Positions 1-64,000 of a stretch of 64,000 nt of DNA are shown here, one piece after another. The position numbers were made by a program, and so were the translations under genes. The number at the start of each line of letters is the position of its first letter. Position 1 is the first letter of the stretch. The stretch is from Leptolyngbya sp. KIOST-1 (GTDB taxonomy: Bacteria > Cyanobacteriota > Cyanobacteriia > Phormidesmidales > Phormidesmidaceae), in the NCBI RefSeq assembly GCF_000763385.1, contig NZ_JQFA01000004.1:620001-684000 (forward strand). Reading direction: 5' to 3'. The notes below the pieces were generated by a model. It did no database searches and was not told where the DNA came from. It saw only the letters and a program-made list of their open reading frames with translations.

Positions 1-1473
1 GGCCCAGGCTTCGGTAACGCCGAGAACTTTCTCAATGTGGCCGGGCCAGATGTCGTTGTCGGTGGCCATCACCACCCCCAGCCCCTCGGCCACGGCCCGA
101 GCATTCCAGGGTTCGCCCACGCAGTAGCCGTCGATTGCACCGGATTTCAGGGTCGAGACCATCTGGGCCGGGGGAATCACCGTCAGGCTGACGTCGCGAT
201 CGGGGTCGATGCCGCCGGAGGCCAGCCAGTAGCGCAGCAGCAGGTTGTGCATGGAGGTGGGGTGCACCGCCGCCAGGGTATGCACCTGGTCGGGCCGGCG
301 ATCGATCGCCGCCTTGAAGTCGCCCAGGGAGCGCATCCCGGCATCCACCAGGCGCTTGCTAAAGGTGATGGCGTTGCCGTTGCGACTGAGGGTGAGGGCG
401 CTCACCATTGGCCTGGGGCGCTGGTTGCCATAGCCCAGGGTCATGCCCAGGGGCATACCGGCCACCATCATGGCGGCATCGAGGCGGCCCGTGGCTACCC
501 CATCGGCGATCGCATTCCAGCTCGGCTCCCGGTTCAGGGTGACATTGGTGAGGCCGTGGGCCTCAAACAGGCCCTTCTCCTTGGCCACCACCAGGGGCGC
601 ACAGTCCACCAGGGGAATAAAGCCCAGCTCCAGGTTGACCTTCTCCAGGCCGTTGGCGGCCACCGCCACCGTGGGCTTGGCCCGGTGCAGCTTGGCCCGC
701 TTTTGCTGGTTGAGAAAGTAGACAATTTCGTTGCGCAGGCTGTAGTAGTTGGGGTGCTTCACCACCTCCATGCGCTCCCGGGGCCGGGGGAAGGGCACAT
801 CGACGATCTGGCCCACGTGGGCCTCGGGGCCGTTGGTCATCAGCACGATGCGATCGCTGAGTAGCAGCGCCTCATCCACATCGTGGGTGACCATCACGCA
901 GGTGACTTCGTTTTCCTGGCAGATCTGCATCAGCTGTTCCTGCAAACCGCCCCGGGTCAGCGCGTCCAGCGCCCCAAAGGGCTCGTCCAGCAGCAGCAGC
1001 TTGGGGCGAATGGCCAGGGCGCGAGCGATCGCCACCCGCTGTTTCATGCCGCCGGAGATCTCGCCGGGGCGCTTGTGGGCGGCCTTTTGCAGCCCCACCA
1101 TCTCAATGTGGTGGTCGATCATGCGATCGCGCACCGGCTGGGGGTGCTTTTTCATCACCCGGTTTACCGCCAGGGCAATGTTTTCGCGCACCGTCAGCCA
1201 GGGCAGCAGGGAGTAGTTCTGAAACACCACCATGCGATCGGGGCCGGGTTCGGTCACCTGCCGCCCCTCCAGCACAATGCCCCCCGCGCTGGGCTGATCC
1301 AGCCCCGAGAGAATGTTGAGCAGGGTCGATTTACCGCAGCCCGAGTGACCCACCAGGGAGACAAACTCCCCTTTGTGAATTTGCAGGTCGATATTTTTCA
1401 GGGCAATGTATTCGCCCCCGGCGGGGAGCTTAAAGACGCGATCGACGTGGTCAACTTCGACAAAGACAGCCAT
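1..1473 (-). CDS. nrtC: Nitrate ABC transporter ATP-binding subunit with NrtA-like C-terminal domain (partial, runs off left edge)
   Basis: Cytoplasmic ATPase of the high-affinity nitrate/nitrite uptake transporter. The visible 491 residues contain a complete ABC domain: Walker A GHSGCGKS at 45-52, signature ISGGMKQR at 142-149, Walker B LLLLDEP at 162-168 and the H-loop VTHD around 198-201. From about residue 270 the protein continues into a domain homologous to the substrate-binding protein NrtA, which is the hallmark of NrtC (NrtD lacks it). In NrtC this domain is known to sense nitrate/ammonium and regulate transport. The ATG at 1471-1473 fits the family N-terminus. The gene is third in a leftward nrtA-nrtB-nrtC order and its 3' end lies outside the window, where nrtD would be expected. 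Confidence 0.96.
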   Translation of the reverse strand, partial: MAVFVEVDHVDRVFKLPAGGEYIALKNIDLQIHKGEFVSLVGHSGCGKSTLLNILSGLDQPSAGGIVLEGRQVTEPGPDRMVVFQNYSLLPWLTVRENIALAVNRVMKKHPQPVRDRMIDHHIEMVGLQKAAHKRPGEISGGMKQRVAIARALAIRPKLLLLDEPFGALDALTRGGLQEQLMQICQENEVTCVMVTHDVDEALLLSDRIVLMTNGPEAHVGQIVDVPFPRPRERMEVVKHPNYYSLRNEIVYFLNQQKRAKLHRAKPTVAVAANGLEKVNLELGFIPLVDCAPLVVAKEKGLFEAHGLTNVTLNREPSWNAIADGVATGRLDAAMMVAGMPLGMTLGYGNQRPRPMVSALTLSRNGNAITFSKRLVDAGMRSLGDFKAAIDRRPDQVHTLAAVHPTSMHNLLLRYWLASGGIDPDRDVSLTVIPPAQMVSTLKSGAIDGYCVGEPWNARAVAEGLGVVMATDNDIWPGHIEKVLGVTEAWA

Positions 1474-1776
1474 GGTGCAACAGGAGATAGGGTGCAGGCG
1501 AACAGAAATTTTGGATTGGCAATTTTGGATGGGTGAGGAGCCGTAGGGTGCATCCGCACAGCGAGGCATCGCTAGGTAATGTTTGACGAATGCATTTCGA
1601 TGAGAAGAGGGTAGGGTGGGCACCGCCCACCACTCACCTCTGGCAGAATCACAGGTTTTGGCCGACGCACCCAGGCAAGATTGATTGCAGGTAGCGCGGC
1701 GGAATGGTGGGCAGTGCCCACCCTCCGGTTTTCCGGCTCCCCTCTCCCCCAGGGAGAGGGGCTGGGGGTGAGGGCG
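1474..1776. repeat. nrtB-nrtC spacer filled with short palindromic repeats
   Basis: This 303-bp spacer inside the operon carries two related palindromes, GGTGGGC(N)nGCCCACC, near 1616-1632 and 1707-1724. It also has a perfect hairpin at 1739-1761, CCCCTCTCCC-CCA-GGGAGAGGGG (10-bp arms, 3-nt loop), directly after the nrtB stop on the coding strand. No reading frame looks genuine. The hairpin lacks a U-tract, so it is more likely an mRNA-stabilising or polarity element than a full terminator (inference). Confidence 0.7.
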
Positions 1777-2622
1777 CTACTGCTTTTGTTCTTCGGGCAG
1801 TACCAGGCTGCCGATGAACACAATCAGGCGATCGAGCAGCAGACCGACAATGCCCACGTAGACGATGGCAATGATGATGTCGCTGATGCGGGAGCTGTTC
1901 CAGGCATCCCAGATGAAGAAGCCAATGCCCACGCCGCCAATCAGCATCTCCGCCGCTACGATCGCCAGCCAGGAGAGGCCAATGCCAATCCGCAGACCGG
2001 TAAAGATATAGGGCACCGTCGCCGGAAACAAAATCTTAAAGAAGTACTGGATCTTCGACAGCCGCAGCACCCGAGCCACGTTGTTGTAGTCCTGGGGAAT
2101 CTGGCGCACTCCCTCGGTGGTGTTGATGATGATGGGCCAGATAGCCGTAATGAAAATCACGAAAATAGCGGAGGGGTTGGCCTGCTGAAAGGCGGCCAGG
2201 GAGATGGGCAGCCAGGCCAGAGGGGGCACCGTCCGCAAAATCTGAAACAGCGGGTCGAGGGCGCTGTACATAATCGAACTGGTGCCGACCAGAATGCCCA
2301 GGGCAATTCCCGCGATCGCGGCCAGGCTAAAACCCAGGGCCACCCGCTGCAGACTGCTCCACACCTGCCAGAACAGACCGCGATCGGTGCCGCCGTAGTC
2401 AAAGAATGGGTTGACGATCAGCTCCCAGGTATCCTGCACGGTGCGGATTGGGGTGGGTAGGTTGGCGTTTGGCCCCATGGTTAGCAGTTGCCAGATCACC
2501 ACAAACAGCACAACGGCGATCAGGGGCGGAATCAGCCCTTTCAGCCAGTTCAACGCCTGGCCGCTGAGCTTTTGCAGGTTAAATCGCGATCGCGTCGATC
2601 GAATATCGAGGGGTGCGGTCAT
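1777..2622 (-). CDS. nrtB: Nitrate ABC transporter permease
   Basis: Integral inner-membrane subunit of the nitrate/nitrite transporter. The 281 residues match the usual NrtB length. A hydrophilic N-terminus of about 30 residues precedes a hydrophobic segment (LIAVVLFVVIWQLL), then several further membrane spans and the binding-protein-dependent permease fold. The EAA-type loop that docks on the ATPase is around residues 170-195 (IPQDYNNVARVLRLS). It lies between nrtA and nrtC in the same orientation, separated from both by repeat-bearing spacers of 153 and 303 bp instead of the tight spacing usual within an operon. Confidence 0.95.
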   Translation of the reverse strand: MTAPLDIRSTRSRFNLQKLSGQALNWLKGLIPPLIAVVLFVVIWQLLTMGPNANLPTPIRTVQDTWELIVNPFFDYGGTDRGLFWQVWSSLQRVALGFSLAAIAGIALGILVGTSSIMYSALDPLFQILRTVPPLAWLPISLAAFQQANPSAIFVIFITAIWPIIINTTEGVRQIPQDYNNVARVLRLSKIQYFFKILFPATVPYIFTGLRIGIGLSWLAIVAAEMLIGGVGIGFFIWDAWNSSRISDIIIAIVYVGIVGLLLDRLIVFIGSLVLPEEQKQ

Positions 2623-2732
2623 CGGGAACAGGTCTCCAGAGAGTACAGCGGGCGGACGAATGTTGGCCTGGGGATTTTGGATTTTGGCGAGTCCCAGATC
2701 CCCGACCGGGAGAGGTAGGGGTGGGTTTCCGG

Positions 2733-2757
2733 CCCCCTCGCCCGTAGGGCGAGGGGG
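2733..2757. repeat. Perfect hairpin between nrtA and nrtB
   Basis: CCCCCTCGCCC-GTA-GGGCGAGGGGG has 11-bp perfect arms and a 3-nt loop, just downstream of the nrtA stop codon on the coding strand. It has no U-tract. Stem-loops after a binding-protein gene commonly protect the upstream mRNA, which would let NrtA accumulate above NrtB/NrtC (inference). Confidence 0.7.
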
Positions 2758-2775
2758 ATGAGGGCGAGGGGAGTC

Positions 2776-4089
2776 CTACACCCGCTTGATCGCCAGGCTG
2801 TCCAGGTAGGCCTGGTAGTTTTCGGGGTCAAACTGAATGCCGTCGAAGAAGGTTTCAACACCGCGCGACGTGCTGGCGGGAATGGCGTCTTCCTGACCCA
2901 GGGCGATCGCTGCCTCGCGCCAGAGGTCTTCGCGGTTGACCTCATCCACCCAGGCGTTGACGTCGGTATCGGCGGGCAGCTTGCCCCAGCGGATGTTCTC
3001 CACCAGGAACCACAGGTCGTGGCTCTTGAAGGGGTAGGAGGCGTAGTCGTCCCAGTACTTCTGCTTCAGGTCAGGCAGTTCCTCGACCCGGCCATTGCCG
3101 AAGTCAAACTTGCCCTGGGAGCGGTCAATAATGTCGTCGAAGGGCACGTTAAACCAGGCCCGCTGGGAGAGAATGCGGCACATTTCCTCGGTGTTTTCGG
3201 GCTGGCTGCACCACATGGCGGCCTCCATAGTGCCCATCAAAAGCGCCTTGGCGGCGTTCGGGTTGGCGTCCACCCAGTCGGCCCGCATACCAAAGGCTTT
3301 TTCGGGGTGGTCTTTCCACATTTCGCCCGTGGTCAGGGCGTTGTAGCCAATCTGCTGGTTCACGGTTTGCAGGGGCCAGGGCTCACCCACGCAGAAGGCA
3401 TCCATATTGCCCACCTTGACGTTGGCCACCATCTGGGGCGGCGGCACCACAATGGTGTCGATGTCCTGGTCGGGGTCGATGCCGCCCGCCGCCAGCCAGT
3501 AACGAATCCATAGGTCGTGGGTACCGCCGGGGAAGGTCATCGCCGCCTTCAGCTCGCTGCCCGCGGACTTGCGCTGGGCAAAGATGGGCTGGAGGGGAGA
3601 ACTATCGAGGCCGATGTTGGCATCGAGGTAGTCGTTGGAGAGGGAAATCCCCTGGCCGTTGACGTTGAGGCGGGCCAGGATGTACATGGGCACCTCGCGG
3701 CCATCGGTGACAATGCCCTTGGAGATCAGGTAGGGCATGGGGGTGAGAATGTGGGCCCCGTCGATGCCACCGCCACCGGAACCCAGCACCAGGTTGTCGC
3801 GGGTGGTGCCCCAGGAGGCCTGTTTTTCCACCGACACGTCAGTCATGCCGTACTTGTCGTAGAAGCCTTTGACCTTGGCGATGATCAGCGGCGCAGAGTC
3901 GGTCAGGGCAATGAAACCCAGCTTGGCGGTCGGGGTTTCGGGGGCATCTTCGGGACCGAGCGCCACCTCGGGGGAGTTGTCTGTAGCCGCTGGATTCGAG
4001 CCCCCCTGACTGCAGGCGTGAAGCAGTACAGTACCAGCAGCGGCGGTGCCAGCGTTGATCAAAAATTTACGGCGATTTAGTCGAGTCAT
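2776..4089 (-). CDS. nrtA: Nitrate/nitrite-binding lipoprotein
   Basis: Periplasmic, membrane-anchored substrate-binding protein of the nitrate transporter, 437 residues as expected. The N-terminus has a twin-arginine-like RRKFL at 6-10, a hydrophobic stretch and a lipobox LLHAC, giving a lipidated Cys26; a Ser/Asn/Pro-rich linker follows. The fold is the NMT1/SsuA-like periplasmic binding type (KLGFIALTDSAPLIIAKVKGF region), and it is clearly homologous to the C-terminal half of the neighbouring NrtC. It is the first gene of the operon and lies about 430 nt downstream of a consensus NtcA promoter. No nirA is adjacent, unlike many cyanobacterial nirA-nrtABCD operons. Confidence 0.96.
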   Translation of the reverse strand: MTRLNRRKFLINAGTAAAGTVLLHACSQGGSNPAATDNSPEVALGPEDAPETPTAKLGFIALTDSAPLIIAKVKGFYDKYGMTDVSVEKQASWGTTRDNLVLGSGGGGIDGAHILTPMPYLISKGIVTDGREVPMYILARLNVNGQGISLSNDYLDANIGLDSSPLQPIFAQRKSAGSELKAAMTFPGGTHDLWIRYWLAAGGIDPDQDIDTIVVPPPQMVANVKVGNMDAFCVGEPWPLQTVNQQIGYNALTTGEMWKDHPEKAFGMRADWVDANPNAAKALLMGTMEAAMWCSQPENTEEMCRILSQRAWFNVPFDDIIDRSQGKFDFGNGRVEELPDLKQKYWDDYASYPFKSHDLWFLVENIRWGKLPADTDVNAWVDEVNREDLWREAAIALGQEDAIPASTSRGVETFFDGIQFDPENYQAYLDSLAIKRV

Positions 4090-4877
4090 GTTGCACTCAC
4101 TCCAGGGTTATGCAAAGCGGTAAAAACAAAAAGTGATCAGGGTATCGGCTGACCGCCGTTGGGCCAATCTCTGTGCCGAGTCCACAGAAGGTTGGAGATT
4201 CACTCAATTGTTTGTTCTGACACCGACAGCTTTTGGATTTCTATAAAACCAGAAACTGCCCAGCTAAAATGTGGCAACGTTGGCAGAACAAATGGAATTT
4301 AAGCGATCAATTGGTCGGCTTTGGTTTAAGACAGGCATTTGAGCATTACCACTCCCGGCGCATCACTGAACCAAGAGACAGTTTTTTTAAGGGCTCTTCA
4401 CCCTGTCGGCGAAGTAAAGTCTGAATTTTACAAAACCACAGCCCCGCAATTTTTTACTGAATTCTACTTGCGAACCGCCGCGACAAAGTCAACATTTCTG
4501 TGCTTCTGTATTGCGGCATTTGAGGTTAAGTTATTCAAACTCAGCCAGGGGTTTTGTATTTTTAGTTACGCTTTGCAATTAGCCATCCATTTATCGCATG
4601 AGCAAGATGTAGGATTTGCATAATTGACCCCAAAACCCCGATTCTCCGCGACCGCGGTAGCCCCAGAGCAGCAAAAGTAAGCCCCGATCGCGGCGACGGG
4701 AGCCACGACCGGGGCAACAGTGGGTTGGGTGGGCCTGGGAAAAGTGCCCAACTAGAGCCGACTCACCCGGATTGGTCACAAAGCAGCAATGGGCGACCGC
4801 CCCTGGCCTAAATTTGGCCTCCACCTGAAGCGCCCCCCAGGCAGCGGATTGCGTCCTGTCCAGGAATGGGGCCGGGG
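4090..4877. other. Long AT-richer leader of nrtA and intergenic space
   Basis: About 790 bp without a convincing gene, visibly poorer in GC between roughly 4200 and 4620 than the flanking coding DNA. It holds the NtcA promoter (separate entry) and, downstream of it on the minus strand, an untranslated leader of about 430 nt. Short frames here, such as 94 codons on the plus strand at 4339-4623, have no recognisable domain and overlap the promoter. An imperfect hairpin near 4681-4714 (GCCCCGATCG / CGACCGGGGC) may serve as a weak terminator for the leftward gene ending at 4878. Confidence 0.55.
4528..4569 (-). promoter_or_regulatory. NtcA-activated promoter of the nrt operon
   Basis: Read on the minus strand, GTAACTAAAAATAC (4569-4556) is a perfect GTA-N8-TAC NtcA site. 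After exactly 22 nt comes TAACTT (4533-4528), a match to the TAN3T -10 element. This is the canonical class II NtcA architecture (GTA-N8-TAC, N20-24, TAN3T) known from nitrogen-regulated cyanobacterial promoters. The start site should be near 4521. The site predicts activation of nrtABC(D) by NtcA/2-oxoglutarate under nitrogen limitation and repression by ammonium. On the plus strand the same palindrome has no correctly placed -10. Confidence 0.85.
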
Positions 4878-5315
4878 CTACAAAAGCTTGTTGGCCATCC
4901 CGATCAGCCCGGCCATCTGGCCCAGGTCGACCTCGCCGGAGAGCACTTTTTGCAGCAGCCCGCCGCCTTTGGCATTCGATCCTTTGACCAAAAACTGAGC
5001 GATCAGCGGAGTAACGCTTCTGACCATTGCTGGATCGGCCCCGACCCGCTGGGCGATCGCGGTGATTTGCTCGTTGGCCAGCAGTCGCTCCACCGCCCCT
5101 GTGGCTGCCACCGTTTGCAGCGTCGTCATCAGCGACCCCGGATTGTTCCGTCCTTTGGCCTGCAGCACGCCCTGGAGGCCACTGGCGATGCCGCCAATCT
5201 TGTTGTTCTCCACTGGGGCATTGTTGAGACTGCCCAAAATTGAACCCATCAGACCGCCGCTAGCTTCAGTATCGTTGGCGGCGATCGCCTGGTTGAGCAC
5301 ACCCATCAAATCCAT
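4878..5315 (-). CDS. DUF937-like small soluble protein
   Basis: 145 residues, rich in Gly, Ala, Leu and Asn, with no signal peptide or membrane span. The pattern (short helices with LGSLLNN/GLLGGLL-like segments, ITAIAQRVGADPAMVRSVTPLIAQFL around 83-108, then VLSGEVDLGQMAGLIGMANKLL at the C-terminus) resembles the DUF937/YidB family, whose function is not established. The match is by eye and only moderate. Its ATG at 5313-5315 is unambiguous. It lies alone between the nrt promoter region and the photolyase gene, both in the same orientation. Confidence 0.65.
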   Translation of the reverse strand: MDLMGVLNQAIAANDTEASGGLMGSILGSLNNAPVENNKIGGIASGLQGVLQAKGRNNPGSLMTTLQTVAATGAVERLLANEQITAIAQRVGADPAMVRSVTPLIAQFLVKGSNAKGGGLLQKVLSGEVDLGQMAGLIGMANKLL

Positions 5316-5425
5316 CTGCTCAGTCCTCCGTCAAATGTTCCTGTCCCCTGTCTCGAATAGGCTAAGCCCTTTCCCCCCGGGCGGCAAGTCCACTGGGGAA
5401 CATCTTCGGGCGCCATACTCGGACG

Positions 5426-7117
5426 CTATGCCAGGGGTCGATCCAGATCGAGCAGGCTGAGCTGGTGAATGGTGGGGTCTGTGGCCTGGGGTTTGGGGCG
5501 GCGGCGGCGCGATCGCGGTGGCGCAATGGCGACGTGGGCCACAAACCAGGTCCGCAGGGCCGCCGCCTCTTCTGGCCCCAGGTCGCTCAGCGGCAGCGCC
5601 GCCGGAAACAGATCGTTCCCAGGGGCTGCGGCCCAGCCCACCTCGCCGCCGTAGAGATCGGTGCCAAAGGGAGTCAGGTCTGAGGGCATCGGGGCCAAAA
5701 ACGGCAGCAGGTTGCTGGCGTGAAGGAACTGGCCCCGCTGGGCTTCGAGTTGTTTGACCCGGCGCTGGCGGGCGGCTTTGTAGTTGAGAATGGGGGCCGG
5801 GTAGCCGGAGAGGGTGGGTGGGCGGCCCAGCTGGCTGGCGGGCACATCGGCCAACTCCGGCACCCAGCGCTTGATGAACTCCCCCTCCGGATCGCAGCGA
5901 TCGACAGCCACCTGGCCAGGGTTGTAGATGCGGGTCCAGGTCTTGTCCACGCAGTGGGTAACCCCCGACTGCATGGCCCACTGGTAGTGGTCGATGGGGC
6001 AGTCACCGTCGATCAGGTGGCGCATGAAGTGCAGCGCTCCGTAGCGCCAGTCAATGCCGCCCAAATTGCTCAAAAAGCTAGCGTAGATGGCGCGGGTGCG
6101 AAAGTTTAGCGCCAGGTAGCCGCCCGTGGCCTGGAGGCAGCGCGCGGCGGCATCCACAATCGGGAAGCCGGTTTGCCCGGACTGCCAGGCCTGGTAGAGG
6201 TCGGCGTCAAAGCTCCAGCCTCCATAGTCGCCCCCACCGTCGCCCTCGTCAAAGGTACGGTAGAGCGATCGCAGCTCCAGCTGAGGCAGATAGCGAAACC
6301 GCTGGGCAAATCCGCTGCCCCAGCGCAGCCGCGAAATTAGCTGCTGGTGGCTGCGGCGCAGGCGGCTGTCGCCCCAGTCGGGAGCCTGACGAACGGTCTG
6401 CACGCACTCCCGCACCGAGATTACGCCGAACTTGATGTGGGGACTGAGGCCCGTGGTGGCTTCGGCGCTGGGGTAGGAGAGCTGCCAGTAGTAGCGATCG
6501 GCCTTGGCGGCCAGGAAGTCCTGCAGTAGGGTGCGGGCGGCGGCGGTACTGGCCGGGGGCAGCGGCTTGCCGTCGGCCTGGTGGCCCAGGCTGCCCAGGT
6601 CCGGCAGGGGCTCGGTGGGGAGATCCGGCGGAACCAGGACCTGGGTCGGCGTGGGCACCAGGGGCTGTCCCATTTCGCGGTACCAGATCTCGCGGTAGTC
6701 GGGGTAGGGGACCAGGGGGTCAACGCTGGCGGCCGGTTCAAACCAGCGAATCTTCAGGTTTTGCTCAGCCAGAGCCCGGTTGAGGCGGGCATCGCGCACC
6801 CGCCCGTAGATGCGCTCCACATCGGTGTGGGCATAGATGCCGTCGGCCCCGGTCGCGCGCAGCAGCTCGGGCAGCACCTGCACGGGGTCCCCCGATCGCA
6901 GGATCAGCCGTCCCCCCAGCCCCCTCAAGTCCGCATTCAGGGCGTGCAGGGCCGCCAGCAAAAAGGCCACCCGCGCCGACCCGGTTTCGGGGTGGTGCAG
7001 CAGGGCGCGATCGAACACAAACACGGGCACCACCAGCCCCCGCCGGGCCGCCCGCAGCAGCGGCTCGTGGTCAGACACCCGCAGGTCGCGACGAAACCAG
7101 ACGATGGTTGTGTTCAT
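5426..7117 (-). CDS. Cryptochrome/photolyase family flavoprotein
   Basis: FAD-dependent DNA photolyase or blue-light receptor, 563 residues. The ATG at 7115-7117 is chosen because TIVWFRRDLRVSDHEPL, the classical photolyase N-terminus, begins right after it; a longer frame to 7198 adds an unrelated 27 residues. An N-terminal antenna-binding alpha/beta domain (1-130) and a helical FAD domain are seen (LSPHIKFGVIS 224-234, TGFPIVDAAARCL 316-328, IDWRYGALHFMRHLIDGD 355-372, CDPEGEFIKRWVPEL 408-422). By hand alignment the residue facing FAD N5 is Asp376 (DHYQW), where CPD photolyases have Asn; plant cryptochromes also have Asp. The usual Trp-Gln-Trp substrate loop is replaced by WAMQSGVTHC. CPD repair activity is therefore uncertain. 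A LexA-box-like sequence lies about 120 bp upstream. Confidence 0.9.
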   Translation of the reverse strand: MNTTIVWFRRDLRVSDHEPLLRAARRGLVVPVFVFDRALLHHPETGSARVAFLLAALHALNADLRGLGGRLILRSGDPVQVLPELLRATGADGIYAHTDVERIYGRVRDARLNRALAEQNLKIRWFEPAASVDPLVPYPDYREIWYREMGQPLVPTPTQVLVPPDLPTEPLPDLGSLGHQADGKPLPPASTAAARTLLQDFLAAKADRYYWQLSYPSAEATTGLSPHIKFGVISVRECVQTVRQAPDWGDSRLRRSHQQLISRLRWGSGFAQRFRYLPQLELRSLYRTFDEGDGGGDYGGWSFDADLYQAWQSGQTGFPIVDAAARCLQATGGYLALNFRTRAIYASFLSNLGGIDWRYGALHFMRHLIDGDCPIDHYQWAMQSGVTHCVDKTWTRIYNPGQVAVDRCDPEGEFIKRWVPELADVPASQLGRPPTLSGYPAPILNYKAARQRRVKQLEAQRGQFLHASNLLPFLAPMPSDLTPFGTDLYGGEVGWAAAPGNDLFPAALPLSDLGPEEAAALRTWFVAHVAIAPPRSRRRRPKPQATDPTIHQLSLLDLDRPLA

Positions 7118-7568
7118 GGCGGTGGCAGCAGGGCGATCGCGGTCAGGATGGCGTGGCTGGGTAGAGCCTGAAAGCAGGGGGGCGATCGCCCTTTTCAAAC
7201 CGTAACAAAAAAATATGACCCCAGCCGCTTGCTGAATAGTATTTCTGTACTATACTTGTACTCGCAAGCTACTCCTGCGCTCTGCACCGTCCGCTGCCGT
7301 TGCTCTCCAGCGCTTCCCTCCGGGGGGCGATAACCGAGCCGACGGCAGGCATCGTCCCTCTGGCCTAAACACTATAGCTACCTGTCTCTGGTGCCTGGGG
7401 CATCGGTGGCCGGTGGCGCTTGAAAAGGTGTATGTCTTCCAGCTGGCCACCCACCCCTGGAGAAACTGGCCGGGTGGGGTTCAGGTTTTTGCCCCTGGTC
7501 GCTAATTCCGGCAGAGTTGGGAGCCCCCTGTTTCCATTCCCCAACAGTAGACAGCAAAGGTCAACGCC
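7118..7568. other. Intergenic region between divergent genes, with promoters
   Basis: 451 bp between the leftward photolyase gene and the rightward membrane-protein gene. It holds the LexA-box-like site at 7238-7251 and overlapping GTAC-containing repeats just after it (7248-7262). No further gene was seen. Confidence 0.5.
7238..7251. promoter_or_regulatory. Candidate cyanobacterial LexA box
   Basis: AGTATTTCTGTACT fits the Anabaena-type LexA consensus RGTACNNNDGTWCB with one mismatch (T for C at the fifth base). It lies 121 bp upstream of the photolyase start and about 317 bp upstream of the rightward gene. A DNA-repair gene is a plausible target, but cyanobacterial LexA regulons vary and this is a single imperfect match. 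Confidence 0.35.
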
Positions 7569-8183
7569 ATGGCTCAACAATCCTCGTATCCGGTTTCGTC
7601 CCACTATCGCCCCCAGGTACCCCAAACTGGGCCGTCGGCGCCGTCTCAGGCAGCTGGCCAGGGCAATGCCCACCGCTCGTCCCAGCGGTCCTACCCGGGG
7701 CAGCAGACTCAGCGATCCGCTCACCCCTGGAGCGAAGGTCAAGCGGGACCCCAACCCTACGGCACCGCCCCAACGCGGATGAGCGGTCGGGCGATCTACG
7801 GCCAGGCGGGTCGCCATCAACCCCGTCAGGTGCTGGTGGCGGGCGGGTCGGTACTGGCCCTGGCGGCGCTGCTGATCACCCCCAACCTGAACCAGGAAAC
7901 CGCCCAGGAGGTTGAGCCCTTTACCTGCCTTCGCCAGGAACAGCCCCAGGCCCTGGTGTCTCGCGACCAGGTCAAAAAGCTTTTAGAAACCGATCTACAG
8001 GCCTCCAAGGCCACGGTGCAGGAGTTCCTCAAGGCTCCCTACTGCGTGCTGTCGCCCGGAAAAACCGAGGCCGGGCTGCCCGCAGACCGCGAGGCCTACC
8101 CCCTGGAGTTTGACCCCCAAACCTGGCTGGTGGTGCTCTACGACGGCGATCGCTACGTCGGCTACGACTTTAGATTTCGCTAG
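7569..8183 (+). CDS. Membrane-anchored protein with disordered Q/S/P-rich N-terminus
   Basis: 204 residues, not recognised. Residues 1-85 are low complexity (Gln, Ser, Pro, Gly, Arg) and probably disordered. One membrane span follows (VLVAGGSVLALAALLIT, about 88-104), then a compact C-terminal domain of about 100 residues that contains two Cys and ends in YDGDRYVGYDFRFR. The topology suggests a cytoplasmic N-terminal tail and a periplasmic or lumenal globular domain (inference). The ATG at 7569 is preceded by a purine-rich AGCAAAGG. The stop codon TAG (8181-8183) lies in the terminal CTAG of the dispersed repeat that begins at 8180. Confidence 0.7.
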   Translation: MAQQSSYPVSSHYRPQVPQTGPSAPSQAAGQGNAHRSSQRSYPGQQTQRSAHPWSEGQAGPQPYGTAPTRMSGRAIYGQAGRHQPRQVLVAGGSVLALAALLITPNLNQETAQEVEPFTCLRQEQPQALVSRDQVKKLLETDLQASKATVQEFLKAPYCVLSPGKTEAGLPADREAYPLEFDPQTWLVVLYDGDRYVGYDFRFR

Positions 8184-8280
8184 TACTCTGCGGCGCAAGT
8201 TGGCCAACCATGCCTGACCCCTGGCACCCGGCACCCAACACCCACAGCAAGGGTGTTGTATTTCTGCCCGCCAACACCAG
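8180..8280 (-). repeat. Dispersed repeat R1, copy 1
   Basis: About 100 bp, the reverse complement of the element at 20065-20171: CTAGTACTCTGCGGC at one end, the shared core GGCACCCGGCACCCAACACC in the middle, and TTTCTGCCCGCCAACACCAG at the other end (16 of 20 identical to copy 2). It begins inside the stop codon of the preceding gene. Confidence 0.75.
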
Positions 8281-8316
8281 TTGGCCTAACCCAGGTCGGG
8301 GCCTGGAGCCCTTTTA

Positions 8317-8405
8317 GGGCGTGTCAACAATTGTGGCTAAACGACGGGCTAGGGGCTGTAACCCTTAATTTTTGATTGTTCAGCAGCTAATTGATGACCG
8401 CCCCC
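8317..8405. repeat. Dispersed inverted-repeat element M1, copy A
   Basis: About 89 bp with inverted ends GGGCGTGTCAACAATT and GGGGGCGGTCATCAATT (the second as reverse complement). It shares the internal segment GCTAGGGGCTGTAACCCTTA with copy F at 56281. No coding capacity. Confidence 0.75.
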
Positions 8406-8508
8406 AGCAAACCGGCGGCGGTGCTTGTCTCGTCCTCAACGTTCTTTGCTAAAGTGGCAGGACAAATTGGCTAAGTGCTCTGGCTTAGCTTGCTACGGTG
8501 GTGCAACG

Positions 8509-10308
8509 GTGTTGAAACCCAAGCTGCAGCTGAAAAGACCTCCACTGCCCCTCGTGGTGGTGGCGACCCTGCTGTTTATGACCGGCGGCGTGCTGACGTT
8601 TTGGCTCACCGCCCGGCGAGGACAGCTGGCCAGAACCCTGCCTGCGGGAGCCAACGCCATTCCCGCCGACGCGCTGATGGTGGTGGCTCTCTCCAGCGAT
8701 GAGGCCCAGTGGCGACGGCTGCGCCAGTTTGGCACCGAGGCCACCCAGGCTCAGTTCGATCAGCTTTTGGGGCAGTGGCGCGATCGCCTGCTGAGCCAGC
8801 ACAACCTTACCTTTGCCCGCGATATTCAGCCCTGGGTAGGCCCAGAGATTACCCTGGCGGTGCTGCCCGATACAACGGCTCCCGCCGACCTGCCCCCCTC
8901 GCTGCCGGCCCCTGAACTGGCCCTTGGCGCCAACGTGGTGGTGGTGGTGCCGATCGCCGATGCCAATCGGGCTCAGAACGACCTGGGCGATCGCCTGGGT
9001 CAGGCCGAGCAGGTCGAAGATGCCCCCTACCGGGGGGTGAATCTACAACAGCTGGAAGGCGAAGCCGAGACACCCCTCTACGCCGCCGTGCTGAGTGCTG
9101 AAACGGCGGTGCTCAGCCCTCAGCTACCCCTGCTCAAGCGGGCGATCGATGCCTATCGCGGCGGCGACTCCCTGGTTGATCGGCCTGGGGTGAGCAGAGC
9201 CTTTGAGCAGATTACCGAAACCCGGCCGCTGGTCCGCTTCTATGTCGATGTTCCGGCCCTGGCCCAAACCATCGCCCAGGGGGCCGATCCGCCCATTGCC
9301 CCCAACCGTCTGCGGGCGTTTCAGGCCCCCCGGGGGCTGGTGGGCACCATCGCAGTCAAAAACCGTGGGGTGGCGCTGCAGGGCGTGAGCTGGCTGGAGC
9401 CGGGGTCGCAGACTTTTGCCACCGGCAACCCGGCCGGGCAGATGCCCCAGCGCCTGCCCACTGGTGCGCTGCTGGCCGTCTCTGGGGGAAATTTTCAGCA
9501 GTTTTGGGAGGACTTTCAGGCGGGCAATCAGCTCTCAGCGCTGCTGCCGCTGCAGGCCGAAGACATGGCCCTGGGGTTTCAGTCGGCCACCGGCCTCAGG
9601 CTGGATGAGAACCTGCTGCCCTGGATGGCGGGAGAATTTGCCCTGGGGGTGCTGACACCACCCGATGCCGCCACGGACAATACTGACGCTGCCACTGCGC
9701 CCCCCCTGCCCAACCCAGCCCTGGTGCTGATGGTCAAAGCCAGCGATCGCGAGGCCGCCACGGCCACCTTTGATCAGCTCAACGCCGTGATGGAAAGCCG
9801 CTACCGATTCACGGTGGAAGAGGCGGATCTGGGGGGCGTGCCCGTCACCCGCTGGACGTCTCCCTTTGACTCCCTGGTCATGGCCCACGGCTGGCTGGAG
9901 GGCGACATTGCCTTTTTCACCATCGGTCAGGGCATAGCGGAGCTGATCACACCATCGCCCGCTCGCCGCCTGGCTGAAAACAATCTGTTCCAGGCCTCCA
10001 CCGGGGAAGCCCCGCGCCCCAACAACGGCCATTTCTTTGCCAACCTGGAGGCGCTGAGCGCCGTCGAAAACAACCTGCTGCTGCCGCCGCTGCCCCAGGA
10101 GGGGTTGCTCGGGTCTGAGGCGATCGAGGCGGTTGGGGTGACGGCAACGGTCCTCAGCGATCGCCAGGTGCGCTACGACATGATGGCCATTCTTCGGCGG
10201 GGCGGTCGCCCTGGGCCGCTGCCCCCCGCCGATGCGCCCCCCGCCGAAGCGGCCTCCCCGGTACCGGAGCCCGAGGCTGAAGCACCCCCCGAGAACCAGC
10301 CGGAGTAG
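8509..10308 (+). CDS. DUF3352 family membrane-anchored protein
   Basis: 599 residues from the GTG at 8509; the longer frame beginning with TTG at 8425 adds residues unlike the family and overlaps the M1 repeat flank. One N-terminal membrane anchor (PLPLVVVATLLFMTGGVLTFWL) precedes a large extracytoplasmic domain in which the DUF3352 pattern is visible: PADALMVVALSSD near the start, repeated LPLLKRAIDAYRGGDSL-like segments, and SPFDSLVMAHGWLEGDIAFFTIGQGIAELI in the C-terminal half. The last 45 residues are Pro/Glu/Ala-rich. DUF3352 proteins are widespread in cyanobacteria and have no established function. The gene precedes ccsA by 120 bp in the same orientation; a link to cytochrome maturation is not shown. 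Confidence 0.8.
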   Translation: MLKPKLQLKRPPLPLVVVATLLFMTGGVLTFWLTARRGQLARTLPAGANAIPADALMVVALSSDEAQWRRLRQFGTEATQAQFDQLLGQWRDRLLSQHNLTFARDIQPWVGPEITLAVLPDTTAPADLPPSLPAPELALGANVVVVVPIADANRAQNDLGDRLGQAEQVEDAPYRGVNLQQLEGEAETPLYAAVLSAETAVLSPQLPLLKRAIDAYRGGDSLVDRPGVSRAFEQITETRPLVRFYVDVPALAQTIAQGADPPIAPNRLRAFQAPRGLVGTIAVKNRGVALQGVSWLEPGSQTFATGNPAGQMPQRLPTGALLAVSGGNFQQFWEDFQAGNQLSALLPLQAEDMALGFQSATGLRLDENLLPWMAGEFALGVLTPPDAATDNTDAATAPPLPNPALVLMVKASDREAATATFDQLNAVMESRYRFTVEEADLGGVPVTRWTSPFDSLVMAHGWLEGDIAFFTIGQGIAELITPSPARRLAENNLFQASTGEAPRPNNGHFFANLEALSAVENNLLLPPLPQEGLLGSEAIEAVGVTATVLSDRQVRYDMMAILRRGGRPGPLPPADAPPAEAASPVPEPEAEAPPENQPE

Positions 10309-10428
10309 CCAGCAGAGCCCAACGTCCGAGTCACCACCCAAGCCACCCGCCGAGCCCCACCCAATTTCAGACCAGAAAAGTCGGTAGTATAGGAGGTAAT
10401 TCGTCTTCCCATCCTCTTTTTACGACCT

Positions 10429-11430
10429 ATGGATTTGATTGCGCTCCAGGGCTGGCTTGACAACACATCCTTTGCGGTGCTGTTTATCGCCATGCTGCTG
10501 TACTGGTGCGGGGTTGCCTTTCCCCGCGCGACGCTGCTGCCAGCGCTGGGCACTGGGGCTGTCGCTGCGGGCAACCTCACCATCGCCGCACTGCTGGTCG
10601 CCCGCTGGATCGAGGGGGGATACTTCCCCATGAGCAATCTCTACGAGTCGCTGTTTGCCCTGGCCTGGGGGATTACCGCCATGCACCTGGTGGCCGAGCG
10701 CATGAGCCGCAGTTCGCTAGTGGGGGCTGTCACCGCACCCATCGCCATGGCGATTACGGCCTTTGCCACCCTGTCGCTGCCGGGCACCATGCAGGGCTCA
10801 GAGCCCCTGGTTCCCGCGCTCAAATCCAACTGGCTAATGATGCATGTCAGCGTCATGCTGCTCAGCTACGCGGCGCTGCTGGTGGGGGCGCTGCTGGCGA
10901 TCGCGTTTCTACTCGTCACCCGCGGCCAGGCGGTGGAGCTGAAGGGCAGCTCTGTGGGCACGGGCGGGTTTCGCAACGTAAAACTCCACCGGGCCGCAGC
11001 TGAAGCCGCCCCCACCGGCGAGCTGGCCCAGCCCCTGGCGGCCTCCGCTGGCGGGGCCGCCGTGCTCGAAAAAGCCCCGGCGGCTACCGTGGTGCTCTCG
11101 CCCCAGCGACTGACTCTAGCCGATACCCTCGACAACATCAGCTACCGCATGATTGGCCTGGGCTTCCCGCTGCTGACCATCGGCATTATCGCCGGGGCGG
11201 TGTGGGCCAACGAAGCGTGGGGCTCCTACTGGAGCTGGGACCCCAAAGAAACCTGGGCGCTGATTACCTGGCTGGTGTTCGCCGCCTACCTGCACGCCCG
11301 CATTACTAAAGGCTGGCAGGGGCGTCGTCCGGCGATCTTAGCCGCCGCTGGATTTGTGGTGGTGTGGGTGTGCTACCTGGGCGTCAATATTTTGGGCAAG
11401 GGCTTACACAGCTACGGCTGGTTTTTCTAA
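10429..11430 (+). CDS. ccsA: c-type cytochrome synthase subunit CcsA
   Basis: Membrane haem-handling subunit of system II cytochrome c biogenesis, which works with Ccs1/CcsB to attach haem to apocytochromes on the lumenal or periplasmic side. The 333 residues carry about eight membrane spans and the diagnostic WWD-type motif [13 protein letters not shown] at 264-276. Haem-ligand histidine candidates are visible, including MHV around residue 142, HAR in the segment [12 protein letters not shown], and HSYGWFF at the C-terminus. A Gly/Ala-rich cytoplasmic loop (about 165-230) is longer than in plastid CcsA. Its partner ccs1 is not in the window. The mscS-type gene starts 8 bp after its stop, so the two are probably co-transcribed. 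Confidence 0.95.
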
Positions 11431-11438
11431 CCTCAGCC

Positions 11439-13283
11439 ATGCTCACACCACAGCCGCCATCGACAACTCGAAAACGACTGGGTTTCTGGGCGCGATCGCT
11501 TTTTGCTTTTGTCCTGGGGGGGCTGATGGCCCTCGGCTGCGGCACCCTGGCGGCCGCCCAACTGCCCAATCCCTTCACCCCCGGCACCGGCACCCTGCCG
11601 CCTGCGGGGGTGAAGCGGATTGGCCTGCTGGAAGTCACCTCAGTCAGCCTCGACGGAATTGCCCTGTTCGACATTGCCTCTCCAGCGGTTTTTAACCGCA
11701 ATGAAGCAGGTGCTGGGGTGCCGGTCGAAGTGCGGGCCCGCCAGATCGAGACCAATCTCAACCAGGTGGTGAACCGCGCCCTGCCCCTGATCGATGCCGA
11801 CGAGTCCCTCAGCAGTGCGTCCCTGGAAATCAGTATCGAGCTGATTGGCGGGCAGCCGGTGCTGTTTGCGGTGGGTGCGGGGCTGGTGGAACCCAGGGTT
11901 TTGCTGACAGTGACCGACACCGATGCCCAGTACAACGAGGTTTCCCAGGGGGATCTGGCCGAGCGCTGGCAGGCAGAACTGCAGGACGAGCTGCGCCAGG
12001 CGGTCGACAGTCGTCTCCCCGGAGCCCGGCGGCAGCAAGTTCGCAGAACCCTCTGGATCCTGCTGGCCGCCATTCTCCTCACTTTGCTGCTGACCGGGAT
12101 CTGGCAAGTGCTGGGCTGGCGCAAGAGCGCCCTGGAGCGCAGACAGACCGCCCAGGCAGACCTACCGGCAATCCCCGACGATGCGTTCCCCGCCCAGCAG
12201 ATTCAGTCCCTGTTTCGTTACCAGATCACCCTGGAGCAGCGGCTGCAGGTGGTGGCCTTTCTGCGCTGGCTGATGTTCTGGGGAATTGCCTTTGTGTGGA
12301 TTACCGGCATTGCCAGCGGCCTCTATATTTTTCCCCAAACCCGTGGCTATGCTGTTGGGCTGTTCTCCATCCCGGTGCTGCTGCTGCTGACCTGGTTTCT
12401 GGCCGGGCTTTTCAACCGACTGACCAATCTGGCGATCGAGCGGGTAGCCCAGGCCTGGAGCAAAAACGAGCTGGGCGATCTCGACGATATCCAGCGCAAA
12501 TCCATGCGCCTTTCCACCATTACTGGGGCGCTGAAGGGGTTGAAGACTACTGTTGTCTACGTGCTGGCCACCCTGCTGGTGCTGCAAACCCTGCGGATTG
12601 CGCCAGCGTCGCTGCTGGCCTTCGGGGCGATCGCGGCCCTAGCCATCTCGTTTGCGGCCCAAAGCCTAGTCAAAGACGTGGTCAACGGCTTCCTGATCTT
12701 GCTCGAAGACCAGTACGCCATTGGCGATCTGGTCAGCATCGGCACCACCACCGGCATTGTCGAAAACCTCAACCTGCGCATCACCCAGATCCGCGGCGAA
12801 GATGGTCGCCTGGTCACCCTGCCCAACAGCCTGATTGCCCAGGTCGAAAACCTCAGTCGCTCCTGGTCGCGGGCCAATATCAGAATTGATGTGGCCTATG
12901 GCACCAACGTGGATGAGGCGCTGTGGGTGGTGCAGGAAACCGCCCATGCTATGGCCAGCGACCCCGAGTGGCGCTACGCCATTCTCAATCCGGTGGAAAT
13001 GCTGGGCATCGACGCGATGACCCACGCTGGCCTCACGGTATTGCTCTGGATTCGCACCCGCCCCCTGAAGCAGTTTTTGGTGGCCCGTGAGTACCGTCGC
13101 CGCCTGCGAATTGCCTTTGACCGAGCGGAAATTGCCATTGGGGTGCCCCAGCAGACCTTTATGGGGCTGGACAATGGCCATAGCGGCGGGTCAAACAAAG
13201 GCTTGACCGAGCGGGATGACTCTGTCGTCGATGGCGGCGGGGCTCACTCCTCAGCGACACCAGAGCCGATTGAACCCCGCTAA
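11439..13283 (+). CDS. MscS-family mechanosensitive ion channel
   Basis: 614 residues from the ATG at 11439; a longer frame back to 11364 overlaps ccsA. A signal-like hydrophobic segment (about 20-40) is followed by a periplasmic domain to about residue 195, then TM spans near 205-225, 275-295 and 305-335. The MscS core has a pore helix region ALAISFAAQSLVKDVVNGF (about 399-417) and the beta domain DQYAIGDLVSIGTTTGIVENLNLRITQIRGEDGRLVTLPNS. The cytoplasmic vestibule domain follows and the tail is polar and disordered. The role is osmotic safety valve or small-ion conductance. It follows ccsA by 8 bp and is convergent with the response regulator (12 bp between ends). Confidence 0.9.
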   Translation: MLTPQPPSTTRKRLGFWARSLFAFVLGGLMALGCGTLAAAQLPNPFTPGTGTLPPAGVKRIGLLEVTSVSLDGIALFDIASPAVFNRNEAGAGVPVEVRARQIETNLNQVVNRALPLIDADESLSSASLEISIELIGGQPVLFAVGAGLVEPRVLLTVTDTDAQYNEVSQGDLAERWQAELQDELRQAVDSRLPGARRQQVRRTLWILLAAILLTLLLTGIWQVLGWRKSALERRQTAQADLPAIPDDAFPAQQIQSLFRYQITLEQRLQVVAFLRWLMFWGIAFVWITGIASGLYIFPQTRGYAVGLFSIPVLLLLTWFLAGLFNRLTNLAIERVAQAWSKNELGDLDDIQRKSMRLSTITGALKGLKTTVVYVLATLLVLQTLRIAPASLLAFGAIAALAISFAAQSLVKDVVNGFLILLEDQYAIGDLVSIGTTTGIVENLNLRITQIRGEDGRLVTLPNSLIAQVENLSRSWSRANIRIDVAYGTNVDEALWVVQETAHAMASDPEWRYAILNPVEMLGIDAMTHAGLTVLLWIRTRPLKQFLVAREYRRRLRIAFDRAEIAIGVPQQTFMGLDNGHSGGSNKGLTERDDSVVDGGGAHSSATPEPIEPR

Positions 13284-13295
13284 AGCATCCGAGGT

Positions 13296-13868
13296 CTACT
13301 TTAGCTTTTGTTTGATGAAAGCCAGCACCTTGGCCAACTGCCCCTTGAGCTGCGCCACTTCGCCCTGCAGCTGCTTCACCTGGGCCTGGAGAGCCTGGAA
13401 TTCGGCGGCGCTGATGTCGCCACCGCCGCCAGCGGGGGCCGGGGCCGCTGGGGTCGCAGCAGCGGCGGCAGGAGCAGCGGTGCGGCGGGGCTTGCGGGCC
13501 TTGACCATGGCCGCTTTGATCGCCTCGATTAGCTCTTTTTGCTCAAAGGGCTTTTGGATGAACTCGAAATACTCAAAGGGTTCGGTAATTTTTTCGGTGA
13601 CTTCTTCCTTGCGGCCCGACATCAGCACCAGGGGAATGTGCTGGAGGTCCGGGTTGGCCTGAATTTCCTGAAATACTTCCCAGCCGCTCATGCGGGGCAG
13701 CAAGAAGTCGAGCATGATCAGGTTGGGGCGCTGGCTGCGAATGGCATCCATGCCTTCGACTCCGTCTTGGGCCTCAACGACTTCAAAGTTGCCCTGGGGC
13801 AGCATGTCGCGCACCCGCATGCGGATGACCCGGCTATCGTCGATGACCAAAATCTTGTGATTTGTCAC
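13296..13868 (-). CDS. CheY-like response regulator with C-terminal coiled coil
   Basis: 190 residues. The receiver domain covers 1-125 with Asp10/Asp11, phospho-acceptor Asp54 (MLDFLLPRMSGWEVF), Ser84 and Lys106 (FIQKPF), all the residues needed for phosphotransfer. An Ala/Pro/Gly linker (about 130-150) leads to a heptad-rich helix, FQALQAQVKQLQGEVAQLKGQLAKVLAFI, with no DNA-binding output domain. It probably acts through protein-protein contact, as in Pil/Pix phototaxis regulators, or by dimerising through the coiled coil (inference). No histidine kinase lies nearby. The ATG at 13866-13868 has AGGAG upstream. Confidence 0.9.
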   Translation of the reverse strand: MTNHKILVIDDSRVIRMRVRDMLPQGNFEVVEAQDGVEGMDAIRSQRPNLIMLDFLLPRMSGWEVFQEIQANPDLQHIPLVLMSGRKEEVTEKITEPFEYFEFIQKPFEQKELIEAIKAAMVKARKPRRTAAPAAAAATPAAPAPAGGGGDISAAEFQALQAQVKQLQGEVAQLKGQLAKVLAFIKQKLK

Positions 13869-14006
13869 AGTTGACTCCTCTTGCGGTGTCGAAGGGCTTG
13901 GTAGACGTGAAATCAGTATAGTTCAGGTTTTTAGAAAGTCCTTGCCAGAAATGAGAATCTCTGACGCCAGGAGTTGCTGGGCAAATTGGCCCGCCTGAAC
14001 TGCTCT

Positions 14007-14166
14007 AGGGGCTGTCACCATTTTGTTGGTCACGGCGCTCTGAAGGCGTCATCAATGACCGCTGCTAGCTTGAGGGGCTGTGTGAAAGCCCCTGGCCTGG
14101 CTATTGGGCCGGGGATGGACCCGCTGGCGTTAAACGTTCTTTGGCCAGAGTTGGTGACGCGCCCTA
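14007..14166. repeat. Dispersed inverted-repeat element M1, copy B
   Basis: About 160 bp with inverted ends AGGGGCTGTCACCATTTTG and AGGGCGCGTCACCAACTCTGG (the latter as reverse complement), both preceded by CT so that each border reads CTAGGG. The interior GGGGCTGTGTGAAAGCCCC is itself palindromic. No reading frame. Confidence 0.75.
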
Positions 14167-14249
14167 GGGCTGGTTAAAGAGTTCCCCCAAATCCTCCCCA
14201 AATCGACAGCTCGCTCCAGATTCCTGGGGGCTAACAGGGCTAAACAAGT

Positions 14250-14350
14250 GGCGTTGCTGAACCTCGGCATGAATCAAGCATTTAGCGCCTCCCGTAGGGG
14301 CAAACGGCCCTTTGCCCCGGCCCACGTTCATGCCCTAATTCAGCAACACC
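14250..14350. mobile_element. 101-bp MITE-like element with 8-bp target duplication
   Basis: Terminal inverted repeats of 24 bp (19 identical) begin GGCGTTGCTGAA on the left and GGTGTTGCTGAA on the right (as reverse complement). The element is flanked by a perfect direct repeat AAACAAGT at 14242-14249 and 14351-14358, a clean 8-bp target-site duplication. The ends resemble those of the IS903 group of the IS5 family (GGCTTTGTTGAA, 9-bp duplication), which suggests mobilisation in trans by a related transposase (inference). A GTAGGGGCAAACGGCC palindrome sits inside. There is no transposase gene. Confidence 0.8.
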
Positions 14351-14374
14351 AAACAAGTTAACCGATTGAGGGGT

Positions 14375-16264
14375 TTACCCCTGGGGCGGCGACAGCAACA
14401 GGTGAGCCGCCTGCTTCACCTGGTTGAAGGGGTTGGGGCTGGGAGCCAGAGCCGCCAACCGTACCACGCACTGGTTTGGAAACAGCGCGGCGGGGAGGTC
14501 CAATCCGCTTTGGTAGCGGTTGTGGACAATGTAGCGCTGGGCAATGCCGCGATCGCCCAGGGTCTGATTCAGCCGGTGGGCCTCGGCTAAAATCGCCGAC
14601 TGGTTTTGCACCACGCCAATGAATTCGGTGTGCTGGGGGTCTTGGAGCTTGGCCTGGGCGGCCATCACCCGCTGGCGCAGGGTGCGCAGACGACCCATAA
14701 ATTCCACCCGGCCTACCACATCTTTATATTTGATCCACAGCTTGAAGATCCACCCCAGCCAGTCACCCAGGGCGGTGGGCATCTCCAGGAAGCGCAGCAG
14801 ATGACCGGTGGGGGCAGTGTCGAGCACAATCAGCTGTTGCTCGTTGCGCTCCAGCAGGTCCATGACGGTGATCAGCGAGAGCATTTCGTCGATGCCGGGC
14901 AGGGCCTGGGCGACAATTTGCCGCCAGGCGTCGGGGCCGTAGAGCAGTTGAATGCCGTCGGCCACCTCGCCATCCCCCGCCATCATGTCCGCCAGTTCCC
15001 ACAGGTAGTCGGAGCGAAACTGGTCAAGCACCACCTCGGCGCTGACCTCTTGGGCCTGGAGGTTGGGGCGCAGGGGGGTGGGTTCGTGGCCCAGGGGTTG
15101 GCCAAAGGCATCGCCCAGGGAGTGGGCCGGGTCGATGGACATCACCCGCAGGTTGGCTTCGGGGTGGCGATCGGCCAGGCCCCAGCTGAGGGCGGCGGCC
15201 ACGGTGGTTTTGCCCACGCCTCCCTTACCTCCGACGACAATTAGCCGCCGCCCCGCCGCCACCAGATCTTCGATTAAAGGGGGGATGGGCTGGGGGACAG
15301 GTTCTGCCTGGGCCTGAGTGAAGACCGTGACCCCGGCGGCCTGGTTCAGCACTTGCACCTGGGGCATAAGGGCATCGAGGGCGGCGGCACCCACGGGTTC
15401 ACCAGGTTGGGTGGGCACCCACAGCACCGGCTGCCCCTGGGCAATGGCGGCAAACTCGTCCAGCAGGTGACGTTGAATGTCGAGCGGGTGGCCTCCGTTC
15501 TGCATCACTCGGTTGATCACCAGGCCGCCGAGGGAAATGCCCAACCGGCCCAGGGCAACAATAAAGCGATCGCTCTCGGCCCAGCTCATTGGCTCCGGGA
15601 TACCCACTACCCAGCAGGCGGTGCGATCGCGGTCTTGCATTAACCCCCGGCCCTGCTCCAGGTCGTGGCGCATGTCCACAATAAACGCATCGGCCTGGTC
15701 GGGGGTGTAGCGGCCCGCCAGGGTTTCGGTCAGGGTGCGATGTTTTTGTTGGAACTGCCCCAGGGACCCCAGCAGGATGTCCATAAAGTCCATCAGGGCG
15801 AACAGGCTGAGGGTGTGGCCGCTGGGGGCCATGTCGACGACGACGCGATCGGCGGTGCGATCGCGCAAAATCCGCTGGATCTCGAGCAGCGCCATCAGCT
15901 CATCCAGCCCCGGCCAGCCCATATCCCACACCGGGCTGAGGTCATCGCCCGCCACAAAGCTACCCCGCTCCACCAACAGCTCCAGCACCGTGCCGTAGTC
16001 GGCCCTAAACTGTTCCAGCAAAGCGACGGCATCCAGGGCCCGCACCTGGAGGTTGGGCAGGTCGGGCAGGGGGGTAGGAGTATTGTCAACGGCCACCAGC
16101 AGCACATCCCCCAGGGAATGGGCCGGGTCGGTGGAGATCAGCAGCACGGTTTCGTCGGGGCGCTGCTGCGCCAGCTGTCGGGCAAAGCCGCAGGAGAGGG
16201 TGGTTTTGCCCACACCGCCCTTGCCGCTAAACATAAAAAGTTGTTGGGGCGCAGATGCCAGCAT
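14375..16264 (-). CDS. Double-domain ArsA/GET3-type ATPase
   Basis: 629 residues made of two ArsA-like P-loop ATPase domains. Domain 1 has the deviant Walker A SGKGGVGKTT (13-22) and switch DMAPSGH (144-150); domain 2 has GGKGGVGKTT (345-354) and DTAPTGH (482-488). Both carry STDPAHSLGD or SIDPAHSLGD. The duplicated arrangement matches bacterial arsenite-pump ArsA, but no arsB, arsD or arsR is nearby, and the GET3/TRC40 zinc CxxC is absent. Substrate is therefore open: arsenite, tail-anchored proteins, or another client. The gene is followed 117 bp away on the same strand's upstream side by a DUF3105 membrane protein. Its ATG at 16262-16264 is the family start. Confidence 0.88.
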   Translation of the reverse strand: MLASAPQQLFMFSGKGGVGKTTLSCGFARQLAQQRPDETVLLISTDPAHSLGDVLLVAVDNTPTPLPDLPNLQVRALDAVALLEQFRADYGTVLELLVERGSFVAGDDLSPVWDMGWPGLDELMALLEIQRILRDRTADRVVVDMAPSGHTLSLFALMDFMDILLGSLGQFQQKHRTLTETLAGRYTPDQADAFIVDMRHDLEQGRGLMQDRDRTACWVVGIPEPMSWAESDRFIVALGRLGISLGGLVINRVMQNGGHPLDIQRHLLDEFAAIAQGQPVLWVPTQPGEPVGAAALDALMPQVQVLNQAAGVTVFTQAQAEPVPQPIPPLIEDLVAAGRRLIVVGGKGGVGKTTVAAALSWGLADRHPEANLRVMSIDPAHSLGDAFGQPLGHEPTPLRPNLQAQEVSAEVVLDQFRSDYLWELADMMAGDGEVADGIQLLYGPDAWRQIVAQALPGIDEMLSLITVMDLLERNEQQLIVLDTAPTGHLLRFLEMPTALGDWLGWIFKLWIKYKDVVGRVEFMGRLRTLRQRVMAAQAKLQDPQHTEFIGVVQNQSAILAEAHRLNQTLGDRGIAQRYIVHNRYQSGLDLPAALFPNQCVVRLAALAPSPNPFNQVKQAAHLLLSPPQG

Positions 16265-16342
16265 GGCTGATCCCTGGACGGTGCTCTTTTAGGGTGCCCG
16301 CTACGGCAGGAGAACGCCAGCGCAGCTACGAAATTTAATCGC

Positions 16343-16384
16343 CCCCCATCCACTCATCTACCCATTCACTCATCCACCCCTCTA
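16343..16384. repeat. C-rich short tandem repeat abutting a stop codon
   Basis: Imperfect repeats of CCCATCCACTCATCTA type; the last base triplet CTA (16382-16384) is the stop codon (TAG) of the DUF3105 gene. Related G/C-rich repeats occur at 21899, 28820 and 36876. Confidence 0.6.
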
Positions 16385-16978
16385 GCGCACCGGATTCTCC
16401 GGCCCCCTTCCCCGGTAGGCATCAATGAACGTAGCCGCTGCCTCGGGCTCAAACTCCGGCAGGCGCAGCTTTTGGGTCCAGGCGGTGAGCACCACTTCCT
16501 GGCCCAAACCGGGGTGGGGCACCACCACCAGGCCATCCCAATAGCCCGGAAATTCTCGGGCCCAGGCGGTGAGGGTATCCACGGCCCGCTGGCCGGGCTG
16601 GTCGATGTAGATCACGATGTTGCCGTGCTCCAGGGAATGCACCAATTCCTCTAGCCGCTGGGGCTGGCCGTAGACGCCGGGCAGCACGGGGTTGGGGTCG
16701 TGGGGGCCGGAGGTGGGGAAGTCGGTGTCGTAGTTGACGGGCTGGCCGGGGGCGACGTGGGCCTGCCCCTGGTCAGGGAAGGTTTGAACGTTGGCCATCG
16801 CCGCCTCTCCAGTAGTGGTGTTGGGCTCAAAGGCCACCGTTTGGGGCCGGTTGCGGTACCACAGCCCCCCAATCAAGGCGACCATCAGCACGGCGATACC
16901 TACAGGCCCCAGCAAAAATGACAGGGGGTTGGGGGCATCGCCCCGGCGGCGGCGCTTGGTGCGGGTAGACTCGGTCAT
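16382..16978 (-). CDS. DUF3105 family membrane protein
   Basis: 198 residues from the ATG at 16976-16978; a longer frame to 17020 adds 14 residues without support. A Lys/Arg-rich cytoplasmic start (RTKRRRRGD) and one membrane span (FLLGPVGIAVLMVALIGGLW, about 20-39) precede an extracytoplasmic domain. The DUF3105 signature HSLEHGNIVIYID is seen around 114-126, with GPHDPNPVLPGVYGQPQRLEELVHSLEHG leading to it. Function is unknown for the family. It is transcribed toward the tandem ArsA-type ATPase gene, from which it is separated by 117 bp, so joint expression is possible. Confidence 0.85.
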   Translation of the reverse strand: MTESTRTKRRRRGDAPNPLSFLLGPVGIAVLMVALIGGLWYRNRPQTVAFEPNTTTGEAAMANVQTFPDQGQAHVAPGQPVNYDTDFPTSGPHDPNPVLPGVYGQPQRLEELVHSLEHGNIVIYIDQPGQRAVDTLTAWAREFPGYWDGLVVVPHPGLGQEVVLTAWTQKLRLPEFEPEAAATFIDAYRGRGPENPVR

Positions 16979-17389
16979 GTTTTCGGCAGGGCTAGAGTAA
17001 CTGCAACGACAGCTTAACAATTGTCCTTAATCAGTGTAGCAATGCAGCTTAAAGGGCCGGGTGCCGGAAAAATGCCCTTTCTCTTGCAATTCCTTTCAGT
17101 CGGCACGGGGGCTAGGATAGGGGATAAACCTGTTCTAATACATCAAAACGTCATACATCAAAACGTCCGGTTGTCTACTCTCGCGCAAGCCAGAGAACGT
17201 CTGCTGCTCGATGCTAGACCAGCGATCGCCAGTGCCGATCCCGCTTTTGATCCCTATCCCGTACAGCAACTATGGACATGAGCGCGGCCCATCAGAGCGG
17301 TGATGGCTTCAACGCCATCCCCTTTACCTTCTAGTTGGCTATAAGGTTTAAAGTGAAGATATCCTTGCTTTTTACAGAGAGGGTTGGCT
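16979..17389. other. Divergent intergenic region with a small tandem duplication
   Basis: 411 bp between the leftward DUF3105 gene and the rightward merR gene. It contains a perfect 15-bp tandem duplication, ATACATCAAAACGTC twice at 17138-17167, and the MerR-type operator at 17326-17347. No other gene is visible. Confidence 0.55.
17326..17347 (+). promoter_or_regulatory. Candidate MerR-type dyad operator
   Basis: ACCTT-CTAGTTGGCTAT-AAGGT, a dyad of the ACCTT...AAGGT kind bound by MerR-family regulators, 43 bp upstream of the merR-type start codon. TTTACC overlapping its left arm could be a -35 and TTTAAA after the right arm a -10, with a spacer of 18 bp. Autoregulation is a reasonable inference. 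Confidence 0.5.
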
Positions 17390-17812
17390 ATGGCTGTGGC
17401 AACGCGGTTGAAGATTGGCGATGTGGCCAAGCAAACCGGCATTGCGGTGGGAGCGCTGCGCTACTACGAAAGCCTGGGGCTGCTGAGTTCTGAACGGGGC
17501 GATAACGGCTATCGCTACTACTCCCCCGAGGCCGTTCATCAGGTGCAGTTCATCAAAAAAGCCCAGGCCCTGGGGTTCTCCCTAGACGAAGTGGGAGACG
17601 TATTAAATGTGCACCAGCGGGGCGATGTGCCCTGCGAGTTTGTGCGATCGCTGCTGCAAGCCAAAATTCAGCAGCTGGAAACCCAGATTCAGCAGATGAC
17701 AGCGTTTAAGGCCGATCTGGAGCAGTACCGCGATCGCTGGGCCGAGACGCACCCACGCCCGCAGCCGGGGGATATTTGTCCGCTGATCGAAACCGTGGCG
17801 TTGGCGGAGTGA
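17390..17812 (+). CDS. MerR-family transcriptional regulator
   Basis: 140 residues from the ATG at 17390 (an in-frame TTG lies two codons upstream). An N-terminal winged helix-turn-helix, KIGDVAKQTGIAVGALRYYESLGLL, is typical of MerR, followed by the YRYYSPEAVHQVQFIKKAQALGFSLDEV segment and a long dimerisation helix (about 75-110). Two cysteines, in DVPCEF (about 83) and DICPLIE (about 131), sit where metal-sensing members (ZntR, CueR, MerR) have ligands, so a metal or thiol-reactive inducer is possible. No exporter or target gene adjoins it, so its regulon is not evident apart from the dyad in its own promoter. Confidence 0.88.
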   Translation: MAVATRLKIGDVAKQTGIAVGALRYYESLGLLSSERGDNGYRYYSPEAVHQVQFIKKAQALGFSLDEVGDVLNVHQRGDVPCEFVRSLLQAKIQQLETQIQQMTAFKADLEQYRDRWAETHPRPQPGDICPLIETVALAE

Positions 17813-17814
17813 GG

Positions 17815-17935
17815 GTGTTGGGTATTGGGTGGCGGGTGACGGGTATCGGGGGTATACGGTGCACGGTGTACGGTTCAAGGTTTGCCACAAACCGTATACC
17901 TGAAACCCAAAGCCTGACACCTAACACCCCAAAAA
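17815..17935. repeat. Large imperfect foldback between merR and mnmA
   Basis: Outer arms GGGTGTTGGG and CCTAACACCCC enclose inner arms GGTATACGGT and ACCGTATACC. The sequence is a G-rich degenerate tandem (GGGTATTGGGTGGCGGGTGACGG type) on one side and its complement on the other. It could act as a terminator for merR or be another dispersed repeat; there is no U-tract. Confidence 0.5.
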
Positions 17936-17997
17936 TCCCCCATCCCCCCTGAGCTACAATAGTTCACTGGACTGTACCCAGAACCCACGTATTGGCC

Positions 17998-19116
17998 ATG
18001 GCAAAGATAGTAGTCGGGCTTTCCGGCGGCGTAGATAGTTCGGTAGCGGCGGCCACCCTGCACCAGCAGGGCTACGACGTGGTGGGCCTCACCCTGTGGC
18101 TGATGAAGGGCAAGGGCCAGTGCTGCTCCGAGGGCATGGTGGATGCCGCCAGGCTCTGCGAGGACCTGGGCATTCCGTACCACGTGGTGGACAGCCGCGA
18201 GGTGTTTGAGCGCGAGATTATTAATTATCTGGTTGAAGGCTACGGCAGCGGCATTACGCCCCTGCCCTGCTCCCAGTGCAATCGGGCGGTCAAGTTTGGG
18301 CCCATGTTGCAGTACGCCCGCGAGGAACTGGGCGCAGACCGCATTGCCACTGGCCACTATGCCCGCATTACCCAAAACCCGGAAACAGGCCGCTACGAGC
18401 TGCGCCGTGCCGTGGACCCGGCTAAGGATCAGTCCTACTTTCTCTACGACCTGACCCAGGATTTGCTGGCTGGCTGCGACTTCCCCCTGGGCCACCAGAC
18501 CAAGACCGAAACCCGCCGCATCGCTGCCGAGCTGGGCCTGCACACCGCCGCCAAGCCCGACAGCCAGGACCTGTGCCTGATCGAGCACCACGGCTCGATG
18601 CAGACCTTTCTAGACAAGTACCTGGCCCCCAAACCCGGCGACATCGTGGACACCGAGGGACGCATTCTGGGACAGCACAATGGCATTCACCACTACACCA
18701 TTGGCCAGCGCAAGGGCCTGGGCATTGCTGCTCCCAACCCGCTGTACGTGGTGGGCTTTGACATGGGCAAAAACCACGTGATTGTGGCCGATCGCAGTGA
18801 TGCCCACTGGCCTGACTGCACTGTGCAGCGGGTCAACTGGGTCTCGATCGCCGCGCCCACCGAACCGATGCCCGTGTCGGTGCAGATCCGCTACCGCAGT
18901 GAGGCCGTGGACGCAACTCTGGTACCGCTAGCCGCTGAAACGGGAACGGGTGAGCGGGTGAAAATTGTCTTCGACGAGCCGCAGTTTGGCGTCACCCCTG
19001 GCCAGGCGGCGGTGTGGTACGACGGCGACCGGGTGCTGGGCGGCGGGCTGATTGAGGCGGCGGCGGTCCCTGAGGTGGCGGCACCAACCTCGAATGCCCG
19101 TGTTCTGAGTCATTAA
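17998..19116 (+). CDS. mnmA: tRNA-specific 2-thiouridylase MnmA
   Basis: Catalyses 2-thiolation of U34 in tRNA-Lys/Glu/Gln using ATP and a persulfide. The 372 residues begin at the ATG at 17998 ([15 protein letters not shown]). The PP-loop SGGVDSS is at 9-15, the nucleophile region [12 protein letters not shown] is around residue 90-101, and the second catalytic Cys is in [12 protein letters not shown]. The C-terminal beta-barrel domain ([17 protein letters not shown] onward) is complete and the last 15 residues are a non-conserved tail. MnmA usually receives sulfur from IscS via other carriers; none of these is in the window. The DUF3288 gene starts 11 bp downstream. Confidence 0.96.
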
Positions 19117-19127
19117 TAGCGATCGCC

Positions 19128-19415
19128 ATGGCAGACACGACCAAAGACCAGCAGCACCCGCAGTACAAGACCGATCGCCAGGTGGTGAGCCAGCTTTTGG
19201 TCGGCGAAGCCACCGACTACAACCTGGTGGAACTGGCCCGGTTGATGATTCGCTACGACGGATTTCCCGGTGCCCGCGACATCCAGGCCGACCTCAAAAA
19301 AGCCCTTGGTCGCTGGCAGCTCACCGAAAGCGAGCTGTTTGAAAAAACCCGCGCCATTCACCAGCAGGGCGAGGTGTATAAGGGGCTGGGCCGAGGCCGC
19401 GAAGACTGGAGCTAG
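19128..19415 (+). CDS. DUF3288 family protein
   Basis: 95 residues, soluble, strongly conserved in cyanobacteria and of unknown function. The family pattern is clear: KDQQHPQYKTDRQVV at the start, the core DYNLVELARLMIRYDGFPGARDIQADL at about 30-56, and ELFEKTRAIHQQGEVYKGLG near the end. It begins 11 bp after mnmA, in the same orientation, so it may be co-expressed with the tRNA-thiolation enzyme; that is context only. Confidence 0.88.
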   Translation: MADTTKDQQHPQYKTDRQVVSQLLVGEATDYNLVELARLMIRYDGFPGARDIQADLKKALGRWQLTESELFEKTRAIHQQGEVYKGLGRGREDWS

Positions 19416-19492
19416 AGGTAAGGTAGAAGACAGAACTCCAGATCTTGAGAAGAGCTAGGTGTGGCAAAGCAAGGGAAATGCGGAGCAACTCT

Positions 19493-20068
19493 ATGACCCC
19501 ATCCACCGCAAAAGTACTTTGTACGTTTGAAGACTACATTGCCTATGATGACGGCTCTGAGAATCGCTACGAGCTAGTTGATGGGGAGCTAGTTGCAATG
19601 TCACCGCCTGTTATGGAGCATTTTTTAATTGCCAAATTCTTAGAACAGGCACTAGATATCGAAATTAGGAGACTTCAGCGTCCTTGGCTATGTTTTCGTG
19701 AATCAGGTGTAAGGACTGGACTACGAAAATCACGACTCACTGATGTGTCTGTAGTTACACTCGATCAGGCCCAAGAGCTAAAAGGCAGATCGGTTGTTTT
19801 TTCAACTTCTCCCCTGCTGGTGATAGAAGTCGTCAGCCCCGACTCTGTTACCCGTGACTACCGCTATAAACGCACCGAGTACGCTGCCCTAGAGATTCCT
19901 GAATACTGGATTGTTGATCCTCTAGAACTTAAGGTGACGGTGCTGACGTTTAACGAAGGGCTTTACGACGAAACCGTATTTGTAGGGGATCAGCCCCTGG
20001 TGTCGCCTACGTTTCCAGCGCTAGCGTTGACGGTGGATCAAGTTTTGGCAGCGGGGGAGTTGCCCTAG
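19493..20068 (+). CDS. Uma2-family (DUF820) putative restriction-fold endonuclease
   Basis: 191 residues from the ATG at 19493, which has GGAG 8 nt upstream; the frame is open back to 19445 without a good ribosome-binding site. PD-(D/E)XK-like features are visible: YELVDGELVAMSPPVMEH near 21-38, the LTDVSVV strand with its Asp, the LLVIEVVSPDSVTRDYRYKRTEYAALEIPEYWIVDP block carrying E-x-V and Lys, and the closing VSPTFPALALTVDQVLA. Cyanobacteria hold many paralogues of unproven role. Codon use is less GC-rich than its neighbours, consistent with lateral transfer. Its stop codon TAG (20066-20068) lies in the terminal CTAG of the R1 repeat. Confidence 0.88.
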   Translation: MTPSTAKVLCTFEDYIAYDDGSENRYELVDGELVAMSPPVMEHFLIAKFLEQALDIEIRRLQRPWLCFRESGVRTGLRKSRLTDVSVVTLDQAQELKGRSVVFSTSPLLVIEVVSPDSVTRDYRYKRTEYAALEIPEYWIVDPLELKVTVLTFNEGLYDETVFVGDQPLVSPTFPALALTVDQVLAAGELP

Positions 20069-20171
20069 TATTGACGGGCAGAAATATAACAATCCTTGCT
20101 GTGGGTGTTGGGTGCCGGGTGCCAGGTTTCAGGAATGGTTGGCCAGCTTAAGCCGCAGAGTAATCGGCTAG
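20065..20171 (+). repeat. Dispersed repeat R1, copy 2
   Basis: About 107 bp, from CTAGTATTGACGGGCAGAAA to GCCGCAGAGTAATCGGCTAG, sharing TGTGGGTGTTGGGTGCCGGG with copy 1 (8180, inverted). The first bases provide the TAG stop of the Uma2 gene. Confidence 0.75.
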
Positions 20172-20276
20172 AACCCAGGTTTCAGCGGTGGGTTTAGAGT
20201 TGCCTAGGCAGTTGCCGCAAAGAAACCCGTTTTCTCTCCACAGCGAGCCTTACAACGAGCGGTATACTAGCCAGCT

Positions 20277-21905
20277 ATGAGTAGTCTTAAAGCGAATCGG
20301 GGTGCCATCGCCGCAGGGCACACCCTCACCGCCGAGGCAGGGGCCGAGATGCTGCGCCAGGGGGGGAATGCCTTCGATGCGGCGATCGCCGCTGCCTTTG
20401 CCGCCTGCGTGGTGGAATCGTCGCTGACCTCGCTGGCGGGGGGCGGGTTTTTGCTGGCCCATACGGCGGCGGGCGAAAACCGGCTGTTTGATTTTTTTTG
20501 CCAAACACCCAGATCAAAGGACAGCGGGCGATTCCGGGACGGAGACTCGTTCCAAGTCGGTTCCCGAACGCTTCGCGAATCGCTCGACTTTTACCCGATC
20601 CACGCCAACTTTGGCGACACCGTGCAGGAGTTTCACATTGGCCTGGGGTCGATGGCGGTACCGGGGGCGATCGCCGGACTGCTGCACGTTCACCAAACCC
20701 TGGGTCGCCTGCCCCTGGAGCTGGTGGTGGCCCCGGCCCAGCACTGGGCGGTTCAGGGCTTTGATGTCGATGCCTTTCGAGCCTACAGCTTTGAGATTCT
20801 GGCCCCGATTCTCACTGCCACCGCCGCCGCCCAGGCCATCTATGCCCCCCAGGGCAACCTGCTGAAGGCGGGCGATCGCCTCTACATGCCCGACTGCGCT
20901 ACTTTTTTGCAGAACCTGGTGCGCCACGGGGGCGACTGGTTTTACCAGGGCGAGCTGGCCCATGCGATCGCCCAGGACTGTCAGGCCCAGGGCGGCTACC
21001 TGAGCCTGGAAGATCTGCAAACCTACCGGGTGATCGAGCGCGAACCCCTGAGCGTGGTCTACGGTGGCGACACCATTCTGACCAACCCGCCCCCCAGCTC
21101 CGGCGGCACCCTGATCGCCTTTGCGCTGCACCTGCTGGCACAGGCATCAACCGCCAGTACTCCCCACAGCAGCCCCCGCCACGTGGCGGTTTTGCGCGAG
21201 GTCATGGGGTTAACCAATTTGGCTCGTCAGCAGGGTTACGACGACCACCTCTACCGTCCCAGTATTGCCCAGGAGTTTCTCGGCCCCGCCCATCTCGCCC
21301 CCTACCTGAAGCAGCTGCGGACCACCCTCAGCCAGGGTGGCAGTCGGTGGGGCAGCACCACCCACATCAGCGCGATCGACGGCGAGGGCAACGCCGCCAG
21401 CCTCACCACCTCCAATGGCGAGGGCTCGGCCTACATCATCCCCGGCACCGGCATCATGATGAACAACATGCTGGGCGAAGAAGACCTCAGTCCCCAGGGC
21501 TTTCACCAGTGGCCCGCCAACCAGCGCATGTCGTCGATGATGGCCCCTACAATTGTGCTCAAAGACGGCAAACCCCACGTGGTGCTGGGCTCGGGCGGCT
21601 CTAACCGCATCCGCACAGCCATTTTGCAGGTGATCTCCAACGTGCTCGACTTTGGCATGGATATTGAAACCGCCGTGCAGGCCCCCCGCCTGCACTGGGA
21701 GCGCGGGGCGCTACACTTGGAGCCTGGCTACGACCGAGAGAAAATTGAAGCCCTGGGCATTCCCGGCGATGACGACTGCACCTGGTGGCAGGGCCACAAC
21801 ATGTTTTTTGGCGGTGTCCACGCGGTCGCGGTTGGCTCGGATGGGGTTTTGTCGGGGGTGGGCGATGGGCGGCGGGGCGGGGCGTGTGTGGTGGTGGATG
21901 GGTAG
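20277..21905 (+). CDS. Gamma-glutamyltransferase family protein with a palindromic in-frame insert
   Basis: 542 residues of the Ntn-hydrolase GGT family, which cleaves or transfers gamma-glutamyl groups (glutathione turnover). The self-processing nucleophile is predicted as Thr361 in STTHISAID; substrate-site elements NPPPSSGGT and GSGGSNRIRTAI are present. No signal peptide is seen, as in other cyanobacterial members of this short type, so the protein is probably cytoplasmic. Residues about 84-103 (GRFRDGDSFQVGSRTLRESL) interrupt the otherwise conserved DFFCQTPR...DFYPIHANFG strand and are encoded by a DNA palindrome (20528-20583). Whether the enzyme tolerates the insert is unknown. The TAG stop lies within a short G-rich tandem repeat. 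Confidence 0.9.
   Translation: MSSLKANRGAIAAGHTLTAEAGAEMLRQGGNAFDAAIAAAFAACVVESSLTSLAGGGFLLAHTAAGENRLFDFFCQTPRSKDSGRFRDGDSFQVGSRTLRESLDFYPIHANFGDTVQEFHIGLGSMAVPGAIAGLLHVHQTLGRLPLELVVAPAQHWAVQGFDVDAFRAYSFEILAPILTATAAAQAIYAPQGNLLKAGDRLYMPDCATFLQNLVRHGGDWFYQGELAHAIAQDCQAQGGYLSLEDLQTYRVIEREPLSVVYGGDTILTNPPPSSGGTLIAFALHLLAQASTASTPHSSPRHVAVLREVMGLTNLARQQGYDDHLYRPSIAQEFLGPAHLAPYLKQLRTTLSQGGSRWGSTTHISAIDGEGNAASLTTSNGEGSAYIIPGTGIMMNNMLGEEDLSPQGFHQWPANQRMSSMMAPTIVLKDGKPHVVLGSGGSNRIRTAILQVISNVLDFGMDIETAVQAPRLHWERGALHLEPGYDREKIEALGIPGDDDCTWWQGHNMFFGGVHAVAVGSDGVLSGVGDGRRGGACVVVDG
20528..20583. repeat. Palindromic element inserted in frame in the GGT gene
   Basis: Three nested stems: GCGATTC/GAATCGC at the ends, CGGGA/TCCCG inside, and GACT/AGTC around the loop. 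The length adds about 20 residues at a place where homologues have none, keeping frame. Confidence 0.65.
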
Positions 21906-21939
21906 GTGAGTGGGAGGGTAGGTGAGTGGGAGGGTAGGC
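21899..21939 (+). repeat. G-rich tandem repeat over a stop codon
   Basis: Two and a half copies of a 16-bp unit GGTAGGTGAGTGGGAG. The first copy contains the TAG stop of the GGT gene. Confidence 0.65.
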
Positions 21940-22079
21940 ATGGAGCGACTTTCTGGAAAGTGGTGATGAGGAGATGAGGGGATGGTCCCTGATCAGGTTG
22001 AAGGGATAGGAGCCGTATCTGTTTCCCCTGGTTTTCTGAACTGGTTCACAATTAAGAGAGTACTGACATCTCCTAACCT

Positions 22080-23519
22080 ATGGCTCCTTCGGCACCGCCT
22101 AAAGCGCAACCCTCTGTAGCACCTGCGGCCCTGTGGGCTGCTGCGATCGCCCAGCCCGCCACAGAATTTGCCGCCACTCCGCTGACTGTCTTAGAAGGCG
22201 AACTACCCGTCGGGCTGAAGGGCACCCTCTACCGCAACGGCCCGGCCCGCCTGGAGCGGGGGGGGGTTCAATTTAGTCACTGGTTTGATGGTGATGGGGC
22301 GGTGCTGCGGGTAGGGTTTGATGGCGGTTCGGCTGTGGCCAACTATCGCTACGTGCGCTCTGCCGGATTTGTGGAGGAGGAAGAGTCTGGGCAGTGCCTG
22401 TATCGAGGTTACGGCACCCTGCCGCCCGTTTCCATCTGGCAGCGTTGGCAGACTCAAATTAAAAATGTCGCCAATATCTCAGTACTGGCTCTGCCCGATC
22501 GTCTGCTGGCTCTGTGGGAGGGGGGACTGCCCCATGGGCTCGATCTCGAAACCCTGGAAACGCTGGGGCTGGATAATTTAGACGGGCTCAAGCCCAGCGA
22601 CACGTTTACGGCCCACCCTAAGCGCCACCCCCGCACGGGCAAAATCTTCAGCTTTGGCCTGGTGCCAGGGGGCAACGCCACCCTCCAGCTCTACCGCCTC
22701 AGCGCTGCCGGAGCCGTGGAGAAAACAGGCAGCATTCCCCTCAGCGGCATTCCGCTGATTCACGACTTTGTATTGGCCGATCGCTACCTGGTGTTTTGCG
22801 TATCGCCCGTGCGGCTTAGCCCGCTGCCGGCGCTGTTTGGCCTCAGCAGCTTTAGCGATGCGCTCCAGTGGCAGCCCCAGCAGGGCACCCAGATTATTGT
22901 GGTAGATGCAGACAGTCTGGAGCCGATCGCCTTTGACGCTACAGACCCCTGGTACCAGTGGCACTTTGGCCACAGCTACCTCGATTTTGACGGTTCGGTT
23001 GTGTTCGATGTGGTGCGCTACAAAGACTTTGCCACCAATCAGTACCTCAAAGAAGTGGCCTCGGGCCATATGACCACCCCCGCCGATGCCCAGCTCTGGC
23101 AGTACCGCATCGACCCCAAAACTGCGAGAATTTTGGATCAGCAGTGCTTGGTTGACCGCCACTGCGAGTTTCCGATCGCGATCGGCCAGGACGAAACGGC
23201 TGTCAGTTACCTGAACGTGCACCGCGACGACTTGGTGCCATTGAGCGAGCTGTTTGGCGCGATCGCCTGCTTTGACCCCAAAACTGGCCTTACCGTCGCC
23301 GATGCTGGCCCCGGCTGCTACCCCTCCGAACCGATCCCGGTGGAAAATGCTGCCAACCCTCAGCAGCCGTGGGTGCTGACTGTGGTTTACGATGGCTGTC
23401 ACCACCGCAGCGAGGTGTGGGTTTTCGAGGGTCACGACCTGGAGAAGGGGCCAGTTTGCCGCCTGGAGTTGCCCAGCGTTGTACCCCCCAGCTTCCACGG
23501 CACCTGGGTGAGTGGGTAA
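22080..23519 (+). CDS. Carotenoid cleavage oxygenase family protein
   Basis: 479 residues of the RPE65/CCD/apocarotenoid-oxygenase family, non-haem iron enzymes that cleave carotenoids or apocarotenoids. The four iron-ligand histidine regions are identifiable: TAHPKRHP (about 178-185), IHDFVL (about 230), WHFGHSY (about 296-302) and FHGTW at the extreme C-terminus. The GTLYRNGPARLERGG and HWFDGDGAV N-terminal blade motifs are also present. Length and lack of a transit or signal peptide fit soluble cyanobacterial members such as apocarotenal oxygenases. Substrate cannot be assigned from sequence alone. The start ATG follows a plausible promoter-containing 174-bp spacer. Confidence 0.93.
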   Translation: MAPSAPPKAQPSVAPAALWAAAIAQPATEFAATPLTVLEGELPVGLKGTLYRNGPARLERGGVQFSHWFDGDGAVLRVGFDGGSAVANYRYVRSAGFVEEEESGQCLYRGYGTLPPVSIWQRWQTQIKNVANISVLALPDRLLALWEGGLPHGLDLETLETLGLDNLDGLKPSDTFTAHPKRHPRTGKIFSFGLVPGGNATLQLYRLSAAGAVEKTGSIPLSGIPLIHDFVLADRYLVFCVSPVRLSPLPALFGLSSFSDALQWQPQQGTQIIVVDADSLEPIAFDATDPWYQWHFGHSYLDFDGSVVFDVVRYKDFATNQYLKEVASGHMTTPADAQLWQYRIDPKTARILDQQCLVDRHCEFPIAIGQDETAVSYLNVHRDDLVPLSELFGAIACFDPKTGLTVADAGPGCYPSEPIPVENAANPQQPWVLTVVYDGCHHRSEVWVFEGHDLEKGPVCRLELPSVVPPSFHGTWVSG

Positions 23520-23531
23520 ATTTAGGTGTGC

Positions 23532-23627
23532 CTAGTACGGGTTGTCAGAGATAGGGCAACCCTTGCTGGGGGTGTCAGGGGTTAGGTGTCAGGAACAGCT
23601 GGCTGACTTGAGCCGCAGGGTACTAGG
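23532..23627 (+). repeat. Dispersed repeat R1, copy 3
   Basis: About 96 bp. Its ends CCTAGTAC and GTACTAGG are perfect inverted repeats, and the interior (CAACCCTTGCTGGGGGTGTC...AGCCGCAGGG) follows copies 1 and 2. It lies between the convergent carotenoid-oxygenase and dihydroorotase-like genes. Confidence 0.75.
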
Positions 23628-23637
23628 TCATCGGTGG

Positions 23638-24936
23638 CTAACGCGGCGGCACCCAGGTACGCAGAACGCGACCGGGGATCGCTTTCCCCAGCCAGGGGGT
23701 ATTGGCCGAGAGGGAACACAGGGTTGACGTGCTGACCGTCCAGGTAGTGTCGGGATCAAACAACACCATCTCGGCGGGCTGCTGGGGCTGAATGGTGGGC
23801 AGCGTTTGCCCCCAGCAAGCAGCAGGATTGGTGCTCAGTGCCCGAACCAAGGTTAGCGGCGACCAGTCGCCCTTGACCACAAAGGCATCCCACAAAATCC
23901 CCAGGGCCAGCTCCAGGCCGATCGCTCCCGGTGGGGCCGAGGGAAAGCCCACAGTTTTGTCTTCGTAGGTGTGCGGGGTATGGTCGATCGCGATCGCATC
24001 CACCACCCCCGCCTTTACCCCCGCAATCAGCGCCAACCGGTCTTCAGGATTTCCCAACGGCGGCGACAGGCGCAGGGTAGGGTCGTAGCCGCCCAGATCC
24101 TTCGTGCTAAACAGCAAATGCATCCAGGTGGTGCTGGCGGTCACGGACAATCCCCGCTCCTTGGCCTGCCGCACCAGCTCCACCCCTCGCGCCGTCGAGA
24201 GCCGCATCAGGTGAACCGGGGTGCCCACCTCGGCCACGCATTCCAACAATGCCGCCAGGGCAGCGGTTTCAGAACTGGCCGGGTCGCCCACCAGACCGTA
24301 GATCAGCGAAAAGGGGCCTTCACGGGCCACGCCGCTGTCGCGCAGGGTGCGATCGCAGCTGTACAGCGCCACCGGCTTGCCCAGGGGCTTGAGGTACTGC
24401 AACAGTCGCTGAGTCAGCAAAGGATTTTGAATCGCTCGACCATCGGCAAAGCCCGCGATCGCAGCTTCCGCCAGCTCCGCCAACTCCACCATCTGCTGGC
24501 CCTGGGCACCCTGGGTCAGCGCCCCCCAGGGGTAGAGCTGGGGCAAAGACGGATCACCACCCGCCAGGGCGTCTCGCCGCGACCGTAGTTTCTCCACCAT
24601 CGCCGAATGGTCGATCGCAGGTTCGGTATCGGGCAAAATCCCCAGTCGGGTAAAGCCCCCCGCCTGCCCTGCCGCCAGCAGCGACTTCAGGGTTTCGCGC
24701 GGCTCGTGGCCCGGTTCCCCCGAGTGGCTGTAGAGATCCACTAGGCCCGGCAGCAGAATTTTTCCCTGACCGTCGACCATCTCGGCCCTGGCGGGAATGA
24801 CGGTGATCGACGGGGCGATCTCTGTCACTACCCCGTCCTGTACCAGCACATCGGCGGTGCGATCGCTCCCCATGACCGCATCCAGCACCCGCACCTGCTG
24901 AATCAGCTGCGCCCCCGCTGCCGCAACCTCCGTCAC
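23638..24936 (-). CDS. pyrC: Dihydroorotase-like amidohydrolase lacking metal ligands
   Basis: 432 residues with the dihydroorotase/allantoinase fold, normally the zinc enzyme of pyrimidine synthesis. The metal motif DxHxHxREPG is DLYSHSGEPG here (67-76), so the first His is Tyr69 and the substrate Arg is Gly. The later HCED-type region reads YSCDRT. Asp in AIDHTPHTYEDK is kept. Such proteins are common in cyanobacteria; comparable pseudo-dihydroorotases elsewhere act as structural partners of aspartate carbamoyltransferase, so catalysis is doubtful. It starts with GTG inside a 4-nt overlap (GTGA) with the upstream phosphatase stop, so translation is coupled. The symbol follows customary cyanobacterial naming only. 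Confidence 0.85.
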   Translation of the reverse strand: MTEVAAAGAQLIQQVRVLDAVMGSDRTADVLVQDGVVTEIAPSITVIPARAEMVDGQGKILLPGLVDLYSHSGEPGHEPRETLKSLLAAGQAGGFTRLGILPDTEPAIDHSAMVEKLRSRRDALAGGDPSLPQLYPWGALTQGAQGQQMVELAELAEAAIAGFADGRAIQNPLLTQRLLQYLKPLGKPVALYSCDRTLRDSGVAREGPFSLIYGLVGDPASSETAALAALLECVAEVGTPVHLMRLSTARGVELVRQAKERGLSVTASTTWMHLLFSTKDLGGYDPTLRLSPPLGNPEDRLALIAGVKAGVVDAIAIDHTPHTYEDKTVGFPSAPPGAIGLELALGILWDAFVVKGDWSPLTLVRALSTNPAACWGQTLPTIQPQQPAEMVLFDPDTTWTVSTSTLCSLSANTPWLGKAIPGRVLRTWVPPR

Positions 24937-26294
24937 AGTGCCCCCGCTGCGGTTTTGTCCAGCACGCTGCCCGACAGGTGAATGGTGATATTGGCCGTCA
25001 CCAGCACCGGGGCGCTGTCGATACCGTTCGGGTAGTCGATCACGCTGACGGCACCATTGCCCTGCTTAAACCGCCAGAACGACTCTGGCCCCAGCCCCAG
25101 CACGTGGCACAGCAGCGCCTTGTTCACCGCATCGTGAGCGACAACGAGAACGGTCTGCACTTCCTCGCTGCCGCTGTGGGCCGAGACGATTTCCTTCCAG
25201 GCCGCGATCGATCGCAACCACACCTGCTCCAGGTTTTCGCCCCCCGGCATTTGCACGGTTTCGGGCTGGCTCTGCCACTGCTCCAGCATGCCGGGATAGT
25301 TGGTCTCAATTTCCGACTCGTACAGCCCCTCCCATTCGCCGTGGCTGATTTCTCGCAGCTCGTTGATCGAGTGCAGCGTCAGGCCAGGGTGGTGCTGCAG
25401 AATGATTTCCGCTGTTTCTTTGGGGCGGGCCATAAAGCTGGTGTAGGCCGCATCGATGGTCACGGGTTTAAGAAATTCTGCCGCCTTCTCGCCCTGGGCG
25501 CGGCCATTGTCGTTAAGCGGCACATCGATCTGGCCCTGAAAGCGGCCCTGGCGGTTCCACTCGGTTTCTCCGTGGCGCACCAGCAGCATGCGGGGGCCTC
25601 GGTGACCGCGGCGCATGTCGGGCAGCGGTGCGCTCATGTGGCTGGTCAGGTTCATGGCCTCGACCTGCACCGGGCTGCCCCAGCCGCCTGCGAAATTGAG
25701 CACGCTGATGTTGCAGTTGGCCTGGTTGAGGCTGTTAAAGCGCTCTGGCCCCAGCCCAATGGCGGTGCTAATCAGCGCCCGGTTGATGGCGCTGTGGGCC
25801 ACAATCAGCACAGTCTGGCCCTGGTGCGCCGCCAGCAGCTCCTGCCAAAACCGGGTGGCCTGCTGATACAGCTCGCGAATGGGGTAAAACTCTACAGTCG
25901 TGCCGTCGGACTGGGGCACGGCCATAACAAAGTTGGCCGGGTCGGTGCGCCACTGCTCAAAGGTTTGGGGATACTGCGTTTCGGCCTCGACAAAGGGCAT
26001 CCCCTCCCACAGGGGCAGGCTGATTTCTTTGAGGTTGTCGGTAAAGCTGGGGGCGGCCAGAGCCGGGGTGCTCTTTTGCAGCTCGGCGGTAATGATTTCT
26101 GCCGTTTTGCGGGCGCGCTTGAGAGGGCTGGCCCACACTGCATCAAAGGGAATGCCGACCAGTGCCTGCCCCACCTGCAGCGCCTGGGCTTCGCCGCCAG
26201 GGGTGAGTTCTGACTCATCGCAGTGGCCTTGAATGCGCTTTTGCTGGTTGTAGGTGCTCTGCCCGTGGCGAACGATAATTACGCGGGTTTTCAG
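24933..26294 (-). CDS. Tandem histidine-phosphatase (phosphoglycerate mutase-like) protein, apparent CTG start
   Basis: 453 residues with two histidine-phosphatase domains. Domain 1 has RHGQSTYN at 9-16 and VAHSAINR near 166; domain 2 has RHGETEW at 240-246 and VAHDAVNK near 385. ATG, GTG and TTG starts all fall after the first RHG, so they would remove the catalytic His. The in-frame stop lies just upstream, and the only start that keeps the family N-terminus (KTRVIIVRHG) is CTG at 26294-26292, preceded at 7 nt by GAGAGGA. Some cyanobacterial relatives act as phosphoserine phosphatases; the substrate here is not known. Its TGA overlaps the next gene's GTG. Confidence 0.88.
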   Translation of the reverse strand: MKTRVIIVRHGQSTYNQQKRIQGHCDESELTPGGEAQALQVGQALVGIPFDAVWASPLKRARKTAEIITAELQKSTPALAAPSFTDNLKEISLPLWEGMPFVEAETQYPQTFEQWRTDPANFVMAVPQSDGTTVEFYPIRELYQQATRFWQELLAAHQGQTVLIVAHSAINRALISTAIGLGPERFNSLNQANCNISVLNFAGGWGSPVQVEAMNLTSHMSAPLPDMRRGHRGPRMLLVRHGETEWNRQGRFQGQIDVPLNDNGRAQGEKAAEFLKPVTIDAAYTSFMARPKETAEIILQHHPGLTLHSINELREISHGEWEGLYESEIETNYPGMLEQWQSQPETVQMPGGENLEQVWLRSIAAWKEIVSAHSGSEEVQTVLVVAHDAVNKALLCHVLGLGPESFWRFKQGNGAVSVIDYPNGIDSAPVLVTANITIHLSGSVLDKTAAGAL

Positions 26295-26576
26295 GGGTCT
26301 GTCCTCTCAGTTGTTCAACCAACGTCAGATTTTACCCTGTTGGGGAGTCGCCCCGCAGCTTTGCTGCACACGTGTCTGAATGATCAATCGAATTCTTGAC
26401 CTCAACCGTTGTCCTGACGATAGATCCATACTTCTCCAGAGTTCATCGCTGCCCGAACAGCATTGAGCAAGTTGAGAGATTACCAATAGCGCTGGCAGGC
26501 GTGGGATAATAGTATTGTTGAAGCAGTGAGAAGAACTTAACTCTGGTGATTCATATCATTAGAAAGTGAGGAATGT

Positions 26577-26801
26577 ATGGCCTTTCAATTTACAGTCACT
26601 ATTGAAAAAGATGATGAAGGGTATTATGCTCATTGTCCGCAATTGCCGGGGTGCCAGAGCCAAGGAGAAACGTTAGAAGAGGTAAAAGCAAACATTCAAG
26701 AGGCTATTGAACTTTACCTGGAAACTCTTTCCTACGCCGAAAAACAGGCTTTGGCTAAACAAGAAATTTTGACTATGCAGCTTGAGGTACAAGTTGCCTA
26801 A
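26577..26801 (+). CDS. hicB: HicB-family antitoxin
   Basis: 74 residues with the partial RNase-H-like HicB fold: FTVTIEKDDEGYYAHCPQLPGCQSQGETLEEVKANIQEAIELYLE is the diagnostic run (described by position 4-48). There is no evident C-terminal DNA-binding helix beyond the acidic helix, as in short HicB proteins. It neutralises HicA and may autoregulate. The ATG has GAGG 6 nt upstream (AGTGAGGAATGT). It precedes hicA with overlap, the hicB-first order. The pair is distinctly poorer in GC than the surrounding genes, as expected for a transferred module. Confidence 0.9.
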   Translation: MAFQFTVTIEKDDEGYYAHCPQLPGCQSQGETLEEVKANIQEAIELYLETLSYAEKQALAKQEILTMQLEVQVA

Positions 26802-27000
26802 ACAACCAAGGCTGACTCACCAAGAGGCAGAGCAGAGGCTACTCAAAGCTAATTTTTTACTTATACGTACAAAGGGTAGTCATCGTATTTATTTCCGAGA
26901 AGGAGTAAGAGTTGTCGTGCCTTGCCACTCCGGGAAAACTTTGCATCCAAAGATAGTTAAGCAGGTGCTTGAAGCAATTGAGTCGTTTGACAATGACTAG
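26794..27000 (+). CDS. hicA: HicA-family mRNA interferase toxin
   Basis: 68 residues in the double-stranded-RNA-binding-like HicA fold. The catalytic His30 lies in TKGSHRIYF and the segment VVVPCHSGKTLHPKIVKQVLEAI follows, both typical. Start chosen is TTG at 26794 because GAGG lies 6 nt upstream and MPKQPRLTHQEAEQRLLKANF is the family N-terminus; it overlaps the hicB stop by 8 nt (TTGCCTAA). A TTG at 26782 would give a 72-residue form. Toxin cleaves mRNA during translation stress in known systems. Confidence 0.9.
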   Translation: MPKQPRLTHQEAEQRLLKANFLLIRTKGSHRIYFREGVRVVVPCHSGKTLHPKIVKQVLEAIESFDND

Positions 27001-27044
27001 GGTTTGCTGACTGAGGAGGTTCTCGTAGGGCATAGCTTTTTGCT

Positions 27045-27929
27045 TTACCGCTGTCGCCACTGGCCGGGAGTGACCCCCAGCAGGCGCTTGAAGTGGCGAT
27101 TCAGATGGCTCTGGTTGGCGAAGCCTGTCTGGTAGGCAATGTCGGCGATCGCCAGGTCTGGCCGCGCCAGCAGCGCTTTGGCCCGCTCAACCCGGCAGCG
27201 AATGACGTACTGGTGCGGCGCAAACCCGGTGGACTGTTTGAACAGCTGGGCGAAGTAGTGGGCGCTCATGCCCGCCAGGGTGGCGAGGGTGTCGAGGCTG
27301 AGGTCGGCGTCTAAGTGGCTGTGGATGTAGTCGATCACCCGCCGCAGCTTGGGGCGAGATAGGCCGTCATTGTAAGTCGTCAGCTGGGGCTTGCGGGTGG
27401 CGTAGGTTTGCAGCAGATGCACCGCCAGTGTGGTCGTCAGCGACTCGGCATAGAGGCGGTTTGGAGCGCCCGTCTGCAACAGCCGCCGCAGGGCCAGACC
27501 CAGCTGCAGCACCAGCAGATCCTGGGTGGCGAAGTGGGGCACCAGCTCGTAGGTGGTGCCATCGGCAGCTTCGTCGAGCGATCGCCCCAGGGCCGCCGGG
27601 TCAAACACCAGGTTCATAAACTCACCGGGCACGTTCCAGCGCGATCGCTGCCCCACCCCGGCAGGTAGCACCAAAATATCGCCCGGATGCACCCGCTCCA
27701 GCTTGTACTGGCCATCGATGCAGCGCTCAGCCACCGCCGTATCGGGCAGCTGGGTAAACAGCACAATAGCGTGCCAGGGAGTCGCAACCTCGGTGGCGGT
27801 TTCACCCGGCGGCTCCCAGCGGCAGTCTACATAGGTGTTGCGCCAGCAAAAATCGACCGTAGACAGCAACGGCGGTGCCGTAAACACGGCATCTACCTGC
27901 TCTGGGGTGGAGAGAATCTGAGGGGCCAT
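27045..27929 (-). CDS. AraC-family transcriptional regulator
   Basis: 294 residues from the ATG at 27927-27929 (a TTG at 27965 is an alternative). The N-terminal half is a cupin-like sensor (HPGDILVLPAGVGQRSRWNVPGEF around 80-103). The C-terminal 100 residues hold the two AraC helix-turn-helix units: LSLDTLATLAGMSAHYFAQLFKQSTGFAPHQYVIRCRVERAKALL and IADIAYQTGFANQSHLNRHFKRLLGVTPGQWR. The ligand is unknown. Its neighbours are DUF554 (same strand, upstream side) and hicBA; no obvious target operon is adjacent. Confidence 0.92.
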   Translation of the reverse strand: MAPQILSTPEQVDAVFTAPPLLSTVDFCWRNTYVDCRWEPPGETATEVATPWHAIVLFTQLPDTAVAERCIDGQYKLERVHPGDILVLPAGVGQRSRWNVPGEFMNLVFDPAALGRSLDEAADGTTYELVPHFATQDLLVLQLGLALRRLLQTGAPNRLYAESLTTTLAVHLLQTYATRKPQLTTYNDGLSRPKLRRVIDYIHSHLDADLSLDTLATLAGMSAHYFAQLFKQSTGFAPHQYVIRCRVERAKALLARPDLAIADIAYQTGFANQSHLNRHFKRLLGVTPGQWRQR

Positions 27930-27986
27930 GCTGTAGCTCGATGGGTACACGCCTAACCCGGACAACTTCAGCTTAGCCTATTCCTA

Positions 27987-28724
27987 TTACAGCCGCTGGG
28001 CCAGCGCGATCGCCAGCGGACTGAGCAGCAGCGCCGGTAAAAACGAGGCCACCCGCACCTGGCCAATCTCCAACAAATTCAGGCCCAGCCCTAAAATCAT
28101 TAGCCCGCCCGTGCCGGTAATCAGCAGCACGTGGGGGCTGGTGGTGGGGTCTGGAATGATTGCCCCCGAGACACTGGCCAGCAGCGATAGCCCCCCCTGC
28201 ACCGCCAGCACGCTTAGGGCCGAAAAGCCCACCCCAACGCCGTAGGTGCCGGTCAGGGCGATCGCGGCCAGCCCGTCCATCGTTGCCTTGAGCGTCAGCA
28301 GGGTATTGTCGCCAGTCAGGCCGTTGTTGAGGCTGCCCACGATCGCCATCGGGCCAATGCAAAATAGCAGGCTGGCCGCCACAAACCCCTCGGTAAAGCG
28401 TCCGCCGCCCCGCACCCTGGCCTTGAGCCAGTCGCCCAGCACCGACAGGCGCTTCTCAATCTGCCACCATTCCCCCAGCAGCCCCCCCGCCGCCAGCACC
28501 AGCAGCGCCAGAATAATCCCGTCGATGGGGCCAGCGTCGATCGCAGACAGACCCGTCGCCATCGATACGCCAATCACCACCGTCATCAGCCCCACCGCCT
28601 GGGTAATGATCTGCTGCATTGACTTTGGCAGTCGGCTGCGCAGCATCAGCCCCAGAGCCGTGCCCAGCAAAACAGTGGCGACGTTGATCCAGGTGCCGCT
28701 GGTGGTTGCCCACAGGTTGAGCAT
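27987..28724 (-). CDS. DUF554 family membrane protein
   Basis: 245 residues, six to seven predicted membrane spans. The family features are visible: GTWINVATVLLGTALGLMLRSRLP at the start, GLMTVVIGVSMATG, and the conserved GSLNNGLTGDNTLLTLKATMDGLAAIALTGTYGVGVGFSALSVL region around 130-175. DUF554 (YdfK/YqgA-like) proteins are inner-membrane proteins of unproven transport role. The ATG at 28722-28724 lies next to GAGGACTCTC upstream. Confidence 0.9.
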   Translation of the reverse strand: MLNLWATTSGTWINVATVLLGTALGLMLRSRLPKSMQQIITQAVGLMTVVIGVSMATGLSAIDAGPIDGIILALLVLAAGGLLGEWWQIEKRLSVLGDWLKARVRGGGRFTEGFVAASLLFCIGPMAIVGSLNNGLTGDNTLLTLKATMDGLAAIALTGTYGVGVGFSALSVLAVQGGLSLLASVSGAIIPDPTTSPHVLLITGTGGLMILGLGLNLLEIGQVRVASFLPALLLSPLAIALAQRL

Positions 28725-28819
28725 AGAGAGTCCTCATGACGAACTAAATAAAGTGCAAAATTCAAAGTACAAAATTTTGAATATTCATTTTTGAACCCAT
28801 CCCCACCCCACAAATACCA

Positions 28820-28896
28820 ACTCCACCCACCTACCCACCCATCTACCCATCCACCCACCCACCTGCCTACCCATCCACCCACCCACCCCTCCCCCA
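28820..28896. repeat. C-rich tandem repeat (G-quadruplex-capable on the minus strand)
   Basis: Degenerate 4- to 8-mer units of CCCACCCATCTA / CCCATCCA type, about 77 bp, between divergent DUF554 and DUF362 genes. The minus strand has at least four closely spaced G-runs of three. An open frame through it (Trp/Gly only) is an artefact of the repeat. Confidence 0.75.
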
Positions 28897-28939
28897 TCCG
28901 CGTTATTCTCCAAGCAGACCCATTTCCCTGGAGACTATC

Positions 28940-29905
28940 ATGGCCGTACCCGTCAGCCTGATTCAGGCCCAGTCCTACGATCGCGATGACCTGGCGCGCG
29001 CACTCGCCCAGGTGCTAGAACCGCTGGGGGGCATGGCGGCCTTTGTCAAACCGGGCGATCGGGTGCTGCTCAAGCCCAACCTGCTGACCGGCTCCCGCCC
29101 CGCCAACGAATGCACCACTCGACCTGAACTGGTTTACGCCGTGGCCCAGCAGGTGCAGGCCGCAGGCGGCAAACCCTTTTTGGGCGATAGCCCCGCCTTT
29201 GGCAGCGCCTATGGGGTGGCCAAGGCAAATGGGTTATTGCCCCTGGCCCAGGCGCTCGACCTGCCCATCGTAGAGTTACACGGGCAGCGGTACCCCACCG
29301 AAAGCCCCGCGTTCGACCACCTGCGGGTTTCGAAAGAAGCGATGGAGGCCGATGTGGTGATCAACCTGCCCAAGGTCAAGTCCCACGTGCAGCTCACCCT
29401 AACCCTGGGGGTGAAGAACCTGTTTGGCTGCGTGCCCGGCAAAATGAAGGCCTGGTGGCACATGGAGGCCGGTAAAGACGTGCAGCGCTTTGGCTCTATG
29501 CTGGTGGAAACCGCCCGGCTAATTGACCCCGAACTAACGATTGTCGATGGCATTGTGGGGCACGAGGGCAATGGTCCCAGCGGTGGGGAACCCAGGGCTT
29601 TGGGGGTATTAGGAGCCTCTGGCAACGTGTTTGCCCTGGACCGCGCCATGGTAGCGGTGCTGGGAGTCGATCCGCTGAGCGTACCCACCGTGGCCCAGTC
29701 CCTACGGCTGGGAGTCTGCCCTGCCTGGGACGAAATCACGTTTCCGCTGCTCCCCCCCGACGAGCTGCGGGTGTTCGACTGGCGACTGCCCGCCGAACTC
29801 ATGCCCATCGACTTTGGTATGCCGCGAGTGGTGAAGTCGACGTTTAAGCACCTCTATATTCGCTTCATCAAAGAGCCCATGACCGCCTACGCTGGTCGGC
29901 TGTAG
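28940..29905 (+). CDS. DUF362 domain-containing protein
   Basis: 321 residues, soluble. Family features: VKPGDRVLLKPNLL near 36-49, TRPELVYAVAQQVQAAGGKPFLGDSPA, VVINLPKVKSHVQLTLTLGVKNLFGCVPGKMKAWWH around 137-172 and IVDGIVGHEGNGPSGGEPRALGVL around 196-219. DUF362 proteins are often fused to or encoded beside ferredoxin domains; none is present here and no Fe-S CxxC cluster motif is seen. Function unknown. The stop codon TAG sits inside the GTAGGGGC palindrome at 29901-29930. Confidence 0.9.
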   Translation: MAVPVSLIQAQSYDRDDLARALAQVLEPLGGMAAFVKPGDRVLLKPNLLTGSRPANECTTRPELVYAVAQQVQAAGGKPFLGDSPAFGSAYGVAKANGLLPLAQALDLPIVELHGQRYPTESPAFDHLRVSKEAMEADVVINLPKVKSHVQLTLTLGVKNLFGCVPGKMKAWWHMEAGKDVQRFGSMLVETARLIDPELTIVDGIVGHEGNGPSGGEPRALGVLGASGNVFALDRAMVAVLGVDPLSVPTVAQSLRLGVCPAWDEITFPLLPPDELRVFDWRLPAELMPIDFGMPRVVKSTFKHLYIRFIKEPMTAYAGRL

Positions 29906-29930
29906 GGGCATTGCCTGCAATGCCCCTACA
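29901..29930. repeat. Perfect GTAGGGGC palindrome at a stop codon
   Basis: TGTAGGGGCATTGC-CT-GCAATGCCCCTACA, 14-bp perfect arms with a 2-nt centre. It contains the TAG stop of the DUF362 gene and lies between convergent genes, where it could act as a bidirectional terminator. Related palindromes occur at 14296 and 62864. Confidence 0.75.
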
Positions 29931-29962
29931 AGCTGGCTACAACCAAGCAGGTTCCGTATAAC

Positions 29963-31312
29963 CTACTCCGCCGGATCGAGTCGGCCCAGGCGGTTGGCCC
30001 CTGTCGGAGCCGGTCGCCCCTGCCTGGCCAGGATCGTTTGCTCTAGCACTTCGATGGCGCGGAGGAACTGAGCATCGGCCTCGGTACCGAGCAGGGCGGG
30101 GTTGCTAAATAGCTCGCGGCGCTGGCTATCGCTCAACTCGACCGGCACGTCGGGGGTAATGCCCCGGGTGCTGATGTCGGTACCGTTGGGGGTGTAGTAG
30201 TGGGCCACGGTAACGGTGAGGCCAGAGCCATCGGTGAGGCCGTGGAGCGACTGCACCAGGGCTTTACCGTAGGTGGTAGTGCCAACGACGGTAGCCCGGT
30301 TGTTGTCCCGCAGCGCCCCGGTCAAAATTTCGCTGGAGCTAGCCGATCGCCCGTCCACCAGCACCGTGAGGGGCAGATCGGTCAGCGCCGTGCGGTTGGC
30401 CGAAATGGCGCTGTCGTTGCCGCTGCGATCGAGGGTGCGGACAATGGGACCGTGCTGCAGCCACATGCGGCTGATGTCGATGCTGGCCAGCAGCAGCCCG
30501 CCGGGGTTGCCGCGCAAATCGAGCACAAACCCTTCGACCCCAGCCTCGCTCAGGTTGCGAATGGCGCTGGCCATCTGCGGAGCGGCATGGGCGTTGAACT
30601 CAATCAGGCGAATGTAGCCGATGGGGCGGCCCCCCACCGTTTTTTGCGAATATTCCACCGTGGGCAGATCCATCCGAGCCCGGGTGAGAATCACCGTGCG
30701 GGGAGCCCCACCGTTGCGGGAAACGGTCAGCGTCACCTGGGAACCTTCGTTGCCCCGCAGCTGCTGCAGCACCCCCTCCGCGGTCAGGCGCTCGGTACTC
30801 TGCCCATCGACCAGCAAAATGCGATCGCCCGTCGCAATGCCCGACTGCGCGGCCGGGGAACCCGGCGCCACGCTGGTCACCAGCACTGCCCCGGTTTGGC
30901 TATTGCGCTCCAGCCGCACCCCAATGCCCGAAATCTCCCCCGAGGTTTGCTCGGTGAGGTCAGCGTACTCAGCTGGTGACAGGAAGCGGGTGTAGGGATC
31001 GTTCAGCCGCCGCAGCGCTGCTCGCAGCGCGGCATAGGCCGCGTCCTGGGAGGTGTACTCCCGACTCAGCAGGTCGTGGCGCACCGCCTGCCAATCCACC
31101 TGGTTGAAGTTGTTATCAACGTACTCCCGGTTGACAATCTGCCAGGCTTCGTCCACGACGACCTTGGGACTATCTTCAAGTTCCGTCAGCGTGGTGGCGG
31201 CGAAGGTGGCTTCTGCTGTCACCGTAGCGGCGAAGGCAAGGGGAACCAACGCTACAGCCTGGATAGAAGGCGTCAGCCGAGATAGCAGCCGGGAGAAGGA
31301 GGAAATTGGCAT
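29963..31312 (-). CDS. C-terminal processing peptidase (S41 family)
   Basis: 449 residues from the ATG at 31310-31312; a longer frame reaches 31342. A signal peptide (about 1-38, ending AEATFA) sends it to the lumen or periplasm. A PDZ domain spans about 120-205 (SGEISGIGVRLE...GDRILLVDGQS). The Ser/Lys catalytic dyad is Ser325 (GRSASSSEI) and Lys350 (TYGKALVQS), 25 residues apart as in the D1-processing proteases. Cyanobacteria carry several paralogues: CtpA matures photosystem II D1, others have wider roles. Which one this is cannot be decided here. Confidence 0.93.
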   Translation of the reverse strand: MPISSFSRLLSRLTPSIQAVALVPLAFAATVTAEATFAATTLTELEDSPKVVVDEAWQIVNREYVDNNFNQVDWQAVRHDLLSREYTSQDAAYAALRAALRRLNDPYTRFLSPAEYADLTEQTSGEISGIGVRLERNSQTGAVLVTSVAPGSPAAQSGIATGDRILLVDGQSTERLTAEGVLQQLRGNEGSQVTLTVSRNGGAPRTVILTRARMDLPTVEYSQKTVGGRPIGYIRLIEFNAHAAPQMASAIRNLSEAGVEGFVLDLRGNPGGLLLASIDISRMWLQHGPIVRTLDRSGNDSAISANRTALTDLPLTVLVDGRSASSSEILTGALRDNNRATVVGTTTYGKALVQSLHGLTDGSGLTVTVAHYYTPNGTDISTRGITPDVPVELSDSQRRELFSNPALLGTEADAQFLRAIEVLEQTILARQGRPAPTGANRLGRLDPAE

Positions 31313-31788
31313 TGTGAATACAGCCTGGACGAAGGGAGGCAACGGACCCGATTACGGTTGGCCCTATTGTGACTGATGATTTAATGCTTTGGCCAGATGC
31401 AAAGGCTACTTTTGGCGATTTTTGGATTTTCTTTAGCTGTACGAAAAGCCGACAGGGCCGGGGATGCACAGACAACGCCCTTGGCAGTGACCCCAGGCTC
31501 AGCCCTCAACTGCCACAGTAGGGCTTGACAAGCCGCGATCGCCTCTAAAGCCTACCCTGGATAATGTCGCCACAACGGTTACAGCTCCCGGTGCAGCGCC
31601 AACTAAAGATCAGGGCGCTCGTAAGTTGGGTAAACCGCAGGGTCACCCAACAGTAGTCAGCCCGGTTGGGTGCTGCTGGCCCGTCACCCACATCCACATC
31701 CAGGTTTGACAAACCAGTAGCCTATTTCTTGGCTCGGGCGTGGCAAGGCTTGATATAACGGGCTTTTAGCCACGATTGATGACACGCC
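31313..31788. other. Gene-free region between ctp and hemC, mostly M1 copy C
   Basis: 476 bp on the upstream side of the ctp gene and the downstream side of hemC. Bases 31518-31791 belong to an enlarged M1 element; the rest carries the ctp promoter region. No gene seen. Confidence 0.55.
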
Positions 31789-31791
31789 CTA
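31518..31791 (-). repeat. Dispersed inverted-repeat element M1, copy C (enlarged)
   Basis: Read on the minus strand it begins CCTAGGGCGTGTCATCAATCG and continues with a TATCAAGCCTTGCCACGCCC segment shared with copies E and F. It also contains GAGCTGTAACCGTT (as in copy E) and ends near GCTTGTCAAGCCCTA. About 270 bp, longer than the others because of extra internal sequence. Its terminal CTAG holds the hemC stop codon. The left boundary is uncertain by some tens of bases. Confidence 0.65.
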
Positions 31792-32766
31792 GGCTCGGTT
31801 GGTGGCGTTGATCTCGTCTAAAATCGCCTGAGCGCCCTGGCCCCGCAGGGACTGAGCCAGCTGGCTGCCCAGGGCCTCGGCCTCGGCGCTAGGCCCGGCT
31901 ACGGTGTCTTTGATCACCCGCTGGCCGTCGAGGCTGGCCACCAGCCCGGTGAGGGTGAGGGTATCGCCATCGAGGCTGGTGTTGACGCCGATGGGCACCT
32001 GACACCCCCCCTCCAGCTCCCGCAGAAAGGCGCGTTCGGCCAGGCAGCGGGCGGTGGTGGTGGCGTCGGAGAGCACACTCAGCAGCTGGAGGATTTCGGC
32101 ATCCCCCGTGCGGCACTCGATCCCCAGCGCCCCCTGCCCCACGGCGTGGAGGGAGATCTCGGCGGGCAGAATTTCGTGGATGCGATCGCTCATATCCATG
32201 CGGTGCAGCCCCGCCGCCGCCAGAATGATGCCGTCGTAGCCACCCTCGTCGAGCTTGCGCAGGCGGGTGTTGAGGTTGCCGCGAATGTCTTTGAAGGTGA
32301 GGTGGGGGTAGTGGTGGCGCAGCTGGGCCAGTCGCCGCAGGGAGGAAGTGCCAATCACCGCCCCCTCGGGCAGGGTAGCCAGGGTTTTGTCCCTGTTTTT
32401 TTCGTGCACCACCAGGGCGTCGGCGGGGTCTTCCCGCTCGGTAATGCAGCCCAGCATCAGCCCCTCGGGCAGGCGAGTGGGCAGGTCCTTGAGGGAGTGC
32501 ACAGCAAAGTCGCTGTCGCCGCGCAGCATGGTGTCTTCGAGCTCCTGGGTAAACAGGCCCTTGTCGCCGATTTTAGACAGCGACACGTCGAGCACCTTGT
32601 CGCCCTGGGTCTCCATGGTGACAATCTCGAAGCCCAGATTGGGGAAATGCCGCTGGAGTTCGTCCCGCACCCAGTGAGTTTGAATCAGCGCCAGCTGGCT
32701 CTTGCGAGAGACGATGCGAATGGTGCGCTGGGGGGTCGAAACAGTTGGGGATGCGGTGGATTGCAT
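31789..32766 (-). CDS. hemC: Porphobilinogen deaminase (hydroxymethylbilane synthase)
   Basis: Joins four porphobilinogens to hydroxymethylbilane in haem and chlorophyll synthesis. 325 residues from the ATG at 32764-32766; a longer frame to 32829 adds 21 residues not typical of the family. The dipyrromethane cofactor Cys255 lies in [21 protein letters not shown] (20-30), HSLKDLP (90-96) and [11 protein letters not shown] (139-149) are the substrate-handling motifs. The stop codon TAG (31791-31789) coincides with the terminal CTAG of an M1 repeat. The next rightward gene starts 183 bp away, divergently. Confidence 0.96.
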
Positions 32767-32949
32767 AGTCTGAAACGAGGCTTGCAAAGGGTTTAAGGAT
32801 GGCTCTAGACAGGACGGGTTAACCGCCACCGAATTTCCAGGTTACAGGATGGCGGCTACCTCTATGGTGGGCCTCCAGGAGATGTTAAGGGGTTGTCACA
32901 TTAGGGCGCTGGCGGCGTCTATGATAAGTGAGCAGCTTGGCAGAGAACC

Positions 32950-34203
32950 TTGCCCAAAACGTTCTTTAAACCCCGATTTTTGTCCAGTCAGGGGCGTCTA
33001 CAGCGCGGTCTGGGTTCAGCGGTCCTGGCGATCGCCCTCACCCTCGGCCTTGCTCCCCGGACCCTGGCCCAGGCGCTACCGCCAGCGGTGCGCTTTCCCT
33101 TTTTGGCCGACCCGCTCCAGGACAACCCTCTCGATCCGCTGCTGCCCCGGCCCCTGGTGTCGCGCCCCCCCAGTCCGCTGGAGCTGTACGCCCTGGATCA
33201 ATCGCTGGATCAGCTGGCGCTGGAGGCTGAGACCCTGGCCCAGGCAGGGGATCTGGCCGAGGCTCGAATAATTTGGCGGCGCGAGATTCGCCTGCGCCGT
33301 CTGCTGGGGGTTGAGCGCGAACTGGCGGCGATCGACCGGGTGGGCCAGTGGCTGCGCGATCGCACCGCCACCCAGGACCTCCAGCTCTACGCGGTGCGGC
33401 TGGACGAGATTCGCGCCGACCTGGTGCTGCCCGCCGACCAGGCGCTGCTAGAGCGGATGGCCAATACCTACGTGGTGCTGGGCGCGATCGATGCCGCCGC
33501 TGACATTCGCCGCGACCTGGCCGAGGCAGCGCGGCTGGCGACCAACGGCACGGAATACCGCCGCCAGCTCGAAATTCTGGCCGCCCTGCGGGCCGACTGG
33601 TTTCAGTTCGCCGAGGCGGCGGCGGCCTACAGTGAGCTGGTGGCGCTAAACCCGGCTGACCTCAACCCAGAGGCCGAACGGCGCTACCTGAGCCTCCAGG
33701 CCGAAAATCTGGAGCAGGCCCAGGACCCGGCCGGGGCGATCGCCCTGCAGCAGCGCCTGCTGCGCCTGTACCAGGAGGACGAGAGTCTGTGGCCGCAGAT
33801 TCCCCCCTTGCAGCACCGAGTTGCCCAAAACTACCTGGCTCTAAACGATGTGGCTAACGCCGCCCGTCAGCTCCAGGTCGCTTACACCAACGCCATTGAC
33901 CAGGAGCAGGTTGAAGTCGCCGCCAACGCCATCAACGACCTGGCAGCCATCTACAAAACCCTGGGCCGCTGGACCGATGTGGGCTACCTCTACGAACAGC
34001 TGCTGGTGGTCCAGCGGCAGGCCCACAGCGCCTACGGCATGATGGCCGCCTACGACGAACTGGGCCAGGTGCACGAGCAGCTGGGGGCGACGTCGTCGGC
34101 GCTGGCGGCCTACCGCGAAGGGCTGGTGCTGGCGCGGGTGCTGGGCACTCGCCAGGCCTACTTTGAAGCCCAAATTGCCCGCTTAACCGAGGAGGCGACC
34201 TGA
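32950..34203 (+). CDS. Secreted tetratricopeptide-repeat protein
   Basis: 417 residues from a TTG at 32950, the only start that keeps the complete signal peptide (LGSAVLAIALTLGLAPRTLAQA, cleavage about residue 41). The rest is helical: degenerate TPR-like pairs at about 85-260 and clearer repeats at 285-400 (QNYLALNDVANAARQLQVAY, INDLAAIYKTLGRWTDVGYLYEQLL, YDELGQVHEQLGATSSALAAYREGL). It probably scaffolds other proteins in the periplasm or lumen. It overlaps the next start by one base (TGATG), so it is co-translated with the TIGR03792-like gene. Confidence 0.8.
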   Translation: MPKTFFKPRFLSSQGRLQRGLGSAVLAIALTLGLAPRTLAQALPPAVRFPFLADPLQDNPLDPLLPRPLVSRPPSPLELYALDQSLDQLALEAETLAQAGDLAEARIIWRREIRLRRLLGVERELAAIDRVGQWLRDRTATQDLQLYAVRLDEIRADLVLPADQALLERMANTYVVLGAIDAAADIRRDLAEAARLATNGTEYRRQLEILAALRADWFQFAEAAAAYSELVALNPADLNPEAERRYLSLQAENLEQAQDPAGAIALQQRLLRLYQEDESLWPQIPPLQHRVAQNYLALNDVANAARQLQVAYTNAIDQEQVEVAANAINDLAAIYKTLGRWTDVGYLYEQLLVVQRQAHSAYGMMAAYDELGQVHEQLGATSSALAAYREGLVLARVLGTRQAYFEAQIARLTEEAT

Positions 34204-34511
34204 TGGTGATTGAATGGCTGACCTTTGCGGTTGACCCCGAAAACCGCGAAACTTTTATTCGCCTGGACCACGACATTTGGACGGCGGCCCTGAGCCAGTA
34301 CCCCGGTTTTATTTCGAAGGAAGTGTGGATTTCGCCCGATCTGCACGACCAGGTGGTGTGTATGGTGCGCTGGCAGACCCGCGAGCAGTGGAAGTCGATT
34401 CCCCAGGCGGAGCTAGACGCCGTTGAGCAACGGTTTGACGAGGCCGTGGAGTTTCCCTACCGCATGATTGATGCCCGCGAGTACCAGGTGCGGCGCTATC
34501 CCTCGACTTGA
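34203..34511 (+). CDS. TIGR03792-family small protein
   Basis: 102 residues. It matches the cyanobacterial TIGR03792 pattern: VIEWLTFAVDPENRETFIRLDHDIWTAALSQYPGFISKEVW at the start, a WQTREQWKSIPQAEL segment and a C-terminal Arg/Tyr-rich end. It resembles a dimeric alpha-beta barrel (ABM/ferredoxin-like) fold, as found in small monooxygenase-like proteins, but no catalytic role is established. ATG overlaps the TPR gene's TGA by one base. Confidence 0.85.
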   Translation: MVIEWLTFAVDPENRETFIRLDHDIWTAALSQYPGFISKEVWISPDLHDQVVCMVRWQTREQWKSIPQAELDAVEQRFDEAVEFPYRMIDAREYQVRRYPST

Positions 34512-34636
34512 AGCTGAACGTCCGAGGCGATCGCCCTGGCGGCTGATCAGCGCCCCCATCAGCCCCTGATCTGGTCACAATTAAGACTTGGCAACACGAC
34601 TGGGCTGATGGCGAGTTTACTGGCACATTCCTCCCT

Positions 34637-35296
34637 ATGCTTGACCCCATTCAGGCGCTTGCCCAATGCGTTCGCAAAGGGCTGCTGCCAGAGCTGCACC
34701 TCGAAAGCCTCGATCCCCACAACCCTGTGGTGGTTCACCGGGTGCCGGTGCCCTGGCGCTGTCTGGGCACCGGCAACTATGCCGCTGTGTTTCTCCACCC
34801 CGACTATCCCGAGCAGGTGGTAAAGGTATATGCCCCGGGTCGCCCTGGTCTCGAAGCCGAGGTCGAGGTCTACCGGCGGCTGGCAGACCATCCGGCCTTT
34901 TCGCGCTGCTACCTCAGCGAAGCGCCGTTTTTGGTGCTCAAGCGCCTGCATGGGGTAACGCTGTACGACTGTCTCCACCGGGGCATTGCCATTCCGCCCC
35001 AGGTGATTCGCGACATCGATGCTGCCCTCGACTACGTGCGCAGTCGGGGTCTGTTTCCCCACGATGTCCACGGCCGCAACGTCATGCAGTGCGAAGGGCG
35101 GGGCCTGGTGGTGGATGTGTCTGATTTCTTGAATTCTCAGCCCTGCCGGGCCTGGCAGGATGTCAAGCGCGCCTACTGGTGGATTTACCGACCCTTTTTT
35201 CTGCCCCTGGGCCTGCGAATACCCTATGCTTTGCTGGACGGGGTGCGGGCTGGATACCGTCTGTTTCGTCGCCTTCTGGGCGGCGGGCTGCGTTAG
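34637..35296 (+). CDS. Small protein-kinase-like protein
   Basis: 219 residues of the Kdo-kinase/RIO-like protein-kinase superfamily. The N-lobe has LGTGNYAAVFLHPDYPEQVVKVYAPG (about 43-68) with the nucleotide-binding Lys in VVKVY. The C-lobe has a HDVHGRNVM catalytic loop (about 140-148), Asp141 and Asn146, and VVDVSDF (about 157-163) as the metal-binding Asp. The C-terminal 45 residues are basic and hydrophobic (WWIYRPFFLPLGLRIPYALLDG), suggesting membrane association. No neighbouring substrate is evident; it could phosphorylate a small molecule or protein. Confidence 0.8.
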   Translation: MLDPIQALAQCVRKGLLPELHLESLDPHNPVVVHRVPVPWRCLGTGNYAAVFLHPDYPEQVVKVYAPGRPGLEAEVEVYRRLADHPAFSRCYLSEAPFLVLKRLHGVTLYDCLHRGIAIPPQVIRDIDAALDYVRSRGLFPHDVHGRNVMQCEGRGLVVDVSDFLNSQPCRAWQDVKRAYWWIYRPFFLPLGLRIPYALLDGVRAGYRLFRRLLGGGLR

Positions 35297-35339
35297 CATA
35301 CGGCCATAGCTGTTGAATGTATGGCCCTGCCCCATTGCT

Positions 35340-35693
35340 ATGCTGTCGTGCCCCCGTTGCCAGGCCACCCTTGAACCCGCGGCGCTCCAGTGCCCCCGCT
35401 GTCGGCTGCCGCTCAAGGCCCACGGCCATCCGGGCATCCCGCTGCACCGCACCGAGGGCGACGAGCCCCTGTGCGCCACCTGCCTCTACGATGCCGACGA
35501 CACCTGCAACTTTCCCCAGCGTCCCCACGCCGAAACCTGTACCCTGTATCGGTCAGTAAACGCCGCCAAAGATTTGGATCTGCCGTCACCCTCTCCAGGG
35601 CAGCAGATTGGTTTTTGGCTGCGCAACCACCGAGGATTAATTGGTCTGATTGGGCTATTGCTACTGAGCCTGGCGATTGTGCTGGTGAATTGA
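35340..35693 (+). CDS. Zinc-ribbon protein with C-terminal membrane anchor
   Basis: 117 residues from the ATG at 35340 (frame open back to 35313). The N-terminus has a rubredoxin-type zinc ribbon CPRC...CPRC (residues 4-7 and 19-22), then a second Cys pair CATC and a further Cys in DTCNF and ETCTLY. A C-terminal membrane span (GLIGLIGLLLLSLAIVLV) anchors it with the metal domain in the cytoplasm. It follows the kinase-like gene by 43 bp. Not recognised beyond this. Confidence 0.78.
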   Translation: MLSCPRCQATLEPAALQCPRCRLPLKAHGHPGIPLHRTEGDEPLCATCLYDADDTCNFPQRPHAETCTLYRSVNAAKDLDLPSPSPGQQIGFWLRNHRGLIGLIGLLLLSLAIVLVN

Positions 35694-35821
35694 AACGTTA
35701 GTTCTCAACTCTAATCTGGGTCCTTCAGCCAGTATTACAATATAAAGTAGGGTATCTTAATGCCTTGGTGCAATTTAAAAAAACTACTCCTCACGGCTAA
35801 AAAATGGGCAAGGGGGTGGCT

Positions 35822-35920
35822 ATGGACAGCGCATTCCGTCTAGTCACGCCAGTGTTGGCGGCTGCACTGGTGACAGTGATAGGGGTTCCTAAGTTGATGC
35901 TGTATGGCTGCCGTGGCTAG
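35822..35920 (+). CDS. Possible 32-residue membrane miniprotein
   Basis: ATG at 35822 with a Shine-Dalgarno-like AAGGGGG 7 nt upstream; an in-frame ATG at 35804 is less favourable. The product has a charged start and one hydrophobic span (LVTPVLAAALVTVIGVPKLML). A TATAAA-type -10 lies about 80 bp upstream (near 35740). It does not match photosystem or cytochrome small subunits that I know. The stop TAG overlaps the 3' end of the convergent alpha-E gene by 4 bp. A short frame of this kind may be chance. Confidence 0.3.
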   Translation: MDSAFRLVTPVLAAALVTVIGVPKLMLYGCRG

Positions 35921-36867
35921 GACACTGGCTCCAGGGCAAAAAAGTCAGCAAAGATTTTTTCGCTGACGGTGTTGAGACGGGTTTGCAGGTTGTCGAGAAA
36001 TTCGTGCAGCCCCTGCTGGGTGATTTCTTCAATGGTGAGGTAGTCGAGTTCGGAGCGCAGGCGACCGAGGGCGCGATCGCTGCCCGTGCGCCAGGTACCC
36101 GCTGGGGTGCCCGAAATGCAGTGCAGCGATCGCTCTGCCTCCAGCAAACAAAACTGAATCGACCGCGGAAACTCCCGATTCAAAATCAAAAACTCGGTCA
36201 CCCCCCTAGGGGTAATCCGGTACTGGCACTTGCGGTACATCTCGTAGGCGCTGGCTGACTTCAGCAGGGCAATCCACTGTAAATCGTCCAGGGGAGAGCC
36301 CACGTCAGTGACCGAGGGCAGCAAAATGTAGTACTTGACGTCGAGGATACGAGCGGTTTTGTCGGCTCGCTCCAGCAACCGCCCCAGCTGACCAAAGTGC
36401 CAGCCCTCGGTGTGGGCCATGGTGGCATCCATCACCCCCGCAAACAGGTGGCTGGCCATTTTGACTTCGGGGAAAAAGTTGTGCAGCTCCGACAGCAGGC
36501 CCACGTCGGCGGCCTCATTCACCATCAGGTAAAACGAGTTCACCTGCTCCCACATCTCTGACGAAATCACCTCTCGCACCGATCGCGCATTTTCCCGCGC
36601 CGACCTGAGGCAGGAAATGATCGAGTTGGGGTACTCGCGATCGAAGGTCAAAAACCGCAGAATATTCTCCGCCGTCGGTTCACCGTAGCGCGCCTCAAAC
36701 ATGGCCTGATCGCCCGTAGTTCGCACCAGGGGCTCCCACTGCTGCTCCATGCCAGGGGGCGCATCCAGCAGCAGGTTCAGGTTGACATCCACAAAGCGGG
36801 CGACGTTTTCGGCCCGTTCAACGTAGCGGTTGAGCCAGTAGATGGAGTCGGCGACGCGGCTGAGCAT
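35917..36867 (-). CDS. Alpha-E domain protein
   Basis: 316 residues, all-helical, of the bacterial alpha-E family (DUF403). The signature N-terminus MLSRVADSIYWLNRYVERAENVARFVDVN is intact (described by positions 1-29), and ERADKTARILDVKYYIL (about 165-181) is typical. Its known genomic partner is a circularly permuted ATP-grasp protein, present here 114 bp upstream on the same strand. Such pairs are thought to make or modify peptides, often together with transglutaminase and Anbu protease genes; neither is in this window. Start ATG at 36865-36867 is well supported. Confidence 0.93.
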   Translation of the reverse strand: MLSRVADSIYWLNRYVERAENVARFVDVNLNLLLDAPPGMEQQWEPLVRTTGDQAMFEARYGEPTAENILRFLTFDREYPNSIISCLRSARENARSVREVISSEMWEQVNSFYLMVNEAADVGLLSELHNFFPEVKMASHLFAGVMDATMAHTEGWHFGQLGRLLERADKTARILDVKYYILLPSVTDVGSPLDDLQWIALLKSASAYEMYRKCQYRITPRGVTEFLILNREFPRSIQFCLLEAERSLHCISGTPAGTWRTGSDRALGRLRSELDYLTIEEITQQGLHEFLDNLQTRLNTVSEKIFADFFALEPVS

Positions 36868-36875
36868 AGTGGTAA

Positions 36876-36967
36876 AGGGTGGATGGGTGGGAGGGTGGAT
36901 GGGTGGATGGGTAGGAGGGTGGATGGGTGGGTGGGGCAGCTACTTTTCTGCGTCCACCCATCCACCC
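36876..36967 (+). repeat. G-rich tandem repeat with inverted complement
   Basis: About eight degenerate copies of GGATGGGT/GGAGGGT (36876-36936) followed by CCACCCATCCACCC (about 36953-36967), so the end can fold back on the repeat. The plus strand has many GGG runs suitable for quadruplexes. It sits between the ATP-grasp and alpha-E genes. Confidence 0.75.
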
Positions 36968-36981
36968 GTTCACACCCTCAA

Positions 36982-38448
36982 CTATGTTGAGGTCGGCAGC
37001 TGGGCGTTGGGGTCGACCGATCGCACTACCCAGGTGTCTTTGCTGCCGCCGCCCTGGGAGGAGTTGACCACCAGGGAGCCGCGCTTGAGGGCGACGCGGG
37101 TGAGGCCGCCGGGATTTACATAGATATCCCGGCCGTAGAGGATGTAGGGGCGCAGGTCCACGTGGCAGCCCTCGAAGCTGTCGTCGATCAGGGTGGGAAC
37201 TCGCGACAGGCAGAGGGTGGGCTGGGCGATGTAGCCCCGGGGGTTGGCGCGAATGCGATCGCCGAATTCCGCCCGCTGCTCCTCGGTGGCGTGGGGGCCG
37301 ACCAGCATGCCGTAGCCCCCCGAGGCGTTGGTGGCCTTGACCACTAGCTGATCGAGGTGGCTGAGGACGTGGGCCTGCTGGGTCTCGTCTTCGCACAGGT
37401 ACGTGGGCACGTTGGGGATGATCTGGTCTTCGTCGAGGTAGTAGCGAATCATCTGCGGCACGTAGGCGTAGACCAGCTTGTCGTCGGCGACGCCGGTGCC
37501 GAGGGCGTTGGCCAGGGCCACTCGCCCCGCCCGGTATACCTCCATTAGCCCTGGTACCCCCAGCAGCGAGTCGGGCCGAAAGGCCAGGGGATCGATAAAG
37601 TCGTCGTCAATGCGGCGGTACATCACATCGACGCGCTCCAGGCCCTTGGTGGTACGCATTTTCAGGTAGCCATCTGACACCACCAGGTCACGCCCCTCCA
37701 CCAGTTCGGCCCCCATCTGCTGGGCCAAAAACGAGTGCTCAAAGTAGGCCGAGTTGTACATGCCCGGCGTCAGCACCGCTACTCTGGGGTTGTCAAGCGC
37801 CTCTGGGGCCAGGTTGAGCAGAGCCTCCAGCAACTGGCTGGCGTAGTCGTCCACCGCGGCAATGTCCATGGCCGCAAACAGGTGGGGGAAGGTATTCTTC
37901 ATCACCCGTCGGTTTTCGAGCACGTAGGAGACGCCCGAGGGGCAGCGCAGGTTGTCTTCCAGCACATACCAGCTGCCGTCCTTGTCGCGCACCAGGTCGG
38001 TACCGGTGATATGGCACCAGATGTTGTTGGGCGGGTTGAGGCCCATACAGGGCTTTAGAAAACCGGGAGCGCTCTCGACCACGTGGCGCGGTACCACCCC
38101 GTCGTTGAGAATTTTTTGCTCGTTGTAGACGTCGTGGATGAAACAGTTGAGGGCGTAGATACGCTGCTTGAGACCTTTTTCAATCCACTCCCACTCGTGG
38201 CCGGGCACAATGCGCGGAATCACGTCGAAGGGAAAAATTCGCTCGGTGCCCTGGTTGTCGCTGTAGACGTTGAAGGTGACCCCCAGCTTAAACAGGGTAT
38301 TTTGCACCGCCTGCTGCCGCTGCTGTAGCTCCACCAGCGCCATATCGTTGACCCGCCGCACCAGCAGTTCTGCCTCTGGGCGAGGCTGGCCTGGCTTCAA
38401 AAAAAGTTCATCGAAGAAATCGCCGGGGTCGTAGGCGTCAAATAGCAC
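36982..38448 (-). CDS. Circularly permuted ATP-grasp protein
   Basis: 488 residues from the GTG at 38446-38448, chosen because AGGAG lies 7 nt upstream and VLFDAYDPGDFFDELF is the family N-terminus; a GTG at 38500-38502 would add 18 residues without support. The CP_ATPgrasp (DUF404/407) pattern is seen: IPRIVPGHEWEWIEKGLKQRIYALN, the ATP-binding part DGSWYVLEDNLRCPSGVSYVLENR, MYRRIDDDFIDPL and VVKATNASGGYGMLVGP. It should ligate an amino acid or peptide to an acceptor with ATP. The partner alpha-E gene follows on the same strand, separated by a G-rich repeat. Confidence 0.93.
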   Translation of the reverse strand: MLFDAYDPGDFFDELFLKPGQPRPEAELLVRRVNDMALVELQQRQQAVQNTLFKLGVTFNVYSDNQGTERIFPFDVIPRIVPGHEWEWIEKGLKQRIYALNCFIHDVYNEQKILNDGVVPRHVVESAPGFLKPCMGLNPPNNIWCHITGTDLVRDKDGSWYVLEDNLRCPSGVSYVLENRRVMKNTFPHLFAAMDIAAVDDYASQLLEALLNLAPEALDNPRVAVLTPGMYNSAYFEHSFLAQQMGAELVEGRDLVVSDGYLKMRTTKGLERVDVMYRRIDDDFIDPLAFRPDSLLGVPGLMEVYRAGRVALANALGTGVADDKLVYAYVPQMIRYYLDEDQIIPNVPTYLCEDETQQAHVLSHLDQLVVKATNASGGYGMLVGPHATEEQRAEFGDRIRANPRGYIAQPTLCLSRVPTLIDDSFEGCHVDLRPYILYGRDIYVNPGGLTRVALKRGSLVVNSSQGGGSKDTWVVRSVDPNAQLPTST

Positions 38449-39017
38449 CAGGGGTCTCCTAAAACTAGAACTTGGGAGTGGGCGCTGTGGGTACAGTGCC
38501 ACAGGCTTTGATCATTACCGGGGAGAGTCGCTTCAAAGCTGTAGTTTACGATACGAATTTACGAGGCCAGGGCATTTCCAGCGAGGTTTAAATACCCTGG
38601 CCCTACCCCATTGGATTGGGTTGGGCTGGGGAGCAAGCGCTGTTGGTTATCGCCGTTTCCAACGGTCCCTGCCCATCGATTGCTGCCAACCCGTCGCCCC
38701 TTTTCGTTGGTAGAAAGATTTATTTTCTTGTCTATTGCAATCGTTTTTTATCGTTTTTCTGCCCGTTATGAAGCCAGGATTGATGATTTAAACAGGGCTC
38801 TGAACAGCATCGTCCGCACTGGGGGCTGTCATCAATCAGGCCTTTGCAGGCTCAAAGACCAACGGTCACAGCGCCTGGTCTGTTGTTTGGGATGGGCGTG
38901 AAACGCTGATGGTCAAAATCTTTTGGCCAAAATTGATGGCACGTCCGGTTGCTTAAGCCATAGCGGGGATCATCTTAGATCCTCACCGATCGCTGTATCT
39001 ACAGGGAGAATTGCGCC
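38449..39017. other. Gene-free region upstream of the ATP-grasp and carotenoid-oxidoreductase genes
   Basis: 569 bp between divergent genes. M1 copy D occupies 38821-38947. The AT-rich stretch around 38700-38790 may hold promoters but no unambiguous -35/-10 pair was found. No coding sequence. Confidence 0.55.
38821..38947. repeat. Dispersed inverted-repeat element M1, copy D
   Basis: About 127 bp with inverted ends GGGGGCTGTCATCAATCAGG and GGACGTGCCATCAATTTTGG (the second as reverse complement). The interior differs from other copies. Confidence 0.75.
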
Positions 39018-40586
39018 ATGGAACGGTTTGACTACATCGTTTTGGGGGCAGGTCTGGGGGGGCTTTCGGCGGCGGCCTGTCTGACGCGCCAGGGCTACCG
39101 AGTCGCCGTGCTCGAACAGCACTACCTGCCTGGGGGCTGCTGCCATACCTTTGACTACGGCAACTTTCGATTTTGTGCCGATGTGCACTACATTTCCCAG
39201 TGCGGACCGGGGCAGGCGATCGCCCAATTCCTGGACTACATTGGCCGGGAGGTCACTTTTAATTCCCTCGATCCCAACTGCATCGATCGGGTGATTACTC
39301 CGGCGGTGGATTTTGCCATTCCCCTGGGGTGGGAGACCTTCCGCCAGCGCCTGCTGAACCAGTTTCCAGCGGACGCGACCCCCATCAACCGCTACTGCGA
39401 TGAGATCAAGCACCTCCACCACGACATTCGCCAGCTAGGCCAGGAGGTGCGCTGGTACGACCAGCGGTGGCACGACTGGCTGAAGCTACCCAAGTATTTC
39501 AATCTGTTTCAAAAGCGGCTCTGGACGCTGCAGGACCTCTACGACCACGTGGGCATGCCGCTCAAACTCCAGGCCCTGCTGGCCGGACAGAGCGGGGACT
39601 ATGCCCTGCCACCCGAGGAGATTGCCCTGATCACCCACACGGCGCTGGTCTGGGACTATTCGGAGGGCGCGTACTACCCGAAGCACCACTTTAAGGGCTT
39701 TGTAGACACCATTGTTGAGGTCATCCTGGCGGGGGGTGGCACCGTGCGCTACATGGCCCCGGTGGAGCACATCGAGGTGCGCGATCGCCGGGTGCAGTGG
39801 GTGACGGCGGGGGGCACCCACTACGAGGCGACCCATGCCTACATCAGTGACCTCGACCCCAAGCTGACAGTGGAGTTGATGCATGGAGCCGAACTCAGCC
39901 CGACAGAGCGGCAGCGTCTCACCCAGTACGAGTATTCCGCCAGCGCCTTCAACCTCTATCTGGGCCTCAGCGATCGCTTTGACCCCACCCACTACGGCCT
40001 CGGCAACTGGAATATCTGGTACTACCCCACCGGGGATCTCAACCAGGAATACCGGCGGCAGCTGCAGGGTAACCTCGATCGCCCCTGGATCTTCCTCTCC
40101 TGCCCCACCCTCAAATCCTCCGCGCCGGGCATGGCCCCCGCCGGGCACCACGTGCTCGAAATTGCGACGGTGTGCCCCTACGAGCCCTTCAAGCAGCTGC
40201 GCGAAAGCGATCCTGCTGCCTACAAGGCCAGAAAACGGGAGGCGTACAAGGCGATCATGACCAGCGTGCGTGACCTGATCCCCGATATCGATCGCTACAT
40301 TCGCATGAAGGTCTACGGCACCCCCACCACCAGCGAGCACTACCTGGGCCAGCCCCAGGGCAATATCTACGGGGCCAAACTGGTGCCCCGGCAGGTAGGC
40401 CTTAACCGCCTGGGGTACCACACCGAACTGCCCAACCTGTTTTTGGTCGGGGCCAGCGCGGGCTACCCCAGCGTGCCCGGCGTGATTGGCAACGGCATGG
40501 ACGTGGTGGAGCTAGTCACTGGGGAAACCGTGCGGCGATCGCCCGCCAAAGCTGCGGTTGAACCACCGCTATCGATGGCTCGGTAG
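39018..40586 (+). CDS. Carotene-isomerase/phytoene-desaturase-like FAD oxidoreductase
   Basis: 522 residues of the CrtI/CRTISO/retinol-saturase superfamily. The FAD-binding Rossmann motif is at the N-terminus, DYIVLGAGLGGLSAAACL (5-22), followed by LEQHYLPGGCCHTF. The C-terminal flavin-binding segment NLFLVGASAGYPSVPGVIGNGMDVVEL (about 473-499) is complete. The protein resembles all-trans retinol saturase-like and CrtO/CrtH-like members; substrate (carotenoid isomer, ketolase or saturase) cannot be told from sequence. A good ribosome-binding site, AGGGAG, precedes the ATG at 39018. Confidence 0.88.
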   Translation: MERFDYIVLGAGLGGLSAAACLTRQGYRVAVLEQHYLPGGCCHTFDYGNFRFCADVHYISQCGPGQAIAQFLDYIGREVTFNSLDPNCIDRVITPAVDFAIPLGWETFRQRLLNQFPADATPINRYCDEIKHLHHDIRQLGQEVRWYDQRWHDWLKLPKYFNLFQKRLWTLQDLYDHVGMPLKLQALLAGQSGDYALPPEEIALITHTALVWDYSEGAYYPKHHFKGFVDTIVEVILAGGGTVRYMAPVEHIEVRDRRVQWVTAGGTHYEATHAYISDLDPKLTVELMHGAELSPTERQRLTQYEYSASAFNLYLGLSDRFDPTHYGLGNWNIWYYPTGDLNQEYRRQLQGNLDRPWIFLSCPTLKSSAPGMAPAGHHVLEIATVCPYEPFKQLRESDPAAYKARKREAYKAIMTSVRDLIPDIDRYIRMKVYGTPTTSEHYLGQPQGNIYGAKLVPRQVGLNRLGYHTELPNLFLVGASAGYPSVPGVIGNGMDVVELVTGETVRRSPAKAAVEPPLSMAR

Positions 40587-40647
40587 TCGGCAGCGGGAAG
40601 AGGAGGCGGTGTGCGGTGTGCAGTAAACGGCTTGCGGCCAGCGGCCT

Positions 40648-40680
40648 ACGGTGCAAAGTAAACCGCAGACCTTGCACCGT
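40648..40680. terminator. Hairpin between convergent genes
   Basis: ACGGTGCAA and TTGCACCGT arms (9 bp, perfect) enclose a 15-nt loop, between the convergent carotenoid-oxidoreductase and transaldolase genes. It lies within a wider imperfect foldback (GTGTGCGGTG / CACCGTACAC). No U-tract, so bidirectional terminator is a guess. Confidence 0.45.
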
Positions 40681-40721
40681 ACACCCTGCCAAACCCCTGG
40701 CGCCCGTCAGCCTGGTTGAGC

Positions 40722-41894
40722 CTAGGCCACCTGGAAGGCCGCCCCCAGGCCCGCCCCGATTTCCGCCGGGGAGAGCTTGCCGTCGTGGTCCAGGTCGAGG
40801 GCGTCGAACACCGCATCGGTGCCCAGCCACTCCTCGCGGGTGATAAACCCGTCGCCGTCGAGGTCGTAGGCCTTAAACAGGTCGTCGCGGGCGTGGGTGA
40901 TGCGCTCTTCGCCCTGGGTGAGTTGGGTGAGGCGAGTGGCCAGCAGATCTTCCAGGGTCTCGAGCGCTTTGCTAAAGCCTTTGATGCCCTCGTCCAGCTT
41001 TTCGGAGGCCATGCGATCGCCTTCGTGCATGGACCGAAAGGTCGCTTCATCCATGGAGATCTTCTCGATCTCCATGGATGAAGCCTTGGCGGGGTCGAGC
41101 TTGCGGGGCAGGTCGGCCTGGGTGCTGTCCAGCTGCGCCAGCAGCTGGGGCGAAATGGTGAGCAGATCGCAGCCCGCCAGTTCGGTAATTTCGCCAATGT
41201 TGCGGAAGCTGGCCCCCATCACCTCGGTCGGGTAGCCAAACTTTTTGTAGTAGTTGTAGATCTCGGTCACCGACACCACGCCGGGGTCTTCGTGGGAGGG
41301 GTAGTCTTCGCGGCCCGTGTCTTTTTTGTACCAGTCGAGAATCCGGCCCACAAAGGGAGAGATCAGGGTGACGCCTGCCTCAGCACAGGCGATCGCCTGG
41401 TGAAGGCCAAACAGCAGCGTCAGGTTGCAGTGAATTCCTTCTTTTTCCAAGATCTCGGCGGCCTTGATGCCCTCCCAGGTGGAGGCAATCTTGATCAACA
41501 CCCGCTCTGGGGTAATGCCCAGCTTGTCGTACTGGCCAATGATCTCCCGCGCGGTGGCCACGGTGGCTTCGGTGTCGTAGCTGAGACGGGCATCGACTTC
41601 GGTGGACACCCGGCCCGGAATGATGCTGAGAATCTTGTGGCCAAAGGCCACCGCCAGGTTTTTGAAGGCCAGGTTGGCGATATCTTTATCTGAGGCACCC
41701 GCTCCGGCATCGACCTTGGCCTTGAGCAAGGTGCCATCGACGATGGACTGGTAGTGGGGGATCTGGGCCGCCGTGGTAATCAGCGAGGGGTTGGTGGTGG
41801 CGTCGCGGGGGGTAAATTTTTCAATGGCTTGAATGTCTCCGGTGTCGGCGACTACGACGGTCATCTGTCGGAGCTGCTCTAACAGGCTGGCCAT
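40722..41894 (-). CDS. tal: Transaldolase with C-terminal EF-hands
   Basis: 390 residues. Residues 1-320 are class I transaldolase: Schiff-base Lys135 in [21 protein letters not shown] (31-39) and the [10 protein letters not shown] segment. The enzyme exchanges dihydroxyacetone units in the pentose phosphate pathway. The last 47 residues contain two canonical calcium-binding EF-hand loops, [12 protein letters not shown] (344-355) and [12 protein letters not shown] (367-378). This fusion is known in cyanobacteria and suggests calcium control or calcium-dependent association, unproven. Its ATG at 41892-41894 has AGGAG upstream (read CTCCTGAA on plus). It is leftward and convergent with the carotenoid-oxidoreductase gene. 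Confidence 0.96.
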
Positions 41895-42191
41895 GGGTTT
41901 CTCCTGAACATTGAGGGGCTAGGGGGCGTTTATGTGTTGCCCACATTCTAAACAGGGGATCTGAGGCAGGTATTAACCCTTAATTAAAGCTACCGGGCCG
42001 TTACAAAACATTGCGTGTCCCCTGAACAATTCCCAAAACCTTACGGTTTCTTAAGGGTTCAACCGCCGGGGCGGGGGTTAGCAAGCTTCAACTCACCTTT
42101 TTCGTTGACAGAAGGATTCAATTCGGTGCCTCAATTTGGCCAAAGCTTGGCATGATGGGGAAGATTTAACTGCCTCTGGCTCACCTCGCCT
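41895..42191. other. Divergent promoter region between tal and ictB
   Basis: 297 bp with AT-rich stretches (41965-42050) and a perfect TTGACA at 42105-42110; no good -10 follows it at 16-18 bp. No repeats of the M1 or R1 families. Confidence 0.4.
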
Positions 42192-43601
42192 ATGCTGACC
42201 TCCGTATGGCAACAGCTGACTCTGTCTACCTTTGCCCTTGAGCAATGGCGCGAAGCCAGCGTAATACATCAGTTGCTGGCCCCCTTGCGACGCTGGCGCC
42301 AGGGCAGTTGGCTGCTGCGCTGGGGAGATTGGATCGGCCTGGCCATTGTAGTGGTGTTGTTTGCCCTGGCTCCCTACGTCTCGACTACCTTGATTGGGGT
42401 GCTGCTGCTGGCGGCGGCGGCGCTGTGGGCCCTGCTCACCCTTACCGACGAGGCTGGCACTGGCATGACGCCCGTGCACATCGCCGTAGCGGTGTACTGG
42501 GGGGTGATGGTGATGGCTACAGCCCTGTCGCCGGTGCGGGGGGCGGCTCTGAGTGGCCTGATCAAGCTCTCGCTGAATATTCTGCTGTTTCTGCTGGTGG
42601 CACGGGTGGCGCGGCAGCCCCGGGCCAGGGGCATGCTGATTCTGGCCTATATTCTGACCACCCTACCGGTGGCGATCTACGGGCTCAGGCAGTACTTCTT
42701 TGGCGCCACGGCCCTGGCCACCTGGGTCGATGTCAACTCGGCGGTGGCCGATGTGACGCGGGTATACAGCTTTTTGGGCAACCCCAATCTGCTGGCGGGC
42801 TACCTGATCCCGGGGGTGATGCTGAGCGCCTCGGCCGTGTTTGCCTGGCCCCGCTGGACGCCAAAGGGCCTGGCGGCTCTGGCTACAGTCATCAATACCC
42901 TGTGTTTGATTTTGACCCTCAGCCGGGGCGGTTGGATCGGCTTTTTAATCGCCGGGTTTGTGCTGCTCACCCTGCTGGTGCAGTACTGGAGTATATGGTT
43001 TACCCCCTTCTGGCGGCGCTGGGCGCTGCCGATCTTGCTGGGCGGGGCCGCCGCCGTGGTGGTGCTGGGGGTGCTGTCGGTCAGCTCCCTGCGGGCACGG
43101 GTGCTGAGCATGTTTGTGGGGCGGGCCGACAGCAGCAACAACTTTCGCATGAACGTCTGGGCGGCGGTGATCGACATGATCCGCGCCCGCCCCATCCTCG
43201 GCATTGGCCCTGGAAATTCGGCGTTTAACGCGATCTACCCACTGTTCCAACGGCCGCGCTATACGGCTCTGAGCGCCTACTCGGTGTTTTTGGAGGTGCT
43301 GGTGGAGGCCGGGGTGGTGGGCCTGCTGGCGTTTTTGTGGCTACTGCTGCTGCTGTTTCACCAGGGCTGGGTGCAGCTCCAGCGGCTGCGGGAAACCCAG
43401 GACGCCCAGGGCTACTGGCTGATGGGGGCGATCGCATCAATCACCGGTATTTTGGGCCAGGGCATTGCCGACACGGTGATGTATCGGCCCCAAATCAGCA
43501 CGCTGTGGTGGATGGCGATCGCGATCGTCGCCAGCTACTACCCGGCCCAGCAACTGTTGGGCAAACGGTCTTTTAAGCTGAGGCCCGAGGGGCAGGACTG
43601 A
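42192..43601 (+). CDS. ictB: IctB-family membrane protein
   Basis: 469 residues with about ten membrane spans and the O-antigen ligase-like (Wzy/WaaL) core. IctB-type features are seen: VDVNSAVADVTRVYSFLGNPNLLAGYLIPG around 178-207, the TLSRGGWIGF motif near 242-251, and the cytoplasmic or lumenal loop RADSSNNFRMNVWAAVIDMIRARPILGIGPGNSAFNAIYPLFQRPRYTALSAYS. IctB was named as a bicarbonate-uptake protein but may act as a ligase; the function is not settled. It is monocistronic here, with an intergenic promoter region of 297 bp. Confidence 0.9.
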   Translation: MLTSVWQQLTLSTFALEQWREASVIHQLLAPLRRWRQGSWLLRWGDWIGLAIVVVLFALAPYVSTTLIGVLLLAAAALWALLTLTDEAGTGMTPVHIAVAVYWGVMVMATALSPVRGAALSGLIKLSLNILLFLLVARVARQPRARGMLILAYILTTLPVAIYGLRQYFFGATALATWVDVNSAVADVTRVYSFLGNPNLLAGYLIPGVMLSASAVFAWPRWTPKGLAALATVINTLCLILTLSRGGWIGFLIAGFVLLTLLVQYWSIWFTPFWRRWALPILLGGAAAVVVLGVLSVSSLRARVLSMFVGRADSSNNFRMNVWAAVIDMIRARPILGIGPGNSAFNAIYPLFQRPRYTALSAYSVFLEVLVEAGVVGLLAFLWLLLLLFHQGWVQLQRLRETQDAQGYWLMGAIASITGILGQGIADTVMYRPQISTLWWMAIAIVASYYPAQQLLGKRSFKLRPEGQD

Positions 43602-43642
43602 GCGACCTTCTGCTCGGCGGGGACGGCTAGATTGCCGCCCCG

Positions 43643-43960
43643 CTAGATGAGCTCCTGGCTACCGTCCCAGGTGGCGTGGGGCATCAGCTTGACTTTGCCT
43701 TTGAAGGGCAGGGTTTGATCGATGGTTAGACTGCCGCCGTTGAGGGCCAGATGGGTCTTGAGGCGTTTTTTGGCCTCGGCGATCGATGCCACCCGCAGGT
43801 TGAGAATGTAGAGGTAGGGAGAAGGGCTTTGGTCGAGATCACTCGCGCTCTCCCAGATGCGGAGCCGAATGCCGTCGGAGTCGTTGATGATTTTGTAAAA
43901 CAGCAGATGGTCGTCGGCTGGTGCGTACCGGCTGAAACTGGCGGAAGACGGAGTGGACAT
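43643..43960 (-). CDS. Small hypothetical protein
   Basis: 105 residues from the ATG at 43958-43960; longer in-frame start at 43993 is not supported. Soluble alpha/beta protein with an N-terminal Ser-rich segment, then DDHLLFYKIINDSDGIRLRIWES, a YLYILNLRVASIAEAKKRLKTHLALNGG helix and a polar C-terminus. No domain recognised. Conserved in related cyanobacteria by impression only. It is convergent with ictB (41 bp between ends). Confidence 0.6.
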   Translation of the reverse strand: MSTPSSASFSRYAPADDHLLFYKIINDSDGIRLRIWESASDLDQSPSPYLYILNLRVASIAEAKKRLKTHLALNGGSLTIDQTLPFKGKVKLMPHATWDGSQELI

Positions 43961-44308
43961 GTTCCAAAAACCAAAACCAAACGACCAGACCAAAAATCTT
44001 GACCATCAGCACCTTCCTTGAGATTACCCAGGAACGGATGCAAAATCTAAGGGGACTTCACAATTTCCTTACATTTGAATCGGCTATATGGAGTCCCTTT
44101 GAGGGCCTTTGAGGGCCTTTGCAGGGATAGACGGACCTAAATGTATGGCTACAGCTAACCTGATCTCCGGCGGGCCTAGCCCCACCTGAGACCGGCCGCA
44201 AGCAGCGCTATGGGCCGCTGGGCCTGACTTTTAGTATCTGCTAAATCGATCCGAGGGCCGAGGTTTTTGCGGCCTAACTCGGTAAAAATGCCTAAAAGTT
44301 TATGTTCC
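43961..44308. other. Gene-free spacer with a small tandem repeat
   Basis: 348 bp between two leftward genes. It carries three near-perfect tandem copies of CCTTTGAGGG at about 44095-44124 and no element of the other repeat families. No gene seen. Confidence 0.5.
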
Positions 44309-44887
44309 CTAAAGATTAGACGAAGCGGCCCGCCGCTCCATCTCCGTCCGCAGCGCCTTGATGGTGTCGATCAGGCTGGCCTCGAACAGGTTGTAAAACA
44401 AAGACTTAAACGGACCTACATCCGCTTCGGCCCGCACCTGCTGGGAGAGCAGGCACAGGGGTTCGCGACCCAGAGAGGCTGGGGCGGCATCGATGCGCCA
44501 GTGACCGTACATGTACTCAAGGTTGCCTTCGAGCAGGCGAAAGCTGATCTGCTGTCGGTCAAGCTCCAGGTTTTCGGTCAGCACCTTCGACTCCATGGTG
44601 GTGAGTAGAATGCGCCGCCGATCGATCTGTTCGACAATGGTGCGATCGCCCTCCGCCTCCACTACCCGGCTTTTGACCACCGTGGGCAGGAACGTCTCAA
44701 AACTGCTGTAGTCGGTCAGCACCGCCCAGGCCTCGGCCTGGGAGACCCGCGTGGCCAACATCAGGCCGTACTGGCCCTGGCCTCCCTTGACCACCACATC
44801 GCGTTTGGCCAGGGCAGCCCAGTCAGCATCGGTGAGTTTGGCCAGATACGCCTCGGCCGGCTGAACCTGACGGGATAAACGCGACAT
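44309..44887 (-). CDS. SRPBCC (START-like) domain protein
   Basis: 192 residues of the coenzyme Q-binding/polyketide-cyclase-type START family. The typical beginning of the fold is visible at about 50-75 (LATRVSQAEAWAVLTDYSSFETFLPTVVKSRVVE), then strands with ILLTTMESKVL, LEGNLEYMYGHWRID and the long C-terminal helix SLFYNLFEASLIDTIKALRTEMERRA. Lipid or isoprenoid binding is likely for the fold; no partner is identified. It is divergent from the HugZ-like gene, with 93 bp between the starts. Confidence 0.85.
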   Translation of the reverse strand: MSRLSRQVQPAEAYLAKLTDADWAALAKRDVVVKGGQGQYGLMLATRVSQAEAWAVLTDYSSFETFLPTVVKSRVVEAEGDRTIVEQIDRRRILLTTMESKVLTENLELDRQQISFRLLEGNLEYMYGHWRIDAAPASLGREPLCLLSQQVRAEADVGPFKSLFYNLFEASLIDTIKALRTEMERRAASSNL

Positions 44888-44980
44888 AATACCAGAGAAC
44901 CAGACTTCAAATACTGTAGCGCAACCCGCGGCGGGCGCTACAGTATCGTTGGTTGTACTTACCGCCTGTTGGCAACTGCT

Positions 44981-45508
44981 ATGCCCAGTTTTGATTCAGT
45001 TTTAGCGGCCTACCAGGGGCTACCTACCCGCGTGTCCAGTCTGATGCTGAGCACGGTCAGCGGTGAGGGCACCCCCCACGCCAGCTATGCCCCCTACGTG
45101 ATCGACGACAGCTATCAGCTCTACATCTTTACCAGTGGCCTGTCGGCCCACACCCAGAATCTGCATACCACGGGGCTGGCCAGCGTGCTGCTGATTGAAG
45201 ATGAGGCTGCGGCTGTCCAGGTGTTTGCCCGCCAGCGCATTACCTACGACTGTCGGGCCGAGATCTTGCCTCGGGGTACGGCCGCCTGGGAGGGCGTGGC
45301 CGATCGCTTTGAGCAGCGCTTTGGCGAGATCATTGCCATGCTGCGATCGCTGGACGACTTTCAAATCTTCTGCCTCAGCCCCCAGGGGGGCCGCTTTGTG
45401 ATGGGATTTGGCGCAGCCTACGCCGTGGATGCTCAAAACCTCAGCCAGCTGGTAGGTCCACCCCAAACTGGAGTCGAAAACGCCGCGGTCCAACCCCAGG
45501 CGGGTTAG
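44981..45508 (+). CDS. HugZ-like pyridoxamine-oxidase-fold protein
   Basis: 175 residues from the ATG at 44981; a TTG at 44969 is in frame. It has the split-barrel FMN-binding fold of the pyridoxamine 5'-phosphate oxidase/HugZ family: LMLSTVSGEGTPHASYAPYVIDDSYQLYIFTSGLSAHTQNL (about 23-63) and a C-terminal SPQGGRFVMGFGAAYAV. HugZ proteins of other bacteria degrade haem; the function in cyanobacteria is untested. The 3' end overlaps the convergent EamA gene by 4 bp. Confidence 0.85.
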   Translation: MPSFDSVLAAYQGLPTRVSSLMLSTVSGEGTPHASYAPYVIDDSYQLYIFTSGLSAHTQNLHTTGLASVLLIEDEAAAVQVFARQRITYDCRAEILPRGTAAWEGVADRFEQRFGEIIAMLRSLDDFQIFCLSPQGGRFVMGFGAAYAVDAQNLSQLVGPPQTGVENAAVQPQAG

Positions 45509-46386
45509 CCGTTGACCAGAATCGCGATGCCCAGCAGGGCAACCACTGCGCCCGCCACCGCCCTCAAACTGACGCGATCGCCCAGGGCCGCCGCCAGGGG
45601 CAGCACAAACAGCGGACTGGTGGAGGTCAGGGCCTGGGCAATGCCAGTGGCGGCATACTTGAGGGCTATCTGCTGCAGATAGATGGCCAGGTAGGTGCCC
45701 AGCACAGCTGCTAGGGCCACCCCTGCTAACAAGCGCGGCGATCGCAGGGGTCTGAGCGCCCCTACCACAGGTCCCCGGTAGCGCAGAATGCCCAACAGGA
45801 TAATGCAGCCCCCACTCAGCCGCAGCAGTGAACTCCACAGCGGGGATACCGCCGTATCGGCCAGCATGGCCCGCGACATCACGGCCCCGGTGGCCTGCCC
45901 CAGGGCCGCCAGCAGACCGTAGCCCACCCCCCGGTAGTCCAAACGACCAGCGGCGGAACCTTCGGGCAGGCGCTCGGCGATCACCCACACCACCCCGGCC
46001 AGGGTGAGGCCAATCCCCATCCAGGCGCGGGGGCTGAGGGCCTCCTGCAAAAAGGCCAGCGCCATCAGGGCGGCGAGGGGGGGAGCCAGGGTTTCCAGCA
46101 GCAGCGCCCGGCGAGGGCCGAGCCGATTGATGGCCGCGAAGTAGGCCGTATCGCCCAGCCCAATCCCAATCACCCCGCTCAGGGCCAGCACGCCGATCGC
46201 CCGGCGGTCCAGTCCAGCGGTGCTCTGCCCCAGCAGCGCCAGGGTCAGGATTAGCAGCGTCAGGGCGATCGCCCCCTTGGCCAGGTTGAGCACCAGCGGC
46301 GGTAGTGCCTTACCCAACCGGCCAAACATAACCGTGGCGATGGCCCACAGCCCCGCTGCCATCAGTGCCGCTAGTTCCCCTCGCAT
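45505..46386 (-). CDS. EamA-family (DMT) transporter
   Basis: 293 residues, ten predicted membrane helices formed by two EamA repeats: residues about 1-140 (GELAALMAAGLWAIATVMFG, GLGDTAYFAAINRLGPRRALLLETLAPPLAALMALAFLQEAL) and 155-290 (GVGYGLLAALGQATGAVMSR, QIALKYAATGIAQALTSTSPLFVLPLAAALGDRVSLRAVAGAVV). It probably exports amino acids or other metabolites; substrate unknown. The ATG at 46384-46386 is unambiguous. Confidence 0.92.
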   Translation of the reverse strand: MRGELAALMAAGLWAIATVMFGRLGKALPPLVLNLAKGAIALTLLILTLALLGQSTAGLDRRAIGVLALSGVIGIGLGDTAYFAAINRLGPRRALLLETLAPPLAALMALAFLQEALSPRAWMGIGLTLAGVVWVIAERLPEGSAAGRLDYRGVGYGLLAALGQATGAVMSRAMLADTAVSPLWSSLLRLSGGCIILLGILRYRGPVVGALRPLRSPRLLAGVALAAVLGTYLAIYLQQIALKYAATGIAQALTSTSPLFVLPLAAALGDRVSLRAVAGAVVALLGIAILVNG

Positions 46387-46563
46387 AGACCCCTAATCGG
46401 CACTGGCCGATAGTTTGTCAAACCTGAATACTTTTACCCAGTACTGTCACCATAGCGGAAGCCAACAGAATCTTCACATTTCTGTCCCAGGATTGTGCTG
46501 ATTGGCGACCTGGTCAGCGTAGAGAGAACCAGACAGTCTGACCAATCCTAGGAATTTTGAGTT

Positions 46564-48081
46564 ATGCGCGTCTGGGCTCTAGCATCCTGTAGCGGGCTAC
46601 TGGCTTTGGCGGCCTGTAGCGCCGAACAATCTAGCCCTCCCGACCTGGGCAATACTCCTGCCGATGGCGACGATGGGGTTGAGGTTAGCGCTCAGCCGGG
46701 TTTGCGGGCTATTTCCTCCAGCCCTATGGCCCGTCCGGAACTGCGCCCGCGCCAGGGGGGGCTCGACCAGGCGCGCTTCAGCCCCCGCCCGAGCGGCCTC
46801 AACCACGCCTCCACCCTAACCAACCGGACGGGGGCTGGCCGACCGCTGCCCCAGGCCGATCAGCTCCGACAGCGGCTGCAGCGCCTGCGCACCCAGCAGG
46901 GGGCGAGGTTATCTCCCCAGACACCCCTGACCACGGCCCCGCTGCCCGCCGCCCTTTCCCTCACGCCTCCCCGTCCGGCTGAGGCCCAACCGGTCAACCC
47001 GCTCGCGCCTCAGGCGGAGACCGCGCTCCCGGCTGTCCCGTCAACCCTCGAGTCTGGGCGTCAGCCCGGGGAAGTGGTCGCATTGTCGGCTCCGCTCCGG
47101 CCCAATGTCGCGGCCCCAGAACTGGGGCTGCCGTCAGCCGCCAGCAGCGCCATTGATCTGGGACCGGTGGCCTCCACTCAGGTGGGTGCCCCCCTGACTC
47201 CGCGCCGCCACCAGGGCTACAGTACCCGATCGCAGCAACCCGCTCCCGTGATTACCTCCGTTACCCCCGCCGCGCCGGAGGCCCTGACCGTCAGGCTGCA
47301 CGGCGCACCATCGGCTGGGGCCGCTGACGCCGTAGCCGTGATCCCCGCCGGAGAGCCTGCTGCCCTGCAGCAACCCGAGGTAGGCGCGCCGGTGGTCGAG
47401 ACTGCCGCTCCCGTAGCCGATCCCCTGGACCCTGCCGAGGCAGCAGACCCCGCTGCTCCTCTGGTCGCCTCGCCCCCAGCGCTGGTCCACCAGTCGAGTA
47501 CCCCACCCGCCATCAGCCTAAGACCCCAGCCGATCGCAGCAACAGTCTCCGCGTCGGCTCACCACAGCCAAGGCCCCCTCGTCCGGCCAGCCGCAAGCGC
47601 CCTTCCCGAGAGCTTGCCCCTGCACCAGGACACCCCCCGCCTCAGTCCTGCGCGTCCGGCGGCCCAGGTTGCCGCACCTACCGCAGCTGTTCCCATTCCG
47701 CCTGTGTCCCAGCCGTTGGCGGTTGAGCAGCCCACGCTGCCCATCGGCACAGCCCTCGGCTCCCCCGTAGCTGGGACACCCATGTCCGAGGCACAAACCC
47801 TGGGCACCGATCTCCCCCGTCCGCTCGGGTCGGCCCACCAGAGCCAGAGTCAGCCAGAACCGCTCAGCCTCACCCCCACCGTTAGTACCAGCGTCAAAGA
47901 CTTGCCTGCCGCCTACTGCGCTCGGGTTGGCGAACCGATCCCAATCGACGCCGCCCAGGTTGGGGCCGAGCAGCCGCTTGAGGCTGAAGCGGCGCTCCGC
48001 TGGCCCAGTTCGACGGATGCTGCCCTGGCACTGGGCGATGATCTGGATAAAGCCCAGCCTGCGGTGCTCTGCGCTGAATAG
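46564..48081 (+). CDS. Pro/Ala/Ser-rich lipoprotein
   Basis: 505 residues. A lipobox (LLALAAC, Cys19 after a short hydrophobic signal) makes it a predicted lipoprotein of the cell envelope. The remainder is low complexity, dominated by Pro, Ala, Ser, Gln, Leu and Val with little predicted structure, and Pro-rich tandem-like stretches. Only the last 60 residues (LPAAYCARVGEPIPIDAAQ...VLCAE) look folded and hold two Cys that could pair. Unrecognised. Such sequences in cyanobacteria may span the periplasm as flexible linkers (inference). Overlapping frames on the other strand are a consequence of the composition. Confidence 0.7.
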   Translation: MRVWALASCSGLLALAACSAEQSSPPDLGNTPADGDDGVEVSAQPGLRAISSSPMARPELRPRQGGLDQARFSPRPSGLNHASTLTNRTGAGRPLPQADQLRQRLQRLRTQQGARLSPQTPLTTAPLPAALSLTPPRPAEAQPVNPLAPQAETALPAVPSTLESGRQPGEVVALSAPLRPNVAAPELGLPSAASSAIDLGPVASTQVGAPLTPRRHQGYSTRSQQPAPVITSVTPAAPEALTVRLHGAPSAGAADAVAVIPAGEPAALQQPEVGAPVVETAAPVADPLDPAEAADPAAPLVASPPALVHQSSTPPAISLRPQPIAATVSASAHHSQGPLVRPAASALPESLPLHQDTPRLSPARPAAQVAAPTAAVPIPPVSQPLAVEQPTLPIGTALGSPVAGTPMSEAQTLGTDLPRPLGSAHQSQSQPEPLSLTPTVSTSVKDLPAAYCARVGEPIPIDAAQVGAEQPLEAEAALRWPSSTDAALALGDDLDKAQPAVLCAE

Positions 48082-48292
48082 ATCAGCCCTGCCAATCCCG
48101 CCAGTTCGGCGGGATTGGTCAATTAGGGCAGTCTTGCCCCTGGGGTTGCACAGCTGGCCTTTCGGAGGAGAGCCCTGCCCCAGACACGACCTGCGCCGTC
48201 AGCATGGTCATCTCAGTGCCGAGTCCTTAGAATGAACCGGGGCCACTTCCGCCGCTGGACGGCTCCACCGGGTTCCTTCCTTTGGCTTGACC

Positions 48293-49129
48293 ATGCGACT
48301 GTACTGCGAAATTCGAGGCGTGGGCTTTCCCATCCTGTGTCTGCATGGGCACCCCGGTTCGGCCCAGGCTATGGCGGTGTTTACCGAAAGCCTGAGCGAT
48401 CGCTACCAAACCCTGACCCCCGATCTGCGGGGCTACGGCCGCAGCCGCACCCCCCTGGACTTTGAGCTTCAGGACAGCCTGAATGACCTGGTGGAACTGC
48501 TCGACACCCAAAACATTGAGCGCTGCCTGGTGCTGGGCTGGTCCCTGGGGGGGATTCTGGCGATTGAACTGGCCCTGCGCCACCCCGATCGCATCGCCGG
48601 ACTGATCTTAGTCGCTACGGCGGCGCGCCCGGTGGGATCGCATCCGCCTGTTACCTGGCCAGATCTAATCAACACCGGGCTGGCGTCGTTGATTAACCTG
48701 GCGATCCCCGGTCATCCCTGGGTAATTCAGACCCTGGGCAAGCGATCGCTCTACCGCTACCTGCTCCAACAGCACAGTTCTGGAGCCTACCATCGCCTGG
48801 CAAAAGAGGGGTTCTGGGCCTATCTCGGCACCTCTAAGCAAGCCAATCGAGCGCTAAACCGGGCCCTGGCCCAGCGCTACAACCGACTGCCCAACCTGGG
48901 GGCGATCGCCGCTCCCAGCCTGGTCCTCTGCGGGGCTCAGGACCGCCATATAACGGCCCAGGCCAGCTTAGAAACCGCGGCCCATCTGCCCCAAGCCGAC
49001 AGTCGCTGCTATCCAGACACCGCTCACCTGCTACCCTGGGAAATTCCCGATCAGCTTCTGCAGGACATTCACCAGTGGCTAGAGCAGCAAACAGACGCCC
49101 TGGGGCTGAAGGACAGCTGGGCTGGGTAA
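48293..49129 (+). CDS. Alpha/beta-fold hydrolase
   Basis: 278 residues from the ATG at 48293; a TTG at 48287 is the longer alternative. Alpha/beta hydrolase fold with oxyanion-hole HGHPGS (18-23), nucleophile elbow GWSLGG with Ser84, an Asp in LCGAQDRHIT (about 223-232) and catalytic His in DTAHLLPWE near the C-terminus. A lid-like region lies between residues 108 and 200. The substrate is unknown; such proteins include esterases, haloperoxidases and lipases. Signal peptide absent. Confidence 0.9.
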   Translation: MRLYCEIRGVGFPILCLHGHPGSAQAMAVFTESLSDRYQTLTPDLRGYGRSRTPLDFELQDSLNDLVELLDTQNIERCLVLGWSLGGILAIELALRHPDRIAGLILVATAARPVGSHPPVTWPDLINTGLASLINLAIPGHPWVIQTLGKRSLYRYLLQQHSSGAYHRLAKEGFWAYLGTSKQANRALNRALAQRYNRLPNLGAIAAPSLVLCGAQDRHITAQASLETAAHLPQADSRCYPDTAHLLPWEIPDQLLQDIHQWLEQQTDALGLKDSWAG

Positions 49130-49135
49130 TCAGGT

Positions 49136-49429
49136 CTAGGATCGCCCGCTAAAGGCCGGAGTCGGAAACTCCCCCAGCGGAGCGTCCCACTCGCTGGTGA
49201 TGGTGAGCTGCTCGGGACGGCTGCACAGCTGCACATTGACTTGAATGTTCTGCGCCCCCTCCTGCTCCAGATCTTCGATGTAACCGCCCTTGGCGGCGTA
49301 GGCTTCAGACTCACTGTCGAAGGGACCAAAGTAGTAGGTGCAGGTAGGCTGACTGGTCTTGATCTCCACCCACCAGTCCTTGCTCTGGCCTAAAATGCCC
49401 GCCAAAAATCGACCTAAAAAATTGTTCAT
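49136..49429 (-). CDS. DUF1816 family protein
   Basis: 97 residues. The DUF1816 pattern KDWWVEIKTSQPTCTYYFGPFDSESEAYAAKGGYIEDLEQEGAQNI covers about residues 17-62 and resembles the CpcD-like linker fold. This family is cyanobacterial, of unknown function, and often expressed under stress. The ATG at 49427-49429 is preceded by AGGATCT. It is convergent with the hydrolase gene (6 bp between ends). Confidence 0.88.
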   Translation of the reverse strand: MNNFLGRFLAGILGQSKDWWVEIKTSQPTCTYYFGPFDSESEAYAAKGGYIEDLEQEGAQNIQVNVQLCSRPEQLTITSEWDAPLGEFPTPAFSGRS

Positions 49430-49480
49430 AGATCCTGCCTATCTGCTGAGTTCTAAAGAGTTTTTGTGGGGCAAGCCCGG

Positions 49481-50779
49481 CTATAGACTGTCCTGAGGCA
49501 GCGCTATCCCATGTTTCGTTATACTGCCTTGCTTTTGATTTTGCAAAGAGGAAATTTGTAGTTGCGCCACCCATTGATGACGATAGATCTCATAGAGGGC
49601 CATGCCTGTAGCCACTGATGCATTTAGGCTAGGAACTGAGCCGCGCAGGGGAATGGAAACCAGCGTATCGCAGCTCTGCTGCACCGTCAGGCTGAGGCCG
49701 CTGCCCTCGGCTCCCACCACTATCACCGTTGGGCGATCGAAGGTGGTGCGATGCACCGGTTGGCTGGCCTCCGACGACAGGCCGTAGATCCAAAATCCTT
49801 TTTCTTTCAGGGTGTCAAGGGCACGTTTCAGGTTGACCACCCGAGCCACGGGCAAATGCTCCAGAGCCCCGGCGGCTACCTTGGCCACCGTGGCCGTCAC
49901 CCCCGCCGCCCGCCGCTGGGGGATCACCATTCCCTGGGCGCCTAGGGCCTCGGCGGTGCGAATTATGGCTCCCAGATTGTGGGGATCGGTAATGCCATCG
50001 GCGGCGATGATGACCGGTACCTTGGCCGCACCGAGGGCGGTTTCGATCATCTCGTCGAGGTCGTGATAGGTGTGCGCCGCCGTCTGGGCCGCGATCCCCT
50101 GGTGGTTGGCGCCGCCGGTAATCTGGTTGAGGCGCTTGGTGTCAACCTCATCGATCACCGCACCGCTGGCCTTGGCCTCATCAATCAGCGGCAGAAAGCG
50201 GGGATCGTAACGAATGCGATCGTTGACCCACACCCGATTGAGCGGGCGATGCGCCTGGAGGGCTGCCTCCACCGCGTGGCGGCCGTAGATCAGATCGGTT
50301 TCATCCTGCTGGTCGTCCCCTGAACCCAGCCCCTGAGGGCTGACCCCCAGCGATCGCGGCGGCCCAGCGTCTCCGCGATGCCTGAAGGACTCGCCGCGTC
50401 CATCGCTGCCCTGGTAACGGGGCCGATCGCTCTGATGGCGAGGCTTGTCATCTCTATAGCGGGGTTTGTCATCGCCGCGCCGGTTGCTGCCCTCGTAGCG
50501 GGGCTTACTGCTGTCGTAGCGGGGGGTTTCGTCCCTAGGGCGAGGCTTGGCACCGTCGTAGCGGGGTTTGTCACCCTTGTAGCGCGGTTTTTCATCCCCG
50601 TAGCGGGGCTTATCGCCCTGGTATCGGGGCTTGCCCTCTTTGTAGCCAGGTTTGTCGTCCCTGTAGCGGGGCTTGCCCTCGGCCGGCCTGGGCTTACCGC
50701 CCCGATAGCCTTCGGGCTGCTGGCGGGATTTCGACCCAGAGGGGCGTTTGGGGTTGCGAGAAGGCTTGGGGGTCGACAT
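49481..50779 (-). CDS. rlmB: RlmB/TrmH-type 23S rRNA ribose methyltransferase with basic repeat N-terminus
   Basis: 432 residues from the ATG at 50777-50779; a GTG at 50783 adds two residues. The C-terminal 265 residues form a SPOUT methyltransferase: substrate-binding domain ([25 protein letters not shown]), then motif 1 [17 protein letters not shown], motif 2 [10 protein letters not shown] and motif 3 [23 protein letters not shown]. It probably 2'-O-methylates a guanosine in 23S rRNA (G2251 in E. coli). The first ~140 residues are about a dozen degenerate KPRYxxD/GKPRY repeats, basic and disordered, likely nonspecific RNA contacts. Coding for the repeats gives long frames on both strands. 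Confidence 0.92.
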
Positions 50780-51079
50780 AGCCACACCTATACGGGTTGG
50801 GAACCAAAATTAAGCAGAAAACCTAGGCTAGCACGCCCTGTCCCTTACCCTAGCATCCTGGTTTTTTGTTTTGTTTCTAGGGTCTGTCGTCTATTTGGGC
50901 CAGGATCCTGGCCTTGCTTGTTGGACTTACCTTTGGAACTAGGCCAGGCGGACTAGGCCGATGCGGAGAGGCTCTATCTAGCCAAGGGCTTAAATTTGAG
51001 CATCTGGTGACACAGAGGCCACATCCCAAAAATAATCCTTCACAATGGAAAATAACATGCCCATACTGGAGTGATGCCA

Positions 51080-51472
51080 ATGCCTCACCCATTTAACGGT
51101 ACGAAGCTCGATTGCCCGGTTCATCTGGTCTTGTCGTACATTGGCAGCAAATGGGCTATCCTCATTCTGCAAGAGCTGTTTCAGGGTAGTCGACGCACCA
51201 ACGAGTTTCTGTCGGCCCTGCCTGGAATCAGCACCAAGACGCTAACGGCCCGCCTGCGAGAGCTAGAAAGCTACGGCCTGGTCAAGCGCACGGTTTTTCC
51301 TGAGGTTCCGCCGCGGGTCGAGTATTCGCTGACGGCCAAGGGGCGAGAGGTGCAACCCATTATGGCGGCCCTCAACCAGGTCGGGCAGCAGTGGCTGGTG
51401 CACAGCCCCGGTGAGGGCCGAAACACCCCTTCGAACCGTTCGACAACCTCCTACGGTCCCCGCAGCCGGTAG
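51080..51472 (+). CDS. HxlR-family transcriptional regulator
   Basis: 130 residues from the ATG at 51080, which has GGAG 8 nt upstream; a second ATG at 51074 and a GTG at 51071 are closer to the ribosome-binding site but poorly spaced. The HxlR pattern is clear: LDCPVHLVLSYIGSKWAILILQELFQGSRRTNEFLSALPGISTKTLTARLRELESYGLVKR, a winged helix, with the regulatory Cys in CPV (about residue 12) that responds to aldehydes or redox in studied members. The last 20 residues are non-conserved. No target gene is apparent; flanking genes are rlmB (divergent) and repeats. Confidence 0.88.
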   Translation: MPHPFNGTKLDCPVHLVLSYIGSKWAILILQELFQGSRRTNEFLSALPGISTKTLTARLRELESYGLVKRTVFPEVPPRVEYSLTAKGREVQPIMAALNQVGQQWLVHSPGEGRNTPSNRSTTSYGPRSR

Positions 51473-51514
51473 CTATGGACGGGTTACCTATGGGGCCGTC
51501 GATGGCAGCCCCTT

Positions 51515-51696
51515 GGGACGTGCCATCAATTGTGGCCAAAAGTTCTGTAGCCAAAAGTTCGCTACATCAAGCCTTGCCACGCTCGACTGCCACGCTCGAC
51601 CGCCAAGCTGGACCGCCAAGCTGGACCCAGGAAGCAGCCTGAGAGCTGTAACCGTTCCTTGCTGGGACATCGGAGGCTAATGGGTGACGGCCCCTA
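51515..51696 (+). repeat. Dispersed inverted-repeat element M1, copy E
   Basis: About 182 bp with ends GGGACGTGCCATCAATTGTGG and AGGGGCCGTCACCCATTAGCC (second as reverse complement). It has internal tandem GCTCGACYGCCA-type duplications (51578-51630). It includes the CTAG at 51693-51696, which holds the stop codon of the leftward 80-residue gene. Confidence 0.75.
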
Positions 51697-51936
51697 GTCA
51701 TTGCTCCAGGTTTCGTGGGGGATCAGATCGCCAATGCGATCGCGCAAACCGTAGTCATTTTCCTCTAGCTCAGCCTCAATAAACGGCCACTCTCGGGCGG
51801 CGATATAGCCACACAGCGCGCAGATAGGCTGACATCGATCCAGGGTGCCGCAGTCAACGAGTTGCTTGGCCTCATCGCGAATGGCGTCGATGGTGAGGTG
51901 TCGGCCAAGCAGTGGTTTTGTGGTCGTCGGGGTCAT
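51694..51936 (-). CDS. Small Cys-rich hypothetical protein
   Basis: 80 residues from the ATG at 51934-51936; a longer frame to 52002 is rich in aromatic residues and unlike a coding start. Four cysteines are grouped in CGTLDRCQPICALCGYIA (about residues 29-46), which could bind a metal. The C-terminus is acidic (AELEENDYGLRDRIGDL). Not recognised. Its TAG stop lies in the end of M1 copy E. Confidence 0.6.
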   Translation of the reverse strand: MTPTTTKPLLGRHLTIDAIRDEAKQLVDCGTLDRCQPICALCGYIAAREWPFIEAELEENDYGLRDRIGDLIPHETWSND

Positions 51937-52084
51937 AGCTGTAGCCCTCCAGTAGAACCGGCAGTGAGAGTATTTACTTACCCGTCCATCTACATAGTGC
52001 AACCCGCATTTTTGAGATCAACGGATTTGATGCGTATCCTTACCTTTGTTTACCTGGCGCAATAATGTAGTCTGTTACACCGTT

Positions 52085-53848
52085 TTAAGCCTGCTCCAGG
52101 GCGGCGATCGCCTGGTGAGTACTGAGAAAAATTCGCTCCTTGCCCCCCAAATGCTGGACAAACCTGGCCCGCTCTAGCTGGTCCATGACCGGACCTTTGA
52201 CCTCGCTGAGGTAGACCGTCACCCCGGCTTCTCTGAAGTTGTCTACCAGCGCTTCTAAAGTTTCGAGGGCGCTGCCATCGATGTGGTTGATGGCGCTGCA
52301 GATCAGCACCAGGGCATTGGCAGTTGGGTGCTCAGCCACCGCCTGCATCAAGTAGTCTTCCAAATATTTGCTGTTGGCAAAGTAGAGGCTTTCGTCAATG
52401 CGAATGGCCAGCACCCCAGGGCAGGTGTGTACCGGATGGCGCTTGACGTTGCGAAAATGTTCGCTGTCGCCCACGCGCCCCACCTCGGCAATGTGAGGTT
52501 GGCTGGTGCGCCACAGGTAAAAGGCCACCGAGGCCACAAACCCGACGACGATTCCCGCTTCAATCCCAAGGGTGAGCACCGCCCCAAAGGTAATGGCCAG
52601 GCTGGCCGCATCGGATCGAGAGACTCGCCACAGGTGACCAACGCTCCGAAAATCCAGCAGATTGATCACCGCCACCAGAATAACCGCCGCCAGGGCCGCC
52701 TGGGGCAGGTTGTAAAACAGCGGCGTAAACAGCACCACGACCAGGGCGACCAGCCCCGCTGTAATTATGGACGCCAACCCTGTGTTGGCCCCTGCCGAAA
52801 AATTCACGATCGATCGGCTAAAGCCGCCGGTGACCGGATACCCGCCGGTAAAGGCGGCCCCCAGGTTGGCGGCCCCCAGCCCAATCAGTTCCTGGTTGGC
52901 ATCGATGCGCTGCCGCCGTTTGCTGGCCAGGGACTTGGCTACCGCAATACTCTCCATAAAGCCGACAAAGCTGATGGTCAGGGCTGTGGGAAGGAGCCGT
53001 TGCCACAGCGTCAGGTCCACGGGCGGGTAGGTCAGCGGCGGTAGCCCCCGGGGAATGTCCCCCACAATGGCCACCCCAAAGCGGCTATCCAGGTTGAGTA
53101 GCCCCACCAGCGCGATCGTCGTGATCACCACCAGCAGAGGCCCTCCACGGCTCACAGGGCCGATCCACGCCGGGGGGACTCCCCAGCGGCTCAGCACCTG
53201 GGGCAAATGTCGATTAAAAAAGAGCAGCACGGCCAAGCTGGTCAGGCCCAGCCCCAGGCTGACCCCATTGCTGTCGGGAGCCGCCTGCGCCAGGTGGTGA
53301 GCCGTTTCAAAGAAACTCTCTGACTGGGGAATTTTGATGCCCATCAGGTGCTTGAGCTGGCTGAGGCCAATCACCAGGGCCGCGGCATTGGTAAAGCCTA
53401 CGATCACGGCATGGCTGAGAAAATTCACAATGAACCCCAGCCGCACCAGCCCCATGCAAACCTGAATCAGCCCAATCATCAGGGCCAGGGCCAGGGCTGC
53501 AGCCCAGTAGTCGGGGCTGCCGGGGGCGGCTACCTGGCTCAGACTGGTGGCCACCAGCAGCGACACCATGGCCACTGGGCCAACGGCCAGCGCCCGACTG
53601 GTGCCCAAAAGGGCGTAGATCAACAGCGGCACGATACTGGCGTAGAGCCCCACCTGGGGTGGCAGCCCAGCCAGCATCGCGTAGGCCATCCCCTGGGGGA
53701 TCAGCATCACCGCCACGATGGTACCGGCCATCACATCTCCCACCAGGTCGTGGGGGTTGTAGTGCAGGCCCCAGTCCAGGGCTGGGACGTAGCGACTGAG
53801 CAAGCGAACGACAGGGCATTGGGATGACGGGGCGCAGGAGTGGGGCAT
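52085..53848 (-). CDS. SulP-family anion transporter with STAS domain
   Basis: 587 residues. Residues about 15-430 are the 12- to 14-helix SulP transporter core: DVMAGTIVAVMLIPQGMAYAMLAGLPPQVGLYASIVPLLIYALLGTSRALAVGPVAMVSLL near the start, LIGLGAANLGAAFTGGYPVTGGFSRSIVNFSAGANT in the middle. A cytoplasmic STAS domain follows (about 470-575; CSAINHIDGSALETLEALVDNFREAGV). Substrate may be sulfate or bicarbonate; related cyanobacterial proteins (BicA) take up bicarbonate. No neighbouring carbon or sulfur genes help decide. Confidence 0.92.
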   Translation of the reverse strand: MPHSCAPSSQCPVVRLLSRYVPALDWGLHYNPHDLVGDVMAGTIVAVMLIPQGMAYAMLAGLPPQVGLYASIVPLLIYALLGTSRALAVGPVAMVSLLVATSLSQVAAPGSPDYWAAALALALMIGLIQVCMGLVRLGFIVNFLSHAVIVGFTNAAALVIGLSQLKHLMGIKIPQSESFFETAHHLAQAAPDSNGVSLGLGLTSLAVLLFFNRHLPQVLSRWGVPPAWIGPVSRGGPLLVVITTIALVGLLNLDSRFGVAIVGDIPRGLPPLTYPPVDLTLWQRLLPTALTISFVGFMESIAVAKSLASKRRQRIDANQELIGLGAANLGAAFTGGYPVTGGFSRSIVNFSAGANTGLASIITAGLVALVVVLFTPLFYNLPQAALAAVILVAVINLLDFRSVGHLWRVSRSDAASLAITFGAVLTLGIEAGIVVGFVASVAFYLWRTSQPHIAEVGRVGDSEHFRNVKRHPVHTCPGVLAIRIDESLYFANSKYLEDYLMQAVAEHPTANALVLICSAINHIDGSALETLEALVDNFREAGVTVYLSEVKGPVMDQLERARFVQHLGGKERIFLSTHQAIAALEQA

Positions 53849-53961
53849 AGCGGCGACGGGGCGATCGCAGAATGACAGCGGAGCGATCCCGGCTCCAGCA
53901 TACCCCGATTCAGGCGCTATATAACCACTTGGTTGTTTGGTAATGTCCTGCTGTCACTGCC

Positions 53962-54510
53962 CTAGCGGGGTCTGGCAAACACCTGGGCCCAGTAGATCCG
54001 ACCTCCCCCGGTGGCCTGCCCTACCCCCAACTCGGTGAAGGCCGGGTTGAGAATATTCTGGCGATGGCCGGGACTGTTCATCCAGGCCCGCATGACCGCG
54101 GCGGGGGTGGGCTGACCCATGGCCACGTTTTCGCCAATGGTGGACCAGCGGTACTGGGTGGCATCGATGCGCGATCGCATCGTAGAGCCGTCCGATCCGG
54201 TGTGGCTCATGCGGCGGCTGGTGGCCATATCCTGGGCGTGGCGCTGGGCGGCCGCCGTGAGCTTCTCGTTAAGCACCAGGGGGGCAGCATTGACTCGCCG
54301 CCGCTCGACATTGACCAGCCGCAGCAGTTCCTGGGCGATCGCGTCATTGGTCTGGGCTACGGCCACTTTCGGGGCGGGAGCAGGGGTCTGGGCGATCGCC
54401 GGCAGGAGCGCGGCGCGGGTCATGGCCGGCCCCCCCAGCCCCGCCACAACTGCCGCTAGCAAAAGCGCGCGAGGGAGTCGCGGGCACAACATACGTTTCC
54501 ATGGCTGCAT
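53962..54510 (-). CDS. CAP-domain (SCP/PR1) secreted protein
   Basis: 182 residues. Signal peptide at about 1-40 (RALLLAAVVAGLGGPAMTRAALLPAIAQT). The CAP domain runs 58-180: LRLVNVERRRVNAAPLVLNEKLTAAAQRHAQDMATSRRMSHTGSDGSTMRSRI (with the conserved His pair AQRHAQDM and RRMSHTG), then WSTIGENVAMGQPTPAAVMRAWMNSPGHRQNILNPAFTELGVG. CAP proteins bind metals or lipids; the bacterial role is unclear. Localised to the periplasm or outside. Confidence 0.92.
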   Translation of the reverse strand: MQPWKRMLCPRLPRALLLAAVVAGLGGPAMTRAALLPAIAQTPAPAPKVAVAQTNDAIAQELLRLVNVERRRVNAAPLVLNEKLTAAAQRHAQDMATSRRMSHTGSDGSTMRSRIDATQYRWSTIGENVAMGQPTPAAVMRAWMNSPGHRQNILNPAFTELGVGQATGGGRIYWAQVFARPR

Positions 54511-54663
54511 GGGTTATCTCCTGAGAATGAGTATGGGACTGCCGTAGACCACCCTGCCCTCACCTTTGACGCAGCCCAAAAGAGTCGGTTCCACCGGCAC
54601 AGGGTTTCGGCAGGGATCAACTTCAGGATTCCCAGGTTGGATCGTTCCAGGGCGTGGGAATCC

Positions 54664-55551
54664 CTAGCGGGGATGCAGCGCCATCAGCTGACGCACGGCT
54701 TCGGCATGATACGAGCTGCGGGTCAGGGGCGACGACACCACCTGCAAAAAGCCCTTGGCTTCCCCCGCTACCCGCCAGGCGTCAAACTGGGCTGGGGTGA
54801 TAAACTCCGCTACCGGCAAATGCTTGCTACCCGGAGACAGGTACTGGCCCAGGGTCAAAATGTCGCAGTCTACGGCCCGCAGGTCATCCATCACCTGCTG
54901 CACCTCGGCGTCGGTTTCCCCCAGCCCCATCATCAAGCCCGACTTGGTGTACACCCAGGGGGCCAGCTCCCGACTGCGCCGCAGCAGTTCCAGGGAACGG
55001 GCATAGTCGCCCTGGGGCCGCACCCGCCGGTAGAGGCGGGGCACGGTTTCGGTGTTGTGGTTAAGCACGTGGGGCCGCGCCGCCAGCAGGGTCTCCAGGG
55101 CCTGCCAGTTGCCGCACAGGTCCGGGATCAGCACCTCAATGGTGGTGTCGGGGGTGGTTTGCTTGACCGCCTCAATGCAGGCGACAAACTGACTGGCACC
55201 ACCGTCGGCCAGGTCATCGCGGTTCACGGAGGTAATCACCACGTGGTTGAGCTTCATGCGCCGCACCGACTCGGCCAGGCGCAGGGGTTCCGTGGGGTCT
55301 AGGGGTTTAGGCTTTTTTTCAAAATCAATGTCGCAGTAGGGGCAGGCGCGGGTGCAGGCTGGGCCCATAATCAAAAACGTAGCGGTGCCCGCCTTAAAGC
55401 ACTCGCCAATGTTGGGGCACGACGCCTCTTCACAGACGGTATTGAGGCCCAGGTCCTGCAGAATCGCCTTGACCTCCCCCACCCGTTCCCACTGAGGGGC
55501 TTTTACCCGTAACCAATCTGGTTTTACCGCCACAGTCTCAAATCCCGGCAC
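54664..55551 (-). CDS. lipA: Lipoyl synthase
   Basis: Radical-SAM enzyme that inserts two sulfurs into octanoyl groups of lipoyl domains (2-oxoacid dehydrogenases, glycine cleavage H protein). 295 residues from a GTG at 55549-55551. The auxiliary iron-sulfur cluster cysteines are C40, C45 and C51 ([13 protein letters not shown]); the radical-SAM cysteines are C66, C70, C73 (ACTRACPYC). The C-terminal Ser of RSSYHAE is the usual cluster ligand. Complete length. LipB is not in the window. Downstream (left) is a spacer and the CAP-domain gene. Confidence 0.96.
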
Positions 55552-55675
55552 AATGTCTGCTTTCCAATCATATCAATCCCCTGCTCTCCTTGCCCTGGCT
55601 CCCTGCCTGAGCCCAATCCAGAACAAGAAGATGGCAGTATGCTGAAAATTGGATGCGGGTAAACGACATCGGGCT

Positions 55676-56251
55676 ATGGATTCGCCATCTCCCTTAAATC
55701 GCTGTCTCATGGTGCTGTGCTACGGCGCGGCCGGACTGCTGGCGGCCGCCACCTGGCAGGACCAGGTCAACTCGCGCTGGCGGTTTGAGACACCCTTTGA
55801 GCGTACCCGATTGGTCCGGCTGCTGCCGGTCATCACCCAGGCACCCGAAACCTTCATGACCGCCAACACCCGGATAGTTATCAGCCTCAGTCGGCGACGG
55901 CTGACGCTCTATCAAAACGAAGAGGTACTCGACGAGTTTCCCGTCGCCATTGGTCAAGATACCTGGGAAACCCCGGTGGGCGAATTTGCCGTCCGCGACA
56001 TGCGCGTCAACCCCGTGTGGCAACACCCCATTACCAAAGAGGCCGTCGGCCCAGGTCCCGGCAATCCCCTGGGCTCCCGCTGGATTGGCTTCTCGTCCCA
56101 GGACCGGTTCCGCATCGGTATCCACGGCACCAATCAGGAAACCCTGATCGGCGAGGCCGTCTCCCACGGCTGCGTGCGGATGCTGGAGAAGGACATTCAC
56201 ACCCTCTATAGCCGAATTAAAATCGGCACTCCAATTAAAGTCTTGCCTTAG
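55676..56251 (+). CDS. L,D-transpeptidase (YkuD) protein
   Basis: 191 residues from the ATG at 55676; a longer frame begins at 55649. One N-terminal hydrophobic segment (LMVLCYGAAGLLAAAT) anchors or exports the protein. The YkuD domain (about 65-190) has the catalytic motif HGTN (150-153) and SHGCVRM (163-169) with nucleophile Cys166 and His150/His164. These enzymes form 3-3 peptidoglycan cross-links or attach proteins to the wall. It is divergent from lipA, sharing a 124-bp promoter spacer. Confidence 0.93.
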   Translation: MDSPSPLNRCLMVLCYGAAGLLAAATWQDQVNSRWRFETPFERTRLVRLLPVITQAPETFMTANTRIVISLSRRRLTLYQNEEVLDEFPVAIGQDTWETPVGEFAVRDMRVNPVWQHPITKEAVGPGPGNPLGSRWIGFSSQDRFRIGIHGTNQETLIGEAVSHGCVRMLEKDIHTLYSRIKIGTPIKVLP

Positions 56252-56280
56252 GCAGCGCCAAGGCTAAAACGTCTGAAGCT

Positions 56281-56410
56281 TAGGGGGTGTGATCAATTGT
56301 GGTCAAAAGCGCGGTTTATCAAGCTTTGCCACCCCCGACCCAAACGTCAGGCTAGGGGCTGTAACCCTTAATTTTTGGGCATTTGGCAGCTAATTGATCA
56401 CAGCCCCTAG
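56281..56410. repeat. Dispersed inverted-repeat element M1, copy F
   Basis: 130 bp with the best-conserved ends of the family: AGGGGGTGTGATCAATTGTGG and CTAGGGGCTGTGATCAATTAG (second as reverse complement). The interior TATCAAGCTTTGCCACCCCC is shared with copies C and E, and GCTAGGGGCTGTAACCCTTA with copy A. Between convergent genes. Confidence 0.8.
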
Positions 56411-56428
56411 GGTTCTGGTCGGTTGGGG

Positions 56429-57511
56429 TTAGACCTGGAGGGCCACCGGCAGGTCGGTGCCGATCGCGGCCAGGTCGAAGTGATGCCAGGGTTTGCCGTC
56501 GAGGGCCATCTGTTCGATCAGACTGGCTAGCCGCAGGGCCTTGAGCGCCTGTTCGCCGCCTACGGAGGGCTTTTCGCCGCCGCGCACACAGTTGATAAAG
56601 TGCTCCAGCTCAGCGTGGAGGGGCTCAATATTACTGGTGTAGACCTTCTCGATCAGGCCGTCCTGGCGGTAGAGCACCTGGCCGTAGTCACTGGAGCAGT
56701 CGGCGGTGGTCTGCCGGTGGATCAGGATCTCGTTGTTGAGAAAGTCGGCATCGGTGAGGGAGTTTTTGCAGTGGGCGGTGATGCTGCGAATTTTGCGGTG
56801 AGTGACCTTGCTGGAGGTCAGCGTCGCCACAATGCCGTTGCTAAAGCCCAGGGTGGCGGTGACGTAGTCCAGGTAGCCGGAGTTGGAGGCGCGGCTGCCG
56901 CTGGCGGTGAGGGTGGCGACCGTAGACCCGGCCAGTTCGAGCAGCAGATCAATGTCGTGGATCATCAGGTCGAGCACCACCGACACGTCGTTGGCCCGCT
57001 GGGAGTAGGGGCTCATGCGGCGGGCTTCCAGGGCCAGCAGTTCTTCGGTCTTGAGGACTTTGTGCAGCTCCTGAAAGGCGGGGTTAAACCGCTCGATGTG
57101 GCCCACTTGCAGAATGCAGTTGGTGGCGGCAGCGGCATTGACCAGGGACTCGGCTTCGGCAATGCTGGCGGCAATGGGTTTTTCAATCAGGATGTGGACA
57201 CCAGCCTGCAGGCAGGCCATGCCCACGGAGTGGTGGAGGCGCGTCGGGACCGCCACACAGACGGCATCCACGTGCTTGAGCAGCTCCTGGTAGTCTTCAA
57301 AAAACCGAATTCTATACTTGCCTGCCGTGTCCAGCCCCCGCTCGACGTTGACATCAGAAACCCCAACTAGCTCTACGTCTTTGAACCGGCTGAGGACACG
57401 GGTGTGGTGCTGGCCCATATTGCCCACGCCAATAACGCCGACACGAATAGGATCTGGCAGGTTTCGGGATGATTGCATGTCTAAGGCAGATGACAACATG
57501 GGTTCTTGCAC
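56429..57511 (-). CDS. Gfo/Idh/MocA-family oxidoreductase
   Basis: 360 residues from a GTG at 57509-57511 that has the strong ribosome-binding site AAGGAAGGA 5 nt upstream; ATGs at 57499 and 57478 are alternatives. Rossmann NAD(P)-binding motif GVIGVGNMGQHH at about 25-36, EKPIAA (about 104-109, catalytic Lys) and the DLMIHDIDLLLEL (about 175-187) motif typical of sugar dehydrogenases or biliverdin-reductase-like members. Substrate unknown. A candidate promoter lies at 57618-57645. Confidence 0.92.
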   Translation of the reverse strand: MQEPMLSSALDMQSSRNLPDPIRVGVIGVGNMGQHHTRVLSRFKDVELVGVSDVNVERGLDTAGKYRIRFFEDYQELLKHVDAVCVAVPTRLHHSVGMACLQAGVHILIEKPIAASIAEAESLVNAAAATNCILQVGHIERFNPAFQELHKVLKTEELLALEARRMSPYSQRANDVSVVLDLMIHDIDLLLELAGSTVATLTASGSRASNSGYLDYVTATLGFSNGIVATLTSSKVTHRKIRSITAHCKNSLTDADFLNNEILIHRQTTADCSSDYGQVLYRQDGLIEKVYTSNIEPLHAELEHFINCVRGGEKPSVGGEQALKALRLASLIEQMALDGKPWHHFDLAAIGTDLPVALQV

Positions 57512-57822
57512 GCCTGTCCTTCCTTAAGGAGACAAAGTACGCCGACAGCTAAACAACTCGTGCGTTGCGAACGTCAGAGCAAATGGAGAACTGAGACGGC
57601 CAGGTAAAATTACTCAGATACTATCACAATGCTTCACACTGTAAAGAATAGCGACATTCCGTCCCAGGGAAGCACAAATTTAGGCCAGATTTGCAAGTTG
57701 GTACAGGTTTACACTCATTTTTTAGGCTTTTTGTCCGCCCTATCATGCTACAAATACCTGCCTAAGCCGTCTAGCGAGTTGTGGCAGTTGGCCAGCTGTC
57801 CAGAATGCCAGCGGCTGAGGGG
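57512..57822. other. Spacer upstream of the Gfo/Idh gene
   Basis: 311 bp between two leftward genes. It holds the candidate promoter at 57618-57645; otherwise nothing recognised. Confidence 0.5.
57618..57645 (-). promoter_or_regulatory. Candidate sigma-70-type promoter of the Gfo/Idh gene
   Basis: On the minus strand TTTACA (57645-57640), a 16-bp spacer and TAGTAT (57623-57618). Distance to the GTG start is about 107 bp. Visual match only. Confidence 0.35.
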
Positions 57823-59283
57823 TCAAGACCGCAACGATTCATCAATTTCATCGATGTTGGGGGAGGGACTGCCCCCAGGGCGATCGCTGCCGGAGTCCTG
57901 GGGCAACGGGTCGTGTAAATCCAGCGATCGGGCCAGAATGTCGTTGAGGCGTGGCCCATCGGTAGACAGCACCACCCACTCCAGGCCGCCAAACACCAGG
58001 CGATCGCCCGCCCTGGGGATCTTCTGCATCTGGTAGATCAAAAAACCGCCCAGGGTCTGATAGTCGTCGGCGTAGGGCAGAGCCAGGTTGAGCAGGTCGT
58101 TGACCTCCTCTAAATCGGTGTGGGCCTTGATGCGGTAGGACTGATCGTCGAGCATCTGCACCAGCTGTTCGTCGTCATCGGGCTCGTGAATCTCGCCGAT
58201 GATCTCAGTGGTCAAATCGTGAAGGGTAATCAGCCCGGCAGTGCCGCCAAACTCATCAACCACGATCACCAGTTCCTGCCCGGTGCGCTGCATGGTGGCC
58301 AACAGCTCGTGCAGCGGCGTATGCTCAGGCACAAAGCGAGCGGGTTTGACCCAGGCCGCCAGGGGGGTATCGGCATTGATCTGCTGGCGGGCCAGGGGCT
58401 GCAAAAACTGCTTCAGCTCTACCATGCCCTGAATGTCATCGAGGGAGTCGCCCATGACCGGGTAGCGGGAGTGCTCGGTGGTAGCCACAACCTCGATCAG
58501 CTCTCCTAGGGTGGAGGACTGGGGAATGGCGTGGATCTGAGTGCGGGGCACCATGATTTCCTCGGCGGTCACATCGCGAAACTCAAACACGTTGTTGAGC
58601 AGTTCCCGTTCTTCGGCATCGAGGCCGGGGGTCTCGGCGGTGGTGCGGATGATCAGCTGGAGTTCCTCGGGGGTGAGGCGACTGTAGCTGACCTGGTCGC
58701 TGTAGCGAATGTTGACCAGCCGCAGCAGCAGCCGGGTGGACTGGTTCAAAATCCAGATAAAAGGGTTGAACAGGCGGGCGATGGTCAAACTGGAGGGGCC
58801 TAAAAACCGGGCGACCTGCTCGGGGTAGAGCATGGCGACGGATTTTGGGCACAGCTCCCCCAGCACAATCTGCAGGTAGGCGACCAGAAAAAAAGCGGTG
58901 GGAATAGCCAGGGTGTGGGCCAGAGCCGCGCTCTGGGCCGGGTTGAGCGGGGTTTTGCTGATCCAAAAGGCCAGGGTGACGGCCATAGTGCCCTCCCCCA
59001 CCCACCCCAGGGCCAGGCTGGACAGGGTAATGCCAAGCTGGGTGGTAGACAGCAGGCGATCGAGGCTGCGCTGGAGCTGCTGCACGGTTTTGGCCTGTAC
59101 GTCGCCTTCGGAGACGAGCTGGCTGATGCGCGATCGCCGCACCGAGACCATAGAAAACTCTGCCGCCACAAAAAAGGCGTTGATGCCAATCAGCAGCAGT
59201 ACCGCCAGCAGGCGCGACGCGATCGCGCCTGCTGGCATCTGTTCGGGAATGACAACGGCTAATACATTGGGGAAAGCGCCCAT
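57823..59283 (-). CDS. CNNM/CorC-type (hemolysin family) membrane protein
   Basis: 486 residues. The DUF21/CNNM membrane domain with four helices spans about 20-200 (LLAVLLLIGINAFFVAAEFSMVSVRRSRISQLV at start), then two CBS domains (about 215-345; VPRTQIHAIPQSSTLGELIEVVATTEHSRYPVMGDSLDDIQGMV) and a C-terminal CorC_HlyC domain (about 355-440). Family members transport or regulate Mg2+/Co2+. The C-terminal tail is acidic and polar. The small gene encoded just upstream starts 260 bp away in the same orientation and ends 17 bp before this ATG. Confidence 0.93.
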   Translation of the reverse strand: MGAFPNVLAVVIPEQMPAGAIASRLLAVLLLIGINAFFVAAEFSMVSVRRSRISQLVSEGDVQAKTVQQLQRSLDRLLSTTQLGITLSSLALGWVGEGTMAVTLAFWISKTPLNPAQSAALAHTLAIPTAFFLVAYLQIVLGELCPKSVAMLYPEQVARFLGPSSLTIARLFNPFIWILNQSTRLLLRLVNIRYSDQVSYSRLTPEELQLIIRTTAETPGLDAEERELLNNVFEFRDVTAEEIMVPRTQIHAIPQSSTLGELIEVVATTEHSRYPVMGDSLDDIQGMVELKQFLQPLARQQINADTPLAAWVKPARFVPEHTPLHELLATMQRTGQELVIVVDEFGGTAGLITLHDLTTEIIGEIHEPDDDEQLVQMLDDQSYRIKAHTDLEEVNDLLNLALPYADDYQTLGGFLIYQMQKIPRAGDRLVFGGLEWVVLSTDGPRLNDILARSLDLHDPLPQDSGSDRPGGSPSPNIDEIDESLRS

Positions 59284-59300
59284 GACCCAGTGCCTAAGAG

Positions 59301-59543
59301 CTACTGGCCGCCGCTAGTGCGAACTTTCACCTGCTGCAAAATCTCAGCTTCGTTGACCAGGACCACGTCGCCGTGGCCGCCGCCTTCGCGGGCGATGGGA
59401 GAACCGCTGGTAGGCCGAGTTTCTGGTTGGCGCACTCCGGTCAGCGCCTGACGACCCAGGGTAAACCCCCACGACGCGCTAACCACCCCCGACCCGATCA
59501 TCAGCGAGAGCAAAATCAACGTAAACGCTACGGCAGGGTTCAT
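59301..59543 (-). CDS. Small single-span membrane protein
   Basis: 80 residues from the ATG at 59541-59543. One N-terminal membrane segment (AVAFTLILLSLMIGSGVVSASWGFTLG), then a polar tail with a RPTSGSPI stretch. Not recognised, but the strict hydrophobic-plus-polar layout and its position 17 bp upstream of the CNNM/CorC gene suggest a co-transcribed partner (inference). Confidence 0.65.
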   Translation of the reverse strand: MNPAVAFTLILLSLMIGSGVVSASWGFTLGRQALTGVRQPETRPTSGSPIAREGGGHGDVVLVNEAEILQQVKVRTSGGQ

Positions 59544-59924
59544 GGCAGGGGAAAAAGTGAATAACCTGAGCAAAGGAGACCGTTGAGACCGCTTGGGTCA
59601 AATCCAGGCTTATAACCTTACCCCAATTATAAAGTTTCGGACTCAAACAAAATTTAAGATTAGGGTTTAGACCTGCGCGTACAATGGGATATGCTCTACC
59701 GTCGAGGTAGCATCCCAGGGTTGGCCGAGCGGATTAGGCAGCGAACTCATAATTCGCCTCAGGCAGGTTCAACTCCTGCACCCTGGATTTTTAATCTGAA
59801 AGGCCAAGCCCAGTCCCCAATAGACCAGGGCGCGATCGTCGGTTAGGACCGCTAGCGGACAATTAGCGCCAGCCCCCAAAGCCGAAGCCAGGGGACTGGC
59901 GAGAACCTAGCCGAAGGAGAGGGG
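59544..59924. other. Region containing the tRNA gene
   Basis: 381 bp between two leftward protein genes; contains tRNA-Ile(CAU) at 59715-59787 with upstream AT-rich promoter sequence (59620-59690) and a short T-run after it. Nothing else was found. Confidence 0.6.
59715..59787 (+). tRNA. trnI-CAU: tRNA-Ile (anticodon CAU, lysidine type)
   Basis: 73 nt with all arms: acceptor CCAGGGT/ACCCTGG, D stem GCC/GGC, anticodon stem GCGAA/TTCGC with loop CTCATAA (anticodon CAT), variable loop CTCAG, T stem GCAGG/CCTGC with TTCAACT. No CCA is encoded. The C1-G72 pair rules out the initiator. The CTCATAA loop and overall shape match the isoleucine CAU tRNA of chloroplasts and cyanobacteria rather than elongator Met (which has TTTCATA). 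It would need C34-to-lysidine modification by TilS to read AUA. Confidence 0.8.
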
Positions 59925-60320
59925 CTAGAAGCTTTCAAAAATGAACTCTGAGCCAATGGAGGGGCCGGCGCCGACGGGGCTGGTCAGCAGGCTGCTGGTA
60001 AAGGGGGTGGCCAGATCCGGCACCCGGATGGTGGGGTCGCTGGTGTTTTGCAGCAGCAGGATGTCTCGGACGGCGGCGGAGGTGGCGTTGCTGTCCCACT
60101 CCAGGGCCCGTTCAGGAAAATCGAGGCCGAGAATGCGCTTGGCCTGGCGAGTGATGCCCCGGTTTCTAAAGAAATCACCGGAGTAGGTGGTCGTCAGAGC
60201 GTCCAGGGCGTCAGGGATGGTCTGGGGTGCCGTATCCTGGGCGTGCCCGGCGGGCGCGATGACCGCCGCCGCCAGCAGCGCCAGCGTCAGACCCGAAATA
60301 TGATTTAATTGAATGCCCAT
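59925..60320 (-). CDS. Secreted hypothetical protein
   Basis: 131 residues from the ATG at 60318-60320 (a TTG lies two codons upstream). Cleavable signal peptide (LTLALLAAAVIAPAGHAQD, cut about residue 28). The mature part contains TIPDALDALTTTYSGDFFRNRGITRQAKRILGLDFPERALEWDSNA, a mostly helical segment that does not match a family I know, and an aromatic C-terminus FIFESF. No Cys. Located beside tRNA-Ile and divergent from pyrE. Confidence 0.7.
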   Translation of the reverse strand: MGIQLNHISGLTLALLAAAVIAPAGHAQDTAPQTIPDALDALTTTYSGDFFRNRGITRQAKRILGLDFPERALEWDSNATSAAVRDILLLQNTSDPTIRVPDLATPFTSSLLTSPVGAGPSIGSEFIFESF

Positions 60321-60516
60321 GGCCAAGCCTCCTCAACTCAGTAGGTTAGTGCGGGGAATTTGATCCGATTCTGGCGGTGCCCGCCCCTACGCCGACACAG
60401 GATAGAGGGCAAAAATCTCCCTACTTTACCTGAATTTTGCCGAACCGATCCCCCAGTGCATGTCCTTTATAGCGCGATCGCGGAAAACTGGAGCATTTTT
60501 AAGGAATTAATGACCC

Positions 60517-61137
60517 ATGGCTGAGCTATTGCTGAAAATTGCCCCCTCTGATCTGCTGAGTCTGGAAACCGCCGCCCTGCGATCGCCCCTGCTCGATCTG
60601 TTTTGCCAGGGCGCCTACCAGGAGGGTGACTTTGTGCTCACCTCAGGGCAGCGCAGCACCTACTACATCAATGGCAAGCTGGTCACCCTGCACCCCCAGG
60701 GGGCGCTGCTGGTGGGCCGTCTGCTGCTCGATCGGGTTCCGGTTGAAACCACCGCCGTGGCCGGACTCACCCTGGGGGCCGATCCGCTGGTGACGGCGGT
60801 GAGTCTGGTGGGTCTCCAGGGCGATCGCCCCCTGTTTCCGCTGATTATTCGCAAAGAGGCCAAGGGCCACGGCACCCGCGCCTACATTGAGGGGGTAACG
60901 CTGCCCCCCGGCAGCGCCGTCACCGTGCTCGAGGATGTGGTTACCACTGGTCAGTCGGCGCTTAAAGCCGTCGATCGTCTCCAGGCCGCCGGGTACCAGG
61001 TCAACCAAATTCTGGCCCTCGTCGATCGCCAGCAGGGCGGGGCCGAGCTTTACCAGAGCCACAGCCTCCCCTTCAATGCCCTATTCACTATCCAGGATAT
61101 CCAGGCCCACTGGGCTACCCTCCACTCCGCTGAATGA
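60517..61137 (+). CDS. pyrE: Orotate phosphoribosyltransferase
   Basis: 206 residues. Makes OMP from orotate and PRPP in pyrimidine synthesis. The PRPP-binding motif VLEDVVTTGQSALKAV is at about 138-153; the substrate motif SGQRSTYYINGKLV (about 43-56) and RKEAKGHGTRAYIEG catalytic loop (about 111-125) are complete. It overlaps the following methyltransferase gene by 4 nt (ATGA). Confidence 0.96.
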   Translation: MAELLLKIAPSDLLSLETAALRSPLLDLFCQGAYQEGDFVLTSGQRSTYYINGKLVTLHPQGALLVGRLLLDRVPVETTAVAGLTLGADPLVTAVSLVGLQGDRPLFPLIIRKEAKGHGTRAYIEGVTLPPGSAVTVLEDVVTTGQSALKAVDRLQAAGYQVNQILALVDRQQGGAELYQSHSLPFNALFTIQDIQAHWATLHSAE

Positions 61138-61613
61138 CCGCCCGTCCTCGCCCCGACATCGGCTTTGTGCCGACCCCAGCCGACGCCGCCACGGCCATGC
61201 TCAGGCTGGCCGCGCTTTCGGCCGCCGATGTGATCTACGACCTGGGCTGCGGCGACGGTCGACTGCTGATCCAGGCTGCCCTTGGCTACGGCGTGCAGGG
61301 GGTAGGCATTGATGTGGATCCACTGCTGTTGGAGCAGGCCCGCGCCAGTGCCCAGCAGGCCGGGGTGAACCAGCACCTCACCTTTGTCCAGGGCAACCTG
61401 TTCGAAGCCGATCTACACGGGGCAACGGTGGTGCTGATCTACTTACTGCCGCACCTGAACCTGCGGCTGCGATCGCGTCTGCAAACCCAGCTGCGATCGG
61501 GCAGCCGCGTCATCTCGCACATGTTCGACATGGGCGACTGGCCCCCCGATCGCACCCTCCGCCTGGAGCCCTCTGAGGAAGATTCTGTGCTCTACCTGTG
61601 GCAGATTCCCTGA
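61134..61613 (+). CDS. SAM-dependent methyltransferase
   Basis: 159 residues, class I Rossmann methyltransferase. Motif I YDLGCGDGRLLI is at about 35-46, GIDVDP for motif II at about 58-63, and a VVLIYLLPHLN motif IV region follows. No recognised substrate domain. The ATG overlaps the pyrE TGA by four nt, so both are co-translated. Similar small methyltransferases downstream of unrelated housekeeping genes are frequent in cyanobacteria. Substrate unknown. Confidence 0.88.
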   Translation: MTARPRPDIGFVPTPADAATAMLRLAALSAADVIYDLGCGDGRLLIQAALGYGVQGVGIDVDPLLLEQARASAQQAGVNQHLTFVQGNLFEADLHGATVVLIYLLPHLNLRLRSRLQTQLRSGSRVISHMFDMGDWPPDRTLRLEPSEEDSVLYLWQIP

Positions 61614-61642
61614 TCACCACCTAAACCACAGCCCCGAGTAAA

Positions 61643-62701
61643 TCAGCCTGCCGCTGGCTTACAGGCTACCCAGTACTTGCTCATAAAGTGAACCTGGTTG
61701 CTGACCTCCTCAAAGCCAGCATCGCTCAGGCGCTGGTTGAGGTCATCGGTGGTGTAGTGGCGGTAGTAGGGCTCATGGAACATGGCCGGGAAATTTTCCA
61801 TCGCCACCTCAAATTCAGGCGAATCGATTCGCTGAATTGAGTCACACAGCACTACGGTACCGCCGGGCTGGAGTACCCGATACATCTCGTCAATCACGTT
61901 CTGGCGAGCCGTCGCCGGTAGTTCGTGGAACAGAAACACGCTGGCCACCCCATCGAAGTAGTTGTCGACAAAGGGCAGACTCTCACCGTTGGCCTGAATC
62001 AACTGCGGCAGTACACCGGGCTTGGCACTCAGGGTTTCATTGGCCTTGCGCAGGTAGGTTGGCGACAGGTCAACGCCGTACAGCGACGCCTTGGGCAGAG
62101 CATCTCGAACCATGCCCAGGGTACGCCCGGTGCCGCAGGCCACATCCAGCACCTTGGCCCCTGACCCAACGCCAGCGGTGGCCAGCCCCTGCTTGAGGGG
62201 AGCCAGAATGCGCCGCCGCATGGGATCAGCGGTGCCGTTAAACAAAATTTCCACCTGGAGGTCGTACAGGTTGGCCGACAGGTCGCTCAGGTAGCCATTG
62301 GTCTGATGGTGGAAGTTTTGCAGGTAGTACTTGGGGTAGCCATCGGTGTCCACATCCTCGGTAAAGGTGTGATAGTCGCGCTTGTTGAGCCGGTCCCAGA
62401 TATTGGGCAAATCCAGGCAAACCAGCGGATAGAACCGGAAGAAGTCATCCCAGGGGTTGTCGAACAACAGCTCTTTTGGGTAAATTCCAGCCTCGGCATC
62501 CTGCCAGTCACGCTCCAGCAAAGCGCTCATCCGCTGCTGCAGCAACTGCAAATCTTTGACATCTAGGGGCTTGGTTTGAATGTGTTTGGGCGGGTTGACC
62601 GCCTGCATAACCTGCGTGGTGACAGTTTTGTGGGCCAGCCCAAAGTAACTCTTACCCTGTTGGAAGGCTTGGTAGGCCAGTTTTGTGATGGTGTCAGGCA
62701 T
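61643..62701 (-). CDS. SAM-dependent methyltransferase with N-terminal extension
   Basis: 352 residues. A helical N-terminal extension of about 175 residues precedes a class I methyltransferase core: motif I VLDVACGTGRTLGMV (about 183-197), acidic motif II YGVDLSP, and a C-terminal beta-sheet with GGTVVLCDSIQ. Resembles cyanobacterial UbiE/quinone-type methyltransferases with an extension. Substrate unknown. Convergent with the pyrE/methyltransferase pair, with 29 bp between ends. Confidence 0.88.
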   Translation of the reverse strand: MPDTITKLAYQAFQQGKSYFGLAHKTVTTQVMQAVNPPKHIQTKPLDVKDLQLLQQRMSALLERDWQDAEAGIYPKELLFDNPWDDFFRFYPLVCLDLPNIWDRLNKRDYHTFTEDVDTDGYPKYYLQNFHHQTNGYLSDLSANLYDLQVEILFNGTADPMRRRILAPLKQGLATAGVGSGAKVLDVACGTGRTLGMVRDALPKASLYGVDLSPTYLRKANETLSAKPGVLPQLIQANGESLPFVDNYFDGVASVFLFHELPATARQNVIDEMYRVLQPGGTVVLCDSIQRIDSPEFEVAMENFPAMFHEPYYRHYTTDDLNQRLSDAGFEEVSNQVHFMSKYWVACKPAAG

Positions 62702-63332
62702 ACGACCAGCAATAAATTATTTATTGGGCGAAGGATATTCTATCGGTGTAAAAGATTGTAACGAAATCTTAGGGGCTATGTGTTCCCCACAGGAGGGGAA
62801 CCTGAGGGGAATCCCCAAGGTTCGAGCGGGCGGCAAACAGGTTCACTACCTCTGCAGATACAAGGGGCAAACGGCCGTTTGCCCCTACGAGATGCGCTGA
62901 TTTTTTGATGGTACTTGCGTTCAGCAGCGCTCCTGCGGCTAAAGCAGGGATCGACCCCCTACAGGCACATGGATTTCTTGCCGAACCGTCGGTTTAGGCA
63001 TTCCCAGCGCAGCAATGTCCCGCCCTAGAGCGTCGGTACAGTATCTGTTTTGCAGCGAGGCTAGGGGCATGCGAGCCACAACTTCGGCGGTAAGCCAAAG
63101 GTGCTACTGGGGCCATTTCGCTGGCCCCAGACCCCCCGCTTCGCACGGCCTTTGGCCTACGACCAGGGGCGTCGCCCCTACTGGGGCGCAAAGGCAGCTG
63201 TTGGCCGCCCTGGACCCGACGGAAAGGAGCGATCAATCATCGGTTTGAACCTTTGTGCGGCCAAGGAATCGGTAGGAATCTGTAGACCCTGCAATGGCAG
63301 ATGCGAGATCGCAGCCATACTGAATCGGTGCT
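62702..63332. other. Gene-free region rich in palindromes
   Basis: 631 bp on the upstream side of the methyltransferase and downstream of hisS. It contains hairpins GTTCCCC/GGGGAAC (62782-62801) and GGGGATTCCCC-type (62806-62816), the perfect 22-nt palindrome at 62864-62885 and AGGGGCGTCGCCCCT (near 63165). No reading frame shows a domain. Confidence 0.6.
62864..62885. repeat. Perfect 22-nt palindrome
   Basis: GGGGCAAACGG/CCGTTTGCCCC, flanked by AAG and TAC so the wider element reads as a GTAGGGGC palindrome. The same sequence with one change lies inside the MITE-like element at 14296-14320. Confidence 0.7.
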
Positions 63333-64000
63333 CTAGGCGCGAGCGCTCTGAATTTGCTGCAAAAGCCCGTCGATGTCGCTGAGCAGAGCGGCCTGGGAGA
63401 GGCTGGTTTGCTCGCCGGAGCCGAGCCACTTAATCTGCACGGTGCCCTGGGCCGCCTCATCGTCGCCCAGGATCAAGCAGGCGGCAGCACCGCTGCGATC
63501 GGCCCGCTTAAACTGTTTGCTGAAGGCGGCACCGCTGAGGTCCAGCTCCACGGCCAGGTTTTGGTGACGCAGTTTTTGGGCGAGCTGGAGGGCGTTGGCT
63601 TCGGCCGCTTCCCCCCGGGAAACCAGGTAGAGATCCGGGGTTGTGGGAGCGGAGGGCTGGAGGGTCTCCAGCAGCAGGGTGAGGCGCTCCAGGCCGATCG
63701 CCCAGCCCACGGCTGGGGTAGCGGGGCCGCCCAGTTCCTCCACCAGGCTGTCGTAGCGACCGCCGCCGCATACGGTCGCCTGCGCCCCCAGGTCCTGGGA
63801 CTGAATTTCAAAGGCGGTGTGGGTGTAGTAGTCTAGCCCCCGCACCAGGCGCGGGTTGAGTTCAAAGGCGATGCCCAGGGCGCTGAGCTGAGCCAACACC
63901 TGATCGAAGTGACGCTTCGACTCGGGGCCAAGGTAGTCCAGAATGCTGGGTGCGGAGGCGGTAATGGCCTGGGTTTGCTCGTCTTTGCTGTCGAGAATGC
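63333..64000 (-). CDS. hisS: Histidyl-tRNA synthetase (partial, 5' end beyond the window)
   Basis: The visible 222 codons are the C-terminal half of a class II aminoacyl-tRNA synthetase. LVRGLDYYTHTAFE contains the HisRS-specific motif RGLDYY, GGGRYDSLVEELGG and VGWAIGLERL (motif 3) complete the active site, and the remaining 95 residues form the anticodon-binding domain. The stop TAG is at 63333-63335. The frame is open to the right-hand edge. Essential for translation. Confidence 0.95.
   Translation of the reverse strand, partial: ILDSKDEQTQAITASAPSILDYLGPESKRHFDQVLAQLSALGIAFELNPRLVRGLDYYTHTAFEIQSQDLGAQATVCGGGRYDSLVEELGGPATPAVGWAIGLERLTLLLETLQPSAPTTPDLYLVSRGEAAEANALQLAQKLRHQNLAVELDLSGAAFSKQFKRADRSGAAACLILGDDEAAQGTVQIKWLGSGEQTSLSQAALLSDIDGLLQQIQSARA

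Follow-up and report, generated by a model that had tools for sequence, protein, structure and literature searches.

The window, by which we mean the whole 64,000-nt stretch of DNA that was analysed, carries on its minus strand the first genes of a nitrate transport unit from a Nodosilinea-type cyanobacterium, together with a long intergenic region (Table 1). The assignment of nrtA rests on comparison with solved structures, the nearest being that of NrtA (2g29, 651 bits versus 427 bits for the bicarbonate protein CmpA, 2i48), and on its orthologues in genomes G037, G039 and G046, which are linked to nirA. NrtA proteins of this clade also share 60-67% identity with many NrtA-like proteins of alphaproteobacteria, and several genomes of the family have a second paralogue, 50-54% identical, which was not found in the window's own genome at that cut-off. 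A hairpin at 4715-4681, with a folding energy of -30.6 kcal/mol, parts the nrt unit from a co-directional ORF (5315-4878) and would insulate the unit. Strong hairpins begin 57-128 nt before the LysR-type box in several relatives and are absent in others.

Table 1. Features of the nrtA upstream region and adjacent genes in the window.
Feature	Positions	Strand	Basis
nrtC (part inside the window; nrtD follows outside it)	1..1623	-	TIGR01184
nrtB, permease	1777..2622	-	TIGR01183 ntrB
nrtA, nitrate-binding protein	2776..4089	-	nearest solved structure 2g29
Shine-Dalgarno-like GGAG before nrtA	4100..4103	-	sequence, alignment
Predicted 432-nt leader, AT-rich	4090..4521	-	sequence, GC content
Conserved mid-leader stretch	4240..4290	-	alignment identity, consensus, genome search
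Candidate stem-loop at the 5' end, limited to the clade and weak in the window itself	4473..4521	-	folding, covariation
Predicted transcription start	4521	-	NtcA centre + 41.5; canonical layout in PMC3898017
-10 box TAACTT (TAN3T), 22 nt from NtcA site	4528..4533	-	sequence reading, alignment
NtcA-type site GTA-N8-TAC	4556..4569	-	sequence reading, pattern search, conservation in relatives
LysR-type box ATGCA-N5-TACAT (putative NtcB-like site)	4607..4621	-	same spacing at own nirA promoter
Terminator-like hairpin, 14 pairs, 11 GC	4681..4715	-	between upstream co-directional ORF and promoter

An earlier note on this DNA had stated that nirA is not next to nrtA, and we located it elsewhere in the genome, at G000:C5:147821-149413. 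It is followed by a narB-like molybdopterin oxidoreductase gene, which nitrate-reductase models matched below their curated cut-offs. At a distance of 2.3 kb from the nirA promoter there is a LysR gene, and a HEAT-repeat ORF and one more ORF stand between the two. One stretch (L150 3435-10828, on G000:C5) holds the LysR gene, the HEAT-repeat ORF, nirA and the narB-like gene together, apart from nrtABCD. The NtcA sites of ntcB and nirA in Anabaena are about 2.9 kb apart, according to PMC3898017. The nirA matches in G037 and G051-G055, six in all, each count one stop in the aligned range, which may be the natural end of the gene.

The same note had described, upstream of nrtA, a GTA-N8-TAC motif followed after exactly 22 nt by TAN3T, and had read it as a class II NtcA promoter. 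Direct reading of the minus strand bore out the motif: positions 4569-4556 are GTAACTAAAAATAC, and TAACTT follows after 22 nt at 4533-4528, so both elements of a class II promoter, the GTA-N8-TAC site and a TAN3T box about 22 nt downstream, were found. Canonical NtcA promoters, as defined in PMC3898017, have the NtcA site centred about 41.5 nt before the start, and position 4521 is the start predicted by adding this distance to the centre of the site. In the 64-kb window there is one match to the exact composite pattern, while shuffled versions of the window gave a mean of 0.03 and at least one match in 2 of 100 cases. Over the whole genome, 15 matches were found versus 12 for a reversed control pattern, which is no clear enrichment. 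Because the composite is hardly enriched genome-wide, the pattern alone proves little, and the evidence lies in its place and its conservation.

Conservation was analysed with nrtA loci from relatives. The nrtA search matched 37 of 63 genomes and the loci are the best 30 of these 37; the next four orthologues (G053, G052, G056 and G061, 65-70% identical) and the paralogues of about 50% identity stand outside the set. After removal of L031, in which the match begins at residue 60, and replacement of L009 by L036, from the same genome with a longer flank, 29 family loci were compared. The promoter is present in 24 of these, counting the window's own: the layout is exactly GTA-N8-TAC-22-TAN3T in 20, and four more (L006, L017, L032 and L033) have GTG in the first half-site. 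In L008 and L030 the upstream sequence, of only 228 and 121 nt, is too short to tell. The remaining three loci (L011, L027 and L029, from G037, G039 and G046) lack the promoter, and in these nirA lies directly upstream, its match ending 116-167 nt before that of nrtA. In 21 of the 24 promoter-bearing genomes nirA was placed elsewhere; among the other three, G028 gave no nirA match, and the nirA search covered genomes other than G029, G027 and G040, of which G029 and G040 are those of L016 and L019. Since the promoter is seen where nirA does not stand in front, it appears to be the promoter that belongs to nrtABCD itself once this unit is split off. Among 17 close sequences, mean pairwise identity was highest over the promoter (0.83), fell to 0.55 in the leader and was 0.40 in the sequence upstream of the promoter. 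The reading of 4569-4528 as an NtcA-activated promoter of class II type, to which NtcA presumably binds, is therefore well supported by conservation in relatives. Of the cyanobacterial loci that are more distant, 14 were compared; L045 alone has the strict composite before nrtA, with a short leader, and in L049 it stands before nirA. In three loci outside the family (L050, L051 and L053) the composite promoter is missing and no nirA was recognised directly upstream, and the rule is therefore limited to the family.

Upstream of the NtcA site, at 4621-4607 on the minus strand, lies a LysR-type box, ATGCA-N5-TACAT, which the earlier note had not mentioned. It stands 38 nt before the NtcA site, as it does in 20 of the 24 promoter-bearing loci; the spacing is 39 nt in three others (L028, L032 and L033), and the last, L016, has a variant box, ATGCGGATTCTACAT, at the corresponding position. 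The nirA promoter of the window's own genome shows the same arrangement, with the box ATGCAATCCGCGCAG, 38 nt, the NtcA site, 22 nt and TAGGCT, so that a LysR-type box upstream of the NtcA site is common to both units. Of 8 genomes searched, own genome included, 5 have the strict composite of box, NtcA site and -10 element before nirA. With a relaxed pattern, in which one half-site could be imperfect, an NtcA-like site followed after 21-23 nt by TAN3T was present at 29 of 30 nirA loci returned (from 58 genomes with a match), the thirtieth (L173) having only 164 nt of upstream sequence. An ATGC-type box, counted on the printed strings, was at the corresponding place in 27 of those 29. The form of the box fits a LysR-type regulator, judging from sequence; TGCA-N5-TGCA is what we take to be the NtcB motif, and the activator acting at 4621-4607 is most likely NtcB. 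In PMC7699953, ntcB is described as the co-activator of the nir operon.

The leader of about 430 nt predicted in the earlier note agrees with the distance of about 432 nt from the predicted start to nrtA, which begins at 4089. That the leader is unusually long is true in comparison with the leader of about 100 nt predicted for the genome's own nirA, but not within the clade, since the NtcA site lies 416-648 nt before the ATG across the promoter-bearing nrtA loci; a long predicted nrt leader is typical of the clade. In one other genome (L169, from G026) nirA too has its promoter far off, about 640 nt ahead of the open frame, giving long leaders on both units. The leader is AT-rich compared with its neighbourhood, as had been noted, with a GC content of 0.456 versus a mean of 0.613 for the window; only 551 stretches of 432 nt (0.87%) have a lower GC content, and within 1-12000 the minimum falls on a stretch that begins at 4196 and overlaps both leader and promoter. 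The lowest-GC stretch of this length in the whole window is at 26463-26894 (0.407).

Folding of the whole leader was unremarkable (z -1.09), and the signal that was detected is concentrated at its 5' end. When alignment windows were slid over the leader, 2 of 18 beat column-shuffled alignments (z -3.7 and -3.8), both on the 5' end; the one preceding them gave z -2.5, and the others were above -1.1 (two undefined). For 25 leaders (L009 removed as a duplicate), the 58 nt that directly follow the -10 box had a mean z of -1.51, the lowest of 50 offsets, with 17 of 25 leaders below -1; the next lowest mean, -1.15, was at offset -90, over the LysR box. The excess folding belongs to close relatives: 16 close leaders had a mean z of -2.07, with 11 below -1, while the window's own leader gave z -0.94 (p 0.185).

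The stem-loop at 4521-4473 was scored on two alignments, with 18 and 16 of the 26 leaders respectively; leaders judged by eye not to align were omitted. In the 18 sequences, 78.6% of cells were paired versus 34-40% in slid versions, and the covariation score was 0.215 versus 0.169 in shuffles, of which 2 in 500 were as high; pairs with changes on both sides were reached by 33, and the pair types by 53, of 500 shuffles. Columns 12-54, for example, pair as AU in nine sequences, GC in six and GU in three, with none broken. Support was milder for 16 trimmed sequences (19, 115 and 141 of 500 shuffles for the same three measures), and these scores come from the very sequences from which the structure was derived. 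RNAalifold predicted no pair on alignment A1. Because poorly aligning leaders had been left out, nine deeper relatives, not used for the structure, were given a separate folding test; their mean z was -0.74, with three of nine below -1. A covariance model of the stem-loop (R1), run on 26 genomes of the genus, had a single match in each of 15, at the nrtA leader, all 15 being training genomes; there was no match in the 11 non-training genomes of the genus, with 150 first-look candidates scored per genome. Over 30 sources, R1 matched the window, itself a training sequence, and the best of the other 29 was L024 with an E of 2. With matches confined to the genomes of its training sequences, we rejected the hairpin as a widespread RNA family. 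In the same folding test, 25 nirA leaders had a mild signal at offset 0, with a mean z of -0.98, and their strongest, -1.53, at offset -100, in the region of the LysR box, so that this test does not show a 5' hairpin to be general for these promoters. The stem-loop is thus best described as a clade-limited candidate, outside known families, that begins at the predicted start.

A second part of the leader, 4290-4240, has the majority consensus TTCTGCYARCNTTGCCACANTTT...TTCTGATTYTATRGA and, judged from the alignments, is clearly more constrained than the rest of the leader. When 60 genomes were searched with it, the 10 best matches, with E values up to 0.0013, all stood before nrtA, and the next match (G007) covered 26 nt at E 0.0095. 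Alignment windows over this stretch showed no structure, and a possible pairing of 4290-4282 with 4214-4206 was discarded, as by eye several relatives do not preserve the 3' arm. At its end, about 150 nt ahead of the ATG, the stretch reads CTGATTYTATRGA, and a second promoter there might drive nrtA with a short leader. This is improbable: in neither register does the -10 hexamer have both A at position 2 and T at position 6, some relatives have GATGGA or CATGGC there, the stretch keeps no -10 hexamer, and a scan of 4000-4900 found no promoter-like site, so that an internal sigma-70 promoter was rejected. It is more improbable still that the leader codes for a conserved small protein. A TTG-started frame, LFCQ..., is present in the conserved stretch in 10 of 17 sequences, but its start is not conserved, its stops differ and L005 has an in-frame stop; no open frame is kept over the stretch, and no conserved small ORF was found in the leader in the 17 sequences, in which the commonest ATG-start column is common to only seven, with frames of differing length.

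The earlier note had also suggested that the leader could hold a regulatory RNA or attenuator. An element of this kind, whether a ligand- or protein-controlled attenuator or the source of a small RNA, would add nitrogen control after initiation. The distance of the NtcA site from the ATG, long throughout the clade, the compensatory pairs of the 5' stem-loop and the conservation of 4290-4240 before nrtA are consistent with this, as is a weak terminator-like hairpin with a U-run at 4154-4135 (4165-4120 folds at -10.0 kcal/mol). However, the leader had no Rfam match at the gathering score and a single chance-level match in the region (E 4.5), contains no conserved upstream ORF and, by eye, no terminator kept across relatives. 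The hairpin at 4154-4135, which appears by eye to be kept only in the closest relatives, makes a doubtful attenuator; a terminator scan of the window found three terminator-like sites in 4000-4900 versus 1.3 expected. Furthermore, the U-run that follows the 5' stem varies and is missing in the window itself, folding of the leader as a whole is unremarkable, and its sequence diverges with many indels. Attenuators of the NasR/NasT type are nitrate/nitrite-responsive elements in leaders. The nrt leader resembles these as the long leader of a nitrate-assimilation operon, but differs in that no conserved terminator with a U-run was seen in the alignments by eye; a two-hairpin ANTAR-type target was sought through Rfam only. 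The suggestion is therefore not supported, and we regard a regulatory RNA or attenuator as unlikely. In its fullest form, the leader would be a new, clade-specific and nitrogen-responsive RNA device in which the 5' stem-loop and 4290-4240 would bind a protein, small RNA or ligand and set nrtABCD output after NtcA/NtcB-driven initiation, having arisen when the transporter genes split from nirA, and to this we also give little credence.

Alternatively, the leader could be passive, a spacer left by the separation of nrt from nirA, and its conserved middle stretch could be a relic or a DNA-binding site. The position of nirA directly upstream of nrtA in G037, G039 and G046, and, as far as the opening residues of the ORF upstream can be judged by eye, also in L048, L049, L052, L056 and L072, agrees with such an origin, as do the varying leader lengths and the low conservation outside short stretches. 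On the other hand, the constraint on 4290-4240 and a 5' end that folds better than its shuffles in most close relatives argue against a wholly passive leader, which we consider a serious possibility without favouring it.

Taken together, it is probable that the region holds an activator-dependent promoter of its own for the nrtABCD unit, in a cyanobacterium in which nirA and the narB-like gene are separate; an ordinary class II promoter with NtcA and NtcB is the best reading and accounts for nearly everything. At high 2-oxoglutarate, NtcA would bind 4569-4556 and bring RNA polymerase to TAACTT, and the presumed NtcB, responding to nitrite or nitrate, would bind the LysR-type box and enhance transcription. 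Transcription from near 4521 would produce the long leader, whose first 50 nt or so fold in close relatives and would form a stem-loop at the 5' end. The simplest role of this stem-loop would be to shield the mRNA from 5'-end-dependent decay, which is possible although rather doubtful.

In Anabaena, nrtABCD lies behind nirA in one operon, and the nirA leader is some 460 nt long. The promoter described here, in contrast, stands before nrtA, with nirA elsewhere. Its layout of GTA-N8-TAC, 22 nt and TAN3T is that of the nir operon promoter of Anabaena sp. PCC 7120, given in PMC3898017 as GTAGCTACTTATAC-22-TAACCT for nirA. The presumed use of NtcB would likewise follow the Anabaena nir operon, for which PMC7699953 names NtcB as co-activator. 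The closest likeness within the genome is to its own nirA promoter, which differs in its short predicted leader and in the sequence of its box. The findings thus outline how control is laid out in a split nitrate-assimilation regulon, in which one module of LysR box, 38 nt, NtcA site, 22 nt and -10 element stands before both nirA and nrtABCD. With this common module, both units should respond together, and if the leader is indeed functional, it would add an extra layer of control on nitrate uptake.
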